Assembly (NCBI GenBank): GCA_022823365.1
Contig: JAJDXG010000014.1
Coordinates: forward strand, 1-64,000
Length of the DNA: 64,000 bases
From: Gemmatimonadota bacterium
GTDB lineage: Bacteria > Gemmatimonadota > Gemmatimonadetes > Longimicrobiales > Gaopeijiaceae
Direction: 5' to 3'
The notes beneath the pieces are model-generated. The model was given only the letters and a program-made list of their open reading frames with translations, did not search any database and was not told where the DNA came from. Of the stretch, positions 1 to 64,000 are shown piece after piece. Position 1 is the stretch's first letter, and every line of letters begins with the position of its first letter. The position numbers were made by a program, and so were the translations under genes.

Positions 1-1
1 C

Positions 2-2287
2 AAGGGCAACTACATCGACGACTTCACGCTCCCGGGGATGCTGTGGCTGGACATCGTCCGGAGCCCCATCGCCTACGGCAAAATCAAGAACATCGACTCC
101 TCCAAGGCGCTCGAGATCCCCGGCGTGCTCGCCGTGCTCACGGGCAAGGACCTGGAGGCGTACAACCTGCACTGGATGCCGACCCTCATGTCGGACACCC
201 AGATGGTGCTCCCCACCGACACCGTCATGTACCAGGCGCAGGAGGTGGCCGGCGTGATCGCGACCTCGCGCTATGCGGCGGCCGACGGCGTGGCCGCGGT
301 CGAGGTCGAATACGAGCCGATGACCCCCGTGATGGACCCGTTCAAGGCGCTCGAGGACGACGCGCCGGTGCTGCGGGTGGACAAGGAGGGCAAGACCGAC
401 AACCGCATCTGGCACTGGGAGGCTGGCGACAAGGAGGCCACGGACCGGATCTTCGACGAGGCCGACGTGGTGGTGCGCGAGAAGATGCACGTGCCGCGCA
501 TCCACGTGGCGTCGATCGAGACCTGCGGCTGCCTCGCCGACTTCAACCCGGTCGAGGGGCACCTCACCGTCTACATGACCACCCAGGCGCCGCACGCCAT
601 CCGCACCGTGCTCGCGCTGGTGGCGGGCCACGTCGGGCTCTCCGAGGAGAAGATCCGCGTGGTGAGCCCCGACATCGGGGGCGGCTTCGGCGGCAAGGTG
701 CCGGTCTACCCCGGCTACGTGATCGCCATCGCGGCGTCGGTGGTGCTGGGCACCCCGGTGAAGTGGATCGAGGACCGGATGGAGAACCTCCAGGCCGACT
801 CCTTCGCGCGCGACTATCACATGGACGCCGAGATCGCGGCTGACGCCAGCGGCAGGATCCGGGCGCTCCGCATCAAGACGCTCGCGGACCACGGCTACTC
901 CGATGCCCAGGCCGCGCCCTCCAAGTTCCCCGCGGGCCTCTTCTCGATCTGCACCGGTTCCTACGACATGGAGCAGGCGTACGCCGAGGTCGACGCGGTC
1001 TACACCAACAAGCCGCCGGGAGGCGTGGCGTACCGCTGCTCCTTCCGCGTGACCGAGGCCGTGCACTGCATGGAGCGCATCGTGGACACGCTCGCGCACA
1101 AGGTGGGCAAGGACCCGGCGACGCTGCGCGAGGAGAACTTCATCCCCAAGGAAGCCTTCCCGTACCACTCGCCGCTGGGCTGGGAGTACGACAGCGGCGA
1201 CTACCAGGCCGCGATGGACAAGGCCAAGGAGATGATCGGCTACGACGACCTGCGCAGGGAGCAGGCCGAGAAGCGCGCGCGCGGCGAGCTGATGGGCATC
1301 GGCGTGTGCAGCTTCACCGAGGTGCTGGGCGCCGGCCCGTCGAAGGACTTCGACATCCTGGGCATCAAGATGTTCGATTCGGCCGAGGTGCGCGTGCACC
1401 CGACCGGCAAGGCCATCGCCAGGTTCGGGACGAAGTCACAGGGCCAGGGCCACGAGACGACCTACGCGCAGATCATCGCCGAGGAGCTGGGCCTCCCGGC
1501 CGAGCACGTGCAGGTGGAGGAGGGCGACACGGACACGGCGCCGTACGGGCTGGGGACGTACGCGAGCCGCTCGACCCCGACCGCGGGCGCCGCGGGCGCG
1601 ATGGCCGCGCGCCAGATCCGCGACAAAGCCGCGAAGATCGCCGCGCACCTGCTGGAGGTGAGCGAGGAGGACCTGGACTGGGAGCCCGGCACCTTCTCGG
1701 TGAAGGGCGCGCCCGACAAGTCCGTGTCCATCCAGGACTGCGCCTTCGCCGCCTACACCAACCTGCCCCCGGGGATGGAGCCCGGGATGGAGGCGACCAA
1801 CTACTACGACCCGCCCAACCTGACCTTCCCGTTCGGGACCTACATCTGCGTGGTGGACATCGACCGGGGGACGGGCGAGGTGACCGTGCGGCGCTTCGTG
1901 GCGGTGGACGACTGCGGCAACATCATCAACCCGATGATCGTGCAGGGGCAGATCCATGGTGGCCTGACCCAGGGGCTGGGTCCCGCGCTGTACGAGGAGA
2001 TGGCATACGACGAGGACGGCAACAACCTGGCCGGTTCGTTCATGGACTACCTGGTGCCGACGGCGGTGGAGACGCCGGCGTGGGAGACCGGGCATACGGT
2101 GACGCCGTCGCCGCATCATCCGCTCGGGGCGAAGGGGGTTGGTGAGTCGGCTACGGTGGGGGCTCCGCCGGCGATCGCGAACGCGGTGGTCGATGCGCTG
2201 GCGCACCTGGGGGTGACGCATGTGGAGATTCCGATTCGGCCGGATCGGGTTTGGGAGATTCTGAGGGAGAAGGGGGTGGCGGAGTGA
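2..2287 (+). CDS. coxL: Aerobic carbon monoxide dehydrogenase large subunit, form I (5' end outside window)
   Basis: The molybdopterin-binding large subunit oxidises CO to CO2 at a Mo-Cu centre and passes electrons to the FeS (CoxS) and FAD (CoxM) subunits. The reading frame is open from base 2 and already reads KGNYIDDFTLPGM, a typical position about 20-60 residues into the family, so only the N-terminus is missing; about 760 residues are present against roughly 800 in known CoxL. AYRCSFR at 1028-1048 is the form I signature loop whose Cys binds copper, and it distinguishes true CoxL from form II and other xanthine dehydrogenase paralogues. GGGFGGK near 678 and the C-terminal GVGES near 2135-2149, holding the catalytic Glu, are also present. 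The partner subunits are not in the window downstream, so they must lie upstream or elsewhere. The following gene is unrelated. Confidence 0.93.
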   Translation, partial: KGNYIDDFTLPGMLWLDIVRSPIAYGKIKNIDSSKALEIPGVLAVLTGKDLEAYNLHWMPTLMSDTQMVLPTDTVMYQAQEVAGVIATSRYAAADGVAAVEVEYEPMTPVMDPFKALEDDAPVLRVDKEGKTDNRIWHWEAGDKEATDRIFDEADVVVREKMHVPRIHVASIETCGCLADFNPVEGHLTVYMTTQAPHAIRTVLALVAGHVGLSEEKIRVVSPDIGGGFGGKVPVYPGYVIAIAASVVLGTPVKWIEDRMENLQADSFARDYHMDAEIAADASGRIRALRIKTLADHGYSDAQAAPSKFPAGLFSICTGSYDMEQAYAEVDAVYTNKPPGGVAYRCSFRVTEAVHCMERIVDTLAHKVGKDPATLREENFIPKEAFPYHSPLGWEYDSGDYQAAMDKAKEMIGYDDLRREQAEKRARGELMGIGVCSFTEVLGAGPSKDFDILGIKMFDSAEVRVHPTGKAIARFGTKSQGQGHETTYAQIIAEELGLPAEHVQVEEGDTDTAPYGLGTYASRSTPTAGAAGAMAARQIRDKAAKIAAHLLEVSEEDLDWEPGTFSVKGAPDKSVSIQDCAFAAYTNLPPGMEPGMEATNYYDPPNLTFPFGTYICVVDIDRGTGEVTVRRFVAVDDCGNIINPMIVQGQIHGGLTQGLGPALYEEMAYDEDGNNLAGSFMDYLVPTAVETPAWETGHTVTPSPHHPLGAKGVGESATVGAPPAIANAVVDALAHLGVTHVEIPIRPDRVWEILREKGVAE

Positions 2288-2364
2288 AGGGGGGCAGCCA
2301 ACCGAACTGAGACATAGCGCACGTTTGGGTGCGCGAGCTAATCCTCTGCACAGGAGCGGTATAA

Positions 2365-4110
2365 GTGCGCTTGCCAGAGATCTACGAGCATAGTGTCACC
2401 AACACCGGGATTGTGACCTATGGGATCGAACTTGAACACTCAGGTTTGAAAAAGCATAAGGTCATCAGAGATCGAGACCCCGACATGCTCGAACGCCGCG
2501 CGATGTTACAGCTCGAGCAGTGGGAAGAGCAATGGGCCAAGAAACAAGCTCGCCAGGCAGCAGCGGACGCGCGGGTAGCTGCGCAAAAGGAAAAAGAGCA
2601 AGCACAGCAGGAAGCGCAGGACCGAACCGATGCGGCACAGCAACGCTTGGCGGCGATCGAGAGTACCCTCCACGATACACTTGCTCATGACGACACGGTA
2701 GACTGGGAAAGCCTGAAGGACTTCAGTGCGTTTCCTGACGACAAGCCCAAAGCCGATCTGCCACTGAAACCTAAACCCCGCGATCAACCTCAGAAGCCCT
2801 ATGCTCGGGCGGATAAATACAAGGCCACGTTTTCGTTCCTCGACCACCTTAGTTCACGCCGCAAGAAAGTTCGACGTCAAGAGGCAAGAGATCGATACAA
2901 TGCGGATGTGCGCGAGTGGCAGCGGAAGTGCGAGCGAGTGACGCGCGCGAACGAACGACGGGAGCGCGAATATAGGGCCGAGCTCGCACGCGTCGAAGCA
3001 GATCATCAGACTGCCTTGGACAAGTGGCGTGACGCGCGGGAAGAGTATCTCGTCAAACAGCGGGCGCGGAACGACAAGGTTGATGAGCACCGAACACGAT
3101 GGCAGAAGCACGATACGAACGCGGTTGAGGCTTATTGTGACATCGTCTTGTCTCGCTCGTCGTATGACGACTGCTGCCCGCAAGAATTCGAATTCGAGTA
3201 CAACCGAGATAACCGGATGCTGTTGGTAGACTACCAACTACCTCCGCCGGACGCACTGCCGACACTTTCGGAAGTCAAGTACGTGATCTCAAGAAAGGAG
3301 TTTACCGAGAAGAGCCTCCCTGTAACTCGGCGGCGTAAGATGTACGACACCCTACTCTACCAAGTCACGCTGCGCACGCTCCATGAGCTGTTCGAGGCAG
3401 ACACGGTCGACGCACTGGACGCCGTAGTATTCAACGGTTTCGTTACGTCAATCGACAAAGGAACCGGCAAACAGGTAACTGCGTGTATACTATCAGTACA
3501 GGCGACCCGGGAGGAATTCGAAGCGATCAATCTCAAACATGTTGAACCGAAGACTTGCTTCCGGCGGCTAAAGGGCGTTGGAAGCACGAAACTTCACAGC
3601 GTAACTCCGGTGCCACCGCTGCAGACCTTGAGCCGGGATGATTCACGTTTCGTCGCTGACCAAGACGTGATTGACGCGCTGGATGAAGGCGATAACCTTG
3701 CCGTCATGGACTGGGAGGAGTTCGAACATCTCATCCGCGAAGTATTCGGCAAAGAGTTCTCCGGTGACGGTGGTGAAGTCAAGGTGACTCAAGCCAGTCG
3801 GGACGGCGGCGTGGACGCAGTCGCGTTCGATCCCGATCCTATCCGCGGTGGCAAGATCGTAATCCAGGCAAAGCGGTACACCAACACGGTGGGTGTCGCT
3901 GCCGTCCGCGACCTGTACGGGACGGTCATGAACGAAGGAGCGATGAAGGGTATCCTGGTCACGACGTCGAGCTACGGTCCAGATGCGTACACGTTCGCCG
4001 CCGACAAACCCATCACGCTACTCGATGGTAGCCACCTTCTCCATCTGCTTGAACGGCATGGCCACAAAGCCAAAATCGACCTCGCGGAAGCCAAGAAACT
4101 GATGATTTGA
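2365..4110 (+). CDS. Mrr-type restriction endonuclease with long coiled-coil N-terminus
   Basis: This 581-aa protein ends in an Mrr_cat/PD-(D/E)XK nuclease domain from about residue 448. MDWEEFEHLIREVF is followed by DGGVDAVAF and, after a short loop, IVIQAKRY, giving the D...QxK catalytic pattern of type IV restriction enzymes that cut modified DNA. Residues 40-130 and 165-240 are rich in Glu, Lys, Arg and Gln and look like coiled coil; the middle has no family that I recognise. GTG at 2365 is chosen because AGGAG lies 8 bases upstream at 2352-2356. The gene looks less GC-rich than coxL before it, which suggests transfer. It converges on the reverse transcriptase gene. Family placement of the nuclease domain is secure; what the N-terminal part senses is unknown. 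Confidence 0.85.
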   Translation: MRLPEIYEHSVTNTGIVTYGIELEHSGLKKHKVIRDRDPDMLERRAMLQLEQWEEQWAKKQARQAAADARVAAQKEKEQAQQEAQDRTDAAQQRLAAIESTLHDTLAHDDTVDWESLKDFSAFPDDKPKADLPLKPKPRDQPQKPYARADKYKATFSFLDHLSSRRKKVRRQEARDRYNADVREWQRKCERVTRANERREREYRAELARVEADHQTALDKWRDAREEYLVKQRARNDKVDEHRTRWQKHDTNAVEAYCDIVLSRSSYDDCCPQEFEFEYNRDNRMLLVDYQLPPPDALPTLSEVKYVISRKEFTEKSLPVTRRRKMYDTLLYQVTLRTLHELFEADTVDALDAVVFNGFVTSIDKGTGKQVTACILSVQATREEFEAINLKHVEPKTCFRRLKGVGSTKLHSVTPVPPLQTLSRDDSRFVADQDVIDALDEGDNLAVMDWEEFEHLIREVFGKEFSGDGGEVKVTQASRDGGVDAVAFDPDPIRGGKIVIQAKRYTNTVGVAAVRDLYGTVMNEGAMKGILVTTSSYGPDAYTFAADKPITLLDGSHLLHLLERHGHKAKIDLAEAKKLMI

Positions 4111-4317
4111 GTTTCGCTTGCTGGAAATCGCATTTCTGCCCTCTCTAGGACCAAATCGGCCCGCGATCGGACGAGATTAGGGGTTGCGATACCTTAGAGC
4201 CCCTTGAACCAGGACAGTACACATAAGCTGGCTATCCCCGGCCTTGCCGGTTCGCTTCAGGCCGCATCGAAGTTCGCGGGCGACGCATAGCCCCGTCCCA
4301 GTTGGAGTCGACTTGCG
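4111..4317. other. Convergent intergenic region with short hairpin
   Basis: This is 207 bases between the ends of two convergent genes. A perfect 5-bp stem with a 3-base loop (CCGGC-CTT-GCCGG) lies at 4238-4250 but has no T-tract. No small gene and no recognisable retron msr/msd is visible. Confidence 0.4.
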
Positions 4318-6234
4318 TCAGTTGCTATGACCAACAATCCACTCGGTGCGTTTGAGCAAAGAGTCCCGGTGCCAGCAGATCCTCGCACTTTTGCTCTTGA
4401 TGCCTTCCAGATATCCGCGGAGGTTGTTCACAACCCTCTTCGAGGGGTTACAACTCACTAACCACCACCGCGTAACTTGTCTCGATAGGCTCAAGTCCGT
4501 TTGACTGCCTTTGCGTAGCATCCGGAGCTGCTGTTGGGCAAAGCTGTCATCCCGGAGGTGGCGGTCGTAGTAGAGAGCCAATTCATTCAGAGGTGGATCG
4601 GGATGGTATGCAAGATCCTGTAGTCGTTCTCGCACGGTCTGGACCTTACCACGCGTGAGAAGGACAAGCCCCGCGCGGCGCACCCATGGCTCAGGGTCGT
4701 CTAGGAGTTTTGAAGCAACAGATGCGGCGTGGTCTTCCCTGTATGGATAGACTGCAATTGTCTCACCCGCCTTCTGCCGCACTGTCCAATCCCGCTTGGA
4801 GGCGAGTGCGTACCTGCGCACACGAGACGCGATTGAGCCAAAAGTTTCCGGATGCATGACACCAATCTGTTCAATCACTCGTGCCGTTTGATAGGACAAA
4901 GGAAAAACGCCGTCTTCAAGCATTCCCAACATCTTAACGACCAATTCTCGATGCAGTTGGTAATCAAGCTGGCCTAGGTATGCAAGAGACTTGTTTAGCA
5001 TTCGCAGCTCAGGAAGTTCTTTCAGGCATGCCAAGGCCACATTTTTGAGATACGGGCGACCAGTCTTTCCATAACAGGTCATTAACCTGCGGAGCGTCCT
5101 ATTGTCCCACTTCCCTAGCTTCCGCACGCTTGCAGGGAGGCCCCGCCTAAAACGCTTTGTCAATGGCCGGAGGTCGCTAAGAAGCGCTGTTACGGTCTTC
5201 GCATTCGCCCTAGCCCGGCAGTCCAACCTGTCAATGACTGACCAGATTCTATCGAGCAGTAGCTGATCGCTGTTTTCGTGCTCGATAACAAGGTCATCTC
5301 CAGTCAAAATCTCCGTCTTGCTGCCCTGCAGGTTTAGATGGAGAGCTCGCAGACTCTCGTTGATCTCGAACACGACCGCTCGCGCCGCTTCGGCAGAATG
5401 TGTATAGACGTCAATGTCATCCACGTACCTGAACCACGTTGCATCATGTTTCTTACAAAACGCGATTAGAGCCTTATCAAGCGGCAGCAGATAGATGTTG
5501 GCTAGGAAGGAGCTGACGTCGTTGCCTTGCGGAATCCCACGGCCCACCGGCGTTCCACCTTCAGTTCGACGAGTCCAAGCGGCGAGGATTCGCAGAAGAA
5601 GCTGGACAAGAACGGGCTCGTTAGGCAGTGTCTCGCGTAGTGCGTTCTCGAGTATTCGCAGATCGATATTCTCAAAATAGGCAGTAATATCCGTACGGGT
5701 CAAATGTGTGTATCCATCGGAGAGCACAGCGTCTCTTCTGGTTCTGTCGAATTCTGGCCAGGCGTCGTACCAAGACTCGAACGGGTCGAATTGGCGAATT
5801 GTTGCGTTGCGCAAGAAAGGGATGTCACGTGGTGCCTGTCGGAACATCCCGTGGCCTTTGGAGATTCTTTTCTCCCAATCTTTCGCGAGGCGATAGGAGA
5901 AAGCTTGATCGCTGAGCCTTCGGTCGAGTCGCGGGGCAATCAGGAGGACGATGGCGTGAAGGACAACAGCGTCGGGCATTGGCAGGACGTTGCCAGGTCG
6001 GACGCTCAGGCCAGACTTGGGCACATCGATCTCAAGAATGTGTCGAGGCTGAAACCTCCTGGCTACTAGGTCACGGAGGACATATGTGATGGTCTCGGAC
6101 AACGAGGCAGCGAAATCCGCGTAGCCAACGACATCCCGAAGGAAGTTGTCTCGACTATCCCGCTGGGCTAGGTGCCAACCGATCCGCAACGTTTCTGGTG
6201 TACAGAGGTGTTTGTACAACACGTTCCGAGCCAA
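4318..6234 (-). CDS. Reverse transcriptase with alpha-helical C-terminal extension, candidate defence-associated RT
   Basis: The 638-aa protein has the ordered motifs of a bacterial reverse transcriptase: TDITAYF with first catalytic Asp 182, RGIPQGN at 232-238, YVDD at 270-273 with Asp 272/273, and LNLQGSKTEI after it. No maturase domain or HNH endonuclease follows, which argues against a group II intron protein. The last 240 residues are helical, and a WTVRQKAGE...DPEPWVRRAGLVLL stretch resembles HEAT-type repeats. C-terminal alpha-repeats are known from AbiK, AbiA and Abi-P2 type RTs, so an antiphage role is a reasonable inference. TTG at 6234 is preferred because GGGAGGT sits 9 bases upstream. 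It follows the SAP-domain nuclease gene by 51 bases in the same operon. Base composition is visibly lower in GC than its surroundings. Confidence 0.85.
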   Translation of the reverse strand: MARNVLYKHLCTPETLRIGWHLAQRDSRDNFLRDVVGYADFAASLSETITYVLRDLVARRFQPRHILEIDVPKSGLSVRPGNVLPMPDAVVLHAIVLLIAPRLDRRLSDQAFSYRLAKDWEKRISKGHGMFRQAPRDIPFLRNATIRQFDPFESWYDAWPEFDRTRRDAVLSDGYTHLTRTDITAYFENIDLRILENALRETLPNEPVLVQLLLRILAAWTRRTEGGTPVGRGIPQGNDVSSFLANIYLLPLDKALIAFCKKHDATWFRYVDDIDVYTHSAEAARAVVFEINESLRALHLNLQGSKTEILTGDDLVIEHENSDQLLLDRIWSVIDRLDCRARANAKTVTALLSDLRPLTKRFRRGLPASVRKLGKWDNRTLRRLMTCYGKTGRPYLKNVALACLKELPELRMLNKSLAYLGQLDYQLHRELVVKMLGMLEDGVFPLSYQTARVIEQIGVMHPETFGSIASRVRRYALASKRDWTVRQKAGETIAVYPYREDHAASVASKLLDDPEPWVRRAGLVLLTRGKVQTVRERLQDLAYHPDPPLNELALYYDRHLRDDSFAQQQLRMLRKGSQTDLSLSRQVTRWWLVSCNPSKRVVNNLRGYLEGIKSKSARICWHRDSLLKRTEWIVGHSN

Positions 6235-6285
6235 TTCTCGTCAACCTCCCTTGAAAAGCGATTGTCGGAGTACCGCCAGATAGGT

Positions 6286-7803
6286 CTACAGGAAAAGCCT
6301 CATCCTCTGTTCCAGGAGCGGACGACTCAGGATGCCTGTCATGTTGAGGACCTCGAGATTGAACCGCCCGTCGGTACAGCGCGACCACCATTCTTCCGCG
6401 ACCCAGCCTAGGTTCTCGGCCGCGATCACCGCGATGTTGGTCCCCGCGCATTCGGCCGCGAGCTGCCAGACTCTGTCCATTGCGGAGTCGTCGGCGTCCG
6501 CGACAACGACTAGGAAGCAGGCGACCGGGTCACTCGAATCGCGGATATAGCGCTTGAACTGTCTCAAATGGGAGGGCGGAAACGTATAAGCGGCCTCCGT
6601 GCTCTTGTTGTCCCACATCAGCACGTCCCCAGCTGTCTTCCGACGCCCGCCGAACCGGATGCAACCGTCGGGGTGCTCGGTACCGGTCATTTCCATCAGC
6701 TTGAGGCCGAGCCTTGACTCGAAGAGGAACCGCGTCGCTGCCTCGAACCCGTGCTCGATATCGAGGTCTTTCCTGATGATCTGGTTCGCAAGCAAGTTCT
6801 CGCGGTCGCGTCGGGCAAGTTCCGGTAGGTATTTGTAGAATCGCTCGCCCGGCGATGCTTCGTCGGACACCTCCTTAGTGATCAGATTTGCGAAGTAGCC
6901 GACGATTCGTCGGACTCGCTCCGCCTTGGTGCCGCTCACCGGGACACCAGGAAGCGAGGAGCACAGCTTGTGTAGCTCCCCGCTAGACAGGGTGCTCAGC
7001 GTTCGGCTAGGACTCAGGCCAGAGGAGATCATCCGGCTCTTGAGTTCGGACTTCGTGCCCGAAGTGGGGAGTTTCTTCCTGACTAGCGTCTGCTTCAACT
7101 GGCTAACCGTCAGCGTGTCGAGGAGGAGGCCCCACGCATGCAGCCCGAGTTCCAAGCCGAGCGCATCCATTACGGAAGCCCGGATTTCGTCCGGAATCAC
7201 ATAGGGCGCGCCGTCGGCCTTGTTGCAGTGGAAGACGATGCCCCCCCACTGCAGTTTGTTCAGCACTTCGCGGCATTCGCTCGGCGTGTGCAAGACGTTC
7301 CCTGGCTGGGGGAAGTGGTCAAGCTGAGCGAGCACGATGCGGAAGGTGGCCTCGGACATTCCGAAGCTGTCGCGGAGAGTACGCAACAGGTTTAGCTCAC
7401 GGAACGTGATGAGCTTGTCGTCTAGCGCCGCCCTGAGCACATCCCTCAGGATTGCGATGCGCTCAGGATCCTCGTAGCGCAGGCTGTCGTCCGCTGCGGC
7501 GGCGTCGAGCACGTCTTGCTCTAAGCGGGTCAGACTCTCCACGATCTCCTGCTCTGATGCCGACCAGTCGGGACGGTTCACGAACGCCTCGAGCATCAAT
7601 ACCTGCCGGATCTGGTCCTTGAAGGGACCGTCGAATTGTAGAACGGTCGTGATTCGATTGCGATCGGTGAGTTCCTCGACATTTCGGAGAATGATGTCCC
7701 GGGCCTGGTCTTCGTCGGGCTTCGGGAAATCCTTCGTGAAACTGTCCACAATCCGTTGCAACGGCTGCTTCGACATCTGCTTGATCGCATCTGCCACCTT
7801 CAT
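6286..7803 (-). CDS. SAP-domain protein with C-terminal restriction-endonuclease-like domain
   Basis: This 505-aa protein is the gene before the reverse transcriptase in the same minus-strand operon. Residues of about 230-265 (LTVSQLKQTL...SGTKSELKSRM) form a SAP helix-extension-helix, a DNA-binding unit, and a second, weaker SAP-like unit follows (SSGELHKLCSSL...SGTKAERVRRIV). Near residues 388-402 the sequence AGDVLMWDNKS, followed by FPPSHLRQFKRYI, resembles the D...(D/E/N)xK core of PD-(D/E)XK restriction enzymes. The N-terminal 200 residues are helical without a family that I recognise. ATG at 7803 has GGAG 8 bases upstream. Together with the RT this could act as the effector or target-recognition arm of one system; this is inference from gene order. 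Confidence 0.68.
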   Translation of the reverse strand: MKVADAIKQMSKQPLQRIVDSFTKDFPKPDEDQARDIILRNVEELTDRNRITTVLQFDGPFKDQIRQVLMLEAFVNRPDWSASEQEIVESLTRLEQDVLDAAAADDSLRYEDPERIAILRDVLRAALDDKLITFRELNLLRTLRDSFGMSEATFRIVLAQLDHFPQPGNVLHTPSECREVLNKLQWGGIVFHCNKADGAPYVIPDEIRASVMDALGLELGLHAWGLLLDTLTVSQLKQTLVRKKLPTSGTKSELKSRMISSGLSPSRTLSTLSSGELHKLCSSLPGVPVSGTKAERVRRIVGYFANLITKEVSDEASPGERFYKYLPELARRDRENLLANQIIRKDLDIEHGFEAATRFLFESRLGLKLMEMTGTEHPDGCIRFGGRRKTAGDVLMWDNKSTEAAYTFPPSHLRQFKRYIRDSSDPVACFLVVVADADDSAMDRVWQLAAECAGTNIAVIAAENLGWVAEEWWSRCTDGRFNLEVLNMTGILSRPLLEQRMRLFL

Positions 7804-7822
7804 GGGGCCTACTCCGTCGTTT

Positions 7823-8074
7823 CTACTTCCGTTCGATCCAAGCGGAGATCAGCTCGGCAAACGAACCGATCAGGCGCGTGAGAAAACGATCCGCCACACG
7901 GAGACCGGCATGTCCTCGGCGGTTGCCGTGTAGTGATCGTCGAAGTTGGCCCACGTAAAGCGTGGCTGCTGGCCACGTCAGGGCGTCTCCGGCTGTGAGG
8001 ATGTTCGCTTCGAGGCCAAATCGCAAGGCTGTGTTGAAGGAATCGATCCCGTGGAGGGCATCAGGTTCGTCCAT
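7823..8074 (-). CDS. Small hypothetical protein, first gene of the RT operon
   Basis: An 83-aa reading frame begins at ATG 8074 and ends 19 bases before the SAP-nuclease start. It has a protein-like composition and an amphipathic C-terminal helix (RFLTRLIGSFAELISAWIERK spans its end). No recognised family and only a weak ribosome-binding site. If real, it would be the third member of the RT/SAP-nuclease operon. It could instead be a chance frame within the leader. Confidence 0.4.
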   Translation of the reverse strand: MDEPDALHGIDSFNTALRFGLEANILTAGDALTWPAATLYVGQLRRSLHGNRRGHAGLRVADRFLTRLIGSFAELISAWIERK

Positions 8075-8158
8075 AGCCGGATCAGATACACAACGTAACC
8101 GTTGACAACAACATCGTTGTGTTTTTTCTTGAGGTTAGAATCCTACCCAAGGAGCGCC
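8075..8158. promoter_or_regulatory. Divergent promoter region with inverted repeat
   Basis: This short region separates the minus-strand RT operon from the plus-strand ATPase operon. A TTGACA hexamer at 8102-8107 abuts a perfect inverted repeat ACAAC-ATC-GTTGT at 8108-8120, followed by a run of T. The placement suggests an operator shared between the two operons; no clear -10 element can be assigned. Confidence 0.4.
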
Positions 8159-9394
8159 ATGAGACCAACAGCCGGTCGCTGGGTGAGCGGCGACGACTTC
8201 TTCGACCGCGAGCCCGAACTGCGAGTCCTGGAGTCCCACGTCGCCGATCGCAATCATCTGCTCCTGACCGGGCAGCGGCGCATGGGCAAGACCAGCATCG
8301 CGAGGGAACTCGGACGACGCCTTCAGGCCCAGGGGTGGATCTTCCTGTTCGCGGATGTCGAGGGTTCAACCTGCGCGGAGGACGCATTGGCGACCATCGC
8401 GAAGGAGACGTACTCCATCCGGTCGATCGGTTCCCGGCTTGCGAGCGGGCTGCGGGACCTCGTTTCGGAGAACATCGAGGAGGTCGGTGCTCACGTCTTC
8501 CGCGCGAAGATCCGCGCCGGACTCAATGCCGGCAACTGGAGGCGCCTCGGCGACAAGCTTCTCCATCATTGCGCTGAACAGGACAAGCCGGTGCTCCTCG
8601 TGATCGACGAGTTGCCCATCTTCCTCAAGCGGATGCTGCACAACGACGGCGATGCGAGGCGCGTGGACGAGTTCCTGAGCTGGCTGCGTGGCTCGATTCA
8701 GTCTTTGGGCGACCGGGGCCCCGTCTTCATCGTGTCGGGCAGCATCGGCCTCCAGCCGCTGGTCAATCGCCTCGGGATACCGGACAGGATCAACCACTTC
8801 TACCCCTTTCGCCTGCGGCCCTGGGATCGAAACACGAGCGTCGAGTGCTTCAACAGGCTCGCGGAGGGTCAGGGATTGGAAGTCGAAGAAGGGGTCGCGG
8901 AGGCAGTCTACGACGCCTTGGGGCTTGGCATTCCGCACCACGTCCAGTCGTTCTTTGCCCGGATTCGCGACTTCGCCACTCTGAGAGGCTCGGGGGCAGT
9001 TACCGTCGCGGATGTTCACCAGGTCTACCAGACCGGCCTGTTGGGGCCCTTCGGACAGAACGACCTGGTACACTACGAGACGCGGCTCAAGGACGGTCTG
9101 GACGATGAGACCTTCTCGATCGCGATGGAGATCCTCGCGGAAGCCGCGACCCAGGGGGTGTTCACACCTCGCGCGCGACGGTGCCTGGAGGTCGTATCCG
9201 AAGCACTGGTGGACGATGTCCGCGGGCGGGTGGCCGACGCCGTCGAAATCCTGGTGCACGATGGCTACATCGAGACCGTCGAGAACGGACACCGGTTTCC
9301 ATCCCGGCTGCTGCGGGACTGGTGGGCCGCTCGGTTCCGCGATCACCACACTCCGCTGGAACGTCGGTGCCCTGACTCAACGAGCGGGAGCTGA
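8159..9394 (+). CDS. AAA/STAND-type ATPase
   Basis: This 411-aa P-loop ATPase has Walker A GQRRMGKTS near residue 40 and Walker B VLLVIDELP near residue 150, followed by an AAA lid and a winged-helix-like C-terminus. It belongs to the broad group of prokaryotic AAA/STAND ATPases often annotated only as ATP-binding protein. ATG at 8159 is chosen over an upstream ATG at 8102 because AAGGAG lies at 8149-8154 and the protein then begins with the conserved GRWVSGDDFFDRE stretch. Its stop codon overlaps the next start as TGATG, so the two ATPases are translationally coupled and probably form a complex. The divergent neighbour is the RT operon, hence a defence context is likely but not shown. Confidence 0.78.
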   Translation: MRPTAGRWVSGDDFFDREPELRVLESHVADRNHLLLTGQRRMGKTSIARELGRRLQAQGWIFLFADVEGSTCAEDALATIAKETYSIRSIGSRLASGLRDLVSENIEEVGAHVFRAKIRAGLNAGNWRRLGDKLLHHCAEQDKPVLLVIDELPIFLKRMLHNDGDARRVDEFLSWLRGSIQSLGDRGPVFIVSGSIGLQPLVNRLGIPDRINHFYPFRLRPWDRNTSVECFNRLAEGQGLEVEEGVAEAVYDALGLGIPHHVQSFFARIRDFATLRGSGAVTVADVHQVYQTGLLGPFGQNDLVHYETRLKDGLDDETFSIAMEILAEAATQGVFTPRARRCLEVVSEALVDDVRGRVADAVEILVHDGYIETVENGHRFPSRLLRDWWAARFRDHHTPLERRCPDSTSGS

Positions 9395-11925
9395 TGACGA
9401 TGAGCGACAGCGCTGAGCGGGTCATCCGCAAGTTCAATCCCGGACTCCTCCAGTCGGACCAGGAGATCAAGGAGCAGTTTGTGGTTCGCAGCCACGAGCT
9501 GGGTTTGGTGCTGGAGGAATTGCGCGTAAACATCACCGCGCCTTCCTGCCAACACATTCTCGTGGTCGGGCCCCGGGGCAGCGGCAAGACCATGCTCCTT
9601 GCCCGGGTCGCCGCGGAATTGCGCAGCCACGGCGAGTTTGCCGACGCGTTGCTTCCGGTCCGTTTCATGGAGGAGAGCCAGGAGATCTTCACCCTCACGG
9701 ACTTCTGGCTGGAGACGATGTTCCACTTGGCTAACGAAGTGGACCAACATGACGCCGCAATGGCTCGGGAGTTGCGGGAGAGCCGGGCGGCGCTGGCATC
9801 GCGCTGGCGCGAGCAGATAACGGAGGCGCAGGCTCGTGCCGCCGTCCTGGACGCCGCGGACCGGTTGGGCAAGCGGCTCGTCGTCATCCTAGAGAACCTG
9901 CAATCGGTTTGCCGGGACGCCCGTGACGAGTTCGGCTGGCAACTCCGGCAAGTGCTGCAGACGGAGCCGCAGATCATCCTGCTCGCCTCCGCCACCAGCC
10001 GCTTTCGTGCGTTGGACGACGTGAGCGAACCCTTCTTCGAGTTGTTCCGCATCGTCGGTCTGGAGCCTCTGGACACGGAGGAGTCCAGTCGCCTCTGGCA
10101 GATCGTGAACGGGAAGCCCGCGACCCTGCTCGAAGTCAGGCCGCTCCAGATTCTGACCGGCGGGAACCCTCGCCTCCTGGTAATCGTGGCGGAGTTCGCT
10201 CGGCATCGATCCCTCCGCCGGTTGATGTCCGAACTGGTCACCCTGATCGACGAACACACGGAGTACTTCCGCAGCCATCTGGAGGCCTTGGCAAAGACGG
10301 AGCGGCGCGTGTACCTGGCCGTGGTCGACCTCTGGCAGCCCTCGTCAGCGAGCGAGGTTGCGGCGCGGGCTCGTGTCGATATCCGCGTGGCATCGACCAT
10401 GCTCGGGCGGCTGGTCGAACGGGGTGCGATCATCCGGCAGGGTCGCGGCCGAAAGCGATTGTATGCGGCCGCAGAACCATTGTACAGCATGTACTACAAG
10501 CTGCGGCGGGAGCGTGACGAGGCGGTCGTCGTCGAGAACCTGATCCGGTTCATGGTGGCGTGTTACCGGGTGGATGACTTGTGGAAGCTGTCCGGTCCGC
10601 TTTCTGTCGAGGCAGCGGCATCGGGCACGCTTCGTCGGGGCATCGGGCGGGCGCTCCGTCACCGACCCCAAATCGTGGCGGAACCATCCGCCGGGTCGAC
10701 CTACGACGACATTCTGCTGGACGAGAAATGGCGAGCCATTCAACAGGTCTCGGACCACTCCTGGTCCCGCGCGGAGGCCATGGCGGACGAACACCTTCAG
10801 GATGCCGTTGACGCCGCGTTGGAAGCGGACGCATTCGAGAGAGTTCTTGAACTCGTCGACGAATATGTGAGGTCCGGATGGCTCGATGTCCGGGAGTCAA
10901 TGTCCGAGATACGCAGGGCCTGGACGACGTACCTGAAGGTTTGCGCACTTACGGGATTGGACAACCTCCGCGATTTGCTCACGGTCTCCGACGAGGTCGC
11001 AGCACTCGCCGGCAGCCCTGACGTTTTGGTCCTGATCTGGACGGCTCCAACGCTAGCGCTCAGGGCAGACGCTCAACTAAGCCTCGGTGAGTTCGCTACC
11101 GCGATTGCTACCTGCGACGACATTCTCCGTCGTTTCGGCTCCCGGGAGGAGCGGCCGTTCCCGGAGGTAATCGCGGATGCACTGCTTACCCGCGGATGCT
11201 CCAAGGCGCATCTGGATGACGATCCCGGCGCGATCCGCGACTACGAAGAGGTGATGCGTCGATTTGGCGATAGTGAGCGCCCCGAAATTATCTCGGCGCT
11301 CATGAACAAGGGACTGGCATGCCGGCGCCTCGGTGATTCCGAAGAAGAGATCCGCAGCTACGATGCCGTCATTGAGCGCTTCGAGTCCGCCGGTGTCCGG
11401 GATCTCAGGCAGCACGCGGCCGTTGCCCTGAGCTACAAGTGCATGGCACAGGCTCAGATCGGTCTGGCCGACGAAGCGCTAGATAGCTGCCGGAAACTGG
11501 AGGACGTCGCTCGCTCTTGGACGAACGAAAGCGAGGAGTTCCTTGGTGTGCCCTGGGTCGCGTGGCTCAAGTGTCGCATCGGCGGCGCGAGGGCTCTGGC
11601 TTTGGCGGTTCGAGCCGAACATCGACCCGCGATTCGGCAGTTCCGAGTCGCCTACGCTGCCTCCGCGCCAAACCACGAAGCGATGACACACGAAATGCTA
11701 CGCCTCGTGCCGGCACTGGTTGGAGCCGGAATCGCCCCCCGAGATCTGCTGGCTGTCTTCGCCAGCGATATCGAAAGGTCCACCGGCCTGCAGCCTCTCA
11801 TCGTCGCCCTCGAGGAACACGCCGGCAATCAGATTCGTGCCCCGCGGGAAGTGCGGGAGGTCGCGGCCGACATCCGTAACCGGTTCACCGAGGCTGCGGA
11901 GCGGATGCGGACAACGGGGCACTAA
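9394..11925 (+). CDS. Large P-loop ATPase with winged helix and TPR-like C-terminus
   Basis: This 843-aa protein begins at the ATG that overlaps the stop of the preceding ATPase (TGATG). Walker A is VVGPRGSGKT near residues 54-63 and a Walker B-like VVILENL follows near residue 165. Residues of about 300-365 look like a winged helix (SASEVAARARVDIRVASTML). From about residue 480 the protein is made of helical pairs, with TPR-like units around 565-720 (ALLTRGCSKAHLDDDPGAIRDYEEV, in parts). This ATPase-wHTH-TPR order is that of STAND signalling proteins, where the repeats sense a ligand and the ATPase oligomerises. No separate nuclease or toxic effector domain is visible, so a partner effector would have to come from a neighbouring gene. 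Confidence 0.75.
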   Translation: MTMSDSAERVIRKFNPGLLQSDQEIKEQFVVRSHELGLVLEELRVNITAPSCQHILVVGPRGSGKTMLLARVAAELRSHGEFADALLPVRFMEESQEIFTLTDFWLETMFHLANEVDQHDAAMARELRESRAALASRWREQITEAQARAAVLDAADRLGKRLVVILENLQSVCRDARDEFGWQLRQVLQTEPQIILLASATSRFRALDDVSEPFFELFRIVGLEPLDTEESSRLWQIVNGKPATLLEVRPLQILTGGNPRLLVIVAEFARHRSLRRLMSELVTLIDEHTEYFRSHLEALAKTERRVYLAVVDLWQPSSASEVAARARVDIRVASTMLGRLVERGAIIRQGRGRKRLYAAAEPLYSMYYKLRRERDEAVVVENLIRFMVACYRVDDLWKLSGPLSVEAAASGTLRRGIGRALRHRPQIVAEPSAGSTYDDILLDEKWRAIQQVSDHSWSRAEAMADEHLQDAVDAALEADAFERVLELVDEYVRSGWLDVRESMSEIRRAWTTYLKVCALTGLDNLRDLLTVSDEVAALAGSPDVLVLIWTAPTLALRADAQLSLGEFATAIATCDDILRRFGSREERPFPEVIADALLTRGCSKAHLDDDPGAIRDYEEVMRRFGDSERPEIISALMNKGLACRRLGDSEEEIRSYDAVIERFESAGVRDLRQHAAVALSYKCMAQAQIGLADEALDSCRKLEDVARSWTNESEEFLGVPWVAWLKCRIGGARALALAVRAEHRPAIRQFRVAYAASAPNHEAMTHEMLRLVPALVGAGIAPRDLLAVFASDIERSTGLQPLIVALEEHAGNQIRAPREVREVAADIRNRFTEAAERMRTTGH

Positions 11926-11942
11926 CTCGTCGCTTCGGAAGC

Positions 11943-11969
11943 AACTCGGAAGTCCAGCGCTTCCGAGTT
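11943..11969. repeat. Hairpin element, copy 1
   Basis: A perfect 10-bp inverted repeat AACTCGGAAG / CTTCCGAGTT with a 7-base loop lies 18 bases after the stop of the large ATPase gene. The same stem recurs at 16906-16930. It may act as a terminator of the ATPase operon, although there is no T-tract, or be a dispersed REP-like palindrome. Confidence 0.6.
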
Positions 11970-12173
11970 CACTCAGACATGGGCCGTTCCCGCCCTGGCC
12001 GTGCGGCTCAGCGACCGACGCGCATCTCCGACTGACCGGCTAACCGTTCCATCCGGCTGGTGGAGACATTGCGGGCCTTGCGGCACCTCGATCAGCGCCC
12101 ATTATGCAGTGCCGGGAAGTCCCTCACCCTGAGAACACGGTTGGCGAAGCGGAAACAGGAGGCACGAGCGTTC

Positions 12174-12821
12174 ATGAACGATTTCGAAGAGCGAGCCGAG
12201 GTCTTGATCGATCTCTTTCGTGAAGTGTTTGACTGCGACGGACGGCGATTCGGCAGTTTGTCGCTTGGCTATTTGGGCATCTCGGATGGGCGAGAGGGAG
12301 TGCAATGGAACGCCGGGTACACCCAGTCGGAGCAGATGGCTTCGTTGGGGGTCAACCTTGAGGGCAAGAGGTACGACGACTGGCCCGTCGCCCGACTCAT
12401 CGAGCGGGAGCTGTCCCAGCCGCTCCTGCTCCCTCGGTATCGCGCCGACGTCGCGAGACCTGCGATGGTCACGGTGAATTGGAGGCGGGAAGCGTGGCAG
12501 GTCTCCAGCCGCGTCCAGATTAAGGAGGCAAGGCTTTCGCCCACTCCGGTTGCGCTGCATCGGCTCGACGACGAAGGCTGGAAGCGTGCACTACAGGGCG
12601 CGAAGGAGTGCCTGGATCCGAAGCGGGGATATCGTGGGCGTCTCCGAACCAAGGTCACCCTGCGCCGCTCGGGTCAGGTGGTTGAGCGGCAGGTGACCCC
12701 TCACCTCCACCTCGGGATGTTCCTCACCAGGATCACACTCGGTGAAATGCGACGAGCGAAGAGCAACCTCGAGGCGCTTCACGACTGGGCCTCTCACCAA
12801 GCGAGGCCTCTGGGGTCGTGA
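12174..12821 (+). CDS. Hypothetical protein of unknown function
   Basis: This gene encodes 216 aa with no family that I recognise. ATG at 12174 is supported by CAGGAGG at 12156-12162, and the first residues are MNDFEERAEVLIDLFREVF. The N-terminal third is acidic and helical; the centre has Trp-rich strands (MVTVNWRREAWQVSSRV) and the C-terminus has basic strands (RLRTKVTLRRSGQVVERQV). The fold could be alpha+beta. It ends 5 bases before the end of the convergent PD-(D/E)XK nuclease gene and is separated from the ATPase pair by the hairpin, so it may be an independent unit. Confidence 0.6.
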   Translation: MNDFEERAEVLIDLFREVFDCDGRRFGSLSLGYLGISDGREGVQWNAGYTQSEQMASLGVNLEGKRYDDWPVARLIERELSQPLLLPRYRADVARPAMVTVNWRREAWQVSSRVQIKEARLSPTPVALHRLDDEGWKRALQGAKECLDPKRGYRGRLRTKVTLRRSGQVVERQVTPHLHLGMFLTRITLGEMRRAKSNLEALHDWASHQARPLGS

Positions 12822-12826
12822 GTCGG

Positions 12827-14149
12827 CTACGCCGAAGGAGCGGGATCGAAGGCTAGACACTTCAGGTAGGTCTCGATCCTCCTGAAGTCGCGCTCGAGAA
12901 ATGCGGACATCCTGCGTAGCGTCACGGCCTGGATCTCCGCCACAGGAGTCGTTGACAAGACCTCGTCTGTCATTAGCGGGTGCTTGTACACCATGAGGCA
13001 ACCCGTCCACGGAACATCCATCGGATACCTGTTCCTGCGCTCCGAGAAAGCGTCTATAGGGTTTTCTTTCATGAATCTCGTGATCCGATCGACAACCGGT
13101 CCTGCTGCCTCCTCTTTCGATGGGTCGAGCTGCAGTTGCAGCAACACCTCCCGGCGGTGAAAGGCGATCACCCATCGAGGCTGCCATGGCAGGTTCAGCG
13201 ACTTCCTTGCCTCCTCCATGCTCGCGTTCCAGAAGTACAGGAAGAACCATCGACCCCCCGGGGGCGTGTTCCTTCGAGTCTGAAATCCCCTGCCCCGCAG
13301 GAACGTCTCCACTGCCGATCTCAGTTGCTGGGGCTGCTGTCGGAAGTCACTCACCAGCCGGTCGACGGTCTCCGTGTAACCGCCGAGGTCGTCCGGCAAG
13401 TACCCGACGACGCCGTCGGCACGCTCCTCCCGCTCTTCAGACAGCCTGTTCAGGATGGGCCGGTGATCGTCGAGCAGCGTCGTGAAGTAGTCCCTGTTAA
13501 CCTCCGGTTGGACCGCGAAGCTCTCGACGATTTCGAGGTAGTGCCCGAGGAACGCTCGGACCCTCTCTCCTTCGTCGAAGTCAAAGCTCTCGCGCTGGCG
13601 GAGGGACCTCACGATGTCACGGATTCGGGTCCAGCTCATGTGAATGAAGCTGCCGTCGGGAACGTCCGGCGTGGGCGAAGTCGTCAGCAGGACGCTCTGG
13701 ATCACATCGTACACACCTCCGTCTTTTTCGCGGATTGTCTCTTCGTATTGCTCGACCTGCCTCTTGTGCTCCAGTAACGCTTCGCCCGTCTTGTTCTCGA
13801 TCGCGAACACCATTCTCTCCTTCTCGAAGAAGATCGTGATGTCGACGTAGTAGCGTTCCCGTTCGACTCGAACATGCTCCGCTTCAAAGCTGGTCGGAAC
13901 CCGCCCCAGGCGAATGCCTTGCCTACCGGCTTCGTCGGCTAGCGCAGTCGTGAACTCCCTAATGAATGCATCCCCGATTCCGTGACTCTCGTTTGGCTGA
14001 AGGAGCCACGCCAGAACGTTGCTATGTCGGATTTCATAGTCAGAGTACCGAAGAACGTCGAACGGATTGAATCTCTTCCCCCTTACGGTCTCCGCGTGGT
14101 ACTTCAGGAATCGAGGATCGTCGATGAGTTTCTTCAGGTCCGCATCCAT
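12827..14149 (-). CDS. PD-(D/E)XK nuclease family protein (PDDEXK_4-like)
   Basis: This 440-aa protein opens with MDADLKKLIDDPRFLKYH and has, around residue 40, the RHSNVLAWLL...GIGDAFI block typical of the PDDEXK_4 family. YYVDITIFF and, about 15 residues later, VFAIENKTG give the D...ExK catalytic pattern. The C-terminal half is less conserved and may bind substrate or a partner. ATG at 14149 is preferred over an upstream start at 14221 because GGAGGT precedes it at the right distance. Members of this family are common in defence islands and mobile regions. It is convergent with the unknown 216-aa gene and divergent from the VapBC module. Confidence 0.78.
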   Translation of the reverse strand: MDADLKKLIDDPRFLKYHAETVRGKRFNPFDVLRYSDYEIRHSNVLAWLLQPNESHGIGDAFIREFTTALADEAGRQGIRLGRVPTSFEAEHVRVERERYYVDITIFFEKERMVFAIENKTGEALLEHKRQVEQYEETIREKDGGVYDVIQSVLLTTSPTPDVPDGSFIHMSWTRIRDIVRSLRQRESFDFDEGERVRAFLGHYLEIVESFAVQPEVNRDYFTTLLDDHRPILNRLSEEREERADGVVGYLPDDLGGYTETVDRLVSDFRQQPQQLRSAVETFLRGRGFQTRRNTPPGGRWFFLYFWNASMEEARKSLNLPWQPRWVIAFHRREVLLQLQLDPSKEEAAGPVVDRITRFMKENPIDAFSERRNRYPMDVPWTGCLMVYKHPLMTDEVLSTTPVAEIQAVTLRRMSAFLERDFRRIETYLKCLAFDPAPSA

Positions 14150-14375
14150 CGTTTGACCTCCATCCCAGATTTCAGAGGCCGCGTGGGACTGCGACACGTG
14201 CGACACCCGTGTCCCAGCCACCTCCCACGGCCTCGAGTAGGCCGAGCTTCCACTTTATCCTGGCAGGACCAGATGCGCGCGGGCAATCATGGACCACCCA
14301 CCCGAGGAGCGCCGCTTAGCCATCGACGCCCGCCACTAGATCGGTTCAAGCTTGACACGCGAGGCTCCAAATCAC

Positions 14376-14412
14376 AGAGTGAGTCATAACCCATCATTTT
14401 ATGAGTCACTCT
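14376..14412. promoter_or_regulatory. Operator-like inverted repeat before vapBC
   Basis: Two 14-base arms (14376-14389 and 14399-14412) are reverse complements with a single mismatch around a 9-base spacer. The repeat ends 14 bases before the antitoxin start and a TTGACA hexamer lies at 14352-14357. This is the expected position for autoregulation by a ribbon-helix-helix antitoxin. Confidence 0.6.
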
Positions 14413-14426
14413 CGAGAAAACAAGGC

Positions 14427-14687
14427 ATGAAACAACTCACGGTTCGCGGCTTCGGAGACGAGTTGTCCCAAGCCATTCGCCGACTCGCCAACCGCGATGG
14501 AACCTCGCTCAACCGGGCCGCCGTCAAGTTGATGCGCCGCGGCGCGGGACTGGAGGACGGACAGGGACCGGATACCGTCGGCTCGTCGCTGGACGACCTC
14601 ATCGGGACCTGGAGTCGCACGGAAGAAGACGAGATGGAGCGGGCATTGCGGCATTTCGAGACCATCGACGAGGCCGCGTGGGAATGA
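14427..14687 (+). CDS. Ribbon-helix-helix antitoxin (VapB-type)
   Basis: An 86-aa protein whose first 45 residues (MKQLTVRGFGDEL...LNRAAVKLMRRG) fit a ribbon-helix-helix DNA-binding fold; the acidic C-terminus would wrap around the toxin. ATG at 14427 begins at the predicted strand. The stop overlaps the toxin ATG as ATGA, the usual arrangement of a type II toxin-antitoxin pair. A near-perfect inverted repeat directly upstream is the likely autoregulatory operator. Confidence 0.8.
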   Translation: MKQLTVRGFGDELSQAIRRLANRDGTSLNRAAVKLMRRGAGLEDGQGPDTVGSSLDDLIGTWSRTEEDEMERALRHFETIDEAAWE

Positions 14688-15106
14688 GGGTACTGCTCGA
14701 CTCAAACGCCTATTCGCAGCTGATGCTCGGACGCGAGCAGGTCAGCCGGATCGTGCGCGACGCGGAGGAGGTGCTGCTGCCGGCGGTCGTGCTCGGCGAG
14801 CTTCTGTACGGGTTCCGGCACGGCTCGCGCTACGAGCGCAACGCCCGGGACATGCGCGCCTTCCTCGACAATCCGTACCTGTCACTCGTGCCCGTCGGGG
14901 CGACCACTGCCGACCGCTACTCGAGGATCGCGGCGTCGCTCCGCGCGAAGGGCCGTCGCATCCCCACCAACGATCTCTGGATCGCCGCCCACGCCATGGA
15001 GACCGGGGCCGATCTGGTGTCGGCCGCCCGCCACTTCGAGCATGTGGACGGGATCGCGTGGACTCGGCTGAGGGGCGAGCGGCGTCCGACCTGGCCGACG
15101 GTGTAG
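14684..15106 (+). CDS. vapC: PIN-domain ribonuclease toxin VapC
   Basis: This 140-aa PIN-domain protein begins MRVLLDSNAYSQLM with the first catalytic Asp, has the conserved Glu in LPAVVLGELLYG, and the later acidic residues in PTNDLWIAAHAM and near the C-terminus. VapC toxins cut tRNA or rRNA when not bound by their antitoxin. ATG at 14684 overlaps the antitoxin stop. Portions of this gene recur as fragments at 16672-16895 and near 17999, so the family has been duplicated and degraded locally. Confidence 0.88.
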   Translation: MRVLLDSNAYSQLMLGREQVSRIVRDAEEVLLPAVVLGELLYGFRHGSRYERNARDMRAFLDNPYLSLVPVGATTADRYSRIAASLRAKGRRIPTNDLWIAAHAMETGADLVSAARHFEHVDGIAWTRLRGERRPTWPTV

Positions 15107-15215
15107 AGCAACTGCCCGGGCACGTCGCACTGGCCATCTTCCGGCCAACCTCCGCGTTGCACGCGGCGCGTACGCACGATGTGGAGCGCTTCAATGCGAA
15201 CGCTGCCGCCTCTGG

Positions 15216-16388
15216 CTACCGATTCGCCACGAGCGCATGCACCGCGACCCGCTGAACGTCCACCTCATCCAGGGTTCGTACAACCGCCCAGTCAGGACCG
15301 ATGTCCAGCAAGACGGTGCGGGAGGGCAGCACGAGTGTGCGAGTCCAGTTTCCGTCCGCGTCGAAGGCGAACCACTCGCTTCGCTCCCCGGGCCGAAGGT
15401 AGTCGTGGACCCAGAGCACGCCGTCATCTCCCATAATGAGCCCCTGATAGGCGGGGAACACGTCGGGCACGATCTCGCTTTCCCACTCCCAACGCCTCTG
15501 GAAGCGCGCGCGCCAGTCGGCACCGCCGCCCTGGCGGTAGCTCTCCTCGAGTGAGTCACGGTATCGGTTGATGTCCTCCGGCGTCACATTCAGATCCGGA
15601 CCCTCCCAGCGGATGCGCCGAATGGTCTCGCCCGTCCAGCCGACCAACTCGATCTCGTAATCTTCGCCCGTACCGAACCATACGCCCTGGTCGGCCGCCG
15701 CGAAGACCGCGTCGTGCGACCAGATGTTCCCGGGCATGGCATCGCCGGGGCCCAGATACCTCATCTCGGAGGACGGAATCCGCTCCCGCAGCGTCGCGGC
15801 GACCGTGTCGCCCAATTCCGCAGAGCCCAGCGACAGCAGTTCACGGAAGATCTCTCCGGGTTCAGCGCCCGTCTCGCCCGTCCTGACGCTGGATCCCGCG
15901 AAGCCCAGCCGCCCGTTCGGCGCGCAACTGAAGCGCCTCAACGGCAAGCCGTTGAACAGGAACGGGTAGTCGTCCGAGAGTTCACCATCGCCGCTGAAGA
16001 CCGAGATCCGGGCGGTCCAGATGTCGTACACCACGATCCGTTCTGCGCTCACGCACCCAGGCGCGACCTGGACATACCCAAACTCGCCCGGCCCCTCCCC
16101 CTCCCGTCCTCGGCTCCACAAGTGCTCCCCGTCCGGGCCGAACTTCTGGATCCGGAAGTGCGCCCGGTCGGAAACGACCACGCTGCCATCGGCGAGGAGC
16201 GCACCACCGTTGATCCCCGCAAAGAGATACTCGTTCGCACCTTCCACGAGGCCAATCGAGAGAAGCGGCTCGACCGACAAGCCCACCTCCGCGGCCGGTC
16301 TTGGCTGACCGACCTGCGCGACGGAACGATGGGGTCCCGCAGCCAGGGCAACTACAGAGACGGCAACGGCTTGAACCAGGAGCTTCAT
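15216..16388 (-). CDS. Exported six-bladed beta-propeller protein
   Basis: This 390-aa protein has an N-terminal signal peptide (MKLLVQAVAVSVVALAAG, cut near AQV) and repeated strands of the 6-bladed propeller type: LLADGSVVVSDRAHFRIQKFGPDGEHLW, then GREGEGPGEF, a motif shared with the propellers at 24153, 25496 and 61555. It ends in the family-typical W..VRTLDEVDVQRVAVH strand. These proteins are abundant in Gemmatimonadota and have no established reaction; a periplasmic binding or scaffold role is a guess. It is alone, divergent from the small genes around it. Confidence 0.75.
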   Translation of the reverse strand: MKLLVQAVAVSVVALAAGPHRSVAQVGQPRPAAEVGLSVEPLLSIGLVEGANEYLFAGINGGALLADGSVVVSDRAHFRIQKFGPDGEHLWSRGREGEGPGEFGYVQVAPGCVSAERIVVYDIWTARISVFSGDGELSDDYPFLFNGLPLRRFSCAPNGRLGFAGSSVRTGETGAEPGEIFRELLSLGSAELGDTVAATLRERIPSSEMRYLGPGDAMPGNIWSHDAVFAAADQGVWFGTGEDYEIELVGWTGETIRRIRWEGPDLNVTPEDINRYRDSLEESYRQGGGADWRARFQRRWEWESEIVPDVFPAYQGLIMGDDGVLWVHDYLRPGERSEWFAFDADGNWTRTLVLPSRTVLLDIGPDWAVVRTLDEVDVQRVAVHALVANR

Positions 16389-16461
16389 TGCACGAACACC
16401 TCCGAGGGGCCATGGAAGGCGGGGGGTGACCGCCAGCCAAACGAAAACGTGCCCGCCTGCG

Positions 16462-16644
16462 CTACCTGATTAGCCAGCGCACAACAGCCGTGACAACTCC
16501 GCCCCCGTCGCCGTAAAGCTCCGCCCGTTCTGGCGGCTCATACTGGCGCGCGGCTGCAAGCTCCGCCTCAACGTCGTCAAGCTGGCGCTCCACTTCGGCC
16601 AGCCGTTCGGCCATGTCGCGGGCTAGGTCTTCAGGATCGTGCAT
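16462..16644 (-). CDS. Small coiled-coil hypothetical protein
   Basis: A 60-aa frame from ATG 16644 encodes an acidic heptad-like helix (MAERLAEVERQLDDVEAEL) followed by a short hydrophobic tail. It lies next to a vapC fragment and has no clear ribosome-binding site. It could be a genuine small protein or the end of a lost gene. Confidence 0.3.
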   Translation of the reverse strand: MHDPEDLARDMAERLAEVERQLDDVEAELAAARQYEPPERAELYGDGGGVVTAVVRWLIR

Positions 16645-16671
16645 GGCGGCATCTACCCGCGACGGCCCGAA

Positions 16672-16895
16672 AGGGGCCGCCGCATCCCCACCAACGATCG
16701 CTGGATCGCCGCCCACGCGATGGAGACCGGAGCCGATCTGGTGTCGGCCGCCCGCTATTCCGAGCATGTGGACGGGATCGCGTGGATTCGGCTGAGGGGC
16801 GAGCGGCGGCCAATCTGGCCGACGGTGTAGAGCAAATGCCCGAGCACGTCGCATAGGCCATCCTCCGGCCACCCCCGGGTTCCACGCGGCGCGCA
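16672..16895 (+). pseudogene. VapC C-terminal fragment
   Basis: Translation gives GRRIPTNDRWIAAHAMETGADL, continuing to GERRPIWPTV, a near-identical copy of the last third of the VapC at 14684-15106. The DNA similarity goes on past the stop codon into the flanking sequence (compare 15107-15170 with 16831-16890), so a block of about 225 bp was duplicated. There is no start or N-terminal domain. Confidence 0.75.
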
Positions 16896-16905
16896 ACCCG
16901 GAAGC

Positions 16906-16930
16906 ACTCGGAAGCCAAACGCTTCCGAGT
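16906..16930. repeat. Hairpin element, copy 2
   Basis: A perfect 9-bp stem ACTCGGAAG / CTTCCGAGT with a 7-base loop, preceded by CGGAAGC. It is the same element as that at 11943-11969, including part of the flank. Confidence 0.6.
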
Positions 16931-17046
16931 TCCCTTCACTGCCATCGTCGGCGACGAGCCGTTAGGTAGACCCTGGCGCCCCATCCAGCCATTCGGCCGC
17001 CCGCGGATTTCGGCCAGATTGGAGCCTCCCCAATCGCGGAGTCTCC

Positions 17047-17982
17047 GTGCACGACCCCTTCCTCAAGTCGGTCTTCGCCGACCGCCGAATGATCGAGATT
17101 CTGATCCGCGACCACGTGCCCGAATGGGCCGACGAGATCGACTTCTCGACCCTGCGGGAAGAACCGACCGAGCTCGTCAGCAGGAAAACCCTGCAACAAC
17201 GCCATCCCGACATGATCTGGTCCGCCGACACGGCCGATGGCAGGAGGGTCCTGTTTCTGGTCGAGTTTCAGCGAAGGGCCGAGCGGCTCATGGCGCTGCG
17301 AACGACCACGTATACGGCATTGGCGCTTGAGAGAATCGTCGGCCAAGGGGACATCCGGTCGGAGGATCCGCTCCCGGAGTTCGTCTATCTGGTCCTCTAC
17401 CACGGCGACGGCCCCTGGAGCGGTCCAGATCATGTGACCGACCTGTTCCAGCGTTCCGACCCGGGCCGCTTCCGCCTGGTCTCGTGGAGAGAATGGGCGG
17501 GGGCTGGTCGGCCACGGGACGACACGACGGCCCTGGTGCTGAGCCTGGCCCGCAGCCTCTCCTTTGAGGAAATGGCCGCGCAGGTGGCGGCTCTGCGACT
17601 CAGGGTCTTGGAGCGCGGGGACGCGAGCCTGGACGCGTTCATGGTCGGGCGAATGGACACCATGTTAGTTTCGAGGAACTACCCGGAGGAACTGAAGCTG
17701 GGAGGAGCGAAGACGATGACCGAATTGGTGGACAGGTTTCACCGAAGCCTGGACGAGTTGGTCCAGCGGGGCGCTCGGCAGGGTCGCCAACAGGGTCGCC
17801 GGCAGGGTCAGAAAATGGTTCTCCGGCGGCAGATCGTCCGGAGGTTCGGCGAGGAAACGGCGGGGCAGGTCTCGGATGTGATTGAGGGGCTACGCGGCCC
17901 TGAGGGCATCGACCGTGTGACTGACGCACTGCTCGAGTGCGGCACGGAAGAGGAGTTCATCGAGCGGGTGCGGACGGCCTGA
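17047..17982 (+). CDS. Rpn-type recombination-promoting nuclease / putative transposase
   Basis: This 311-aa protein has the N-terminus of the Rpn (YhgA-like, PDDEXK) family: HDPFLKSVFADRRMIEILIRDHV, then DMIWSADT and LFLVEFQRR, giving the D...ExQ nuclease pattern. The C-terminus has a basic Gln/Arg/Gly linker (RQGRQQGRRQGQK) before a helical end, often seen in this family. Rpn proteins in E. coli are DNA nucleases that stimulate RecA-independent recombination and have been linked to phage defence. GTG at 17047 is the start that begins the conserved block. It stands alone between two regions of vapC fragments. Confidence 0.78.
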   Translation: MHDPFLKSVFADRRMIEILIRDHVPEWADEIDFSTLREEPTELVSRKTLQQRHPDMIWSADTADGRRVLFLVEFQRRAERLMALRTTTYTALALERIVGQGDIRSEDPLPEFVYLVLYHGDGPWSGPDHVTDLFQRSDPGRFRLVSWREWAGAGRPRDDTTALVLSLARSLSFEEMAAQVAALRLRVLERGDASLDAFMVGRMDTMLVSRNYPEELKLGGAKTMTELVDRFHRSLDELVQRGARQGRQQGRRQGQKMVLRRQIVRRFGEETAGQVSDVIEGLRGPEGIDRVTDALLECGTEEEFIERVRTA

Positions 17983-17994
17983 ATCTCCAGCATC

Positions 17995-18030
17995 CGTCGG
18001 AGGTGCTGCTGCCGGCGGTCGTGCACGGCG
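17995..18030 (+). pseudogene. Second VapC fragment (PIN core)
   Basis: The stretch reads SEVLLPAVVHG and matches EEVLLPAVVLG of the VapC at 14684, with an uninterrupted DNA identity of about 25 bases. Nothing else of the gene is recognisable around it. Confidence 0.5.
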
Positions 18031-18190
18031 TGTCTGCCGACCGCAGCCGGCCCACATACCCTCCGCCCACACCCCCGATCCGACTTGCCCGCTACGCACG
18101 CACGCGGGCTTCGGAAATCTGCCACGCCTCCGCAGCCCCCGCTACCCACGAACGCAGCGCCTGGTGCAACTCGGCGAACTTGGCATATAA

Positions 18191-18289
18191 TGCGGCACTG
18201 CCGCACAAACAGTTCACCTGAGTCCAGCAGACCGAAAGGCGTTGGCCCGGCTTATGGCCGCGATCAAGCAGGAGGCACGAATTCGATGA
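18191..18289 (+). pseudogene. Stub of a HigB/RelE-type toxin
   Basis: The frame ending at 18289 reads VHLSPADRKALARLMAAIKQEA, which fits the C-terminus of RelE/HigB-family toxins that precede HigA-type antitoxins. The frame is closed by TAA upstream of 18191 and the rest of the toxin is absent. Its TGA overlaps the antitoxin ATG, the normal arrangement, so the pair was once intact. Confidence 0.6.
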
Positions 18290-18591
18290 CCACCCGGAGA
18301 ACCGACTTGGGACGGGAGGTGGAGACGGCCCTTGGCGAAGTGCTCGCCCATGTACGCGGCACGGCCCCCCTTCCCTGCCGCATCGTCGACGACCCCGCCG
18401 CCGAGCACATCCTGGCTCTTCGCAAGCGAATGAAGCTGAGCCGCCAGAAGTTCGCGGACACTTTCGGGCTCGATGTCCGGGCGGTGCAGGAATGGGAACA
18501 GGGGCGGCGAGTGCCAGATCGGGCGGCCCGTGTGCTGCTCACGGTAATCGACCGTGACCCCGAGGCGGTTGTCCGCGCTCTCGGCAATTGA
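18286..18591 (+). CDS. HigA-like XRE-family antitoxin, orphaned
   Basis: This 101-aa protein carries an XRE helix-turn-helix at about residues 48-85 (LRKRMKLSRQKFADTFGLDV, then VQEWEQGRRVPD) and the C-terminal LLTVIDRDPEAVVRAL seen in HigA/NadS-type antitoxins. ATG at 18286 is preceded by CAGGAGG. The toxin that should precede it is reduced to a C-terminal stub, so the protein may survive as a plain DNA-binding regulator. Confidence 0.78.
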   Translation: MTTRRTDLGREVETALGEVLAHVRGTAPLPCRIVDDPAAEHILALRKRMKLSRQKFADTFGLDVRAVQEWEQGRRVPDRAARVLLTVIDRDPEAVVRALGN

Positions 18592-18595
18592 GGGC

Positions 18596-18865
18596 TCAGG
18601 GGCCCTCGGATCCTGCGTTCTTCAGCCGCCGAGCTCCGGCATCCAACAAGGCCTCAATGACGTCCGGGGCCTCGCTCAGTGCCGCTGCAACGTGCAGCGT
18701 GGTGCCGCCAGTCTGATTGTCCCGTGCGCTCGGATCGGCTCCAGCCTCCAGCAACGCCCCGATCGTGCCTGGGAGCGACGCGACGATCCCCTCCTGGGAA
18801 CCTATCGCCACCGCACCGTGCAATGAGGTCCATCCGTGAGGGCATCTGTAGCCGTCTGCCCTCAC
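18596..18865 (-). CDS. Small ankyrin-repeat protein
   Basis: An 89-aa protein has two ankyrin units (GWTSLHGAV...LLEAGADPSARD and GTTLHVAAALSEAPDVIEALLDAGA). GTG at 18865 overlaps the stop of the DUF1016 nuclease gene as GTGA, so it is read as the second gene of that operon. Two repeats are few for a stable ankyrin fold, so it may be a truncated remainder of a larger protein. Ankyrin proteins mediate protein binding; no further role can be inferred. Confidence 0.55.
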   Translation of the reverse strand: MRADGYRCPHGWTSLHGAVAIGSQEGIVASLPGTIGALLEAGADPSARDNQTGGTTLHVAAALSEAPDVIEALLDAGARRLKNAGSEGP

Positions 18866-20019
18866 CCACCCGCCCCACCTCCCCGCCCCTCGATCTCCCG
18901 CCGAACCCTCGCGACCTGATCCGCAAGCTCCTCCCGTGACGGAAGGTACAACTGGTACTTGGACGCGTAGATGTTAGCGTCCTCGGGGAGCGTGAGCTCG
19001 ACCACGGCGTCGTTCTTACTGTCGCAGAGCAGGATCCCGATAGTCGGCAGCTCGCCATCGGTCTTCACGTAGCGGTCGAAGTAGTTCACGTACATCTGCA
19101 TCTGGCCGAGATCCTGATGGGTCAGCTTCCCGGTCTTGAGGTCGATCAGCACATAGCAGCGCAGCAGGCGGTTGTAGAATACGAGATCGACGAAGAAGTG
19201 ACTGTCATCGAAACTGAAGCGCTTCTGGCGCGCTTCGAACAGGAAGCCCTTGCCGAGTTCCAGCAGGAACTGTTGGAGCCGATCGATGATGGCCCTCTCC
19301 AGGTCGCTCTCCGAGTACGCGGGCGTCTCCTCCAGACCGAGGAACTCCAGCACCACCGGATCCTTGATCAGGTCCGACGCTTTTTCGAGCACCTGCCCCT
19401 CGCGGGCGAGCCGGCGGACCTCGCGCTCGTCGCGACTGAGCGCGAGTCGCTCGTACAGGGAGCTGTCCAGTTGCCGCTTGAGTTCGCGGACGCTCCAGCC
19501 GTTGGCCGCGGCTTCGATCTCGTAGAATCGGCGAGCCTCAGGGTCTGTTACGGAAAGGAGCGTGATGTAGTGTGACCAGCCGAGCGGAAGCTGCTCGGCA
19601 AGTTGTGCGAGAGTAACGGTCGTGGGGGCCGACAGATCACGTGAAGAAATCCGCAACGCCGTTGCGGAAATCGACTGGTTGCCGGGAGTCCGCAACGGTG
19701 TCGCGGATTTGCCCGCCGTCGGTACATCTGAGAGGATGTGCTCGTGGCCCAGGTAGAACCGTCGCATCCTCTCCAGCGCATCCACGGAAAACCCCCGCCC
19801 GATCCTCGCCGTCAGGGCTGCCGACAGCTTTTTCAGGGTCTGCGTGCCGTACTCGGCCCGATCTGCGCCGCTCTGCTCGTACTCCACGAGGTACCATCCG
19901 AACAGCCAGTTCCGCACGACCAGCGAACGGTCCACGGCGCGGGCCGCGGACCGCCGAGTCTCGTCATGGGTACGCCGACACAGCTCGACGAGGCGTTCGA
20001 AATCGAATCGCTGGCTCAC
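18862..20019 (-). CDS. DUF1016 / YhcG-type PD-(D/E)XK nuclease
   Basis: This 385-aa protein has the DUF1016 N-terminal helical domain (LVVRNWLFGWYLVEYEQ, AEYGTQTLKKLSAAL, LPLGWSHYITLL) and the C-terminal nuclease domain (FSFDDSHFFVDLVFYNR followed by CYVLIDLKTGKL), with D...DLK in the catalytic positions. Related proteins occur in mobile elements and may process recombination intermediates. GTG at 20019 starts at VSQRFDFERLVELC; the frame stays open much further upstream but without homology. An insertion-like low-conservation segment after residue 125 separates the N-terminal halves. A broken second copy lies directly upstream. Confidence 0.8.
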   Translation of the reverse strand: MSQRFDFERLVELCRRTHDETRRSAARAVDRSLVVRNWLFGWYLVEYEQSGADRAEYGTQTLKKLSAALTARIGRGFSVDALERMRRFYLGHEHILSDVPTAGKSATPLRTPGNQSISATALRISSRDLSAPTTVTLAQLAEQLPLGWSHYITLLSVTDPEARRFYEIEAAANGWSVRELKRQLDSSLYERLALSRDEREVRRLAREGQVLEKASDLIKDPVVLEFLGLEETPAYSESDLERAIIDRLQQFLLELGKGFLFEARQKRFSFDDSHFFVDLVFYNRLLRCYVLIDLKTGKLTHQDLGQMQMYVNYFDRYVKTDGELPTIGILLCDSKNDAVVELTLPEDANIYASKYQLYLPSREELADQVARVRREIEGRGGGAGG

Positions 20020-20159
20020 GCCGGCAGCCCCATCCGCCCCAGGTGGCCCTCGACTCTGGCGCTGTAGTTGTTGCCCGGCTGGTAGGTGTCGTCGTGCTTT
20101 AGAGCCAAGTCCGGACTCCGGCGAGGCGGGGTTCGCGTGGCGGCCAGAGGGGCATCCTG

Positions 20160-20690
20160 CTAGGCTGTGAGCCCGGTGCCGCCGGTAAGTATCGGACCGT
20201 CGGCTGGGCGAATACATGGCGGAACGAGACTGACTACTCCGGGCGGCGGCGGCCACGACAGGGAGCTGTCCAGTGGCCGCTCGAGTTCGCGGACGCTCCA
20301 GCCGCTGGCCGCGGCCTCGATCTCGTAGAAACGGCGGGCCTCGGGGTCGGATACCGACAGGAGGGTGACGTAGTGGGACCAGCCGAGGGGGAGCCGCTGC
20401 TGGAGGGCGGGCACTGAAGCCTCCGACTCCCCGCCAGTCGAAACGGGCAATTCGGAAAACAGTGTCTGCCGAATCTCCTCGGTGACAGAAACGGAAAACG
20501 CCGTTCGCCGCTTGTCGGGTTCCGACACGACCCCCTTGAACTCCAAGTAGAATCGCCTGAACTGCCTCAGGTATCGCACCCAGAACCCCCGCCCGATCCT
20601 CTCCTTCAGGGCCACCGACAGTTTCTTCAGGGTTTGCGCGCCATACTCGGCTCGATCCGAGTCGCGGTTGTTGAAGGTTCTCCCAAACAC
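20160..20690 (-). pseudogene. Truncated DUF1016 N-terminal domain
   Basis: The frame reads DRAEYGAQTLKKLSVALKERI, later LPLGWSHYVTLLSVSDPEA and VRELERPLDSSL, paralogous to the intact gene at 18862-20019. It lacks the first 60 residues and everything after the first domain: similarity stops at about 20262 where the sequence turns to unrelated Pro-rich residues. This is the remains of a tandem copy. Confidence 0.65.
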
Positions 20691-20764
20691 TACGATAAAC
20701 GGTCAAATCACGACCCAAACACACTCGGCTCTCCGAGCGGCGCGTACGACGGGAGGGGTTGAGA

Positions 20765-21859
20765 ATGCGGTACAAGCTGCTGGGCAAGAGCGGTTTGCGC
20801 GTGTCGGAGGTCTGCCTCGGCACGATGATGATGTCGACGGAGTCCCCCAGCTCCGCCGGACCCGAGGAGAGCCGCCGGATCCTGGAGGCGTTCGCGGAGA
20901 AGGGCGGCAACTACTTCGATACGGCCAACGAAGTGTACAACGACGGTCTCAGCGAGCGGATCCTGGGCGAGTTCGTCGCGTCCGATCGCCATCGCTACGT
21001 CGTGACGACGAAGTACACCAACACGCGACTCAGTCTCAACAGGCTGTACAGCGGCAAGGACCCGAGGATCCGGGACCATCCCAACGCCGGCGGCAACCAC
21101 AAGAAGAGCATGGTGCAATCGGTGGAAGGGAGCCTGAAGCGCCTCGGGGTGGACTACATCGATCTCCTCTGGATTCACTTCTGGGAGTACAGCACGGACA
21201 TCGCGGACGTGATGCGCAACGTGAACGACCTGGTGCAGCAGGGCAAAGTGCTGCACTTCGGCCTCTGCAACACTCCTGCCTGGGTGGTGGCGCGGGGCCA
21301 GACGGTGGCCGAGCAGCGAGGCTGGGAGCCGATCTCCGCACTGCAGTACCGGTACAACCTGGTCTCGAGGGACCTGGAGCTCGAGGTCATTCCCTGCGCC
21401 CCCTCGCTCGGCATCAGCGTCAACGCCTACTCGCCGCTGGCCGGCGGCTTCCTGACCGGCAAGTACACGCGGGACGACAGCACGGAGAGCCGGCGCTACG
21501 ACGGCGGGCGCTTCAATCAGGCCGCCTTCCCGTTTGACGAGAAGTCGTACGAGATTGCCCGCAAGGTGGACGAGATCGCCGACCGCCTCGGGACCAGCTC
21601 GGCCGCGGTGGCCCTGGCGTGGGTGCGGGACCGCGGCGTGATCCCGATGGTCGGGGCCCGCAAGGTCTCCCAGATCGAGAACAGCCTGCAGTACCTGGAG
21701 GTCACCCTCCCGCAGGAGGACATGCGGGCGCTGAACGAGATGAGCGCCCCGGCGCTGCCCTGGACCTACGACATGCTCCACAGCGAGAAGAGCCTCGTCC
21801 GCCAACTGGCCTCTGGCGGCATGCTGGACGCGATCGACAACGAGCACTTCCCCGCCTGA
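20765..21859 (+). CDS. Aldo/keto reductase
   Basis: This 364-aa cytoplasmic NADPH-dependent oxidoreductase has the AKR N-terminus MRYKLLGKSGLRVSEVCLG, YFDTANEVYNDG with the catalytic Asp and Tyr, TTKYTN with the Lys and IHFWEY with the His of the tetrad. The cofactor-binding end is typical (IPMVGARKVSQIENSL). It resembles the YghZ/PdxI-like group that reduces small aldehydes. ATG at 20765 is preceded by GGGAGGGG. It marks the right edge of the accessory region. Confidence 0.88.
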   Translation: MRYKLLGKSGLRVSEVCLGTMMMSTESPSSAGPEESRRILEAFAEKGGNYFDTANEVYNDGLSERILGEFVASDRHRYVVTTKYTNTRLSLNRLYSGKDPRIRDHPNAGGNHKKSMVQSVEGSLKRLGVDYIDLLWIHFWEYSTDIADVMRNVNDLVQQGKVLHFGLCNTPAWVVARGQTVAEQRGWEPISALQYRYNLVSRDLELEVIPCAPSLGISVNAYSPLAGGFLTGKYTRDDSTESRRYDGGRFNQAAFPFDEKSYEIARKVDEIADRLGTSSAAVALAWVRDRGVIPMVGARKVSQIENSLQYLEVTLPQEDMRALNEMSAPALPWTYDMLHSEKSLVRQLASGGMLDAIDNEHFPA

Positions 21860-21918
21860 CGAGCGCGGCGGCCGGCTAGCGCGAAGCATCGCACATTCAC
21901 AGCGTTGACCCCTCCCGA

Positions 21919-22452
21919 ATGAACTTCGACATCCTCGGCAACCTCGGCGAGTTCATCGGTGCCGTAGGCGTCGTGCTGTCGCTGCTTCTGGTTGCGCGCC
22001 GGATGCGGCTCGGCATCGAGCAGACGCGGCGCAACACGAGGAGCGTACGCGCGGCCACGTTCAACGCGATGGTCGAAAACAGCATCCGCCTGCTCGAGCA
22101 CGTCTTCCGCGATCCGGAACTCGCCGACTTCCTCGCCCGGGCGGCCGACGGCCCGGATCGGCTCACGGCCGGGGAGCGGTTGCGCTGGGACTCCTACATG
22201 ACGGCGGTCTTCCGCCACATGGCCAACCTGCTCTACCAGCACGAAACCGGGGCCATGGAAGACAAGATGTGGGAGTCCTACCGGCGCTCCTTCAAGGACC
22301 ACCTGCGCGGCGAGGGCTGGGTGGCCTGGTACCTCGACCATCACCATCTCTTCGACGAGCGCCTCGCAGACGAGGTGCACGCCATCCTGGAAGAGCTGGC
22401 GAGCGAAGGGGTGCCGCACGCGGTGGCGTGGAAGGCGGCACGCCCGGGGTAG
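21919..22452 (+). CDS. Membrane-anchored hypothetical protein
   Basis: This 177-aa protein begins with one transmembrane helix (LGEFIGAVGVVLSLLLVARRM) followed by a helical soluble domain rich in Trp, Tyr and His (WDSYMTAVFRHMANLLYQ, WYLDHHHLFDERL). The layout resembles DUF6082-type proteins; no catalytic motif can be named. It follows the aldo/keto reductase by 59 bases and could share its transcript. Its 3' end abuts a decayed toxin-antitoxin pair on the other strand. Confidence 0.65.
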   Translation: MNFDILGNLGEFIGAVGVVLSLLLVARRMRLGIEQTRRNTRSVRAATFNAMVENSIRLLEHVFRDPELADFLARAADGPDRLTAGERLRWDSYMTAVFRHMANLLYQHETGAMEDKMWESYRRSFKDHLRGEGWVAWYLDHHHLFDERLADEVHAILEELASEGVPHAVAWKAARPG

Positions 22453-22460
22453 AGTGCCCG

Positions 22461-22631
22461 CTAAGCGGTTCCGTCACCCGCAGGTTGACTCGCCGGGTCT
22501 TGTTGAATGGTATTGCGGGCCGCTTGAGGAGCGATCTCCATCTCGCGGTCGGCCTCTGAAGCAGGCCTCAATTCACCCCGTTCGAACTTTTCGAGGATCT
22601 CCCGCTCTTCGGTGTTCAGTTGGTCGTTCAC
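22461..22631 (-). pseudogene. BrnA-like antitoxin, frameshifted
   Basis: From GTG 22631 the frame reads VNDQLNTEEREILEKFERGE and REMEIAPQAARNT, the N-terminus of BrnA-type antitoxins. It then derails: removal of a single A near 22512 restores FNKTRRVNLRVT, the expected start of the DNA-binding part, but after that similarity ends. The module is therefore broken twice. The start overlaps the toxin remnant stop (GTGA). Confidence 0.55.
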
Positions 22632-22760
22632 GATGGTCGCCTCTTCCGGTAGTGCCTAGTCGCCTTTCGACTCGGGATGATCGTCAATCCGGGAGACCTC
22701 CGACAAGGCCGCCGTTGTCCCGCGAAGCGGATTCCGACATCTTCGGTCGCCATGATCCAC
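22628..22760 (-). pseudogene. BrnT-like toxin C-terminal remnant
   Basis: The frame ending at 22628 reads TIIPSRKATRHYRKRRPS, similar to the RIISAR.ATR.ER end of BrnT ribonuclease toxins. Upstream, WIMATEDVGIRF may match the preceding strand, with frame damage in between. The overlap with the antitoxin start is the canonical brnT-brnA order. Confidence 0.45.
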
Positions 22761-23000
22761 GCGACGGACATCCGATCCCTCCGCCCCCTCGGAGCGACCT
22801 GCACCTGTAGACGGGCCTGCACCTGTAGGTGCTCCTGTCCCTGCATCGCCTGGATCCGGGTGTGTTGATGCGCTGAGTCCCGAGCTCACGCCGCCTCCGA
22901 GCCGCCCCGGTCAGCCGATCCGGGCGGTTTTTCGTGCTCCTGCCGGTCCCGCGCGACCGCCTCGAGTTCCTTGGATCCCTCCCAATACCGAGAGAAAACC

Positions 23001-24026
23001 ATGATCGGCCCCGTTCCGCCGACGATAAATATCCTTTACGAAAATCTCCTCTGGATTCCGCCCCTCAAGGAAGCGCTCGAGAGGGAGGGCCTTCGGGTGC
23101 GCCTCGTGCATGTGAACGAGGGGATCATCGATCCGTCGACGCCTCCTCCCGAGGGCATCTGGATGAATCGCATCAGCCCCTCGTCACACACCCGGGGCCA
23201 CGTCTACACGGTCGAGCTGGCGCGCCACCTCCTGTACTGGCTGGAGTCCCACGGCCGGCGCGTGATCAACGGGCTGTGCGCCTTCGAGCTGGAGATGAGC
23301 AAGCTTCGTCAGGATCTCGTCCTGCGGCGACACGGGATCAGGACGCCGCGCACCGTTCTGGCCATCGGGAGGGAGCACCTGTTTGAAGCGGCCGCGACCT
23401 TCGATGGCCCCTTCATCACGAAGCACGATCAGGGGGGCAAGGGCCTGGGCATCCGGCTCTTCCGCGACTCAGGGGAACTCGAGAGGCACCTCGAGGGCGA
23501 GGCCTTCGACGCCGGACCCGGCGCCAGGACGATCCTCCAGCAGTACATCGGCGCGCCCGAGCCGTTCATCACGAGGGTGGAGATCGTCGGGGGCCGCTTC
23601 GTGTTCGCCATGCGGAGCTCAACGGCCGGCGGGTTCGAGCTCTGCCCCTCGGACGTGTGCAACCCGATGCCCCGGCGGCAGGAAGAACTCCGGATCGGCG
23701 CGAGCCGCACAGGCGGCGGGGGCGCGAACGACACGGGCACGGACCACACGGGTGCGAACGCCCTTTTCAGCCCGTCACCGATCACCGCGGACGATCCGCT
23801 GGTGCGGAAGTACATCCGGCTCTGCCTCGAAGAAGGGATCGAGATCGCCGGGATCGAGTTCGTGGAGGACGCGCGCGGGGACCGCTATACCTACGACATC
23901 AACGGCACGACCAACTACAACCAGACCCTGGGTGCCCGGATCGGCGTGGACGGAATGCGCGAGGTGGCCAGGTACGTGCGCAGGGCGGCGGTGCCGGGCC
24001 GTCTGCCGCGGCGCATCGCGTGTTGA
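23001..24026 (+). CDS. ATP-grasp (RimK-like) ligase
   Basis: This 341-aa protein has the ATP-grasp layout: an N-terminal domain with INILYENLLWIPPL, the nucleotide-binding stretch FDGPFITKHDQGGKGLGIRLF, the Arg/Glu pair in ITRVEIVGGRFVFAM, and the metal-binding end EIAGIEFVEDARGDRYTYDINGTTNY. Such enzymes join a carboxylate to an amine or thiol with ATP, as in RimK or alpha-aminoadipate ligases. The substrate cannot be deduced: no biosynthetic partner genes or precursor peptide lie nearby. ATG at 23001 begins the homologous region. Confidence 0.82.
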   Translation: MIGPVPPTINILYENLLWIPPLKEALEREGLRVRLVHVNEGIIDPSTPPPEGIWMNRISPSSHTRGHVYTVELARHLLYWLESHGRRVINGLCAFELEMSKLRQDLVLRRHGIRTPRTVLAIGREHLFEAAATFDGPFITKHDQGGKGLGIRLFRDSGELERHLEGEAFDAGPGARTILQQYIGAPEPFITRVEIVGGRFVFAMRSSTAGGFELCPSDVCNPMPRRQEELRIGASRTGGGGANDTGTDHTGANALFSPSPITADDPLVRKYIRLCLEEGIEIAGIEFVEDARGDRYTYDINGTTNYNQTLGARIGVDGMREVARYVRRAAVPGRLPRRIAC

Positions 24027-24152
24027 GCGGGGCTGGCTCCTCGCCCGCGGTGCGAACCCCCGGGCCAGCTCTCTCGCTAGCATGACGATAGCGAAGAGGC
24101 GTATCATCGGGACTGTCCGGATTCCACGGTCCGCTCAGGGGAGAACCCCGCG

Positions 24153-25448
24153 ATGAAGCTGTTCCTTCGAGCCACCCGCGTCTTCGCGGCGGCCTTGGCC
24201 GCTGCCTGCCCGATGGTGGCGGCCCTGCTCGCCGCCCCGGCCGTCGCGCAGGACCAGCCGCTGACGGTAGACATGACCGACGTCTACCGCGTGGGCGGCG
24301 CGAGCGCGCGTGAGGAGTGGGCCTTCTTCGGGCCTGCCCTGCAGGCGAGCTTCGACGGCGCCGGCAACCTGATCGTCCTGGATGGTTTCAACCATCGGGT
24401 CGTCGTCATCGGACCGGACGGCCAGCTTGTGCGTGTCGTCGGTCGCGAGGGCCAGGGGCCGGGCGAGTTTCAGAGCGTAATGGCCTTCGCAGTGTGGCGG
24501 GACGGCCGCTTCGCGGTACCCGACATGGGTCATTCCGCGATCCAGGTGTTCAGCCCGGACGGCGGACTGGAGCGGTTCGTCCGGATGAGCGACGAGGGCT
24601 GGCCTGCATCCAGCACCCTCTTTCACAGCGAGATTCGGGCCGATCCGCTGGGCGACAGGATCATCGCCCGTGGGGTCGCGGGTGTGCTGGTCGCAATGGC
24701 GAATCGTGCGAACCGCCGCATGGGACACGAGGACGATACTCCGCCCGGGGCCGACGACCGCGCGCTCGAGACATTGGACCTCTCCGGCGATGAGATCGCG
24801 CAGGAGCCTATCCTCCAGGGATGGAGAGCCCCTCGCTCGGATACGGAGCTGTCAGCTGCCGAGCAGGAGGACTGGGCGAAGGTCGTCGCGTCGATGGAGG
24901 ACCGCTACTTCGAGCCTGCGTTCGTCTGGGATGTGCTGCCCGACGGCACCGTCGCCTGGTCCGATTCCTCTGCCTACGCCATCAAGCTCGCCTCTCCCGA
25001 CGGATCGGTGATCGACGTGCTGAGACGGCCGCTCGCGCCGCAAGCAGTATCCCAACGCATTCGGCGGGAAACGATCGCCTACCACATCGAACGCCTCGAC
25101 GAGTCGTCGCGAAACCCTCCCTCGACAGGCCTGCCTTTCTTGACGCCAGACGTCGAGGGGCGCCGCCGCAGGATCCAGGAACGCGGGTTCTATCACGAAA
25201 TCCCCGTGGTGCTGGGGTTGAAGGCCACCTGGGACGGCGGGCTCTGGATCCAGCGCCACGGAGAGGACCCATGGTTGGACAAAGGCCCGATAGACATCTT
25301 CAACGCGGACCGCGAGTACCTGGGCACGCTCCCGGCGGGCGACCCGCCGATGCCGGCCGCATTCGGACCCGATGGTCTCGTGGTCCACCTGGAACGCGAC
25401 GAATTCGACGTGCCGACGCTCGTGGTGAGCCGGTTGCGGGAAGAGTAG
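24153..25448 (+). CDS. Exported six-bladed beta-propeller protein
   Basis: This 431-aa protein has a signal peptide ending AAPAVAQ and propeller strands with the family repeat DGAGNLIVLDGFNHRVVVIGPDGQLV and GREGQGPGEF. The centre carries AWSDSSAYAIKLASPDGSV and the end has GPDGLVVHLERDEFDVPTLVV, shared with the following gene. The two are tandem paralogues 47 bases apart and probably cotranscribed. Function unknown. Confidence 0.78.
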   Translation: MKLFLRATRVFAAALAAACPMVAALLAAPAVAQDQPLTVDMTDVYRVGGASAREEWAFFGPALQASFDGAGNLIVLDGFNHRVVVIGPDGQLVRVVGREGQGPGEFQSVMAFAVWRDGRFAVPDMGHSAIQVFSPDGGLERFVRMSDEGWPASSTLFHSEIRADPLGDRIIARGVAGVLVAMANRANRRMGHEDDTPPGADDRALETLDLSGDEIAQEPILQGWRAPRSDTELSAAEQEDWAKVVASMEDRYFEPAFVWDVLPDGTVAWSDSSAYAIKLASPDGSVIDVLRRPLAPQAVSQRIRRETIAYHIERLDESSRNPPSTGLPFLTPDVEGRRRRIQERGFYHEIPVVLGLKATWDGGLWIQRHGEDPWLDKGPIDIFNADREYLGTLPAGDPPMPAAFGPDGLVVHLERDEFDVPTLVVSRLREE

Positions 25449-25495
25449 GAAGCATCGACAACAACAGCGGAACACAACGCCGCGGGAGACGAACG

Positions 25496-26728
25496 ATGGT
25501 TGGGAAGACGACGCAGCAGCGGACGCAGCGTGCGACGGCCGTCGCGATGGCCACGCTGTCCATCACGGTAACCGCAGCCCTGGCTGGTCCGCTCGCCGCC
25601 CAGGAGGTAATCGAACTGCCGGCGGAGGATCTCCCCCTCGACGCCGACTTCGAGGAGATCTACCGGGTGGGCTCGCTGGATGGGGATGGGTGGGACACCT
25701 TCGGCCGCGTTGGCACGGTCGGCTTCGACGGTGCCGGCAACCTCTACATCCTCGACACGGAGGCGGTGCGGATCAATGTCGTCGACCTGCAGGCCAACCT
25801 GGTTCGGCAGTTCATGCGAGAGGGCCAGGGCCCGGGGGAGTTCGGAAGCGACACCGCGCCGGCGCTGGAGTTCGCCGTCATGGAGGACGGGCGGGTGACC
25901 GTCTACGACATCGGACGAATGGCATTCACTATCTTCGGCGCCGGCGGCGAATTCGAACGCATAGTCCGCTTTTCAGGTGCGCAGACGAGTTCGGCGATGA
26001 TTCCGGAAATCCAGGCCGTCCCGGGAACGGATCGAGTCCTCGCGACATCGGAGGTCAACTACCTCAGAAGGACCGCGCCCGGTCCGGACGACGAGCCGTC
26101 GGAACCCTCGTTCCGGCATATCCTGAGCTATGACGTGAGCGGCGACGAGGTACGCATCGACTCGGTTGCCGCGGGGTGGCTGCCCCCTGGTGATCCAGAG
26201 GGATTCAGCCCGCCGCTCAGGGCGGGCGTGCTGCCCAGCGGAGCGGTCGTGTACACCGACTCTTCCACGTATGCGATCAAGTCTGCCGTGCCGGGCGGCC
26301 GCGTGACCCGGGTCCTGACCCGTCCGTTCCAGCCCCGCCCCGTGACGCGCCGCGTCAGGGCCGATGAGATCGAGCGGCGGCTGGAAGCACTCGGAGACGC
26401 CCGCGGCGACCCGATAGTGCAGCGGATGATGGAATTCCGCCGCGGCCAGATCGAGGCGATGGAGTTCTTCGACGAGATCCCCGTAGTCGTCGACCTGCGA
26501 ACGAGTCGGGAAGGCACCATCTGGGTCCTTCACCGGGGGGACGCGGACGCGGAGGACAACCGGATCGACCTCATATCGTCGGACGGACGCTACCTGGGCA
26601 CCCTCCCTCCCGGCTCCACCGCGATGCCTTCCGCCTTCGGCCCGAACGGGCTCGTCGCCTTTGTGGAGAGGGACGACCTGGACGTGTCCTATGTGTCGGT
26701 GAAGCGTCTGCCGGAGGGGATACGCTGA
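25496..26728 (+). CDS. Exported six-bladed beta-propeller protein, tandem paralogue
   Basis: This 410-aa protein starts at ATG 25496 after GGGAGA; its signal peptide ends LAGPLAAQ. Repeats include DGAGNLYILDTEAVRINVVDL, REGQGPGEF and VYTDSSTYAIKSAVPGG, aligning along the whole length with the gene before it. The end GPNGLVAFVERDDLDVSYVSV is the same terminal blade. A broken relative lies just downstream on the opposite strand. Confidence 0.78.
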   Translation: MVGKTTQQRTQRATAVAMATLSITVTAALAGPLAAQEVIELPAEDLPLDADFEEIYRVGSLDGDGWDTFGRVGTVGFDGAGNLYILDTEAVRINVVDLQANLVRQFMREGQGPGEFGSDTAPALEFAVMEDGRVTVYDIGRMAFTIFGAGGEFERIVRFSGAQTSSAMIPEIQAVPGTDRVLATSEVNYLRRTAPGPDDEPSEPSFRHILSYDVSGDEVRIDSVAAGWLPPGDPEGFSPPLRAGVLPSGAVVYTDSSTYAIKSAVPGGRVTRVLTRPFQPRPVTRRVRADEIERRLEALGDARGDPIVQRMMEFRRGQIEAMEFFDEIPVVVDLRTSREGTIWVLHRGDADAEDNRIDLISSDGRYLGTLPPGSTAMPSAFGPNGLVAFVERDDLDVSYVSVKRLPEGIR

Positions 26729-26729
26729 G

Positions 26730-27040
26730 TCAACCGCCCCGAATGCGGCCGCGGACGACGTATTGCACGTCCAGCTCGTCTGTCGCGATCAGCCAGATCG
26801 TGTCGCCCCGCACAACCGGAGCGACTCGGTCGAAGAGCTCGAGGCCGGATTCCAGGCTGGCCGTTCCGAGATGGGCGCCGTCCCCCGAGTAGACGTCGAA
26901 CAGGACCCCTTCCCCGCCGGACGGGGTGCGGACCCACAGGTTGCCCTCGGCTGACTGGAAGATGGCTTCGACGGCGGGCTTGACGTTGGGGATCCGGGAC
27001 CAGTCGAACTGGCGGGGGATCGGCCGACGCCGCGAATCAA
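26730..27040 (-). pseudogene. Six-bladed beta-propeller C-terminal fragment
   Basis: The minus-strand frame reads DWSRIPNVKPAVEAIF, GNLWVRTPSGGEGVLFDVYS, VAPVVRGDTIWLIATDELDV and ends RGRIRGG, matching the last two blades of the propeller proteins here. There is no start codon and upstream sequence is replaced by the DUF4377 lipoprotein gene, whose stop codon lies at the junction. Confidence 0.6.
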
Positions 27041-27819
27041 CCTCCCTCCGTACGCTCGAGCGTCTCCAGCCAGCGGTAACCGTACGCCGGAACGAAGGAC
27101 GCCCCCGTCACGCCTTCGAGAAACATGTCGAATCTCTCGACGCGCAGGCGGTAGTCATAATCGTGCGCGGGCTGGAAGCCGACGATCTCGCCGCGGAAGG
27201 GAGCGCCGTTCACGACTTTGCAGTACCCCGGATGGCCGTCGTCGCACTCTACACGGTGGCGATCGATGGTGATCTCCTCTTCCGCGCCCGCCGCCCTCGT
27301 CTGTGAAGAGACCCCGCTCAGCACGTATCGGCCATCGCGATACAGGTTGGCATCGAGCACGTAATGATCGCCGGCCTCGTATTCGAAGCTGGTGATCAGG
27401 TCGTCGTACAGTTCGCCGTCGACGACCAGGCAGAAGTCGTCGCTGCGGACGCAGGTCACCCGCGTCGGAGCCAGCGACAGGGTTGCGGGGGTGGACGGCG
27501 CGGGGGTCTTCTCCAGTTGCTCGATCAGACGGTAGGCGTATTGCCCGGCATCCTGCGGCGGTTCATTCCCCTCCCAGGGATCGTACTTGCCGATCCGGAG
27601 GCGATAGTCGTAGCCGGGCTCGTAGTCGAACCCCTCGATTCCGTCGTAGAACAACCCGCCGTCGACCACCATGCAGGACTGCGGGCCCACGCCGTAACAC
27701 TTGGCCAGGGTGGGGCCTACGGTAACCTCCCGCGTCTCGATGTAGTCGGGCCCGGCAAGATCGCAGCCGACCAGGACCACGGCCGCGAGGCAGAAGCAAT
27801 ATGCCGGTCCACCGCTCAT
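27037..27819 (-). CDS. Lipoprotein with three DUF4377 repeats
   Basis: This 260-aa protein has a lipobox (VVLVGC) and three tandem domains of the DUF4377 type. Each has a Cys pair around a basic stretch and a GFxYExGxxYxLR-like end: CYGVGPQSCMVVDG...IEGFDYEPGYDYRLRI, CVRSDDFCLVVDG...ITSFEYEAGDHYVLDA, CDDGHPGYCKVVNG...IVGFQPAHDYDYRLRV. Single-domain members are usual, so the triplication is notable. The domain has no known reaction; the location is the outer periplasmic face. Confidence 0.75.
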   Translation of the reverse strand: MSGGPAYCFCLAAVVLVGCDLAGPDYIETREVTVGPTLAKCYGVGPQSCMVVDGGLFYDGIEGFDYEPGYDYRLRIGKYDPWEGNEPPQDAGQYAYRLIEQLEKTPAPSTPATLSLAPTRVTCVRSDDFCLVVDGELYDDLITSFEYEAGDHYVLDANLYRDGRYVLSGVSSQTRAAGAEEEITIDRHRVECDDGHPGYCKVVNGAPFRGEIVGFQPAHDYDYRLRVERFDMFLEGVTGASFVPAYGYRWLETLERTEGG

Positions 27820-28075
27820 GGGTTTCCCCTCACTCGATCCACTGTCCTTCGGTCACAGGCTATTCAGAACCTCCTGATTGTGATGCTGTCTAGTAACTGA
27901 ACGACCGAGAGCGTCGTCTTGTGACAATCGGGCGTGCCGGCGTGAGCCCGGGAGCTCTCAGGCGCCACGCAATCGAAGACGCGAACCGCGCGCATCGATA
28001 GGTACACGCGCAAGATCCTCGATGGCAAGGGATTCCATGACCGGTAGGCCGGATGGATCGTGACGGAACGTCGGC
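27820..28075. other. Intergenic region without a recognised feature
   Basis: This is 256 bases between two minus-strand genes. An 88-codon frame crosses it but overlaps the HNH gene end and has no recognisable homology. No hairpin terminator stands out. Confidence 0.4.
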
Positions 28076-29782
28076 TCAGCGTTCCAGAGACTCCTCCACG
28101 GCTTCCCGTGCAGCGGCTTCGATCGCCCACGGAATGGCGGAATCGCGATAAAGCGCGGCCCCGTTGGACAGGGTGACGCGTTCGCCCCGCGACGGGCCGC
28201 CGGGGTCAGCCGATGGGATCGGCGGCAAGCCCTCGGGCGCGGACTCCGAGCACACCCGCGCGTCCGTCTGCACCCCTGGCCTCGACGCATCCGCTCGCGC
28301 TCGCTCCTGCGGCGCATCCGCCCCCACTTGCCTCGCTGGCGGCGCATCAGCCAATATCCGCCCGCCCCGCGTGAAGAACAGCATCGTACCGTCGGGGCTC
28401 CTCCCGACCTTGACTCGCCCCTCGTGAACCGTGCGGTGGTGGCGCCGGCAGAGCAGCACCGTGTTCCTCAGGCTCGTCTCGCCGCCGTCCGCCCAATGCT
28501 TCACATGGTGCGCCTCCGTGAAACGGCTCGCGCATCCCGGAAAGCGGCATCCCCGGTCCCGTTCCTCCAGCGCCCGCCGGATGTGCGGAGGAATCGTGCG
28601 CGTCCTGCGGCCCACGCTCAGCATCGATCCGTCCTTCGCGTGCACCATCGCCACCACCGCGGCGTCGCACGCCATGCGCCGCGACGTCTCCGCGGAAACG
28701 CGAATCCCGTCCAGATCCGAGCGGCCGGGGTCGCCTTCGGCCGCCAACGTCGCGGCGTCACAGTGGACCATCACCTGGTAGCGCTCCGCGCGGGTGCCGG
28801 ATGCGATGCCCGGTTCGCCGAGGTCACCGCCGTCCGAGTCATGAGAGCCGTCGCATTCGCGCCTTCCGAAGCCCGCCGCCAGTGCCCGCTCCGCCAGCAG
28901 CCCGACCGCGTCCGCGCGGCGCTGCTTCGGCTTCGGTCCGGCATCGCCGACAGCGCGCGAATCGTCGGCACCGCGCGAAACGTCGGCAGCGCGCGAAACG
29001 TCGGCACCGCGCTCATCGCCGGTAGCACGGACAGCGCCGGAGCCGCGCGAATCGCCGGCGCCCCCTTCGCGCCGGAACAGCGCATCGGACGCGGCTTCCA
29101 CGGCCCGCATCAGCACCGCCCCGACCTCCGGCTCCAGCCGCCCCTTTACCACGTACATGCCGTCGCCGTCCACGAAGACCGAGAACGCGCGGCTGCGGTG
29201 TCGGGCCTCCTCGGCCGTCAGCTCGCCCTCGCGTGACAGCTTCTTCCACATGCGCACCATCCCCTCCAGCCTTGCCGCCGAACCGGCCTGTGCGAAATTG
29301 AGCAGTTCGGCTTCGCTTGCGGGCGTCGCCACGCGGGTGAGCGCCCGCACTTTCGCATACGAGATCCGCCCTGCCCGAAGAGCCTCGGCGGTCTGCGGCA
29401 GGCCCGCGAGTGCACGGGCGGTCCGGACCCGTTCGCGCGCCGGGCCGATCTTGATGCCGATTCTCCACGCCAGCCACTCGGCGCAGGAGGAGTACTCGCC
29501 CTTCCAGCCGCCCCGGCGATCGAAGTCGGCGATCAGGGTCATCATCCGCGCCTCGGCGGAGTTGATACGCTCCGCCAGTTCCGCGATGCGTTCGCCCAGA
29601 CGGTAGAGTTCCTCGTCGCCATCTTCTGCAACGCCGGGATCGGAGGGACTGGGGCTGGCGCAAGGAGCTGCGTCGTCGGCGTTCGCTGCGGCACCAGGTC
29701 GCGCCGCTTCTTCCGTCACGGCGGCAGGCCCCGGCGAAGGCTCTTGGCGGGTGTCATGGAGGAAGTCCGGAGATGCGATCAT
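28076..29782 (-). CDS. HNH endonuclease with DUF222 (13E12-type) N-terminus
   Basis: This 568-aa protein has a DUF222-type helical domain (LGERIAELAERINSAEARMM, ECAEW-like SSCAEWLAWRIG, GRISYAKVRALTRVA) and a C-terminal HNH nuclease: RFPGCASRFTEAHHVKHWADGG, then LLCRRHHRTVHEGRVKVG. Between them is a low-complexity linker with repeated Ser-Arg-Gly-Ala-Asp units (28930-29060), encoded by imperfect 18-bp repeats. Such genes are often numerous and mobile in GC-rich genomes. ATG at 29782 has AGGAGA just upstream. An AT-rich inverted repeat (29813-29830) lies in the leader. Confidence 0.85.
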   Translation of the reverse strand: MIASPDFLHDTRQEPSPGPAAVTEEAARPGAAANADDAAPCASPSPSDPGVAEDGDEELYRLGERIAELAERINSAEARMMTLIADFDRRGGWKGEYSSCAEWLAWRIGIKIGPARERVRTARALAGLPQTAEALRAGRISYAKVRALTRVATPASEAELLNFAQAGSAARLEGMVRMWKKLSREGELTAEEARHRSRAFSVFVDGDGMYVVKGRLEPEVGAVLMRAVEAASDALFRREGGAGDSRGSGAVRATGDERGADVSRAADVSRGADDSRAVGDAGPKPKQRRADAVGLLAERALAAGFGRRECDGSHDSDGGDLGEPGIASGTRAERYQVMVHCDAATLAAEGDPGRSDLDGIRVSAETSRRMACDAAVVAMVHAKDGSMLSVGRRTRTIPPHIRRALEERDRGCRFPGCASRFTEAHHVKHWADGGETSLRNTVLLCRRHHRTVHEGRVKVGRSPDGTMLFFTRGGRILADAPPARQVGADAPQERARADASRPGVQTDARVCSESAPEGLPPIPSADPGGPSRGERVTLSNGAALYRDSAIPWAIEAAAREAVEESLER

Positions 29783-29812
29783 CGTTTCTCCTAACATAAA
29801 ATGGTACAATGA

Positions 29813-29830
29813 GTTATGTACTAATATAAC
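29813..29830. promoter_or_regulatory. AT-rich inverted repeat before the HNH gene
   Basis: GTTAT-N8-ATAAC lies 31-48 bases upstream of the HNH start in an island that is much richer in A and T than its surroundings. It is the likely promoter or operator region of that gene. Confidence 0.35.
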
Positions 29831-29993
29831 ACCGACCGGATCGGCCTCTCAGGATGGCCTGTACTGGCCAAAGTCGGGTCGGGAGACCTTCGGAGGAAGA
29901 AGGGGCCCGCGTTCGCCGTCAGGGGGCCCGTGAGCCCCTCGAAGAGGGATTGGATCCTGGGTGCCGGACATCCCCGAACCGGGAGATCCGGAA

Positions 29994-30153
29994 TCCGTCA
30001 ATGGCAGAATGGGACTACCAGATGTGAATTCGGGCGGACCGGCCGCCGGGTAAGTGCGACCTCAGGAGCCTACTCCGTCAATGGCAGAGCGAGTTTGCCA
30101 GATGTGAATTCGGCCGCACCGGCCGCCGGGTCAGTGCGAACCCAGTAGCCTCG
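29994..30153. repeat. Two tandem copies of an 80-bp repeat
   Basis: Bases 29994-30073 and 30074-30153 are about 80% identical, both starting TCCGTCAATGGCAGA and sharing CCAGATGTGAATTCGG and CCGGCCGCCGGGT. They occupy the non-coding stretch between the HNH gene and the PIN toxin. No gene is recognisable inside. Confidence 0.7.
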
Positions 30154-30239
30154 ACTCCGTCGTGGGATGCCGACCGTGGCCCTTGGCGAGCCGGGACGGG
30201 ACGCGTTGGTTGGAAACAGTCGCGATCCGCGAAGCCAGC

Positions 30240-30635
30240 TCACGCGCCCGGGATCACCCGGATGTCGGGACACTGCAGGAGCGACTCATCGGCCGTGACC
30301 AGGACGAGCTCGTGCACCACGGCGGTGGCCGCGATGAAGCGGTCGGCCGGATCGTCATGACCGAGTCGGATACTGCGGCTGCCGAGCGCGATGTCGAACG
30401 TCAGGGGGACCTCGCGCATGGGCCGGACGGCCAGGGCGGTACGGATCCAGCTCCAGGGATCGGGGCGGAGAAGCACGCGTCCCTTTTCGGCAAGCACCAG
30501 CGCCTCCCAGACACTGACGGGCGAGAGCGCCAGGGTGTTCGCCGGATCGATCAGTTCGCTGCACGCCCGGTCGGAAACACGATCGGGATCCAGCAGGCTC
30601 CAGAGCCAGATGTGGGTGTCGAGGAGGAGATTCAC
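30240..30635 (-). CDS. PIN-domain toxin (VapC/FitB type)
   Basis: This 131-aa PIN protein begins with GTG 30635: VNLLLDTHIWLWSLL holds the first Asp, SVWEALVLAEKGRV the Glu, and DPADRFIAATA the later Asp residues. It belongs to the COG3744-like branch that recognises RNA. The start overlaps the antitoxin stop as GTGA. The toxin would cut structured RNA when free. Confidence 0.85.
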   Translation of the reverse strand: MNLLLDTHIWLWSLLDPDRVSDRACSELIDPANTLALSPVSVWEALVLAEKGRVLLRPDPWSWIRTALAVRPMREVPLTFDIALGSRSIRLGHDDPADRFIAATAVVHELVLVTADESLLQCPDIRVIPGA

Positions 30636-31024
30636 GGCTTCCGGACATCGTTGGGCTCGCCGACGTCCGAGCGCAGTGCGGCCCACTCGGAGGGTCCGGT
30701 TGCCGGGGACACGACGTCGCCGACGATCTCACCGACATCGCTCATGGCGCCCATCCATTCGCCGCTGCCGGACTGGATGCCAGGGCCCATGTCAGCCGCT
30801 GGCCCGGCCGCCTCGGCCACGGTCTCCCGGTCGCTCGGATTCGCCCGGTACCTGGCGGCCATCCGGGCTCGCTCGCGCACGATGCCGAGCGTGGGTCTCG
30901 GGGCCGTGGAGCGGGCAAGCAGGTAGCGCAGTTCTCCCTCGAGCGAGCGATGGTTGGCCCTGGCTCTTGCCTTGAGCGCGGCGATGACGTCGTCGTCGAC
31001 GTTCCGAATGGTGAGTACGCCCAT
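30632..31024 (-). CDS. FitA-like ribbon-helix-helix antitoxin with long tail
   Basis: This 130-aa antitoxin opens with MGVLTIRNVDDDVIAALKARA and continues SLEGELRYLLARS, the FitA-type ribbon-helix-helix. FitA proteins are usually about 80 residues; here a further 50 residues rich in Gly, Ala and Ser (about 70-130) follow. The gene is read with the PIN toxin. Tandem 22-bp repeats lie 36 bases upstream of the start and may be binding sites. Confidence 0.78.
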   Translation of the reverse strand: MGVLTIRNVDDDVIAALKARARANHRSLEGELRYLLARSTAPRPTLGIVRERARMAARYRANPSDRETVAEAAGPAADMGPGIQSGSGEWMGAMSDVGEIVGDVVSPATGPSEWAALRSDVGEPNDVRKP

Positions 31025-31059
31025 GCGTCCTCCGTGCGCGTGAGGATGGCGGTGACGGT

Positions 31060-31103
31060 GTCGTCAGGGTGGCGTGACGGCGTCGTCAGGGTGGCGTGAC
31101 GGC
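31060..31103. repeat. Two perfect 22-bp tandem repeats upstream of fitAB-like genes
   Basis: The unit GTCGTCAGGGTGGCGTGACGGC occurs at 31060-31081 and 31082-31103 without a mismatch, and a degenerate part copy precedes it. The position before the antitoxin gene suggests operator sites. Confidence 0.65.
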
Positions 31104-31219
31104 GTCGCCAGCAATGATGACAGCGTAACATATGCGAAACGCCGTCATTATGCCAGCATCGAACCGAGCGCCCCGCCGATCAGCGGGTTTGACTTCTGCG
31201 GACGGCAGGAGTTCCTCCC

Positions 31220-32302
31220 CTACAGCACCTCCCACTCCACGCCGTCGAAATGGCGAACGAAGTCGGCGCCGTACGCCGAGGATGGCGTCTGGTATCCGGC
31301 CTTGAAATTGCCGTTCCGGACGCGCACTCCGACGGCGACCAAGGTCTTTGCGGTGAACCCGTAGGGATCGGGGACGCGCATGCGGGCGGAAGCGCGCCGG
31401 CCCTGGGAATCCTCGATCTCCGCGACCAGGATCCCCTCGCTGGTCCTGCGTTGCGCGCCACTCGGTCCCTCGGGTCCACGGTCGATCCACCGGCCCAGCA
31501 GCGCCTGGGCCGTCCGGCCGGCCAGCAGCCAGCCAAACCACCGGCTCAGCCGCATAAGTCGAGGAAGCCGCCGTCCCGCGCGATAGTAGGCCTCGATGTT
31601 CTCGATGCCGGTCGACCACCAGGCGGTCGACACATCCGCCAAGGGTGTCACGAGAGCCGCGGCTGGCCCGCGCCCGAAGTCGAACTCGTGGCGCAGGCTG
31701 CCCGCCGCGACCCGCATGACGCGACCGTCGCGCCGGATGCGCATCGCGTTTACGCCCTCCAGCGCCGTCTTCATCGTGCCGCGCGAGGCGCCCGAGCGGA
31801 CGAGCAGGCCAAGCCGCAAGATGCGTCCCCCGGGATGACGCGCGGCCAGATCGGCGATCAGGCAATCGCTCGGCACCACATCGAATCCGGCCGCAGGGAG
31901 CACCATGATCCCCGCCTCCCGTGCCTCCGCATCCCGGGCCGCGAGCGCTTCGCAGACGGCGATCTCCCCGGTGATGTCCACGTAGTGCGTGCCGGCCCGG
32001 AGGCAGGCCTCGAACATCGGCAGCGCGGTGCGCGAGAAGGGCCCGGCGCAGTGCAGCACCACATCGATGTCCCTGAGAGCTGCCTCGATTCTCGCCGCTT
32101 CGTCCAGGCCGAACGCGCGGGTCTCGAGCGGCGCGCTCCGGGACTCCCCGCCTGCACCCCTGCTGAAGGAATCGGCCAGTGCGCCGAGCTTTCGCGCATC
32201 GCGCCCCGCGAGCACGGGCCAGACGCCGGCTTCGACTGCTTCCGCCACGACCAGCCGGCCGGTGTATCCGGTCGCGCCGTAGATCATCAGCTTCCGTTCC
32301 AT
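31220..32302 (-). CDS. Saccharopine-dehydrogenase-like NAD(P)-binding reductase
   Basis: This 360-aa protein has the Rossmann motif IYGATGYTGRLV at residues 6-17, then LHCAGPFSRTALPMFEACL and HYVDITGEIAVCEAL, which place it among saccharopine dehydrogenase NADP-binding proteins such as trans-acting enoyl reductases. The C-terminal part ends PDPYGFTAKTLVAVG. The substrate is probably a lipid or polyketide enoyl group, but no partner is nearby. ATG at 32302 begins MERKLMIYGATG. It diverges from the amidohydrolase gene. Confidence 0.82.
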   Translation of the reverse strand: MERKLMIYGATGYTGRLVVAEAVEAGVWPVLAGRDARKLGALADSFSRGAGGESRSAPLETRAFGLDEAARIEAALRDIDVVLHCAGPFSRTALPMFEACLRAGTHYVDITGEIAVCEALAARDAEAREAGIMVLPAAGFDVVPSDCLIADLAARHPGGRILRLGLLVRSGASRGTMKTALEGVNAMRIRRDGRVMRVAAGSLRHEFDFGRGPAAALVTPLADVSTAWWSTGIENIEAYYRAGRRLPRLMRLSRWFGWLLAGRTAQALLGRWIDRGPEGPSGAQRRTSEGILVAEIEDSQGRRASARMRVPDPYGFTAKTLVAVGVRVRNGNFKAGYQTPSSAYGADFVRHFDGVEWEVL

Positions 32303-32448
32303 TCGGTCAAGCTTCCACGCTTCGGGGTGCTGTCTACTTTTCGCTGGCCAACGGCCGCGAATCGGCGCGGCCCGAGAACGTGATTGAAGGGATCGCTCGG
32401 CGACGGCACGCGCTGGCGACGGAACAAGGAAAGGGAGAGCCGACGGGC

Positions 32449-33792
32449 ATGATGAAGACACCAGTTCGTACCGCCGCGATCACCTTGTGGGGATCGCTGT
32501 TCCTCGTCACGCCGCTCATGGCACAGCACAGAAGCGTCCCGCCCCCCGCGGCCTACGCGATCGAGGGTGTGACGGTCGTCGGACCCGGCCTTCAGGAAGA
32601 GGCGGGCGTCACGGTCATCGTCCGGGGAGGGCTTATCGAGGCGATGGGCGCCGGACTCGAGATTCCCGCCGACGCGGAGCGGCTGGAGGGGGACTCCCTC
32701 TATCTTTACCCGGGACTCGTGGACGCCGATGGCGTGAGCGAGGTCGAGTTTCCCGATGCTCCGGAGGATGGGCCGCCGTCCTGGGCGCCCACGCGAATCG
32801 CTCAGCGCGTCACGCCGTACCGGCGCGTCGCCGACCACGTCACGGCGACCGGAGGCGCGCAGGGCGAGCAGCGAAGGCGCGGGATCGTCGCCGCTGCGGT
32901 ACACGCCGGCGACGGAATCGCCCCGGGGCGGAGCGCGATCCTGCTGAATCGGGTCGACGCCGAGACCTCGCGCGAGTTGATCGCCCGCGCCGACGCCGGG
33001 CTTTCGATGAGCCTCCAGACGGCGCAGGGCGTGTACCCCTCGACGCTCCTGGGCGTGATGGCCACCATCCGGCAGGCGTTCCTGGACGCCGAGCGCCAAG
33101 CCACCCTCGAGAGCGCCTTCGCGAATGGCCGCGCCGGCATGACGATGCCCGACTGGGATCCGGACTACGAAGTGCTGCGCGATGTGGCGTCGGGCGAGAC
33201 GCCCGTGTTCTTCCGGGCGGCGGATTCGGAGGACATCCGCCGGGTGCTCGGGCTCGCGGACGAGATCGGCTTCCGCCCGATCATCGTGGGAGGCGACGAG
33301 GCGTGGATGGTCGCGGATGAACTCGCCGACCGGGGCGTCGCCGTCCTCATCGATACGGACTTTCGCGAACCCGATGAATGGGATCCGGAGAGCGAGGAGG
33401 AACTCGAACCCGCGGCCTTCCGCGAGAAGCGCGAGCTTGAAGCGCTGTACGGCAACGCGGCCGCGCTCGAGGCCGCAGGCGTGCAGTTCGCGCTGACCAG
33501 CGGAGAGGGCGACGCGGACCTGATCGAAGGGGCCCGCAAGGCCGTGGAGTACGGGCTCTCCCGCAACGCGGCCGTCGCGGCCATGACCACCGCTCCCGCC
33601 GAGATCCTGGGGGTGAGGTCGCTCATCCAGGTCGGCGAGGGCCGACCGGCGACCTTCCTTCTGGCTACCGGTCCGCTGCTCGAGGACGGGAGCGAGATCG
33701 CCTACACCTTCGTCGAGGGCAGCTACGAGGTCGGGCCGGGATCCGGCGCCGGCGGCGGCGAGGCCCCCACGGTCAACGTGTCGGGCTCCTAG
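32449..33792 (+). CDS. Amidohydrolase-like exported protein, ends at an in-frame TAG
   Basis: This 447-aa protein has a signal peptide ending PLMAQ and an amidohydrolase/imidazolonepropionase-like fold: ITVV-type start VEGVTVVG, VIVRGGLIEAMGAG, YPGLVDADG and the closing GRPATFLLATG. The metal-binding HxH that normally follows GLVD is absent, so it is unlikely to be catalytic on its own. The last residues are VNVSGS followed by TAG; the same frame then continues EVEVTAQGMTVPMEMEL for 97 more codons, which suggests a Trp-to-stop change in a longer gene. ATG 32449 follows AAGGGAG. The product may support the coupled second amidohydrolase. Confidence 0.75.
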   Translation: MMKTPVRTAAITLWGSLFLVTPLMAQHRSVPPPAAYAIEGVTVVGPGLQEEAGVTVIVRGGLIEAMGAGLEIPADAERLEGDSLYLYPGLVDADGVSEVEFPDAPEDGPPSWAPTRIAQRVTPYRRVADHVTATGGAQGEQRRRGIVAAAVHAGDGIAPGRSAILLNRVDAETSRELIARADAGLSMSLQTAQGVYPSTLLGVMATIRQAFLDAERQATLESAFANGRAGMTMPDWDPDYEVLRDVASGETPVFFRAADSEDIRRVLGLADEIGFRPIIVGGDEAWMVADELADRGVAVLIDTDFREPDEWDPESEEELEPAAFREKRELEALYGNAAALEAAGVQFALTSGEGDADLIEGARKAVEYGLSRNAAVAAMTTAPAEILGVRSLIQVGEGRPATFLLATGPLLEDGSEIAYTFVEGSYEVGPGSGAGGGEAPTVNVSGS

Positions 33793-34086
33793 GAAGTAGA
33801 GGTGACCGCGCAGGGGATGACGGTCCCCATGGAGATGGAGCTCGCGCAGGAAGGGAGCGAGTTCTCGGGCACCGCGGCCGCGGACATGTTCGGTGACGCC
33901 GAGGTGCGCGGCGGACGGGTTTCGGGCAACGAAGTCACGTTCCGCCTGGTCGTCTCGGCGGGCGGCCAGTCGATGGAGTTGTCGTTCGAGGCCGACGTGG
34001 AGGGCGATCGCATGAACGGTTCGGGATCGAGCCCGATGGGAGACTTCCAGATGACGGCCCGACGGGCTCCGGGAGGTGCGCGATGA
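33793..34086 (+). CDS. C-terminal domain of the amidohydrolase-like gene, after an in-frame stop
   Basis: The 97 codons after the TAG at 33790-33792 stay in frame and encode a beta-rich domain (MEMELAQEGSEFSGTAAADMF, GGRVSGNEVTFRLVVS, MELSFEADVEGDRMNGSGS) that ends RRAPGGAR. Similar small beta domains are fused to secreted amidohydrolases. A GTG at 33802 could start a separate 94-aa protein (AGTAGAG precedes it, a weak ribosome-binding site). Its stop overlaps the next ATG as ATGA, so translation must reach here for coupling. Readthrough, reinitiation and recent inactivation are all possible. Confidence 0.6.
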   Translation, partial: EVEVTAQGMTVPMEMELAQEGSEFSGTAAADMFGDAEVRGGRVSGNEVTFRLVVSAGGQSMELSFEADVEGDRMNGSGSSPMGDFQMTARRAPGGAR

Positions 34087-36833
34087 GCATTCGGCACACG
34101 ACGACGATCCGGCACTCGAAGACCATTCGGCGCACGATGACTATTCGAAAGATGGCACGCGCGGCCTTGGCGATCGCGGCGACCGGCCTCCTTTCGGGAG
34201 CCCCTGCCGCGGCACAGGAGTGGGATGTGCAGCTCCCCGCCGACGCGGGCAGCTACCCCACGGGCGATCTGTTCATCAGCAATCTCGAGGCTCTGCACAC
34301 GGCGGCCGGTCCCGTGCTGGAGGGAGTCTCGATCCTCATCCGGGGCGGGATCATCGAGGGCATCGGGGCCGGCCTCACGGCGCCGGAAGGCGTGCGCGTC
34401 ATCGATGGGACGGGTCTCACCGCGATGCCGGGCATCGTCGACGAGCACTCGCACACCGCGCTTGTGGCCGGCAACGAGGGCACCGCGCCCATCGTGCCCG
34501 AGGTGCGGGTCCTGGACGCGCTCACGACCGAGGACTTTGGGATCTACCGGGCGCTGTCGGGCGGGGTGACGACCGCGCGCATCATGCACGGCAGCTCGAA
34601 CCCGATCGGCGGCCAGAGCGCCGTAGTAAAGATGCGCTGGGGGATGGACGCCACGGAGCAACTGCTGATCCCCGGCGCGCCCAGGTTCGTGAAGTTCGCG
34701 CTCGGAGAAAACGTGACCCGAAAGGCTGCTCCGCCGAGCGCCAATTCCCGGTTCCCGATGAGTCGCGCGGGCGTCGAGGCGATCTACGTCGAGGCGTTCA
34801 CCGCCGCGCAGGCCTACCGGGCGGAATGGGACCGCTTCCGCGAGAACCCGGGCGCCTTCCCCGCTCCGCCGCGCCGGGATCTCCGGCTCGAGGCGCTGGT
34901 CGACATCATGGAGGGGCGCATCCGCATCCACGCGCACTCGTACCGCGCGGACGAGATCCTCATGCTCATCCGCGTCGCGGAACGGTTCGGATTCAGGATC
35001 GACGTGTTCACGCACGTCATGGAGGGTTACCGGGTGGCGACCGAGATGGCGGAGCACGGGGCCGCCGGCTCGACCTTCTCCGACTGGTGGCAGTACAAGC
35101 TCGAGGCGTACGAGTCGATCCCGCACAACGCCGCGATCATGCACCAGCACGGCGTGCTCACCGCGATCAACTCCGACATCCCCTCGCTCCAGCCCTTCAT
35201 GCACCGGGAGATCGTGAAGCCGGTGAAGTACGGGGGCGTGAGCGAGCTGGAAGCGCTCCAGATGCTGACGCTCTTTCCTGCCCGGATGATGTACCTGGAC
35301 GACCGGGTCGGAAGCCTGGAGGAAGGCAAGGAAGGCGATGTCGTGCTGCTCGACGGATCACCCTTCGATTCGTTCAGCCGCGTCGAGAAGACGATCGTGG
35401 ACGGAATCGTCTACTACGATGTGGATGACGAGGAGGGGACGCGGGGCGAGCCCGTGCGAGCGGTCACGGATATCGTTGCGGCGCCGGCCACGCCGCGGAC
35501 ATCAACACCTGGCGACGGCCCGGACGCTGGCGATGGCTCGGAGTCGGGAGCCGGGCGCGCGCCCGGCGTGAACGGCGCGAACGGAGAAGCGCGGCCGCTC
35601 CCGCCCGCTGCACAGGAAGCCGCGACGGCCCTGGTGGGCGGAACGGTTCACACGGTGTCGGGCGGCACGATTCCGGACGGGGTAGTGCTCGTCCGGGGCG
35701 GCACAATCGAGGCCGTGGGCACGCGGTCCGAGGTGCAGATTCCCGCCGATGCCGCGCGGGTCGAGGTGACCGGGCGGCATGTCTATCCGGGCATGGTCGA
35801 CCCGTTCACCACGCTCGGCCTTTTCGAGTTCGGCGCGGTCGGCCAGGCCACCGACATCGCCGAGATCGGGGACTACAACCCCCACATCCGCGCGCTCGCG
35901 GCCGTGAACCCCTACTACCCCAGCCTGAACGTGGCGCGGGCCAACGGCATCACCACCGTTCAGACGGCCCAGGGCGGCGGTGTGGTGCGGGGTACCGGCT
36001 CGGTCATCCAGCTCAACGGCGGGGACACCTTCGAGAAGGTGGCCGTGGCTCCGGAGGCGGCCCTGATCGTCGATCTGCCGTCGGGTCCCGAGGGCGACGA
36101 GGATGAAGAGCCGGAGCTCGACGCCAGCGCCATGGAGGACCTCGTCGACCTGTTCGAGCGCGCCCTCGCCTACGGAGAGAACCCGTCCACCTCCGACGAC
36201 CCGACCGCGCCCTTCGAGGCGAACACGTGGGGCGGAGAGGCCGTCCTGCTCGACGCGCTTCAGCCGGCGCTCCGCGGCACGGTGCCGGTCTTCTTCTCGG
36301 TGGACACGGCCTGGGAGATCCGCACCCTGTTCGTCTTCCTGGACGCGTTCCCGGCGATCGACCCCGTCGCGCTGGGCGGGCGAGAAGCCTATCGCGTGGC
36401 TTCAGACCTGGCCGCGCGGAGCATCCCGGTGATCCTGACAGGCACACTCCAGGCACCCGGCGACCGCGATGTCGCCGTCACTTCAGGCTACCGGAACGCC
36501 GGGCTTCTGCACCAGGCGGGCGTCGCGGTCTCGTTCTCGACGGCCAGCGACGCGGATGTCCGCAACCTCCCCTACCATGCGGCGCTCTCGGTGGGCTTCG
36601 GGCTCCCCGAGGATGCCGCGCTGCGTGGCGTGACTCTGGGCCCGGCGGAGGCGCTGGGTCTGGGAGACCTCATGGGGAGCATCGAACCCGGCAAGCGGGC
36701 GGATCTGCTGGTCACGGACGGATCCCCGCTGCAGTCGCTGACGCGGATCGAACGCATGTGGGTCGGAGGGCTCGAGGTGGATCCCCGCGCGAACAAGCAC
36801 GACCGCCTGTGGGCGGCGTTCCGGGGTCGGTAA
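34083..36833 (+). CDS. Exported two-domain amidohydrolase
   Basis: This 916-aa protein fuses two amidohydrolase domains. The first (about 45-450) has the metal ligands: GIVDEHSHTAL near residue 120, RIHAHSYRADEI near 280, DVFTHVMEGY near 307 and INSDIPS near 363, so it should be an active metal-dependent hydrolase of the imidazolonepropionase/prolidase type. A Gly/Ser/Pro linker (residues 465-510) leads to the second domain, which has GGTVHTVSGGTIPDG and YPGMVDPFTTLG but lacks HxH, like the preceding gene. GGGAGGTG just upstream supports ATG 34083; this gives an unusual N-terminus with repeated TIR(H/R) before the signal peptide (ARAALAIAATGLLSGAPAAAQ). Substrate probably a small peptide or amide in the periplasm. 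Confidence 0.85.
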   Translation: MSIRHTTTIRHSKTIRRTMTIRKMARAALAIAATGLLSGAPAAAQEWDVQLPADAGSYPTGDLFISNLEALHTAAGPVLEGVSILIRGGIIEGIGAGLTAPEGVRVIDGTGLTAMPGIVDEHSHTALVAGNEGTAPIVPEVRVLDALTTEDFGIYRALSGGVTTARIMHGSSNPIGGQSAVVKMRWGMDATEQLLIPGAPRFVKFALGENVTRKAAPPSANSRFPMSRAGVEAIYVEAFTAAQAYRAEWDRFRENPGAFPAPPRRDLRLEALVDIMEGRIRIHAHSYRADEILMLIRVAERFGFRIDVFTHVMEGYRVATEMAEHGAAGSTFSDWWQYKLEAYESIPHNAAIMHQHGVLTAINSDIPSLQPFMHREIVKPVKYGGVSELEALQMLTLFPARMMYLDDRVGSLEEGKEGDVVLLDGSPFDSFSRVEKTIVDGIVYYDVDDEEGTRGEPVRAVTDIVAAPATPRTSTPGDGPDAGDGSESGAGRAPGVNGANGEARPLPPAAQEAATALVGGTVHTVSGGTIPDGVVLVRGGTIEAVGTRSEVQIPADAARVEVTGRHVYPGMVDPFTTLGLFEFGAVGQATDIAEIGDYNPHIRALAAVNPYYPSLNVARANGITTVQTAQGGGVVRGTGSVIQLNGGDTFEKVAVAPEAALIVDLPSGPEGDEDEEPELDASAMEDLVDLFERALAYGENPSTSDDPTAPFEANTWGGEAVLLDALQPALRGTVPVFFSVDTAWEIRTLFVFLDAFPAIDPVALGGREAYRVASDLAARSIPVILTGTLQAPGDRDVAVTSGYRNAGLLHQAGVAVSFSTASDADVRNLPYHAALSVGFGLPEDAALRGVTLGPAEALGLGDLMGSIEPGKRADLLVTDGSPLQSLTRIERMWVGGLEVDPRANKHDRLWAAFRGR

Positions 36834-36905
36834 GCCGGACGGCCGGGGGTTGTCACGATCCACGGGGCGCACTCGCCCGGATCGGTGCCCCCGGGCCGGC
36901 TTCCC

Positions 36906-38960
36906 TTACCCCCCGTCCTCCTGCGTCACCGCCCTGGTCCGGTACTTGTCGAACCACGCCTTGATGTAGAGCTGCGTCATGATCCGGTGCGATACGGAGC
37001 GCGAGCCGTGGTACTCGTCCGGAATCTTGACGTGCATCGTCTCCTGGCCGAGCACCTTGAGCGCGCGGTAGAACTCCTCGGCCTGGGGCATCGGGGTGCG
37101 CAGGTCCTCGACGCCCGAGAGGAGCATCGTCGGGGTGGTGACGTTGCCGACGTAGTGCAGCGGTGACCGCTCAGCGTACTCCACGGGGTCCTCCCAGGGA
37201 TAGGAGCGGAAGCGGCGGTACCAGCCCGACCCGTCCGTCGTCCCCACGAAGGAGTGCCAGTTGATGACCGGCCGCTGCGACACGGCCGCGCGGAACCGGT
37301 CCGTATGGCCGACGACCCACGCGGTGAGGACGCCGCCACCGCTGCTTCCGGTGACGAACATGTTGTCCTCGTCGATGAAGCCGCGGTCGATGGCCGCGTC
37401 GACGCCGGCCATGAGGTCGTGGAAGTCGTTGCCGGGATAGAGGTAGTTGATGCCGTTCACGAAGTCCTGGCCGTATCCGGTGCTGCCGCGCGGATTGGTC
37501 CAGAGCACCGCGTAGCCGTCCGCGGCGAAGTTCTGCCAGTTCCAGTTCCAGCGCACGGTGTACATCGAGACCGGTCCGCCGTGGATCCAGAGCAGCAGCG
37601 GGTACTCCCGGCCGGGCTCGAAGTCGGCGGGCTTCATGAGCCACCCCTGCACAGGCCAGCCGTCGACGGACTCGGTCCAGATCTCCTCGACCTCGCCGAG
37701 CTTGATGTCGGCCAGGACGTCCTCGTTATAGTCGACGAGTGTCTCGAGCTCGTCCGGATTGTCCAGGTCGAAGGTGACCAGGTAGTTCGGGCGATAGAAG
37801 GTCGAGTTGGTGGCGGCCACCCGGCCATTGTCTGCGATCGAGACGCCGGTGATGTAGTGGACGCCGTCGGTGACCTTCTCGATGTCACCGCCGGTGGACA
37901 CGAAGTGGAGGTTCGACGAGCCCTCCTCGCCCAGCGTGTAGTAGAGGCCGGAGCCGTCCGGCGCCCAGGTGACGCCGCTCGGGGAGTTCTTGAGGTTGCC
38001 GGCGAGCATCCGGCTGCCCGAGCCGTCCGCGTCCATCAGATAGAGGTGCGACAGGTTGCTGTAGTTATCGTTCTGGTCGTAGCCGGTGTACGCGATCATG
38101 CGCCCGTCGGGGGACGGGACGGGGCCGTTGTCGGGGCCGAGCCGGTCGGTCAGCGCGGTGATCTCGAGCGTCGCGAGGTCGATGGCGTGCACCTCGGAGT
38201 TGCCGCGCTCATAGCCCTCGTCGGGAATGAGGTCGCCGCTGAAGTAGAGCTTCGTGCCGTCCGGCGCCCAGCGCGGATTGCCGTGCGAGGTGTCGCCGAA
38301 GGTGATCTGGCGCGGGGTGCCGCCGAGGTCCGCGTCAACGATGAAGATCTGCGTGTTGCCCCTGCGCGTGTACCCGGTCCCGTCGCGCTGCCAGGCGATG
38401 CGGTCCTCCACCACGGCCGGCTTCGCCAGGTTCGCGCCCGGCGGGAAGGCGGGCATCGTGATGGGCAGCGGGGACCCGGTCTCCGGGATGAAGCTCGTAA
38501 ACGAGATGTGCGCGCCGTCCGGCGACCAGCGGATCCCCCCGGGGGCCCGGTCGAGGTTGGTGAGCTGCTTGGTCTCGCGCGTGTCGAGCCACATGACGTG
38601 GATCTGACTTGTCCCGCTCTTGTCGGACAGGAAGGCGATGCGCGTGCCGTCCGGCGACCAGATCGGCGACGACACCTCGAAGCTGCCGGTCTCGAGCTCG
38701 CTGATCCGCCGCGTGGACAGATCCATGATCATCAGTTCGCTCTTGTTCCGGTCGTTCATCTTGTCGACGCTCCCGCGCGTAAACAGGATGTAGTTGCCGT
38801 CCGGAGAGATGCTCGGGCTGCCGACCGACTCCATCTCCATGTAGGTGTCCATGTCCAGGAGGCCGCCGGGCTGCTGCGCGGCCGACGGGGCCGGCAGGGC
38901 GAGGGCGACCATGAGGGCGAGAAACGCGGAGGCGGTGCGGAAGTGGCGGCGGGAGGTCAT
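36906..38960 (-). CDS. Exported S9-family prolyl oligopeptidase-like peptidase
   Basis: This 684-aa protein has a signal peptide ending APSAAQ, then an N-terminal propeller of WD40-like PD40 repeats (SPDGNYILFTRG, SPDGTRIAFLSD, SPDGAHISF, APDGTKLYFSG) and a C-terminal alpha/beta-hydrolase domain. The catalytic Ser is in VTGSSGGG near residue 540, the Asp in SGVEDLRTP near 620 and the His in DEYHGS near 650. It probably cuts short peptides in the periplasm (dipeptidyl or acylaminoacyl peptidase type). ATG at 38960 has AAGGAGA upstream. It is convergent with the amidohydrolases. Confidence 0.92.
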   Translation of the reverse strand: MTSRRHFRTASAFLALMVALALPAPSAAQQPGGLLDMDTYMEMESVGSPSISPDGNYILFTRGSVDKMNDRNKSELMIMDLSTRRISELETGSFEVSSPIWSPDGTRIAFLSDKSGTSQIHVMWLDTRETKQLTNLDRAPGGIRWSPDGAHISFTSFIPETGSPLPITMPAFPPGANLAKPAVVEDRIAWQRDGTGYTRRGNTQIFIVDADLGGTPRQITFGDTSHGNPRWAPDGTKLYFSGDLIPDEGYERGNSEVHAIDLATLEITALTDRLGPDNGPVPSPDGRMIAYTGYDQNDNYSNLSHLYLMDADGSGSRMLAGNLKNSPSGVTWAPDGSGLYYTLGEEGSSNLHFVSTGGDIEKVTDGVHYITGVSIADNGRVAATNSTFYRPNYLVTFDLDNPDELETLVDYNEDVLADIKLGEVEEIWTESVDGWPVQGWLMKPADFEPGREYPLLLWIHGGPVSMYTVRWNWNWQNFAADGYAVLWTNPRGSTGYGQDFVNGINYLYPGNDFHDLMAGVDAAIDRGFIDEDNMFVTGSSGGGVLTAWVVGHTDRFRAAVSQRPVINWHSFVGTTDGSGWYRRFRSYPWEDPVEYAERSPLHYVGNVTTPTMLLSGVEDLRTPMPQAEEFYRALKVLGQETMHVKIPDEYHGSRSVSHRIMTQLYIKAWFDKYRTRAVTQEDGG

Positions 38961-39243
38961 ACGGGTCTCCTTGGGGTGCTGCGAGTCGCGCGCGGGCTCA
39001 GACGACAAGCATAGCAGATGGGCCATGGTCCGCGCACGCGCCCCTGCCCTCTCCCGAACAACACGCTCACACCGCGTAACCGTTCGCGAGATCCTGTATG
39101 TTGATGTCGCCGTCTTGTACGTTGTCATGTATGATACTTGTATTATCCTGTGGGTTGCGGACCTCATTCCTTGCAAGCTGAACGGTCGTCGCACAGATTT
39201 CAATGATGATGATCGCCTCTGACTGCGTGGCGGTTTTCCGCAC
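38961..39243. other. AT-rich divergent intergenic region
   Basis: The stretch 39090-39160 is much richer in A and T than the surroundings and holds several partial promoter hexamers (TTGATG, TATGAT, TATTAT), none with good spacing. It separates the peptidase from the flavoprotein gene. Confidence 0.4.
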
Positions 39244-40620
39244 ATGAACGAGACGATCCCGCAGCGAATCGCCATCATCGGCGGAGGCATATCGGGGCTC
39301 GCGGCCGCGTGGGCGCTCGACCGCCACCCGGACCGGTTCGACTTCCGGCTGTATGAGGCCCGGGACCGGATCGGCGGAAATGCAGTCACCGCGGACATGC
39401 CCCAGCGTGACGGCAGCTCCATTCCCTTCGACATCTCCGTCACCGCCTGCATACCGTCGGTATACCGGCACATCATGCTGCTGATGGAGGAGTACGGCAT
39501 CGAGTTGATCGATACCCGTTTCAGCTACAGCGTGAAATACCGGGGCGGCATCTATGCCCACGATTTCGACTCGGGCATCAGGGAGCAGTTGCAACCCGAG
39601 ATTGCCAGGTTTCAGCGAATCCTCGGATGGCTGCACCGGTTCGGCTGGCTGACCCGGTCCCGGTCGAAGTTCCTGAACGCCCTCAATCCCTTCAACTACG
39701 TCAGCATGGGGACGGTCCTGAACCTGGCCGGATTCTCCGGAGACTTCAGGTACAAGGTGCTGAAGCCCATGTTCGTCAACTTCCTGATGGCGACGAACGT
39801 GTTCGACATGCCGGCGGCGCTCTTCTCGCGGTACCTCGAGTTTTTCGACATCGAGTCGGCCACGCCCATGCAGACCTGGGACCAGGGGACGCGGCGCATC
39901 TACGAGAATCTGACCGCGACTTTCCAGGACCGGATCTACCTCGACCGGCCAGTGCGGAAGGTGTATCGTCATTCGTCTCATGTGGTGGTCGAGGACGAGG
40001 ACGGTGCCAGGGAGACATTCGACGAGGTGATCTTCGCATGTAACGCGAACCAGACGCTGATGATGCTCGACGAACCCACGCTGCTCGAGCGCTACATTCT
40101 CTCGTCGGTGCGCTATGAGAGCGAGCTCCACAACCACACCATCATCCATTTCGACGCCTCGGTGCTCCCGGACAACGAAGTGAAGCCCCTGACGACGCGG
40201 AGCAACCACATAGAACAATACGGCGCCAGGCCGGACAACTATGAGATCACCTATATCATGCACAATCAGCAGCCGTGGGCCGGCCGGTCCGACCGGCCCT
40301 GCCTGGTGACCTACAATCCCATCAGCCGAATCGATAATCGGAAAATCATTGGAACGTGGTGGTTCCAGCACATCGTGCATGACGTGCGCCACGTCGCATG
40401 GCTGGTGCCGCTATTCCGCAGGATCCAGGGCCGGCGGCGTACCTGGCACTGCGGCGCGCATACGCTCATCAACAGTCAGGAAACCTGCTTCGTCACCGGG
40501 CTCGCCGCCGCGACACAGCTCGGCGCGGACTATCCCTTCGACGATGCCGAGGCGAGGCGCTCGTTCAATCACTACGGGAGCATCCTGCACGGCTGGCGCT
40601 TCCGGAAGGCGAAGGGCTAG
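39244..40620 (+). CDS. FAD-dependent amine-oxidase-like oxidoreductase
   Basis: This 458-aa flavoprotein has the dinucleotide-binding motif IAIIGGGISGLAAAWAL at residues 9-25 and the second glycine motif YEARDRIGGNA. The body resembles the NAD(P)-binding protein family that accompanies cyclopropane-fatty-acid synthases (KYRGGIYAHDF, CHAN-like FACNANQTLMML, HNTII-like HNHTIIHFD), and the end has FVTGLAAATQLG. Substrate unknown. The 240 bases upstream, shared with the divergent peptidase, are unusually AT-rich and probably hold promoters. Confidence 0.82.
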   Translation: MNETIPQRIAIIGGGISGLAAAWALDRHPDRFDFRLYEARDRIGGNAVTADMPQRDGSSIPFDISVTACIPSVYRHIMLLMEEYGIELIDTRFSYSVKYRGGIYAHDFDSGIREQLQPEIARFQRILGWLHRFGWLTRSRSKFLNALNPFNYVSMGTVLNLAGFSGDFRYKVLKPMFVNFLMATNVFDMPAALFSRYLEFFDIESATPMQTWDQGTRRIYENLTATFQDRIYLDRPVRKVYRHSSHVVVEDEDGARETFDEVIFACNANQTLMMLDEPTLLERYILSSVRYESELHNHTIIHFDASVLPDNEVKPLTTRSNHIEQYGARPDNYEITYIMHNQQPWAGRSDRPCLVTYNPISRIDNRKIIGTWWFQHIVHDVRHVAWLVPLFRRIQGRRRTWHCGAHTLINSQETCFVTGLAAATQLGADYPFDDAEARRSFNHYGSILHGWRFRKAKG

Positions 40621-40686
40621 GCCACCTGCCGCTTGTCGTATTCCTCCGAACCGAGTAGCATTGCAGTGCTACCACGAGGAGGTTCA

Positions 40687-40914
40687 ATGGTTCGAAGTGT
40701 GAAGCTGCGGCGCATGGGTGGGTCGGTCGGGGCTACCCTGCCGAAGGACATGGCGGAACGCCTTCGCCTCGCCGCCGGCGACGAGGTGCTTGCCGTCGAG
40801 ACCGCCGACGGGATCCTGCTCAGCCCATACGACGCAGACGTTGAGGAGGCGCTGGCCATCGCCGCCGACGCTCAGAAACGGTACCGGAGAGCCCTTCGAG
40901 AACTCGCGAAGTGA
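40687..40914 (+). CDS. AbrB/MazE-family antitoxin
   Basis: This 75-aa protein has a SpoVT/AbrB-type swapped-hairpin domain: VKLRRMGGSVGATLPKDMAERL and GDEVLAVETADGILLSP. ATG at 40687 follows GAGGAGG. Its stop overlaps the GTG of the Doc-type toxin, so the two form one toxin-antitoxin operon; the antitoxin is expected to repress it. Confidence 0.85.
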   Translation: MVRSVKLRRMGGSVGATLPKDMAERLRLAAGDEVLAVETADGILLSPYDADVEEALAIAADAQKRYRRALRELAK

Positions 40915-41315
40915 CGCCGCCGGAACCACGCTGGGTTCCCCGCCTTGTGCTCGAGGCGGTCCACCTCGACCAGCTTCGCGAACACGGGGGCCTGCTCGGC
41001 ATCCGGGACGAGAACGCGCTCGAATCGGCGCTGGCTCGGGCGAGGCAGAGATGGACGTACGACGACAGGTCGGATTTCCCGCGTCTCGCGGCCGATTATG
41101 TCTTCGGAATCTGCACCAGCCATCCGTTCCGCGATGGAAACAAGCGGATTTCGTTTCTGGCCGCGGTCGTCTTCCTGGGCCTCAATGGATTCGACCTCGT
41201 CGCAGATGATCGTGAAGTCGTGAAGATGATGCTGGCCGTGGCATCGGGGAAGCTGGACGAGGAGGCGATCGCGGACTGGATCCGGTTGCGAACCCGCCTC
41301 CGAGCGGACACCTGA
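40911..41315 (+). CDS. doc: Doc (death-on-curing) Fic-family toxin
   Basis: This 134-aa toxin carries the Fic/Doc core HPFRDGNKRISFL near residues 68-80, with the catalytic His and the phosphate-binding DGN(K)R. Doc phosphorylates and inactivates elongation factor Tu. The N-terminus IREHGGLLGIRDENALESAL-like pattern is typical. GTG at 40911 overlaps the antitoxin stop by four bases. It is separated from the following aminotransferase by 24 bases and could be cotranscribed. Confidence 0.9.
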   Translation: MTPPEPRWVPRLVLEAVHLDQLREHGGLLGIRDENALESALARARQRWTYDDRSDFPRLAADYVFGICTSHPFRDGNKRISFLAAVVFLGLNGFDLVADDREVVKMMLAVASGKLDEEAIADWIRLRTRLRADT

Positions 41316-41339
41316 CGAAGATCGCCGGGAGGAAGACCC

Positions 41340-42644
41340 ATGAACACCACTCGACGCAGCTTTCTTCGCCGGTCGGCGGGCGCGCTGGCGCTGGCTCCGG
41401 TGGTTCCCGTAGGGCAGCTCGCCGTTCTCGGCGGGAGAGATGGCGCGGGCTCGGCGGCAGCCGGCTCCTTTTCGCTCCAGGAGGCTTGGGTGGCCCGCGC
41501 CCGCGCCGAGATCCCCGCCTCGACCGGCAGCCTCTATTTCCAGACGGGCGGGATCGGGCCCTCCCCCGAGCCGGTCATCGACCACGTCCGGGAACGCCTC
41601 GCGTTCCAGAACCAGAGCCCGGCCGAGCCGCGCATTGCGACCGAGATGACCCGCATCGAACCCGACCTGAGGGCGCAACTTGGGCGGGTATTCGGAGCCG
41701 GGACGGAGGAGGTCGCGCTCACGCACTCTACCTCGGAGGGGATCTCCATCGTCGCGTGGAGCCTGAACTGGCGGGCGGGGGACGAGGTCGTGATTTCTAA
41801 CACGGAACATCCCGCCAACGTCATCCCCTGGTACGTCCTGCGGGACCGGTTCGGGATCGTGATCCGCGAAATCGATCTGAGCACGGGCACAGGGCTCCTC
41901 GACGAAGTCCGCGGCCAACTCTCCGACCGCACGCGCATGGTGAGCGTCAGCCACGTGTCCCGGAACAACGGGCGGACGCTGCGCACAGACGAATCCGCGG
42001 AACTGGGCGCGCTGCTCCGCTCCCGCGGCGTGCGCTACCACCTCGACGGCGCGCAGGGCCCCGGCTGCGTCCCCACCGACTTCCGCGCACTGGGCTGCGA
42101 CTGCTATTCCACCTGCGGGCACAAGTGGCTGCTCGGCCCGAAAGGCACGGGCGCGCTCTTCGTGCGGCGGGAAGCGCTCGACGAACTGCGGCTCAGTTGG
42201 GCCGGCTCGCACAGCCACGCGACCATGGACTACGAAGGCGCGTACACCCTGCTCCCCAGCGCCGCCCGCTACGAATTCGGCACCCGCGCCCTCGCGGACT
42301 TCGCCGGCTTCGCGCGCGCCGTCGAGTGGATGGAGGACATCGGCCTGGCGAGGATCGAGGAACGGATCCAGTCACTGGTCGACCATGCGGTCGATGCCGT
42401 CGACGGCACGGACGGGCTCGGCGTGTCGTCGCCGCGCACGCACCCGGACCGTTCGGGCGTGTTCGTCCTCCAACTCCCCGCAGGGTGCGACGCCACGGAA
42501 CTCTACAACGACCTGCGGGACGACGACGGCGTTCTCGGCTCACCGGTGCGGCAGCCGCGCGATTTCCGCCTGTCGATCCACTTCTTCAACACGCGCGACG
42601 AGATCGACGCAGCGATCGATGCGATTGCGGCACGGTGCGGGTGA
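41340..42644 (+). CDS. Tat-exported class V aminotransferase-like PLP enzyme
   Basis: This 434-aa protein begins with a twin-arginine signal (TTRRSFLRRSAGALAL) and continues with a fold-type I PLP domain. YHLDGAQGPGCVPTDF holds the PLP-binding Asp and CGHKWLLGPKGTG the Schiff-base Lys at residue 262. It resembles isopenicillin N epimerase and cysteine desulfurase-like proteins (SNTEHPANVIPW, SHVSRNNGRTLRTDE). Export of a folded PLP enzyme by Tat is typical for this subgroup in Gemmatimonadota and Bacteroidota-like genomes; the substrate is unknown. ATG is preceded by GGGAGGA. Confidence 0.85.
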   Translation: MNTTRRSFLRRSAGALALAPVVPVGQLAVLGGRDGAGSAAAGSFSLQEAWVARARAEIPASTGSLYFQTGGIGPSPEPVIDHVRERLAFQNQSPAEPRIATEMTRIEPDLRAQLGRVFGAGTEEVALTHSTSEGISIVAWSLNWRAGDEVVISNTEHPANVIPWYVLRDRFGIVIREIDLSTGTGLLDEVRGQLSDRTRMVSVSHVSRNNGRTLRTDESAELGALLRSRGVRYHLDGAQGPGCVPTDFRALGCDCYSTCGHKWLLGPKGTGALFVRREALDELRLSWAGSHSHATMDYEGAYTLLPSAARYEFGTRALADFAGFARAVEWMEDIGLARIEERIQSLVDHAVDAVDGTDGLGVSSPRTHPDRSGVFVLQLPAGCDATELYNDLRDDDGVLGSPVRQPRDFRLSIHFFNTRDEIDAAIDAIAARCG

Positions 42645-42695
42645 ACGCCGCGGGAACCGAAGACACACCCGGGATCGACGAAACGAAATAAATAG

Positions 42696-42732
42696 TTCGT
42701 CTAAATGAAAGTTTGGGATCCGTCCAAACGAA
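42696..42732. promoter_or_regulatory. Operator-like pair downstream of the DUF4143 gene
   Basis: TTCGTCTAAATGAA at 42696-42709 and TCCGTCCAAACGAA at 42719-42732 are imperfect palindromes of the form TTCGT-N4-ACGAA, exactly 23 bases apart. The same pair with the same spacing occurs before the start of the gene at 44038-44074, in the same orientation. Confidence 0.6.
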
Positions 42733-42765
42733 AATACAAGGCGGCATCCGACGCCACGGGATCGC

Positions 42766-44019
42766 CTAGTCCGCGCCCCCCACCAGCCGCCGCAGGGGCA
42801 CCGCAAACAGCCGGTCGCCAAACGGTACCGTGGCTTCCCCATCGTACAGGACCACGCCTCCGGCGAATCGCTCGCCCAGTGCCTCCCGGAGCTTGCGGAG
42901 ACCGCGAAAGTCCCCTGCCCGCACCGTTCCCGACGCTTTCACCTCGACGCCCGCGACCCCGGTAGCGCCACGCTCGATGACGATGTCGACCTCCGCCCCG
43001 TCCTTGTCACGGAAGTGGTGGAAGGACATGCGCGCATCGTTCCAGCTGGCCTGTCGCCGAAGTTCCTGGAACACGAAAGTCTCGAGAAGCTGGCCAAACA
43101 AGCTGCGGTCGTAGGCCAGTGCCGGACCGTCCAGGCCGAGAAGCGCGGCGGCGATTCCCGTATCGCACAGGTGCAGCTTCGGCCGCTTGATGAGCCGGCT
43201 CAAGCGGTTGCTGTGCCAGGCCGGAACGCGCTCCAGAAGAAAGACCCGCTCAAGCAGCGTCGTGTAGTCGCGTATCGTGGGCCGACTCACCTCGAAAGGC
43301 GCGGCCAGATCACTCGCATTGAACATCCTCGCGGTCTGGCTGGCGGCACCGGCGAGCAACCGCGGCAGGATCTCGAGCTTCCGGATGCTCGCCAGGTCGC
43401 GCACATCGTGCTGGACCAGGGCATCGACGTGATCGTTGTACCAGTTGGCCCTCCGACGTCCCGGCGGGCGGGTGAGTGCCGCCGGATACCCGCCCGCGAC
43501 GATGCGAACGGGAAGATGGTCGCCCAGCCGGGCGGTGTGTTCGATCGCGAACCGGGCCGCAAACAGGCCATCAAGGAAATCGGAGTCACGCTGTTCCAGC
43601 TCGCATTGTGCCAGCGGATGGAGCCGGAGCGTCTGCAAGCGACCAGCCAGCGACTCCGAGAGTTTCGGCACCAGGAGCACGTGCGTGGAGCCGGTGAGCA
43701 GGAATCGTCCGGGAGTGCGCCGCCGGTCGATCTCCATCTTGAGGGCGGTGAACAGCGAAGGAGCTCGCTGCACCTCGTCCAGAATGACGCGCGCGGGTAG
43801 ACCGGCGGCGAATCCCAGCGGATCCTCCTCGGCGGCGGCGCGCACCACGTCGTCGTCAAAAGTGACGTACCTGTATCCGCGCGACGCTCCCACGATGCGG
43901 GCCAACGTGGTCTTCCCGCACTGGCGGGGCCCGTGAATCAGGACGGCCGGCGAGTCGGCGAGCGCTTCGAGCAGATGCGGCTCGACGAAACGGGGATAGA
44001 GGGTGGTGTCGATCATCAT
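42766..44019 (-). CDS. AAA ATPase with DUF4143
   Basis: This 417-aa protein has an N-terminal AAA domain (Walker A HGPRQCGKTTLAR near residues 28-40, Walker B RVILDEVQRAP, sensor FLLTGSTH) and a C-terminal DUF4143 nuclease-like domain (FVFQELRRQ, HFRDKDGAEVDIVIE, VAGVEVKAS). The EVD...ExK arrangement suggests a PD-(D/E)XK fold. These ATPases are widespread, often mobile and without settled function. ATG 44019 or 44016 is the start. The gene is bracketed by two copies of a palindrome pair; the upstream one lies where an operator would be. Confidence 0.85.
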   Translation of the reverse strand: MMIDTTLYPRFVEPHLLEALADSPAVLIHGPRQCGKTTLARIVGASRGYRYVTFDDDVVRAAAEEDPLGFAAGLPARVILDEVQRAPSLFTALKMEIDRRRTPGRFLLTGSTHVLLVPKLSESLAGRLQTLRLHPLAQCELEQRDSDFLDGLFAARFAIEHTARLGDHLPVRIVAGGYPAALTRPPGRRRANWYNDHVDALVQHDVRDLASIRKLEILPRLLAGAASQTARMFNASDLAAPFEVSRPTIRDYTTLLERVFLLERVPAWHSNRLSRLIKRPKLHLCDTGIAAALLGLDGPALAYDRSLFGQLLETFVFQELRRQASWNDARMSFHHFRDKDGAEVDIVIERGATGVAGVEVKASGTVRAGDFRGLRKLREALGERFAGGVVLYDGEATVPFGDRLFAVPLRRLVGGAD

Positions 44020-44037
44020 CCAAACGCAGGATACAAG

Positions 44038-44074
44038 TTCGTCTAAATGAAGGAATGTTATTCGTCCAAACGAA
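44038..44074. promoter_or_regulatory. Operator-like pair upstream of the DUF4143 gene
   Basis: Palindromes TTCGTCTAAATGAA (44038-44051) and TTCGTCCAAACGAA (44061-44074) are spaced 23 bases, about two helical turns, just upstream of the gene start. A half copy (CCAAACG) lies at 44020-44026. The arrangement fits cooperative binding of a dimeric repressor. Confidence 0.65.
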
Positions 44075-44158
44075 AGAATCTGGGGATGAACACCGGAAAC
44101 TGTCAAACATCGCTCCCTGCCGCTATGATATGCGCGACCCGACCCCGAGGAGGCCAGG

Positions 44159-45370
44159 CTGCCAGCAACCCGCAACATCCCGACCTACGTGTGGACCTTC
44201 CTGGCCTTGGTAACCGGCCTGGCCGCGGGCGGTCTCCTTCCCGGGCCGCTCGCGCCCGTGGCCGACGCCACCGCCACGCTCATCGCCTTGGTCGTGGCCA
44301 TCGTGCCGCTCCTGATCCTCGCGGCCCTGAGCCCGGCCATCGCCACCCTGGTGCGGCGCGGGCTCGCCGGGCGCTTCGCCGGCGCGGTGGTCCTCTGGTA
44401 CGTGTTTACCTCGACGGTCGCCGGGCTCATCGCCCTCGTGACCTCCGCGGCCATCTTCCGCATCCCCCTGACCACGGGCGGCCGGGGCGTGTGGACCGAA
44501 GCCGCGACGATGCTCGAGAGCCTCGGGGCGGGCGGCGCCTCGTGGCCGCTCCTGGCTATTCTCGCGGGCATCCTGCTCGGGCTCTGGGGCGCTCGCCACG
44601 ACCCGACGTACCGGGTGCTCAGGCGCGTCGCCGACGCCATCGAGAGCGCAGGGAGCGGGCTCGCCTATGTGATGCTGCCGCTCATCCTCGCCTTCGGGAT
44701 CACCCTGGGCGTCCGCTTCGGCGCGAGGCTGGGGCTGTCCCACTACCTCACCATGACGGCCTACACGGGCGCGCTCGTGCTCGTCTGGTGGGCGTTCTAC
44801 TCGTTCGTGCTCGTGCGCCGGGTCGGGCGCCGGCCCGTGGGACCGGTCCTGAGCGGGTACTACCTCCCCACCGCCGTGTTCGCCGCGGGGACGTGCTCGT
44901 CGCTGGCGACGCTTCCCGTCAATCTGGCCAACGCGAAGCGGGTCGGCGTGCGCGACGAGGTGGCCGACTTCGTGCTGCCGTTCGGCGCGGTCGTGAACCT
45001 CGACGCCAGCGCGCTGGCCTACGTCGCCTACGGGCCCTTCGTCGTGAGCCACGTCTTCGGTTTTGAGCTCAGCTGGATGATGATGCTGGCCGCGTGGCCC
45101 GCGGTCGTACTGTTCACCATCGCCGCGCCCGGACTGCCGGCCGGGATGGGCACGGCGCTTTGGAGCGCGACGCTCTTCGCGAGCATTCTGGGGCTCGAAG
45201 GCCCGGCGCAGGGCGAGTTCATCGCGAGCTGGATCGCGCTCTCCGGAGGCATCCCCGACATGCTGCGCACCGCGACCAACTGTACGGGAGACGGCTACAC
45301 CGCGATCATCTTCGATGGCCGGTTCGATGAGTTCTTCGGGAGGGGACGTGATGGAGGCGGGAATGTCTGA
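44159..45370 (+). CDS. Dicarboxylate/amino acid:cation symporter (DAACS family)
   Basis: This membrane protein of about 400 residues has eight or so hydrophobic helices and the DAACS signature stretches: AAGTCSSLATLPVN for the serine-rich re-entrant loop, LPFGAVVNLDASALAYVA for the helix 7 NMDG region and GGIPDMLRTATNCTGD for the substrate-binding end. It imports C4-dicarboxylates or acidic amino acids with Na+ or H+. A strong ribosome-binding site GAGGAGG (44147-44153) is 5 bases before CTG 44159, which opens LPATRNIPTYVWTF; the first conventional start is GTG 44189, too far from it. The start therefore remains uncertain. The 3' end overlaps the next gene by 20 bases. Confidence 0.82.
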   Translation: MPATRNIPTYVWTFLALVTGLAAGGLLPGPLAPVADATATLIALVVAIVPLLILAALSPAIATLVRRGLAGRFAGAVVLWYVFTSTVAGLIALVTSAAIFRIPLTTGGRGVWTEAATMLESLGAGGASWPLLAILAGILLGLWGARHDPTYRVLRRVADAIESAGSGLAYVMLPLILAFGITLGVRFGARLGLSHYLTMTAYTGALVLVWWAFYSFVLVRRVGRRPVGPVLSGYYLPTAVFAAGTCSSLATLPVNLANAKRVGVRDEVADFVLPFGAVVNLDASALAYVAYGPFVVSHVFGFELSWMMMLAAWPAVVLFTIAAPGLPAGMGTALWSATLFASILGLEGPAQGEFIASWIALSGGIPDMLRTATNCTGDGYTAIIFDGRFDEFFGRGRDGGGNV

Positions 45371-46340
45371 GGCGGGCGTGGATCTGTCCCCCGGCGCGCA
45401 GCGGCTGGTGCGCGTGAACGGGCGCGTCCAGCCCGGCGAGGGGGTGCTGGTCGTGACCGATCCGACCATGCGGCGCTACGCGGATGCCGTCGCCCGGGCC
45501 GCCCGCGAGGCGGGAGCCGACGTGACCGTCTCCGTCATCCCGGTGCGGGACCAGGACGGCCAGGAGCCGCCCCCTCCCGTCGCGCGCGCCATGACCGAGG
45601 CGGCCGTGATCTTCTCCCCCGTCCGCATCTCCATCACCCACACGCGCGCGATGCGAGCCGCGCTGGAGGCGGGAGCGCGGGTGTGCATGATGACCGCCTA
45701 CACCGACGCCATCATGACCAGCCCCGCCCTCCTCGAGACCGACTTCGAGGCGCAGGCCGGCGTCTGCCGCCGCCTGGGCGCGGCGTTCACGGCAGGCCGG
45801 TCGGTGCGCCTCACCTCCCCGCGCGGCACCGATCTCCGCTTCGGCATCGAGGGCCGCGGCGCCAACGTGCTGACCAACATCCCCGATCCCGGGCAGTTGG
45901 CGCCGGTCCCCGACATCGAGGTCAACGTGGTGCCGGTCACGGGTTCGGCCGAGGGCACCATCATCGCCGACGCCTCCGTCCCCTATCTCGGCATCGGCAT
46001 CCTGGAAGAGCCCGTCGTGTGCTCAGTGCGCGAGGGCTACATCGTCGAGATTACGGGCGGGACGCAGGCGGACTTCCTGCGCGAGCACCTGGAGTCGTTC
46101 GGCGACCGGCATTGCTTCAACGTCGCGGAGCTGGGCGTGGGCCTGAACCCGAATGCGCGCCTCACCGGGGAGATGCTCGAGGACGAGGGCGTGATGGGCA
46201 CGATCCACATCGGCATCGGCACCAGCCATACCCTGGGAGGGGAGATCGTTGCCCCCACGCACTACGACCTGCTCATGTGGGAGCCGACCATCGCCGTCGA
46301 CGGCCGCGTGGTGCAGCGGAACAGGCAGGTGCTGGTGTAG
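45351..46340 (+). CDS. M29 aminopeptidase-like / NicX-like protein
   Basis: This 329-aa protein resembles the M29 aminopeptidase superfamily, which includes 2,5-dihydroxypyridine dioxygenase NicX: VQPGEGVLVVTDP at the start, GTDLRFGIEGR in the middle, and the metal-ligand region with ELGVGLNPNARLTGEMLEDE, GTIHIGIGTSHTLGG and APTHYDLLMW. The His and Glu residues needed for a metal site are present. ATG at 45351 is preceded by GGGAGGGG and lies inside the 3' end of the symporter gene, so the two are coupled, which suggests hydrolysis or ring opening of an imported acid. Confidence 0.72.
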   Translation: MEAGMSEAGVDLSPGAQRLVRVNGRVQPGEGVLVVTDPTMRRYADAVARAAREAGADVTVSVIPVRDQDGQEPPPPVARAMTEAAVIFSPVRISITHTRAMRAALEAGARVCMMTAYTDAIMTSPALLETDFEAQAGVCRRLGAAFTAGRSVRLTSPRGTDLRFGIEGRGANVLTNIPDPGQLAPVPDIEVNVVPVTGSAEGTIIADASVPYLGIGILEEPVVCSVREGYIVEITGGTQADFLREHLESFGDRHCFNVAELGVGLNPNARLTGEMLEDEGVMGTIHIGIGTSHTLGGEIVAPTHYDLLMWEPTIAVDGRVVQRNRQVLV

Positions 46341-46342
46341 GG

Positions 46343-46720
46343 TCAGACCGCCATGGTCTGGACGTCATACAAGCGTATGCGCTCGTCTCCCGTGACGAGG
46401 ACAAGCCCCTCGGCCTGCGCCTGCGCGATCAGCATCCGGTCGAACGGATCACGATGATGCATCGGCAGAGCGGCCGCTCTCTCCGCGTGCTCGAAGGTCA
46501 GCGGAAGGTGCTCGAAGTGTTTTTTCTCGACCAGTGCGCTCAGGTTGTCCGGCGCGACGAGCCGACCCCTGGCCTTCTTGATCGCTACTTCCCAGCCCGA
46601 CACCCCGCTCACGAAGACCTCATTCCCGGGATCGGCGATGGCCTCCCGAGCGGTCTCGTCGATTTCACCCCAATCCGACACCCAACAGAGGAACGTGCGC
46701 GTGTCCAGAAGGAGGCGCAT
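46343..46720 (-). CDS. PIN-domain toxin (VapC type)
   Basis: This 125-aa PIN protein begins MRLLLDTRTFLCWV with the first Asp, has VSGVSGWEVAIKKARG with the Glu and HHRDPFDRMLIAQA with the downstream Asp pair. The family cuts RNA. It starts 2 bases after the antitoxin stop and is the last gene of the long minus-strand cluster. Confidence 0.85.
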   Translation of the reverse strand: MRLLLDTRTFLCWVSDWGEIDETAREAIADPGNEVFVSGVSGWEVAIKKARGRLVAPDNLSALVEKKHFEHLPLTFEHAERAAALPMHHRDPFDRMLIAQAQAEGLVLVTGDERIRLYDVQTMAV

Positions 46721-46722
46721 CG

Positions 46723-46974
46723 TCACTCGGTGCCAGGGAAGAGCGTGTAGTTCTCGGAGGATGCGCTGATCTCCCCGGCGTCCGCGTCGAAGTCGGCGCT
46801 GAAGCGGATCTGACCCTCCAGCCCACCCGGCAGCCGGCGCTCGAGCCGCTCGCGATACGGAATCAGGCGCAGCCACGGCTGTCCCGACTTGCAGATCACG
46901 ACCTCCTCTCCCTGCCACGCCCGTCTCGCCAGACGTGACAGCTGCGATTTCGCCTCGTGCATGTTGACCTTCAT
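46723..46974 (-). CDS. Phd/YefM-family antitoxin
   Basis: This 83-aa protein reads MKVNMHEAKSQLSRLARRA followed by GEEVVICKSGQPWLRLIPY, the Phd/YefM fold. ATG 46974 overlaps the stop of the alpha/beta hydrolase as ATGA and the stop lies 2 bases before the PIN toxin. The antitoxin normally represses its own promoter; here it has no separate promoter space. Confidence 0.85.
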   Translation of the reverse strand: MKVNMHEAKSQLSRLARRAWQGEEVVICKSGQPWLRLIPYRERLERRLPGGLEGQIRFSADFDADAGEISASSENYTLFPGTE

Positions 46975-47801
46975 TGGGCGTCCTCCAGAAAACCTCGAAT
47001 CTCGGGCACCATGACCGCCGGATCCAGAATGGCGGCCGTATCCGCCCCGGGAATCTCGCGCACCGTCCAACCCATCGCCTCGAGTGCCGGCCGGGCTTCG
47101 CGGAGCCGTTCTACCAGGCGCAGCGGGATTCCCGCCACGGCGCTTTCGGCGCTCGAGCCGATCAACGCCAGGCGGGGACAGGTGACCGCCGCGACAACAT
47201 CTTCCTCCGGCCACTCCTGCAAGGCGGCGTAGAAGGTGCGCCACTGCGCGTACTGTCCGGGGTTGCGCAGGATCACCATGGCGTGCGCCGGCGGCTCCGC
47301 GAGCTGCATCTCGACGCCCCGGAGCATGTCCGGGTAGGGCGCGCCCAGCGGAGACCAGGTGCCGCAGATCAGCGCCGAAACCCGATCCGACCGCGACGCC
47401 AGCATGAGCCCGTTGATCGCGCCCCAGAGGTGGCCACAGTACGCGAAGCGGTCGAAGCCGGCGGCATCCGCGACGGCAAGGAGGTCGGAGTACACGCGGT
47501 CGGGCGTCATTTCGCCGGGGGACGGGACCCGGGTCCTGCCCACGTTCGGATAGTCCACCAGAAGGACGCGATAGCGATCGGCCAGCATGTCCAGGAAGCC
47601 GTCCTTTACGGCGGTGGCCAGGTCCGGGCCGAAGATCTCGCCATAGGACGCCATCAGCGGAAAGCCCAGAAAGAGCGGGACGCCGTCGTCGGGGCCGTGC
47701 ACTTCGAAGTAGATGGGAGACGCCTCCGCAACGCGGCAGGAAGGGAGAACCGCGCCCGCAGCGAAGGATGCCGAGACCTGGACGAAGCGGCGGCGATTCA
47801 T
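46971..47801 (-). CDS. Alpha/beta-hydrolase-fold lipoprotein lacking the nucleophile
   Basis: This 276-aa protein has a Tat-like/lipoprotein signal (MNRRRFVQVSA, lipobox VLPSC) and an alpha/beta-hydrolase core: VLLVDYPNVGRT and, at the nucleophile elbow, YCGHLWGAING. The elbow should be GxSxG; here Leu stands where the catalytic Ser belongs, so the enzyme is probably inactive or a binding protein. Start and stop overlap the neighbours by four bases on both sides (ATGA), so translation is coupled with the hydrolase before and the antitoxin after. Confidence 0.75.
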   Translation of the reverse strand: MNRRRFVQVSASFAAGAVLPSCRVAEASPIYFEVHGPDDGVPLFLGFPLMASYGEIFGPDLATAVKDGFLDMLADRYRVLLVDYPNVGRTRVPSPGEMTPDRVYSDLLAVADAAGFDRFAYCGHLWGAINGLMLASRSDRVSALICGTWSPLGAPYPDMLRGVEMQLAEPPAHAMVILRNPGQYAQWRTFYAALQEWPEEDVVAAVTCPRLALIGSSAESAVAGIPLRLVERLREARPALEAMGWTVREIPGADTAAILDPAVMVPEIRGFLEDAQ

Positions 47802-48988
47802 CCCGCCGAGAGCTCCGCCAGAAGATCACGCACGACCTCGACCACGAATTCCGGCGTCTGGTAGGGGTAGTTGTGTTCCGTCCCCGGGGGCGTGTGGATC
47901 AGGCGCGCGTCGGACGACACCTCGAGGTACCGCACGCGCACGCGCTCGAAGAAGTTGATGGCGCGGGTGGCCGACGCGTCGTCCATCCCCAGCGGTTCGA
48001 TGATTCCTGCGGCGCTCTCGTCCGGGATCACGACCAGGACCGGCATGTCCCCGAGTTCGCCGTCGTACACCATCAGGTCGGGGGCCGTGGCCGAGACTGC
48101 GTTCGCAAGGAACTCGCGGAAGATCGAAGCTTCGGCGAACGACGACGCCGGGCGGCGGCGGTTCGCCTCCACTGCGTCGTCCACCTCGGCGAGCAGTCGG
48201 CGCTGGTTGCGCACGATCTCGCCGATCCCGGTGTCCGTCTCGGCCAGCGCGTCCCCGGGGTCGGTCCATCCGCCGAACACCTTGGCGAGCCCCTGTCGCT
48301 CCGCGTCCTTCACCAGTTCCTCCAGGGCGCCCGCGCCGTATGCCGGCGCGTAGATGAAGGCATCGGGGGGAGATGCGTCGAGGAGCACGAGGGCGGCGGT
48401 CCGGTCCGGGTGGCGGCGGGCGAAATTCGCCGCAAGCAGCCCGCCGTAGGAGTGCCCGGCCAGCACGAACGGTCCCGCCTCCCCGGCCCCTTCGAGCAAC
48501 GCCGCCAGCTCCTCGGCCTCGAGCGCGGTGCGTCTCGGGAACGGCCCCGGGTCGCTCCAGCCAGTGCCGGGACGGTCGAAGAGGATCGAGCGGGTTTCGT
48601 CGCGGATGGCGGCATGCAGGTGGTAGAGGGCGAGCCCCTGGCCGTGACCGCCCGGAATCCAGATCACCGTGGGTCCGTTCCCGGCGTCTCCCTCGGCGAG
48701 GATGTGCATGTGGTAGCCGCCGACATCCACGAGTGCGCCGGGTGGAGGATGGTTGCGTGCGAGCCGCGAAATGTCGATGAAGGACGTGATGCCGCCCCAG
48801 AGCAGCATCGCCGACGACGCGCCGGCGGCGAGGACGGCGAGGGTCCCGGCCCGTGACCAGGCAGAGCGCGGCTCCGGTTGGAGGCGCCGGAGGCCGACCG
48901 CGACCAGGGAGCCCATCACGGCGACAACGGCCCCGACGGCCATGCCCGCCCATGGCTGCGAAAGAAGCGGGTAGAGCAGGGGAAACAT
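47798..48988 (-). CDS. Membrane-anchored alpha/beta hydrolase
   Basis: This 396-aa protein has two N-terminal hydrophobic helices (MAVGAVVAVMGSLVAVGL and LAVLAAGASSAMLLWGG) and a complete alpha/beta-hydrolase domain: FDRPGTGWSDPG, nucleophile AGHSYGGLLAA, late His in TEHNYPYQTP. Esterase or haloperoxidase-like activity at the outer face of the inner membrane is likely. ATG 48988 lies 3 bases after the HAD gene; its stop overlaps the next start. Confidence 0.85.
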   Translation of the reverse strand: MFPLLYPLLSQPWAGMAVGAVVAVMGSLVAVGLRRLQPEPRSAWSRAGTLAVLAAGASSAMLLWGGITSFIDISRLARNHPPPGALVDVGGYHMHILAEGDAGNGPTVIWIPGGHGQGLALYHLHAAIRDETRSILFDRPGTGWSDPGPFPRRTALEAEELAALLEGAGEAGPFVLAGHSYGGLLAANFARRHPDRTAALVLLDASPPDAFIYAPAYGAGALEELVKDAERQGLAKVFGGWTDPGDALAETDTGIGEIVRNQRRLLAEVDDAVEANRRRPASSFAEASIFREFLANAVSATAPDLMVYDGELGDMPVLVVIPDESAAGIIEPLGMDDASATRAINFFERVRVRYLEVSSDARLIHTPPGTEHNYPYQTPEFVVEVVRDLLAELSAG

Positions 48989-48991
48989 GAT

Positions 48992-49609
48992 TCAGAGCGA
49001 CTCGATCACGCCGTCCAGCCTCCTCAGGTCGTCGATCACGGCGACGGCGAGCTTCTCCGCCCCGCCCCCGTCGAGCCCCGCCGGATTGTGCCACACGACC
49101 TCGAGGCCCGCCGAGACCGCGCCCCGGATGTCGCGCGGCGAACCGGCCACGAACAGCACCTCGCCCGCGGGGACGCCGAGGGCCTCGACCCCCGCTTCAT
49201 ACATGCGCGGGTCGGGCTTGTAGAAACCGGCCGACTCGGCCGTGACCACCGAGCGAAAGGGGGCGCCGATCAGCCCTGCCGCGCGCACGCCCAGCACCTG
49301 CGAGCAATTGGTGGCGACGCCGATCGGCAGCCTACGGGCAAGCCGCCGCAACGCCGCGCCCGCCCCCGGCCACGGGGCCAGCTCGTCCCAGCGCGCCTCC
49401 AGCTCGCCGGCGAATTCCCCCGGCAGGCCGACGGCGGCCGCCGACCCCTCCACGAGATCCAGGTAGGGCACGTACACGCCGGTCCCGTAGGTGAGGCGCA
49501 GGTACTCGAAGCGCCAGCGACGCCCGCGCTCCTCGCTTCCCGCGATGTCGTCCCAGAGCGACCACGAGTCGAGCAGCGCCGAGAGCAGGTCGAAGAGGAC
49601 GGCTCTCAC
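48992..49609 (-). CDS. HAD-superfamily hydrolase (haloacid dehalogenase type II-like)
   Basis: This 205-aa protein begins at GTG 49609 (GGAG upstream) with RAVLFDLLSALLDS, HAD motif I with a single Asp nucleophile. GVATNCSQ gives motif II, KPDPRMYEAG motif III and FVAGSPRDIRGA motif IV. It fits L-2-haloacid dehalogenase-like phosphatases or dehalogenases. It sits between lipoprotein and hydrolase genes in the same operon. Confidence 0.83.
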   Translation of the reverse strand: MRAVLFDLLSALLDSWSLWDDIAGSEERGRRWRFEYLRLTYGTGVYVPYLDLVEGSAAAVGLPGEFAGELEARWDELAPWPGAGAALRRLARRLPIGVATNCSQVLGVRAAGLIGAPFRSVVTAESAGFYKPDPRMYEAGVEALGVPAGEVLFVAGSPRDIRGAVSAGLEVVWHNPAGLDGGGAEKLAVAVIDDLRRLDGVIESL

Positions 49610-49625
49610 GGAATCTCCGCGCGCG

Positions 49626-51044
49626 TCATCCCCCAAGATCCACTATATGGAGATTCCGCCAGCGCACCTTGATCCCGCCGCCGTCGTGGATCTGGAGCGC
49701 GATCGAGCCCTCGGCCTCGCCGATCTGCGCATCCTCGAAGTCCACCATGCGCGTGCCGTTCAGCCAGGTTGTGACCCGGTCGCCCACCGCCCGGACCCGC
49801 AGCGTGTTCCAGTCGCCCATCTTCAGCGCAGCGTCGAGCGCCGGATCGGGCTGCACCAGCCAGCCGCGCCCGTAGGACTCGTAGACTCCGCCGGTGAAGA
49901 GTTCCGGCGGCGCCACTTCGGCCTGCCAGCCGGTCACCACCGTGCCCTCCACGCGGGAGCGGAAGAACACACCGCTGTTGCCGTCCGCTTCCTGCTTGAA
50001 GTCAACGGTCAGATCGAAGTCTCCAAATAGCTGTTCTGTCGTCAGGTAGCCGTATTCAGCATCAGGGCCGCTTTCGCACACCAGTTCCCCGTTCTCGACA
50101 TACCAGCGCTCGGTTCCGTGTACGCGCCAGCCGTCGAGGTTCTCGCCGTTGAAGAGCGAAACCGGCCCCAGCGGAAGAATCCTGATGTTGCGATAGAAGA
50201 CATTGCGCCCGTGGTCCTGGAGCCCGATGGGACCCGAGGCCGCGCGGCCGTAGCGCGGATAGGGCGCGAACTTGCTGGCCGCGACCAGCGCCTCCCATTC
50301 CGCCGAGCCGAGTTCGTACTCCACCGTCTTCACGCCGTTCAGCCAGTGCTCCACATGGTTGTTCGCGATGCGGATGCGGCCCTCGTTCCATTCGCCGGGG
50401 CCGTGCAGGGTCTTCTCGCCGGCGGCGTGCAGGTCGTAGTTGTCGCCGGTGAGGTGAGTGCGCATGTCCATCGTGCCCATCTCGATGTACGCGGTGTCGT
50501 CGAGCACCTGGTACTCGGGGGCGTTGAACCAGATCTCGGCTCCCTCCTCCTCGATCACGCGGTAGAGGACGCCGCTGTTGGCCACCTCCGAGAGCATGAA
50601 CTCGAACCTGAGGTCGAAGTCCGAGAAGGATTCGGTGGTGACGATGTCGCCGCCCACCGGGACATCGGGATCCACGGCGGTCGCACCGACGACCAGCATG
50701 CCGTCGATCACCGCCCATCCCGTGTCGGGGAAGGACTCGCGGTTGTAGCCACGCCAGCCGTCCGTGGTCTCGCCGTCGAAGAGGAGGCGCCAGCCGGCGG
50801 CGCGCTCGGCTTCAGTGAGGGTGTTGGGGGGTGCGGCCTGTCCCGGAGCCGCCGCGTTCATGTCGGCGTCGGGCGTGGTCTGCCGCGGAGCGTCGGCGGA
50901 ATCTGCGCACGCCGCGGCCAGGGCGCACCCCGCCAACAGCGCCGCCGCGAGCAGCCCGCTGACTCGCGACCCCGCTCTTCCTCGAGCCACGAAGCCATGT
51001 CTCATCGTCTTACGTATTCTGCGCATTCTGTGTATTCCATCCAT
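49626..51044 (-). CDS. Lipoprotein with two DUF1080 (3-keto-disaccharide hydrolase) domains
   Basis: This protein of about 472 aa has a lipobox (AALLAGC) and two DUF1080 concanavalin-like domains. Domain 1 is GWRLLFDGETTDGWRGY, later DLRFEFMLSEVANSGVLYRV and EYQVLDD; domain 2 is SLFNGENLDGWRVHG, DFKQEADGNSGVFFRS and GSIALQIHDGGGIKVRWRNL. The family is linked to hydrolysis of 3-keto-glycosides made by Gfo/Idh-type oxidoreductases, one of which heads this operon. ATG 51044 overlaps the stop of the upstream gene (TGATG); ATG 51005 would give a more ordinary signal peptide. Confidence 0.87.
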   Translation of the reverse strand: MDGIHRMRRIRKTMRHGFVARGRAGSRVSGLLAAALLAGCALAAACADSADAPRQTTPDADMNAAAPGQAAPPNTLTEAERAAGWRLLFDGETTDGWRGYNRESFPDTGWAVIDGMLVVGATAVDPDVPVGGDIVTTESFSDFDLRFEFMLSEVANSGVLYRVIEEEGAEIWFNAPEYQVLDDTAYIEMGTMDMRTHLTGDNYDLHAAGEKTLHGPGEWNEGRIRIANNHVEHWLNGVKTVEYELGSAEWEALVAASKFAPYPRYGRAASGPIGLQDHGRNVFYRNIRILPLGPVSLFNGENLDGWRVHGTERWYVENGELVCESGPDAEYGYLTTEQLFGDFDLTVDFKQEADGNSGVFFRSRVEGTVVTGWQAEVAPPELFTGGVYESYGRGWLVQPDPALDAALKMGDWNTLRVRAVGDRVTTWLNGTRMVDFEDAQIGEAEGSIALQIHDGGGIKVRWRNLHIVDLGG

Positions 51045-54000
51045 CAAGGCACCGGTCCCGGCAATCCATAGCTGACCAGCACGCGGTCGCGAGGCACCCT
51101 CCCGAAGGGCGCATCCGCCGCCACCGTGGCGGCGGCCGCCTCGGCGGCTTCGCCCCGCAGGATGGACCGGATCCGTCCGGTTGAGCGGTCCGTCACGATG
51201 GCCACCGGCGACGCGCGCGTCTCCCGGTCCAGCGTCGCGGAGCCTTCCGGCCCGGAAAGCACGATGCGCTCCAGCGCGGCGATGCGATCCTGGGCGAACG
51301 GGAGGAGGAAGAAGAAGCTGCCGCCTCCTTCCGAGACCATCTCCATGTCGAAGTCGAGCGCGAACGCGCGGATGCCATCGCTGGAGAAGCCCTCGACGCG
51401 GTACGGACCGGAACCCGAGGGCAGCTGTGCCGGGGCGTCGAGCGCGAACGCGGGATCCATGTGGAGCTCGCCGTCCGCGGTCAGGTGACCCCGCAGCAGC
51501 AGCCGGCTGCCCCGGGGCTCGTCCCGGGCGGCGACGGCGCGTGAGCGGGTCTCCGTCCGGAGCCGGTACTCGAGCGCCTTCCTGAAGTTGTAGTCGCTGA
51601 TCCATTGCGGATGGCAGTAGGACATGAGGTCGTGCGTGGAGGAGTCCACCAGCTCCTCGGATCGGGCGTCGTACCCGAGGACGCCGATATTGCCGTCCGG
51701 ATAGGGGTAGTCGGGATCCACCTGCCAGGGATTCCCGCAGGGCGAGTGCATGAGGCTCATGCTGTGGCCCAGTTCGTGCGCGAAGACCTCGGCATCGGGA
51801 ACGCCGAGGGCGACCCGGCCCTCCACCAGGGCGATCCCCCTGATGCCTTTGTCTCCGTCGCGGTTCACCACGCCATACCAGTATCCGCGGCCGCCCTCGG
51901 CCTTCCGGACCAGCTCGATGTCCTCGAGGATGACGATCCATTCGGCGCCCTTCGAGGCATCCGGGGCCGAAGAGATGGTGAGCGGTTCTCGAACGGTGAG
52001 ATCGAGTTCGGCGACCGGCAGCACCGCCCGCACGAACTCCACCGGCGGATCGTCGGCGTCCCGGACCCACTCCACCAAATCCGCGTCCGCGCTGGATCCC
52101 GTCACGACGGGCACGATCGTGAGTTCCAAGGGCGGCAGCTCGCGCACGTCGAGGGGAAGCCGCACCTCGTCCAGCGCCGCTCTGGGCATGGTGCTGTCGG
52201 GATCGACCCGCACGGCCATCTCGACTCCGGGGCGCAGGGCCGCGGCCGGAATCGCCGCCTGATACCATTGGTCCAGCCGTCCCGGAAGGTTCTCGGCCAG
52301 GCCGCGGGTCGACTCGAGCGCCATCTCGGCCGCGTGGGCTTCCCGGCCATCCACGACGAAGGAGGCACGGGCACTCGGCTTGAAGTCGTTGGCCCGGTCC
52401 GCGGTGGCCAGAACCCGCACTAGCCCCGGACGCCCGGCGATGAGCGGAACCGCGCCGCCGACGTCCTGGGTGGCCTGCGACAGGTGCGCCTCCGCAACCG
52501 ACACCGAGAAGATCCCGTCGCAGGTCGGCCCGGAGCGGCTCTCCACCGACTCGAGCCAGGTCTGGAACCATGCCACCTCGGGGGCGCAGGCGCCGCTCCC
52601 GCTCCAGTTGAAGTCGGAAAGCGAACTCAGGCTGGTCAGGATGCCGGGGAGCGCGCCCGCCAGTTCGTTGTCGGACAGGTCCATGCGTTCAAGCGCGCCG
52701 AGCTGCGCGAGATCGCGTGGGACCGGCCCCGAAAACCCGTTGCCGGAAAGGTCGAGGGCTTCGAGTTCCGTCAGGTTTCCGAGGTCCGGGGGCAGACGGC
52801 TCGTCAGCGCGTTGCCGCCCAGGTCCAGACGCTTGAGGTCCAGGAAATCGCCCACCGCGGGGGGGAGCCTGCCGGCAAGCCCGTTGTCCGGAAGCTCCAG
52901 TGCCGTGAACAGACTGTCCTCCACGGTTACGCCGTACCACGAAGCCACGGGGGCATCCCTGAGCCAGTTCGTGTTGTTGGTCCAGCCTGCACCGCCGGTC
53001 GCCTCGAAGAACGCGGTGAAGATTTCGCGCGGCGGAAGGGTGCAGCCGGGGCCTCCCTGGTGGTTGAGGATACTCTCCAGCCAGGACTGGAATACACGAT
53101 CGCGCGGGGAGCACAGGCCGGTGGCCTGCCAATTGAAGTCGTCCAACGGGACCTGCATGAGTTCACGGGGAAGCGCCCCGGTGAGACCGGCGTTTCTGAA
53201 CACCGAGAGGAACTCCAGGTTCGGCAGGTTCCCGAGGTGGGGCGGCAGCGCGCCGCTCAACAGGTTGTTGCCCACTGCCAGGGATTCCAGGTTCGTCAGG
53301 CGGCCGAGTCGCGGCGGGATCACGCCGAAGAGCCGGTTGGTGCCGAGGCTCAGCCGGACCAGCCCCGTTATGCGCGTGACGCTCGTCGGGATGGGCCCGG
53401 TCAGGAAGTAGTTGCTCGCGAGATCGAGGAATTCCAGGTCGTCCAGATCGTCCAGCCACGCGGGGATTCCTCCTTCGAACTGGTTGCCGGACAGATCCAG
53501 GTGGCGCAAGCGGCGGAGCTGTCGGAGTACCGAAGGAATCGGGCCGTCGAGCGAGTTGCAGGTCAGCGACAGGTACTCGAGTTGCGCGAGCCTGCCGAGT
53601 GCGGACGGGACCGTGCCCGTGAACTTGTGCCCCCTGAGGTCCAGTTCCCTCAGGTTGGTCAGGTTTCCGAGTTGCGACGGGAGGCGTCCCGAGAGCACGT
53701 ACCGCGGACGCGGAGGCGTCAGCGTGAGATCGTAGCTCACCGCCAGGTTCAGGCTCTCGAGTCGGATCAGGTTGCCCAGCTCGGGCGGGAGCGTGCCCGT
53801 GAGCCGGTTTCGGGAGAGCGACAGCGTCTTCAGGTTTGCGAGCCTGCCCAGCTCGGGCGGGATCGACCCGGACAGCTCGTTCAGATCGAGAGTGAGCGTC
53901 TCGAGGTTGGCCAGCTCGCCGAGTTCGGGAGGAATGGGCCCCGCCAATCGGTTGCCACCGTTCCGCAGGCCGGTCCCGGAGCTGAGCGGCGCGCCCATCG

Positions 54001-55369
54001 GGACCTCGGTCACGAGACCGGCTCCGTGCTCGCGGCCCTCGCCGGTGCGGGTCGCCCAAGAGAGCCAATGCAGGCTTCGGCCTTCCCGTGCGGATGCGGA
54101 CCAGCCGATGTCTCTTCCGTCGCGCGCACTCGACTCGGGAGGACTGGACGGCCGATAGCACCAGGTCTGGGGGACCGATGCCGCGTCGAGCCGGAGCTTC
54201 CGGAGCGCATCGAGCCGGCCGAGTTCAGGCGGGATGTGCCCTTCCAGGTTGTTGGCGACCAGCTCGAGACCGACGACCCGTCCCTCCGCGTCGGTGTCGA
54301 CGCCGTACCACTCCCCCAGCGGCGCGTCGCTGAGCCAGTTGCGGTTGTTCCTCCAGAAGCGGCCTTCGGTCGCATCGTACACCGCACCCAGGATCGCGCG
54401 GTCCTTGGCGGAGCCCACGAGCAGGCTCACCGTCACCGCCGCGCTCCCCGAGACCGAAGCGGTCGTGGCCGTCACCACTCCGGTCCCCTCGCGTACCGCG
54501 GTTACCAGCCCCGTGGCGCTCACGCGCGCCGCCCCGCGGTCGTTCGACCACTCGAATTCGGTGTCGGGCACCTCCGTCCCGTTGGCGTCCAGGGCCCTGG
54601 CACCGAGCTGGGCCGTGGTGCCGATGGAGAAGAGCGTCACCCAGCCGGGCAACACCTGCACCTCCGCCACGACCTGCTCCACGTTCACCGCCGCCCCGCC
54701 GGACACGGTCCCGGTTGTGGCCGTCACCATCGCATTCCCGTTCCCCACCGCCGTCACCAGGCCGTTCTCGTCCACCGCGGCCACCGAATCGTCGCTCGAC
54801 CACTCGAATACGTAGGTCCCCGGCACCCGCCGGCCCTGCGAGTCGAGCGCCTCGGCCTCCAGCCGCAACGTGTCCCCGATGGCGATCAGCGTGGCCGAGT
54901 CGGGCGACACCCGCACCTGCGCCACCATCTGTTCGACGGTGACGGTCGCGACCCCCGTGGCCGCCCCGCTCGCGGCCGTCACCACGGCGCTCCCGTTCCC
55001 GACCGCGGTCACCAGGCCGAACCCGTCCACCCGCACCACCGACGCGTCGGTGGACGTGTACCCGATCGGGACCCCGGTCATCGCGTCGCCGTTCTGGTTG
55101 AGCACGGTGGCGGCGAGCCGAATCGTGTCGCCCAGCGCGTCGAGCGTCACCGACGAGGGTTCCAGGGTGACGGTCGTGGCAACCAGCCCGGGCGGCGGGG
55201 GCGGAGCCAACACCGCGGGCACTTCGTCTCCGCAGTTGACGATCAGGCACAGGGTGGCTGCCAGGGAGAGGAGTATCGACCGGCGGTGCTTCGCAGCCCG
55301 GGCCGTCCTGCGCACCGGATCGGAGCCGGCGGAGACGGGTGTCACTCCGCTCGTCGGAGCCAGGTCCAT
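51044..55369 (-). CDS. Large lipoprotein: Ig-like domains, leucine-rich repeats, metzincin protease
   Basis: This 1441-aa protein has a hydrophobic signal with lipobox (LCLIVNC). Residues 60-320 are three BIG2 Ig-like repeats (VTLDALGDTIRLAATVLNQ, LVTAVGNGSAVVTA and near copies). From about 330 to 960 come leucine-rich repeats of the plant-like type (IPPELGRLANLKTLSLSRN and similar), in two blocks each opened by a FW.N..WL.DAPV.WYGV cap. The last 400 residues hold HELGHSMSLMH at 1198-1208 (51746-51778), a metzincin zinc site with three His and catalytic Glu. It should be a surface protease with a ligand-binding array. It lies in an operon after a Gfo/Idh/MocA oxidoreductase. Confidence 0.85.
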   Translation of the reverse strand: MDLAPTSGVTPVSAGSDPVRRTARAAKHRRSILLSLAATLCLIVNCGDEVPAVLAPPPPPGLVATTVTLEPSSVTLDALGDTIRLAATVLNQNGDAMTGVPIGYTSTDASVVRVDGFGLVTAVGNGSAVVTAASGAATGVATVTVEQMVAQVRVSPDSATLIAIGDTLRLEAEALDSQGRRVPGTYVFEWSSDDSVAAVDENGLVTAVGNGNAMVTATTGTVSGGAAVNVEQVVAEVQVLPGWVTLFSIGTTAQLGARALDANGTEVPDTEFEWSNDRGAARVSATGLVTAVREGTGVVTATTASVSGSAAVTVSLLVGSAKDRAILGAVYDATEGRFWRNNRNWLSDAPLGEWYGVDTDAEGRVVGLELVANNLEGHIPPELGRLDALRKLRLDAASVPQTWCYRPSSPPESSARDGRDIGWSASAREGRSLHWLSWATRTGEGREHGAGLVTEVPMGAPLSSGTGLRNGGNRLAGPIPPELGELANLETLTLDLNELSGSIPPELGRLANLKTLSLSRNRLTGTLPPELGNLIRLESLNLAVSYDLTLTPPRPRYVLSGRLPSQLGNLTNLRELDLRGHKFTGTVPSALGRLAQLEYLSLTCNSLDGPIPSVLRQLRRLRHLDLSGNQFEGGIPAWLDDLDDLEFLDLASNYFLTGPIPTSVTRITGLVRLSLGTNRLFGVIPPRLGRLTNLESLAVGNNLLSGALPPHLGNLPNLEFLSVFRNAGLTGALPRELMQVPLDDFNWQATGLCSPRDRVFQSWLESILNHQGGPGCTLPPREIFTAFFEATGGAGWTNNTNWLRDAPVASWYGVTVEDSLFTALELPDNGLAGRLPPAVGDFLDLKRLDLGGNALTSRLPPDLGNLTELEALDLSGNGFSGPVPRDLAQLGALERMDLSDNELAGALPGILTSLSSLSDFNWSGSGACAPEVAWFQTWLESVESRSGPTCDGIFSVSVAEAHLSQATQDVGGAVPLIAGRPGLVRVLATADRANDFKPSARASFVVDGREAHAAEMALESTRGLAENLPGRLDQWYQAAIPAAALRPGVEMAVRVDPDSTMPRAALDEVRLPLDVRELPPLELTIVPVVTGSSADADLVEWVRDADDPPVEFVRAVLPVAELDLTVREPLTISSAPDASKGAEWIVILEDIELVRKAEGGRGYWYGVVNRDGDKGIRGIALVEGRVALGVPDAEVFAHELGHSMSLMHSPCGNPWQVDPDYPYPDGNIGVLGYDARSEELVDSSTHDLMSYCHPQWISDYNFRKALEYRLRTETRSRAVAARDEPRGSRLLLRGHLTADGELHMDPAFALDAPAQLPSGSGPYRVEGFSSDGIRAFALDFDMEMVSEGGGSFFFLLPFAQDRIAALERIVLSGPEGSATLDRETRASPVAIVTDRSTGRIRSILRGEAAEAAAATVAADAPFGRVPRDRVLVSYGLPGPVP

Positions 55370-55431
55370 CAGGCGAGTCTCATCGCGTCGGAGCCAAGTC
55401 CATCAGGCGAGCCTCATCGCGTCGGGATCCC
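55364..55431. repeat. 34-bp tandem duplication at a stop/start junction
   Basis: Bases 55364-55397 and 55398-55431 are near-identical (GTCCATCAGGCGAG(T/C)CTCATCGCGTCGG...). On the minus strand each unit contains the oxidoreductase stop region TGATGGAC and the codons MDLAPT. The first ATG runs into TGA after seven codons; the second opens the LRR gene. Confidence 0.7.
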
Positions 55432-56824
55432 AGCGCACGATCCGGTCCTCGAAATAGCTGAGGTTGCACGCCAGCGCCGGAGCCGCCGCGCGCAGGCCGA
55501 ATACGGCATCCTCGATGACCGGCGGGCCGCCGCGGATCGCCTGGAAGAAGTTGAAGAAGTGGTCGACGTGCGCGCCCCGGTAGCCGCGCTCGACCTCGTA
55601 ACGGGCCTCCGCGGGCGGAAGCATGCGCACGCGCGCGGGAAGACCACCCTCACCCGCGGCCGCTTCGGCCATCTTCTCCTGCGAGAATGCATCCATGGGA
55701 TCGACCGCGACGTTCTTGCGCAGCACCACGTCGGTCCAGGTCACGTCCATGGCGCCCTCGCTTCCCACCAGCCGGAGGAAGGTACTGCCCGACGTGCCAT
55801 CCACGAAGTTGACCCGCAGGGAGAGATTGAACCCCGGATGCGCGTCCGTCTCCGGATAGTCGAAGACGCCGAGAAGCACGTCCGGCACCTCCCGCCCGTC
55901 CTTCCAGTAGCGCAGGCCGCCGGCGGCCTGGATGCGCGTGGGTCCCCGCGAAGAGACCACGAAGTGGAGGCTCGAGAAGAGGTGGACGAAGAGGTCACCG
56001 GCCACCCCCGTGCCATAGTCCCGATAATTGCGCCAGCGGAAGACCCGCAGCGGATCGTAGGGACGGTCCGGGGCCGGTCCCCGGAAGCGCTCCCAGTCGA
56101 CCGTCTCTTCCGAGGCGTCGGGCGGGATGGGGTACTGCCATGCCCCGATGGGATCGTTGCGCGCCCAGAAGCCCTCCGCGTAGTTGAGCTGCCCGATGGC
56201 GCCCTGCTCGTACAGCTCCTTCGCCTTCTCGTTGCCGAGCGAGCTCATCCCCTGGCTGCCCACCTGGAATACGCGTCCCGATTCCTCCTGGGCGCGGATC
56301 AGATCGTGGCCTTCGGCGATGTCGTGCACCATGGGCTTCTCGCAGTAGACCGCCTTCCCTGCCCTGAGCGCTTCGATGGAGATGGGCTGATGCCAGTGAT
56401 CCGGCGTGCCCACGATGACCGCGTCGATGTCGTCGCGGGCAAGAACTTCCCTGTAGTCTCGCGTGGTGAAGATGTCGCCGTGCCGCTCGCGGGCGGCATC
56501 GAGGCGCCCGTCGAAGATGTCGCACGCGGCCACGAGTTCGACGCCGGGGATGCGCAGCGCCGTGTCCACGTCGGCCATGCCCATGCCACCCGCGCCGATG
56601 ACGGCCAGTCCCACGCGGTCGGAGGGGGCGACCTGGCCGAGGGGCATCGGTTCCCGAGACAGCGTCCGGGGGACGCCAGGCACTCCCTCCGCGGAAAGCA
56701 CCGACGGCAGCCCCGCGGCGAGCGCGGACCCGGCTACGGCGGACTTGACGAAATCCCGCCGGCTGCGGGCGCGAGGCTCGGGTTTCGATCCGGGAACGGG
56801 CCTCGATTTTCCTGTTTCGATCAT
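55403..56824 (-). CDS. Tat-exported Gfo/Idh/MocA-family oxidoreductase
   Basis: This 473-aa protein has a Tat signal (RSRRDFVKSAVAGSALAAG) and an NAD-binding Rossmann motif LAVIGAGGMGMADV. The family Lys-Pro motif is YCEKPMVHDI, and YRGAHVDHFFNFFQAIRGG lies near the end. Such exported enzymes oxidise or epimerise sugars, giving 3-keto-glycosides, and are often found with DUF1080 lipoproteins, one of which lies downstream. ATG 56824 has no convincing ribosome-binding site. It is the first gene of the long minus-strand operon. Confidence 0.88.
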   Translation of the reverse strand: MIETGKSRPVPGSKPEPRARSRRDFVKSAVAGSALAAGLPSVLSAEGVPGVPRTLSREPMPLGQVAPSDRVGLAVIGAGGMGMADVDTALRIPGVELVAACDIFDGRLDAARERHGDIFTTRDYREVLARDDIDAVIVGTPDHWHQPISIEALRAGKAVYCEKPMVHDIAEGHDLIRAQEESGRVFQVGSQGMSSLGNEKAKELYEQGAIGQLNYAEGFWARNDPIGAWQYPIPPDASEETVDWERFRGPAPDRPYDPLRVFRWRNYRDYGTGVAGDLFVHLFSSLHFVVSSRGPTRIQAAGGLRYWKDGREVPDVLLGVFDYPETDAHPGFNLSLRVNFVDGTSGSTFLRLVGSEGAMDVTWTDVVLRKNVAVDPMDAFSQEKMAEAAAGEGGLPARVRMLPPAEARYEVERGYRGAHVDHFFNFFQAIRGGPPVIEDAVFGLRAAAPALACNLSYFEDRIVRWDPDAMRLA

Positions 56825-56990
56825 GATGAAAACGCGTGTGGAAGTCCGTGCGAGAGCGCTGTTCGCCAACGCTTGCGTCCGACAACCTAATTACACGCCG
56901 ATCCGGTCAGCAAAGGTAGGGCCCGGCGATGGCGTTGCCGGGCCAATGCGATGCGGGATTTACACTTCACGCCGCGAGAAGCCGTGTCGG

Positions 56991-58064
56991 CTACCGCTCG
57001 GGCTCAGGACGCACCGGTTCCGAAGGCTTGGCGGGATCGGGAGTCTGGCCGGGGTCACGCCCCGAATGCTGATCCAGTAATCTCGCACCACCCTTGGGCA
57101 GCAGGAGCCGATCGGCGATCGCCGCGATCTCCTCGGCCTCGCGCCAGGCCTGTTCCAGGCGCCATAGCTCGCCTTCGAGCGCGCGGCGCTCATCCTCCTC
57201 ATGAAGGGCCATCTCCAGCGCAAGCCGGACGGGACCGGGCATCCTGAAGAGGGAGCCGGGAACCCCATTGCGAAGATAACTCTCGCTTCGGATCGCGATC
57301 TGCTCGAGGAATGCGTGCGCATGCCCGCGTTCGCTGATCTCCGAGACGGCGGCCTCCACCGTGCGCGCCTCGCCGCCAAAAGCGTTGAGGGTTGGGAGCG
57401 TCGCTCGGAGCACGCGCAGCGCGTCCTCTCCTTCAAACCACTCCGCCGAAGTGATGTCGAAGCGCTGAGGCAGCGCCAGCACCCGAAAGAGAGACTCGTC
57501 GTCGGTCGGCCGGATGCGCATCTCACGGAGACCACGGGCGCTCATCCGCCTGAGCAGCCCATCTTCCGGCCGAAAGCGGATTGAGGGGCGAACGTAGTTC
57601 AACAGATTCACCCAGTAGGCTCCCTCGAACGCCAGGAGCGTGCCCACGGCGCCCCCCAGGACGCCGGCGACAGCCACGCCGCCGGCCAGCCCGACGCCCG
57701 CCGCGGTCCATCTCACGATCCTGTGCCTCCGCCGGCGCCCGAACTGGTCCCCATAGCGCCAGGCGGCGAATTCCCGCCACAGCGGCTTTCCGATCCGCAC
57801 CAGCTCGAGCCCCTCGGGGTGGCGGGCCAGGCCGATGTTCTCCGAAGACATGCGCATGCGGGTCTCGCGAAAAAGCTTTTCGCATGCCTCGACCGCTTCC
57901 CAACGTTCCTCGAGCGGCGTCAGGTTCCAGCGCTCACAGCTCCGGCATACAACCCAGAGACGTCCCTTGTCTGCGTCGAAGGCCAGCCTGCGCCCCACCG
58001 GAAACGCCTCTACCACTTCGTTGGCGCCCAGGGGCCGCTGGCAGAACATACATGTGGTGTACAT
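56991..58064 (-). CDS. Zinc-ribbon membrane protein of unknown function
   Basis: This 357-aa protein begins MYTTCMFCQRPLG and, 30 residues on, VVCRSCERW: two CxxC knuckles of a zinc ribbon. A Gly/Ala/Val-rich stretch near residues 120-150 (GVGLAGGVAVAGVLGGAVGTLL) looks like one or two membrane helices. The C-terminal half is helical with a Glu/Arg-rich end. ATG 58064 is preceded by AGCAGGA. No known family. It is divergent from the ABC transporter genes and might share regulation. Confidence 0.6.
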   Translation of the reverse strand: MYTTCMFCQRPLGANEVVEAFPVGRRLAFDADKGRLWVVCRSCERWNLTPLEERWEAVEACEKLFRETRMRMSSENIGLARHPEGLELVRIGKPLWREFAAWRYGDQFGRRRRHRIVRWTAAGVGLAGGVAVAGVLGGAVGTLLAFEGAYWVNLLNYVRPSIRFRPEDGLLRRMSARGLREMRIRPTDDESLFRVLALPQRFDITSAEWFEGEDALRVLRATLPTLNAFGGEARTVEAAVSEISERGHAHAFLEQIAIRSESYLRNGVPGSLFRMPGPVRLALEMALHEEDERRALEGELWRLEQAWREAEEIAAIADRLLLPKGGARLLDQHSGRDPGQTPDPAKPSEPVRPEPER

Positions 58065-58158
58065 GGCTATCGGTCCTGCTTTGAACATTCCCGCCCGACA
58101 ATAGTACCTGCCAACGGCTGTCGGATCACCTCGAACCCCTTCAGCAGAGAGCCGATAC

Positions 58159-59097
58159 GTGAACGAAACAGCAGTCCGGCTGTCGGGCGTCACCAAGTCG
58201 TTCGGCGCGCACACCGCGGTTTCCGACTTCGACCTCGACATCCCCCGGGGCACGATCCTCGGATTGCTGGGCCCGAACGGGTCGGGCAAGACGACCACGA
58301 TCCGCATGATCATGGCCATCCTCCTGCCGGACGAGGGCTCCGTCGAACTGCTCGGCGGCCCAGCCGACATGAAGCGCAGGGGCCGGGTCGGGTATCTCCC
58401 CGAGGAACGGGGCGTCTACCCGAAGATGAAGGTGATCGAGCAGCTCGTCTTCCTCGGTGAACTCCGGGGCCTGGCGCGGCGCGATGCGCGGCGGCGGGCG
58501 GCGCAATGGCTCGATCGGCTGGGTCTCGAGGACTGGGCGGCCAAGAAGGTGCAGGACCTCTCGAAGGGGATGCAGCAGAAGGTTCAGTTCATCGGGACGA
58601 TCCTTCACGACCCGGACCTCCTCATCCTCGACGAGCCGTTCAGCGGGCTCGACCCGATCAACCAGGATGTGCTGGAGTCGATCGTCCGCGAGGAGAGGGA
58701 ACGCGGCAAGACCATCCTCTTCTCCACCCACCTCATGGAACAGGCGGAGCGGCTGTGCGAGCGCGTCTGCATGATCTCCCGGTCCCGCAAGGTGCTCGAC
58801 GGCGACCTCAGGGAGCTCAAGCGGCGGGAGCGGACGGGCGCGATGGCCGTGGAGTTCGAGGGCGACGCCGACTGGCTCCACCGGGCCGGCGTCGTCGACG
58901 CCGAGAAGGTGAACGGCGCCTGGCACATACCGCCCAACCGGATTTCCCACCGTGACCTGCTCGGGGCCGCCATGCGCGAAGGCGTGAACCTGCGCCGCTT
59001 CGAGGTGCTGGAGCCCCGCCTGCACGAGATCTTCGTGCGCCACGCAGGGGAGGAATCGACCGAACCGGCGATGCGGCCGAAGGGAGGCGCGCGGTGA
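58159..59097 (+). CDS. ABC transporter ATPase (NatA-like)
   Basis: This 312-aa ABC ATPase has Walker A GPNGSGKTT near residues 38-46, signature LSKGMQQ, Walker B LLILDEP and the His switch FSTHLM. A C-terminal DUF4162-type region follows. Together with the next gene it forms an ABC-2 type exporter like NatAB. GTG 58159 is the start; the stop overlaps the permease start (GTGA). Confidence 0.92.
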   Translation: MNETAVRLSGVTKSFGAHTAVSDFDLDIPRGTILGLLGPNGSGKTTTIRMIMAILLPDEGSVELLGGPADMKRRGRVGYLPEERGVYPKMKVIEQLVFLGELRGLARRDARRRAAQWLDRLGLEDWAAKKVQDLSKGMQQKVQFIGTILHDPDLLILDEPFSGLDPINQDVLESIVREERERGKTILFSTHLMEQAERLCERVCMISRSRKVLDGDLRELKRRERTGAMAVEFEGDADWLHRAGVVDAEKVNGAWHIPPNRISHRDLLGAAMREGVNLRRFEVLEPRLHEIFVRHAGEESTEPAMRPKGGAR

Positions 59098-60353
59098 GGC
59101 AGGTCTGGGTGGTGCTGCGGCGGGAGTACCTGGAGCGGGTCAGGACGAAGGGATTCATCATCGGCACGATCGCCCTTCCGCTCTTCATGATCGGGATCAT
59201 GGGGCTCAACATCTTCATTGCGGTGCAGGCCTCTGACTCCGACCGGGAGCTGGCCCTGGTGGACTTCACGGGCACCATCGGCGAGGCGGTGGCCGGGCGG
59301 CTCGACGGGCTGGGCTACGACGTCGAGGTAATGGGACCGGACGTCAGCCTGGAAGAACTGGATCGCCAGGTTATCGACGACGAACTGGAAGCCTACCTGG
59401 TGCTCGACGACCGCACGCTGTCGGAGGGGGTGTTCGCCTACCACGGGCAGGACTCGCCCGGAATCACGCGCGTGGCCCTCTTCGAGTCCGCGGTGAACGA
59501 TGTCGCGCTCGAAAGCTACCTGGCGACGATCGGTACCGGGGAAGAGCTGCGGTCGCTCATCGAAGGCGGGCGGCTGGAATTCGAATCGGTCGTCGAAGTG
59601 GAAGACCAGGCGGAGGCCGAAGCGGCCCGGATGTCGGGGATGGCGTTCGGCTTCGGAGGAGCCTTCTTCCTGTACATGGCCACGCTCCTCTACGGGGCCT
59701 TCGTGCTCCGGTCCGTCCTCGACGAGAAGCGCAACCGCGTGGTGGAGGTGGTGATCTCGTCGGTTACGCCGTGGCGGCTCCTGCTGGGCAAGGTGCTCGG
59801 AGTGGGATCGATGGGGCTGACCCAGATGGGCATCTGGGCGGCGTGCGCCGGCATTCTGCTTCTCGTCGCGGCACCGATGATCGCGGCGCAGATACCGAAC
59901 GCGGACGTTGAGCTCTTCACGCAGGTCCTGCCGGGGCCGGGCGCCCTGGTGCTCCTCATCGTTTTCTTCCTACTCGGCTACTTCCTCTATGCGTCCCTGT
60001 TCGCCGCGGTCGGAGCCATGTGCGCCACCGAGGAGGAGGCCGGCCACGCCCAGTTCCCGGTGATCATGCTCCTCATCATCCCGTTGATCCTGCAGTCGGC
60101 CACCCTCGGGGGAGGCACCATGCCGTGGATGGACTGGGTGGCGCTCTTCCCGTTCTTCAGCCCGATCATGATGTTTCCGCGCGCATTGCAGGGTGCCGTG
60201 CCCTGGTGGATGACGGGGCTGTCGCTCGTGTTCATGGCCGGCGCCGTGGTGGGCACGTCGTGGGTGGCCGGGAGGATCTACCGCGTCGGGATTCTCATGC
60301 AGGGGAAGCGGCCCACGCTGCGCGAGCTGGTGAGGTGGGTGAAGGAGGCCTGA
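59094..60353 (+). CDS. ABC-2 type permease (NatB-like)
   Basis: This 419-aa permease has an N-terminal transmembrane helix (GFIIGTIALPLFMIGIMGLNIFI), a periplasmic domain of about 150 residues, and five or six C-terminal helices starting at FGFGGAFFLYMATLLYGAFVL; the loop VVISSVTPWRLLLGK is typical of NatB. It exports Na+ or an unknown substrate powered by the ATPase before it, with which it overlaps by four bases. Confidence 0.88.
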   Translation: MRQVWVVLRREYLERVRTKGFIIGTIALPLFMIGIMGLNIFIAVQASDSDRELALVDFTGTIGEAVAGRLDGLGYDVEVMGPDVSLEELDRQVIDDELEAYLVLDDRTLSEGVFAYHGQDSPGITRVALFESAVNDVALESYLATIGTGEELRSLIEGGRLEFESVVEVEDQAEAEAARMSGMAFGFGGAFFLYMATLLYGAFVLRSVLDEKRNRVVEVVISSVTPWRLLLGKVLGVGSMGLTQMGIWAACAGILLLVAAPMIAAQIPNADVELFTQVLPGPGALVLLIVFFLLGYFLYASLFAAVGAMCATEEEAGHAQFPVIMLLIIPLILQSATLGGGTMPWMDWVALFPFFSPIMMFPRALQGAVPWWMTGLSLVFMAGAVVGTSWVAGRIYRVGILMQGKRPTLRELVRWVKEA

Positions 60354-60360
60354 TGGGGGT

Positions 60361-61368
60361 TCACCCGTGCCGCGCGAGCCAGGCGCGCAGGCGCTCGGCC
60401 TCCCTGGCGGCGGAGGGGTCGAGTTCCGCCTGGTAGAGCCGGCTGCGCACGACGAAGATGTCCATTTCGTCCGGCGGGGCGTCACGCGAGAGGATCTCCC
60501 GCACCTTGCGGAGGAAGAAGCTCCCCCAGTCCGGCCTGCGGCCATCGATGTCGGTGAAGCCGTACTCTTTCGCCAGTTCCCAGCTCGAGTAGAGCCCGCC
60601 GCTCTTTCGGGCGACGTCGGGGTCGGCGGCGAGCGCCGCGATCGCGCGGCCGACGAAGCACGGTGTCTCGGACTCCGCGAAGTACTCGTCCTTCCCGATG
60701 GCCTCGCGCCAGTTGGACTCGGTCACGCCGAAGTGGTCGAGCACCGCCTCGGAGCGCAGGAATCCGGGGGTGACCGCAAGCGCCGTCACGTTGTGCGCGT
60801 GGAGGTCGCCGGCCATGGCATAGGCAAGCCGGATCACCGCGTTCTTCGCCAGGTCGTAGAAGAGGTTGCCGCGGTAGCCGAAGGTGTCGCCGTCGGTGAC
60901 TTCGACGATGAGCCCGGCGTCGCGCTCGATCATCAGCGGGGCGCCGTGGCGGCTGGTGATGATGTGGGTGTGGACGGCGCGCTCGAGCAACTCCAGCCCT
61001 TTGGCGGTGGAGAGTTCCCAGAAGGGTGTTCCCCACTCGGTGAGCGCGTCGCCGCCCCAGATGTCGTTGACCAGGATGTCGAGCCGACCTGCTTCGGCGC
61101 GGATGCGCGCGAAGAGTTGCTCGACCTCCGACTCGACCGTGTGGTCGGCGCGGACGGCGATGCCCCGGCCTCCCTCGGCCGTAACCAGCGCCGCGGTCTC
61201 CTCCAGGGTTTCCGGACGCCCCGGGGTGGCGGGACGGCCACGCACGCTGCGGCCCGTGCAGTAGACGGTGGCGCCCGCGGCGCCAAGCATGCGGGCGATG
61301 CCGCGGCCTGCACCGCGCGTCGCGCCGGCGACGACGGCCACATGGTCCTGGAGTGGAAGGTCCGGCAC
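60361..61368 (-). CDS. Short-chain dehydrogenase/reductase
   Basis: This 335-aa SDR has the cofactor motif VAGATRGAGRGIARML, the strand LDILVNDIWGG in place of NNAG, and the catalytic pair YDLAKNAV. The additional 50 residues at the C-terminus (VRSRLYQAELDPS) occur in an SDR subgroup. GTG 61368 is chosen because GGAGG lies just upstream. Convergent with the ABC permease, with 7 bases between the stops. Substrate unknown. Confidence 0.87.
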   Translation of the reverse strand: MPDLPLQDHVAVVAGATRGAGRGIARMLGAAGATVYCTGRSVRGRPATPGRPETLEETAALVTAEGGRGIAVRADHTVESEVEQLFARIRAEAGRLDILVNDIWGGDALTEWGTPFWELSTAKGLELLERAVHTHIITSRHGAPLMIERDAGLIVEVTDGDTFGYRGNLFYDLAKNAVIRLAYAMAGDLHAHNVTALAVTPGFLRSEAVLDHFGVTESNWREAIGKDEYFAESETPCFVGRAIAALAADPDVARKSGGLYSSWELAKEYGFTDIDGRRPDWGSFFLRKVREILSRDAPPDEMDIFVVRSRLYQAELDPSAAREAERLRAWLARHG

Positions 61369-61554
61369 TGCCGCCTCCTTCGATGTGGGTGCCACGATGG
61401 ACCATGGCCCATCGCAGAGAAGATAGCGCGTCACGGAGTGCAACAGGCTTTGGCGTCCTCCACCGCTTGCCCATGCAGGACACGCGGACCCATCGTGCCA
61501 AGCGTCGCCGATCCAAGGTCCGCGCGACGAGGCGTGACGACGACTTGACGGGGG

Positions 61555-62841
61555 ATGGGCATGAAGTTTCGTGAATCAATTGCGGCCGGCCTGGCCGCGG
61601 TGGCGATCTTCGTGGCCGCCGCCGGGTGCGACTCCGCCTCCCCTCCTGTACACACAATACGTACCGACTCGGCCGGCATCCCCATCGCCACCGCCATCGA
61701 GCCACGGTGGGGCCCCGGTGAAGGTTGGACCGTCGAGCCCGAGCCTCTCCTCGAAATCGGCACCGTCACCGGCGCATCCGAATACCTGTTCACCGACGTG
61801 GTCGCGACCGTGCGTCTGACCAATGGCGACATCGTGGTGGCGGAGCGCGCCGCCTCGGAACTGCGCAGCTACGACGCAGCCGGGAACCTTCAGTGGCGGG
61901 CGGGAGGGTCCGGCGAAGGACCAGGTGAATTCAGGAGCCTCGACTTCGTCGGTACCACGGCGGGGGACTCCCTGGTGACCTACGACGGAGCGCTGCTGCG
62001 CGCCCAGCTCTTCGACCCGCAGGGCCGCCTGGCGCGAACTTACCGGGTCGCGATCACCGAAGGCGAGGCCCCCGGCAGAGGCGTTTTGGCCGACAAGGCG
62101 GTGGGTGTCGTCGACGGCCTGCTCGTCGTGCGCTTCATCGAGTACGGCGAAAGGATACCCAGCGGCATCGTACGATGGCCCCCGGAGCGCTTGGCGGCGG
62201 TGGATCTTGCCAACGGCGCCGTGAGATCGCTGATCGTGCTGCCGGGCAACGAAGCGTATATGCAAGCCCGGGAGGGAGGGGGCTATACGGACAGCCCATA
62301 TGTCTTCTCCAATGGACCTGAGTATGGTGCCGCGGCGGGGCGTCTCGCGGTGATCGACACCGAGGCCTGGTCAGTGCGCCTGATCTCATCTCGCGACGGC
62401 GCCACCACGGCGGTGTTTCGACGCGACGTGGCGCCCCGCTCGGTGACTCCCGCCCTCGTCGACCTGCATCTGGACGGCATCGTAGCGTTGGCCTTTGCGG
62501 ATCCGGACCAGGCCGCGGCAGAGGATGTGGAACGGTTCCGGCAGGGGTGGGGCGGATACCCGCGGGCACCGCGGCTCCCCGTTCTCCGCTCGGTCCACGT
62601 CGATGGTGCCGGGCACCTGTGGCTAAAGCCGTACTACGTGGCCGGCGCCGAACCACCGCCCTTCGAGATTCTCGCCCCCGATGGAACCTGGCTCGGCAGC
62701 GTTTCGCTGCCCCCCGGGCTCGTACCCGCCTTCACCCAGTACCAGGCGCCCTACATGGAGATCGGCGACGACTACGTGCTCGGGGTCTGGACCGACGAGC
62801 TGGATGTCCAGTACGTCCGCATGTACCGGATCGACAAGTAG
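61555..62841 (+). CDS. Six-bladed beta-propeller lipoprotein
   Basis: This 428-aa protein (or 426 aa from ATG 61561) has a lipobox (FVAAAGC) and the propeller repeats of the other family members: RLTNGDIVVAERAASELRSYDAAGNLQW, GSGEGPGEF, VDGAGHLWLKPYYVAG and the closing WTDELDVQYVRMY. It is the fourth intact member of the family in the window and the only one with a clear lipid anchor. Function unknown. Confidence 0.78.
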   Translation: MGMKFRESIAAGLAAVAIFVAAAGCDSASPPVHTIRTDSAGIPIATAIEPRWGPGEGWTVEPEPLLEIGTVTGASEYLFTDVVATVRLTNGDIVVAERAASELRSYDAAGNLQWRAGGSGEGPGEFRSLDFVGTTAGDSLVTYDGALLRAQLFDPQGRLARTYRVAITEGEAPGRGVLADKAVGVVDGLLVVRFIEYGERIPSGIVRWPPERLAAVDLANGAVRSLIVLPGNEAYMQAREGGGYTDSPYVFSNGPEYGAAAGRLAVIDTEAWSVRLISSRDGATTAVFRRDVAPRSVTPALVDLHLDGIVALAFADPDQAAAEDVERFRQGWGGYPRAPRLPVLRSVHVDGAGHLWLKPYYVAGAEPPPFEILAPDGTWLGSVSLPPGLVPAFTQYQAPYMEIGDDYVLGVWTDELDVQYVRMYRIDK

Positions 62842-62843
62842 AC

Positions 62844-63188
62844 TCAGCCGATCGCGGGGGAGCCGTCCTCGCCCGTCCGGATCCGGTAGCACTCCGCGAG
62901 TTCCAGCACGAAGATCACACCGTCGCCGATGTTCCCCGTGCGCGCGCCCCTGATGATCGCGTCCCTGGTCCGTTCCAGGAAATTGTCGTTTACCGCGATC
63001 TCGAAGCGCACCTTCTTGCGGAGCCTCACCTCGAAATCCGCTCCCCGGTAGGTCTCCGTGAACCCTCCCTGCTGCCCGCAGCCGAGGGCGTTGGTCACCG
63101 ACATCCGGTTCACCTCCACCTCCGCCAGGGCGTCCTTCACGCTGTGCAGCCGGTCGGGCTGAACGTATGCAATCACGAGTTTCATCAT
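62844..63188 (-). CDS. glnK: PII-family nitrogen regulator
   Basis: This 114-aa PII protein reports nitrogen, energy and 2-oxoglutarate status to AmtB and other targets. KLVIAYVQPDRLHSVKDAL, VTNALGCGQQGG and the C-terminal GNIGDGVIFVLELAECYRIRTGE are typical. In the T-loop YRGADF replaces YRGAEY, so the Tyr-51 that is uridylylated in proteobacteria is Phe. It follows amtB by 24 bases; the usual order is glnK before amtB. Confidence 0.9.
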   Translation of the reverse strand: MMKLVIAYVQPDRLHSVKDALAEVEVNRMSVTNALGCGQQGGFTETYRGADFEVRLRKKVRFEIAVNDNFLERTRDAIIRGARTGNIGDGVIFVLELAECYRIRTGEDGSPAIG

Positions 63189-63212
63189 GCACTCCCGTGT
63201 GGTTTGGGTGGT

Positions 63213-64000
63213 CTAGCGAGCCGTGAAGATGGTGTAGTCCGGGTAGGCCTCCATGTTGTGCTCCGCGAGGTCCAGACCCCGCCGTTCCTCCTCCGGGCTC
63301 ACCCGGAGGCCGATGGTGCTCCTGAGAACGAGGAAGATGAGCGCCGCGGCCGGGAAGGCGATGGCCCCGCACGCCGCCACGCCCACCAGTTGGGTGAGTA
63401 GGCTGTGATCCGCGCTGAAGATCCCCACGGCGAGCGTCCCCCAGACGCCGCAGGTCAGGTGCACGGAGATCGCCCCGACGGGATCGTCGAGCTTCGCGCG
63501 GTCGAACGTCTCGACGGAGATGACGACGATCACCCCCGCGACGAGGCCGATGATGACCGCAGCCGTGACACTCACCACGTCCGCGCCGGCGGTCACCCCC
63601 ACGAGCCCGGCGAGCGCCCCGTTCAGGACCATCGAGGCGTCCGGGTGCCGGTGGACCACCCAGGTCGTCGCCATGGCTCCGACGATGCCGGCAGCAGCCG
63701 CGAGCGAGGTGGTGACGAGCACGTACGAGACCAGTCCCGGGTCGGCGCTCAGCACCGAACCTCCGTTGAAGCCGAACCACCCCAGCCAGAGGAGGAACAT
63801 CCCCATGACGGCGAGCGGGAGGTTATGGCCGAGGATCGGCCGGATCTCGCCGTTCACGTACTTGCCGAGCCTGGGACCGAGGAAGATCACGCCCGCGAGC
63901 GCCGCCCAGCCGCCCACGGAATGGACGATCGTCGAACCGGCGAAATCGTAGAACCCCAGCGCGTCCAGCCAGCCCCCGCCCCACTTCCACGACCCGACGA
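63213..64000 (-). CDS. amtB: Ammonium transporter (5' part outside window)
   Basis: The frame is open to the right edge, where it reads GFYDFAGSTIVHSVGGWAAL, the middle of an Amt/Rh channel. Further signatures are LGWFGFNGGS, VLNGALAGLVGVTAGAD and DDPVGAISVHLTCGVWG with the pore His. About 260 of roughly 420 residues are in the window; the C-terminus ends AYPDYTIFTAR. The channel is expected to be gated by the PII protein encoded just after it. Confidence 0.92.
   Translation of the reverse strand, partial: VGSWKWGGGWLDALGFYDFAGSTIVHSVGGWAALAGVIFLGPRLGKYVNGEIRPILGHNLPLAVMGMFLLWLGWFGFNGGSVLSADPGLVSYVLVTTSLAAAAGIVGAMATTWVVHRHPDASMVLNGALAGLVGVTAGADVVSVTAAVIIGLVAGVIVVISVETFDRAKLDDPVGAISVHLTCGVWGTLAVGIFSADHSLLTQLVGVAACGAIAFPAAALIFLVLRSTIGLRVSPEEERRGLDLAEHNMEAYPDYTIFTAR

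Follow-up and report, generated by a model that had tools for sequence, protein, structure and literature searches.

In bacteria, the usual state of a pseudogene is to carry a single disabling mutation, and many single-mutation pseudogenes are assembly artefacts, a single internal stop being a known error signature (PMC11017572). The locus described here lies in a window of 64 kb (the whole stretch of DNA that was analysed) and resembles the single-nonsense-mutation pseudogenes and truncated alleles of bacteria in that one base likewise puts a stop within a conserved gene that is intact in every other respect. The body of the encoded protein finds its best match, by sequence (E 1.2e-10) as well as by fold search (E 4.4e-8), in a Thermotoga maritima protein of the amidohydrolase superfamily, PDB 3ooq. 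A literature search found nothing on the gene itself.

From the ATG at 32449 the frame reads ...APTVNVSGS, TAG (33790-33792) and then EVEVTAQGMTVPMEMEL..., and past the TAG the same frame is open for 97 codons up to a TGA at 34084-34086, which overlaps the ATG (34083) of the next gene as ATGA. Both the in-frame amber stop followed by an open frame to 34086 and the overlap of the downstream part with the next gene start had been noticed in an earlier sequence-only reading, and both hold at these coordinates. The N-terminus of the protein is signal-peptide-like (MMKTPVRTAAITLWGSLFLVTPLMAQ), suggesting that the product is secreted. The features of the locus, all on the forward strand, are as follows.

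32449..33792, + strand: truncated gene of 447 aa, with a signal-peptide-like N-terminus and a degenerate amidohydrolase-fold domain, ending at a TAG private to this genome
33790..33792, + strand: TAG replacing the TGG (Trp448) of all same-genus orthologues, from orthologue comparison
33793..34086, + strand: undecayed remnant frame (97 codons and TGA) of a C-terminal eight-stranded beta-barrel domain
33802..33804, + strand: GTG, possible re-initiation codon 9 bases past the stop and preceded, at seven bases, by AGGA, from sequence inspection only
34083..36833, + strand: next gene, 916 aa, with two amidohydrolase-like halves

The description of this gene as an amidohydrolase is correct for the fold and fails for the metal-binding HxH motif. 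The Pfam match of the truncated protein itself falls below the cut-off, and the motif expected after the first strand is replaced by DADG or DGDG in the genus and by DAWG in the more distant homologue L037. The window protein differs from 3ooq in having DADG for DAHSH and in lacking the remaining His and Asp candidates of the alignment. Its orthologues, which likewise lack the HxH motif and those candidates, add a C-terminal barrel. Because of these substitutions and absences, metal-dependent catalysis by the body is improbable.

The search for orthologues covered 58 related genomes. Within the genus, six of ten other genomes yielded a close orthologue, with identities of 89-96% across the 447 aa, and two of these orthologues do not differ from each other in this region. 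It had been suggested that relatives be aligned at the stop codon, and that a change of TGG to TAG would account for the interruption, its reversal restoring SGSWEVEV. TGG is indeed present at this codon in all six orthologues and the stop is private to this genome; SGS-W-EVEV is found exactly in five of them, while the sixth (L007) has TGA-W-EVEV, written in one-letter residues. The continued open frame is not a matter of chance, since the six sequences align with it gaplessly across the downstream 97 codons; the terminal stop and ATGA overlap are likewise common to all. The Trp at the start of the tail, which forms part of a G-x-W motif, also occurs in six more distant tail-bearing homologues (L009, L010, L013, L014, L015, and L037). 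Since the orthologues read TGG and the distant tail-bearing homologues have Trp, the TAG represents a private TGG-to-TAG change and not a natural gene end, which is ruled out by the fact that all six same-genus orthologues run through it. Two homologues, L011 and L012, end ahead of the tail and have none. An established split gene, another option of the sequence-only reading, is contradicted, as no relative ends at this position with a separate, independent small gene downstream, and L011 and L012, which end nearby, lack any tail. Neither this gene nor the next one was found as a close full-length orthologue in the remaining four genomes of the genus, one of which is 98% complete, and the pair therefore seems, from this distribution, to be dispensable within the genus. 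The named records of the genus are Gemmatimonadota metagenome-assembled genomes (MAGs), one of them labelled BD2-11 clade. Two public MAG contigs titled Gammaproteobacteria (L032, JAPPJO010000049.1, and L033, JAPPHB010000015.1) fall within this Gemmatimonadota genus by sequence and synteny, and their record titles look mislabelled.

What the stop would remove can be judged from an AlphaFold model of an intact orthologue, in which confidence in the body is low, five of the six sequences being close, and only the tail domain was used. In this model a C-terminal eight-stranded barrel occupies residues about 440-542 (pLDDT about 80), and codon 448 lies inside its first strand (446-454). The tail domain has no Pfam or NCBIfam match. 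On the model, the stop removes an avidin/lipocalin-like barrel and leaves the amidohydrolase-like body whole. A second, weakly similar copy of the tail barrel was detected elsewhere in the genome (L105, G000:C57:42150-42383; 29% identity, E 0.001).

The favoured interpretation, to which we assign a probability of roughly 0.68, is a nonsense mutation, TGG to TAG (G to A), that is recent and private to the lineage and has cut a secreted protein of amidohydrolase fold from 545 residues down to 447. It is proposed that the single G-to-A change turned the TGG of Trp448 into TAG, that translation would then halt where the first barrel strand begins, with loss of the barrel and retention of the amidohydrolase-like body, and that the truncated protein would keep its signal and body and perhaps be partly functional. 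The existence of the naturally tail-less homologues L011 and L012 suggests that the truncated protein may still work. The term "inactivation" applied in the sequence-only reading is too strong, only a C-terminal accessory domain being removed, whereas its option of a very recent loss gains support from the TGG of the orthologues, the private stop and the undecayed tail.

The state of the tail bears directly on the age of the stop. The gene is under purifying selection genus-wide, and comparison of the window with its two nearest distinct orthologues gave dN/dS values of 0.03 and 0.13 for the tail and 0.15 and 0.11 for the upstream part. No further stop or frameshift is present in the tail. When private changes were polarised by unanimity, counting only positions at which all other orthologues agree, the window showed one synonymous and no nonsynonymous change in the tail, compared with 17 synonymous and seven nonsynonymous changes upstream. 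No clearly private amino-acid change was found in the tail; one Ser for Ala is common to the window and L007 and cannot be placed on a branch. With the branch set at half of dS 0.17, neutral drift of the tail over more than about 16% of that length would give the absence of nonsynonymous tail changes a probability under 0.05; the bound is rough, since it presupposes clock-like change and two branch halves of equal length, and it becomes looser if the Ser/Ala change is counted. Relaxed selection, which only an old event would be expected to leave, was looked for as an excess of nonsynonymous change in the tail and was not seen, as would be the case for a very recent event and also for an incorrect base. 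Because the tail shows no decay, either the stop is very recent or the base is in error.

Under the second of these readings, the TAG would be a wrong base introduced by consensus calling or assembly, or one contributed by a minority strain to the metagenome-assembled genome, and the living organism would have TGG and produce the complete protein; this reading is the less probable, although it retains a fair chance. The base is known from the assembly alone, and the undecayed tail, preserved apart from one base in a gene that selection maintains throughout the genus, fits such an error as well as it fits a true mutation. Furthermore, the genome has the appearance of a metagenome assembly (63 contigs, with MAGs as its named relatives), and public assemblies are documented to contain spurious internal stops (PMC11017572). 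However, the 64 kb window is not visibly error-rich and, relative to three relatives, shows no other unexplained interruption of a coding-like gene, and premature stops also arise naturally. When about 40 open reading frames of the three syntenic relatives were compared with the window, the TAG was the sole interruption in a clear coding frame of a conserved gene. A generally error-rich assembly was rejected, the other apparent interruptions being attributable either to shadow frames in GC-rich sequence or to start codons placed too far upstream, as judged by a rough filter based on codon-position GC and residue make-up and not by full gene prediction.

It is unlikely that the gene now yields its halves as two distinct products, with the ribosome stopping at the TAG and re-initiating at GTG 33802 or ATG 33817 so that the barrel is made as a small protein of its own. 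The tail frame is intact, the GTG, 9 bases past the stop, has an AGGA seven bases before it, and GAGGTGA is situated 11 bases ahead of ATG 33817. However, GAGGTGA consists of conserved codons (GAG GTG A..) that are also present in the intact orthologues, no relative has a split gene, and a re-initiated product would come without a signal peptide, without the conserved Trp and without the first half of strand 1, and for that reason would probably be neither exported nor folded. The AGGA is created by the G-to-A change itself, and a gene fission in its very first stage, with one substitution making both the stop and a Shine-Dalgarno sequence from which the barrel is translated separately at GTG 33802, is more doubtful still. 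Readthrough or recoding of the UAG, with the full-length protein still being made, would agree with the open frame and the purifying selection that continue past the stop, but this option of the sequence-only reading finds no support and recoding is rejected as highly improbable, as RF1 (prfA) is present in the genome above its curated cut-off, none of 46 tRNAs (at Rfam-found places, typed by ARAGORN) has a CUA anticodon, TAG is an ordinary stop that ends 11 of 32 coding-like open reading frames in the window (this gene and about ten others), and no relative has TAG at this codon.

If the nonsense mutation is accepted, its effects may extend to the next gene. The first half of the 916-aa downstream protein keeps the HxH motif (DEHSHT) and is the likelier catalyst. 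Its second half, like the product of the first gene, apparently lacks HxH. The tandem genes (32449-33792 and 34083-36833) are possibly a catalytic/non-catalytic pair, in which the truncated product would be the non-catalytic partner of the active-looking downstream enzyme, a partnership suggested only by the operon-like overlap. With the stop in place, some 290 untranslated bases would separate it from the downstream gene, and translational coupling between the two genes is probably weakened. A GGAGGTG Shine-Dalgarno sequence just upstream of ATG 34083 is conserved in the genus, and the next gene, somewhat uncoupled from stop-start translation, would be rescued by this site of its own.

The stop is best regarded as an ordinary recent nonsense mutation, or an assembly base error, at a domain boundary, and not as a recoding event. 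By itself it has little significance, other than as a well-placed example of a C-terminal accessory domain lost through one base, and as a caution that a lone internal stop in a metagenome assembly should be backed by reads. Provided that the base is genuine, this species constitutes a natural test of the dispensability of the barrel, which the two tail-less homologues suggest.

Among known structures, the barrel is matched at Z 10-14 by designed barrels, domains of quinohemoprotein amine dehydrogenases and avidins. The tail of the intact orthologue aligns with avidin/calycin-like eight-stranded beta-barrels over about 90-103 residues, although sequence identity is only about 10-18%, a likeness that denotes a shared fold and shows no function. 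Compared with the single-nonsense pseudogenes of bacteria, the present gene differs in having its stop at a domain boundary, so that most of the protein survives, and in a base that is read from an assembly.
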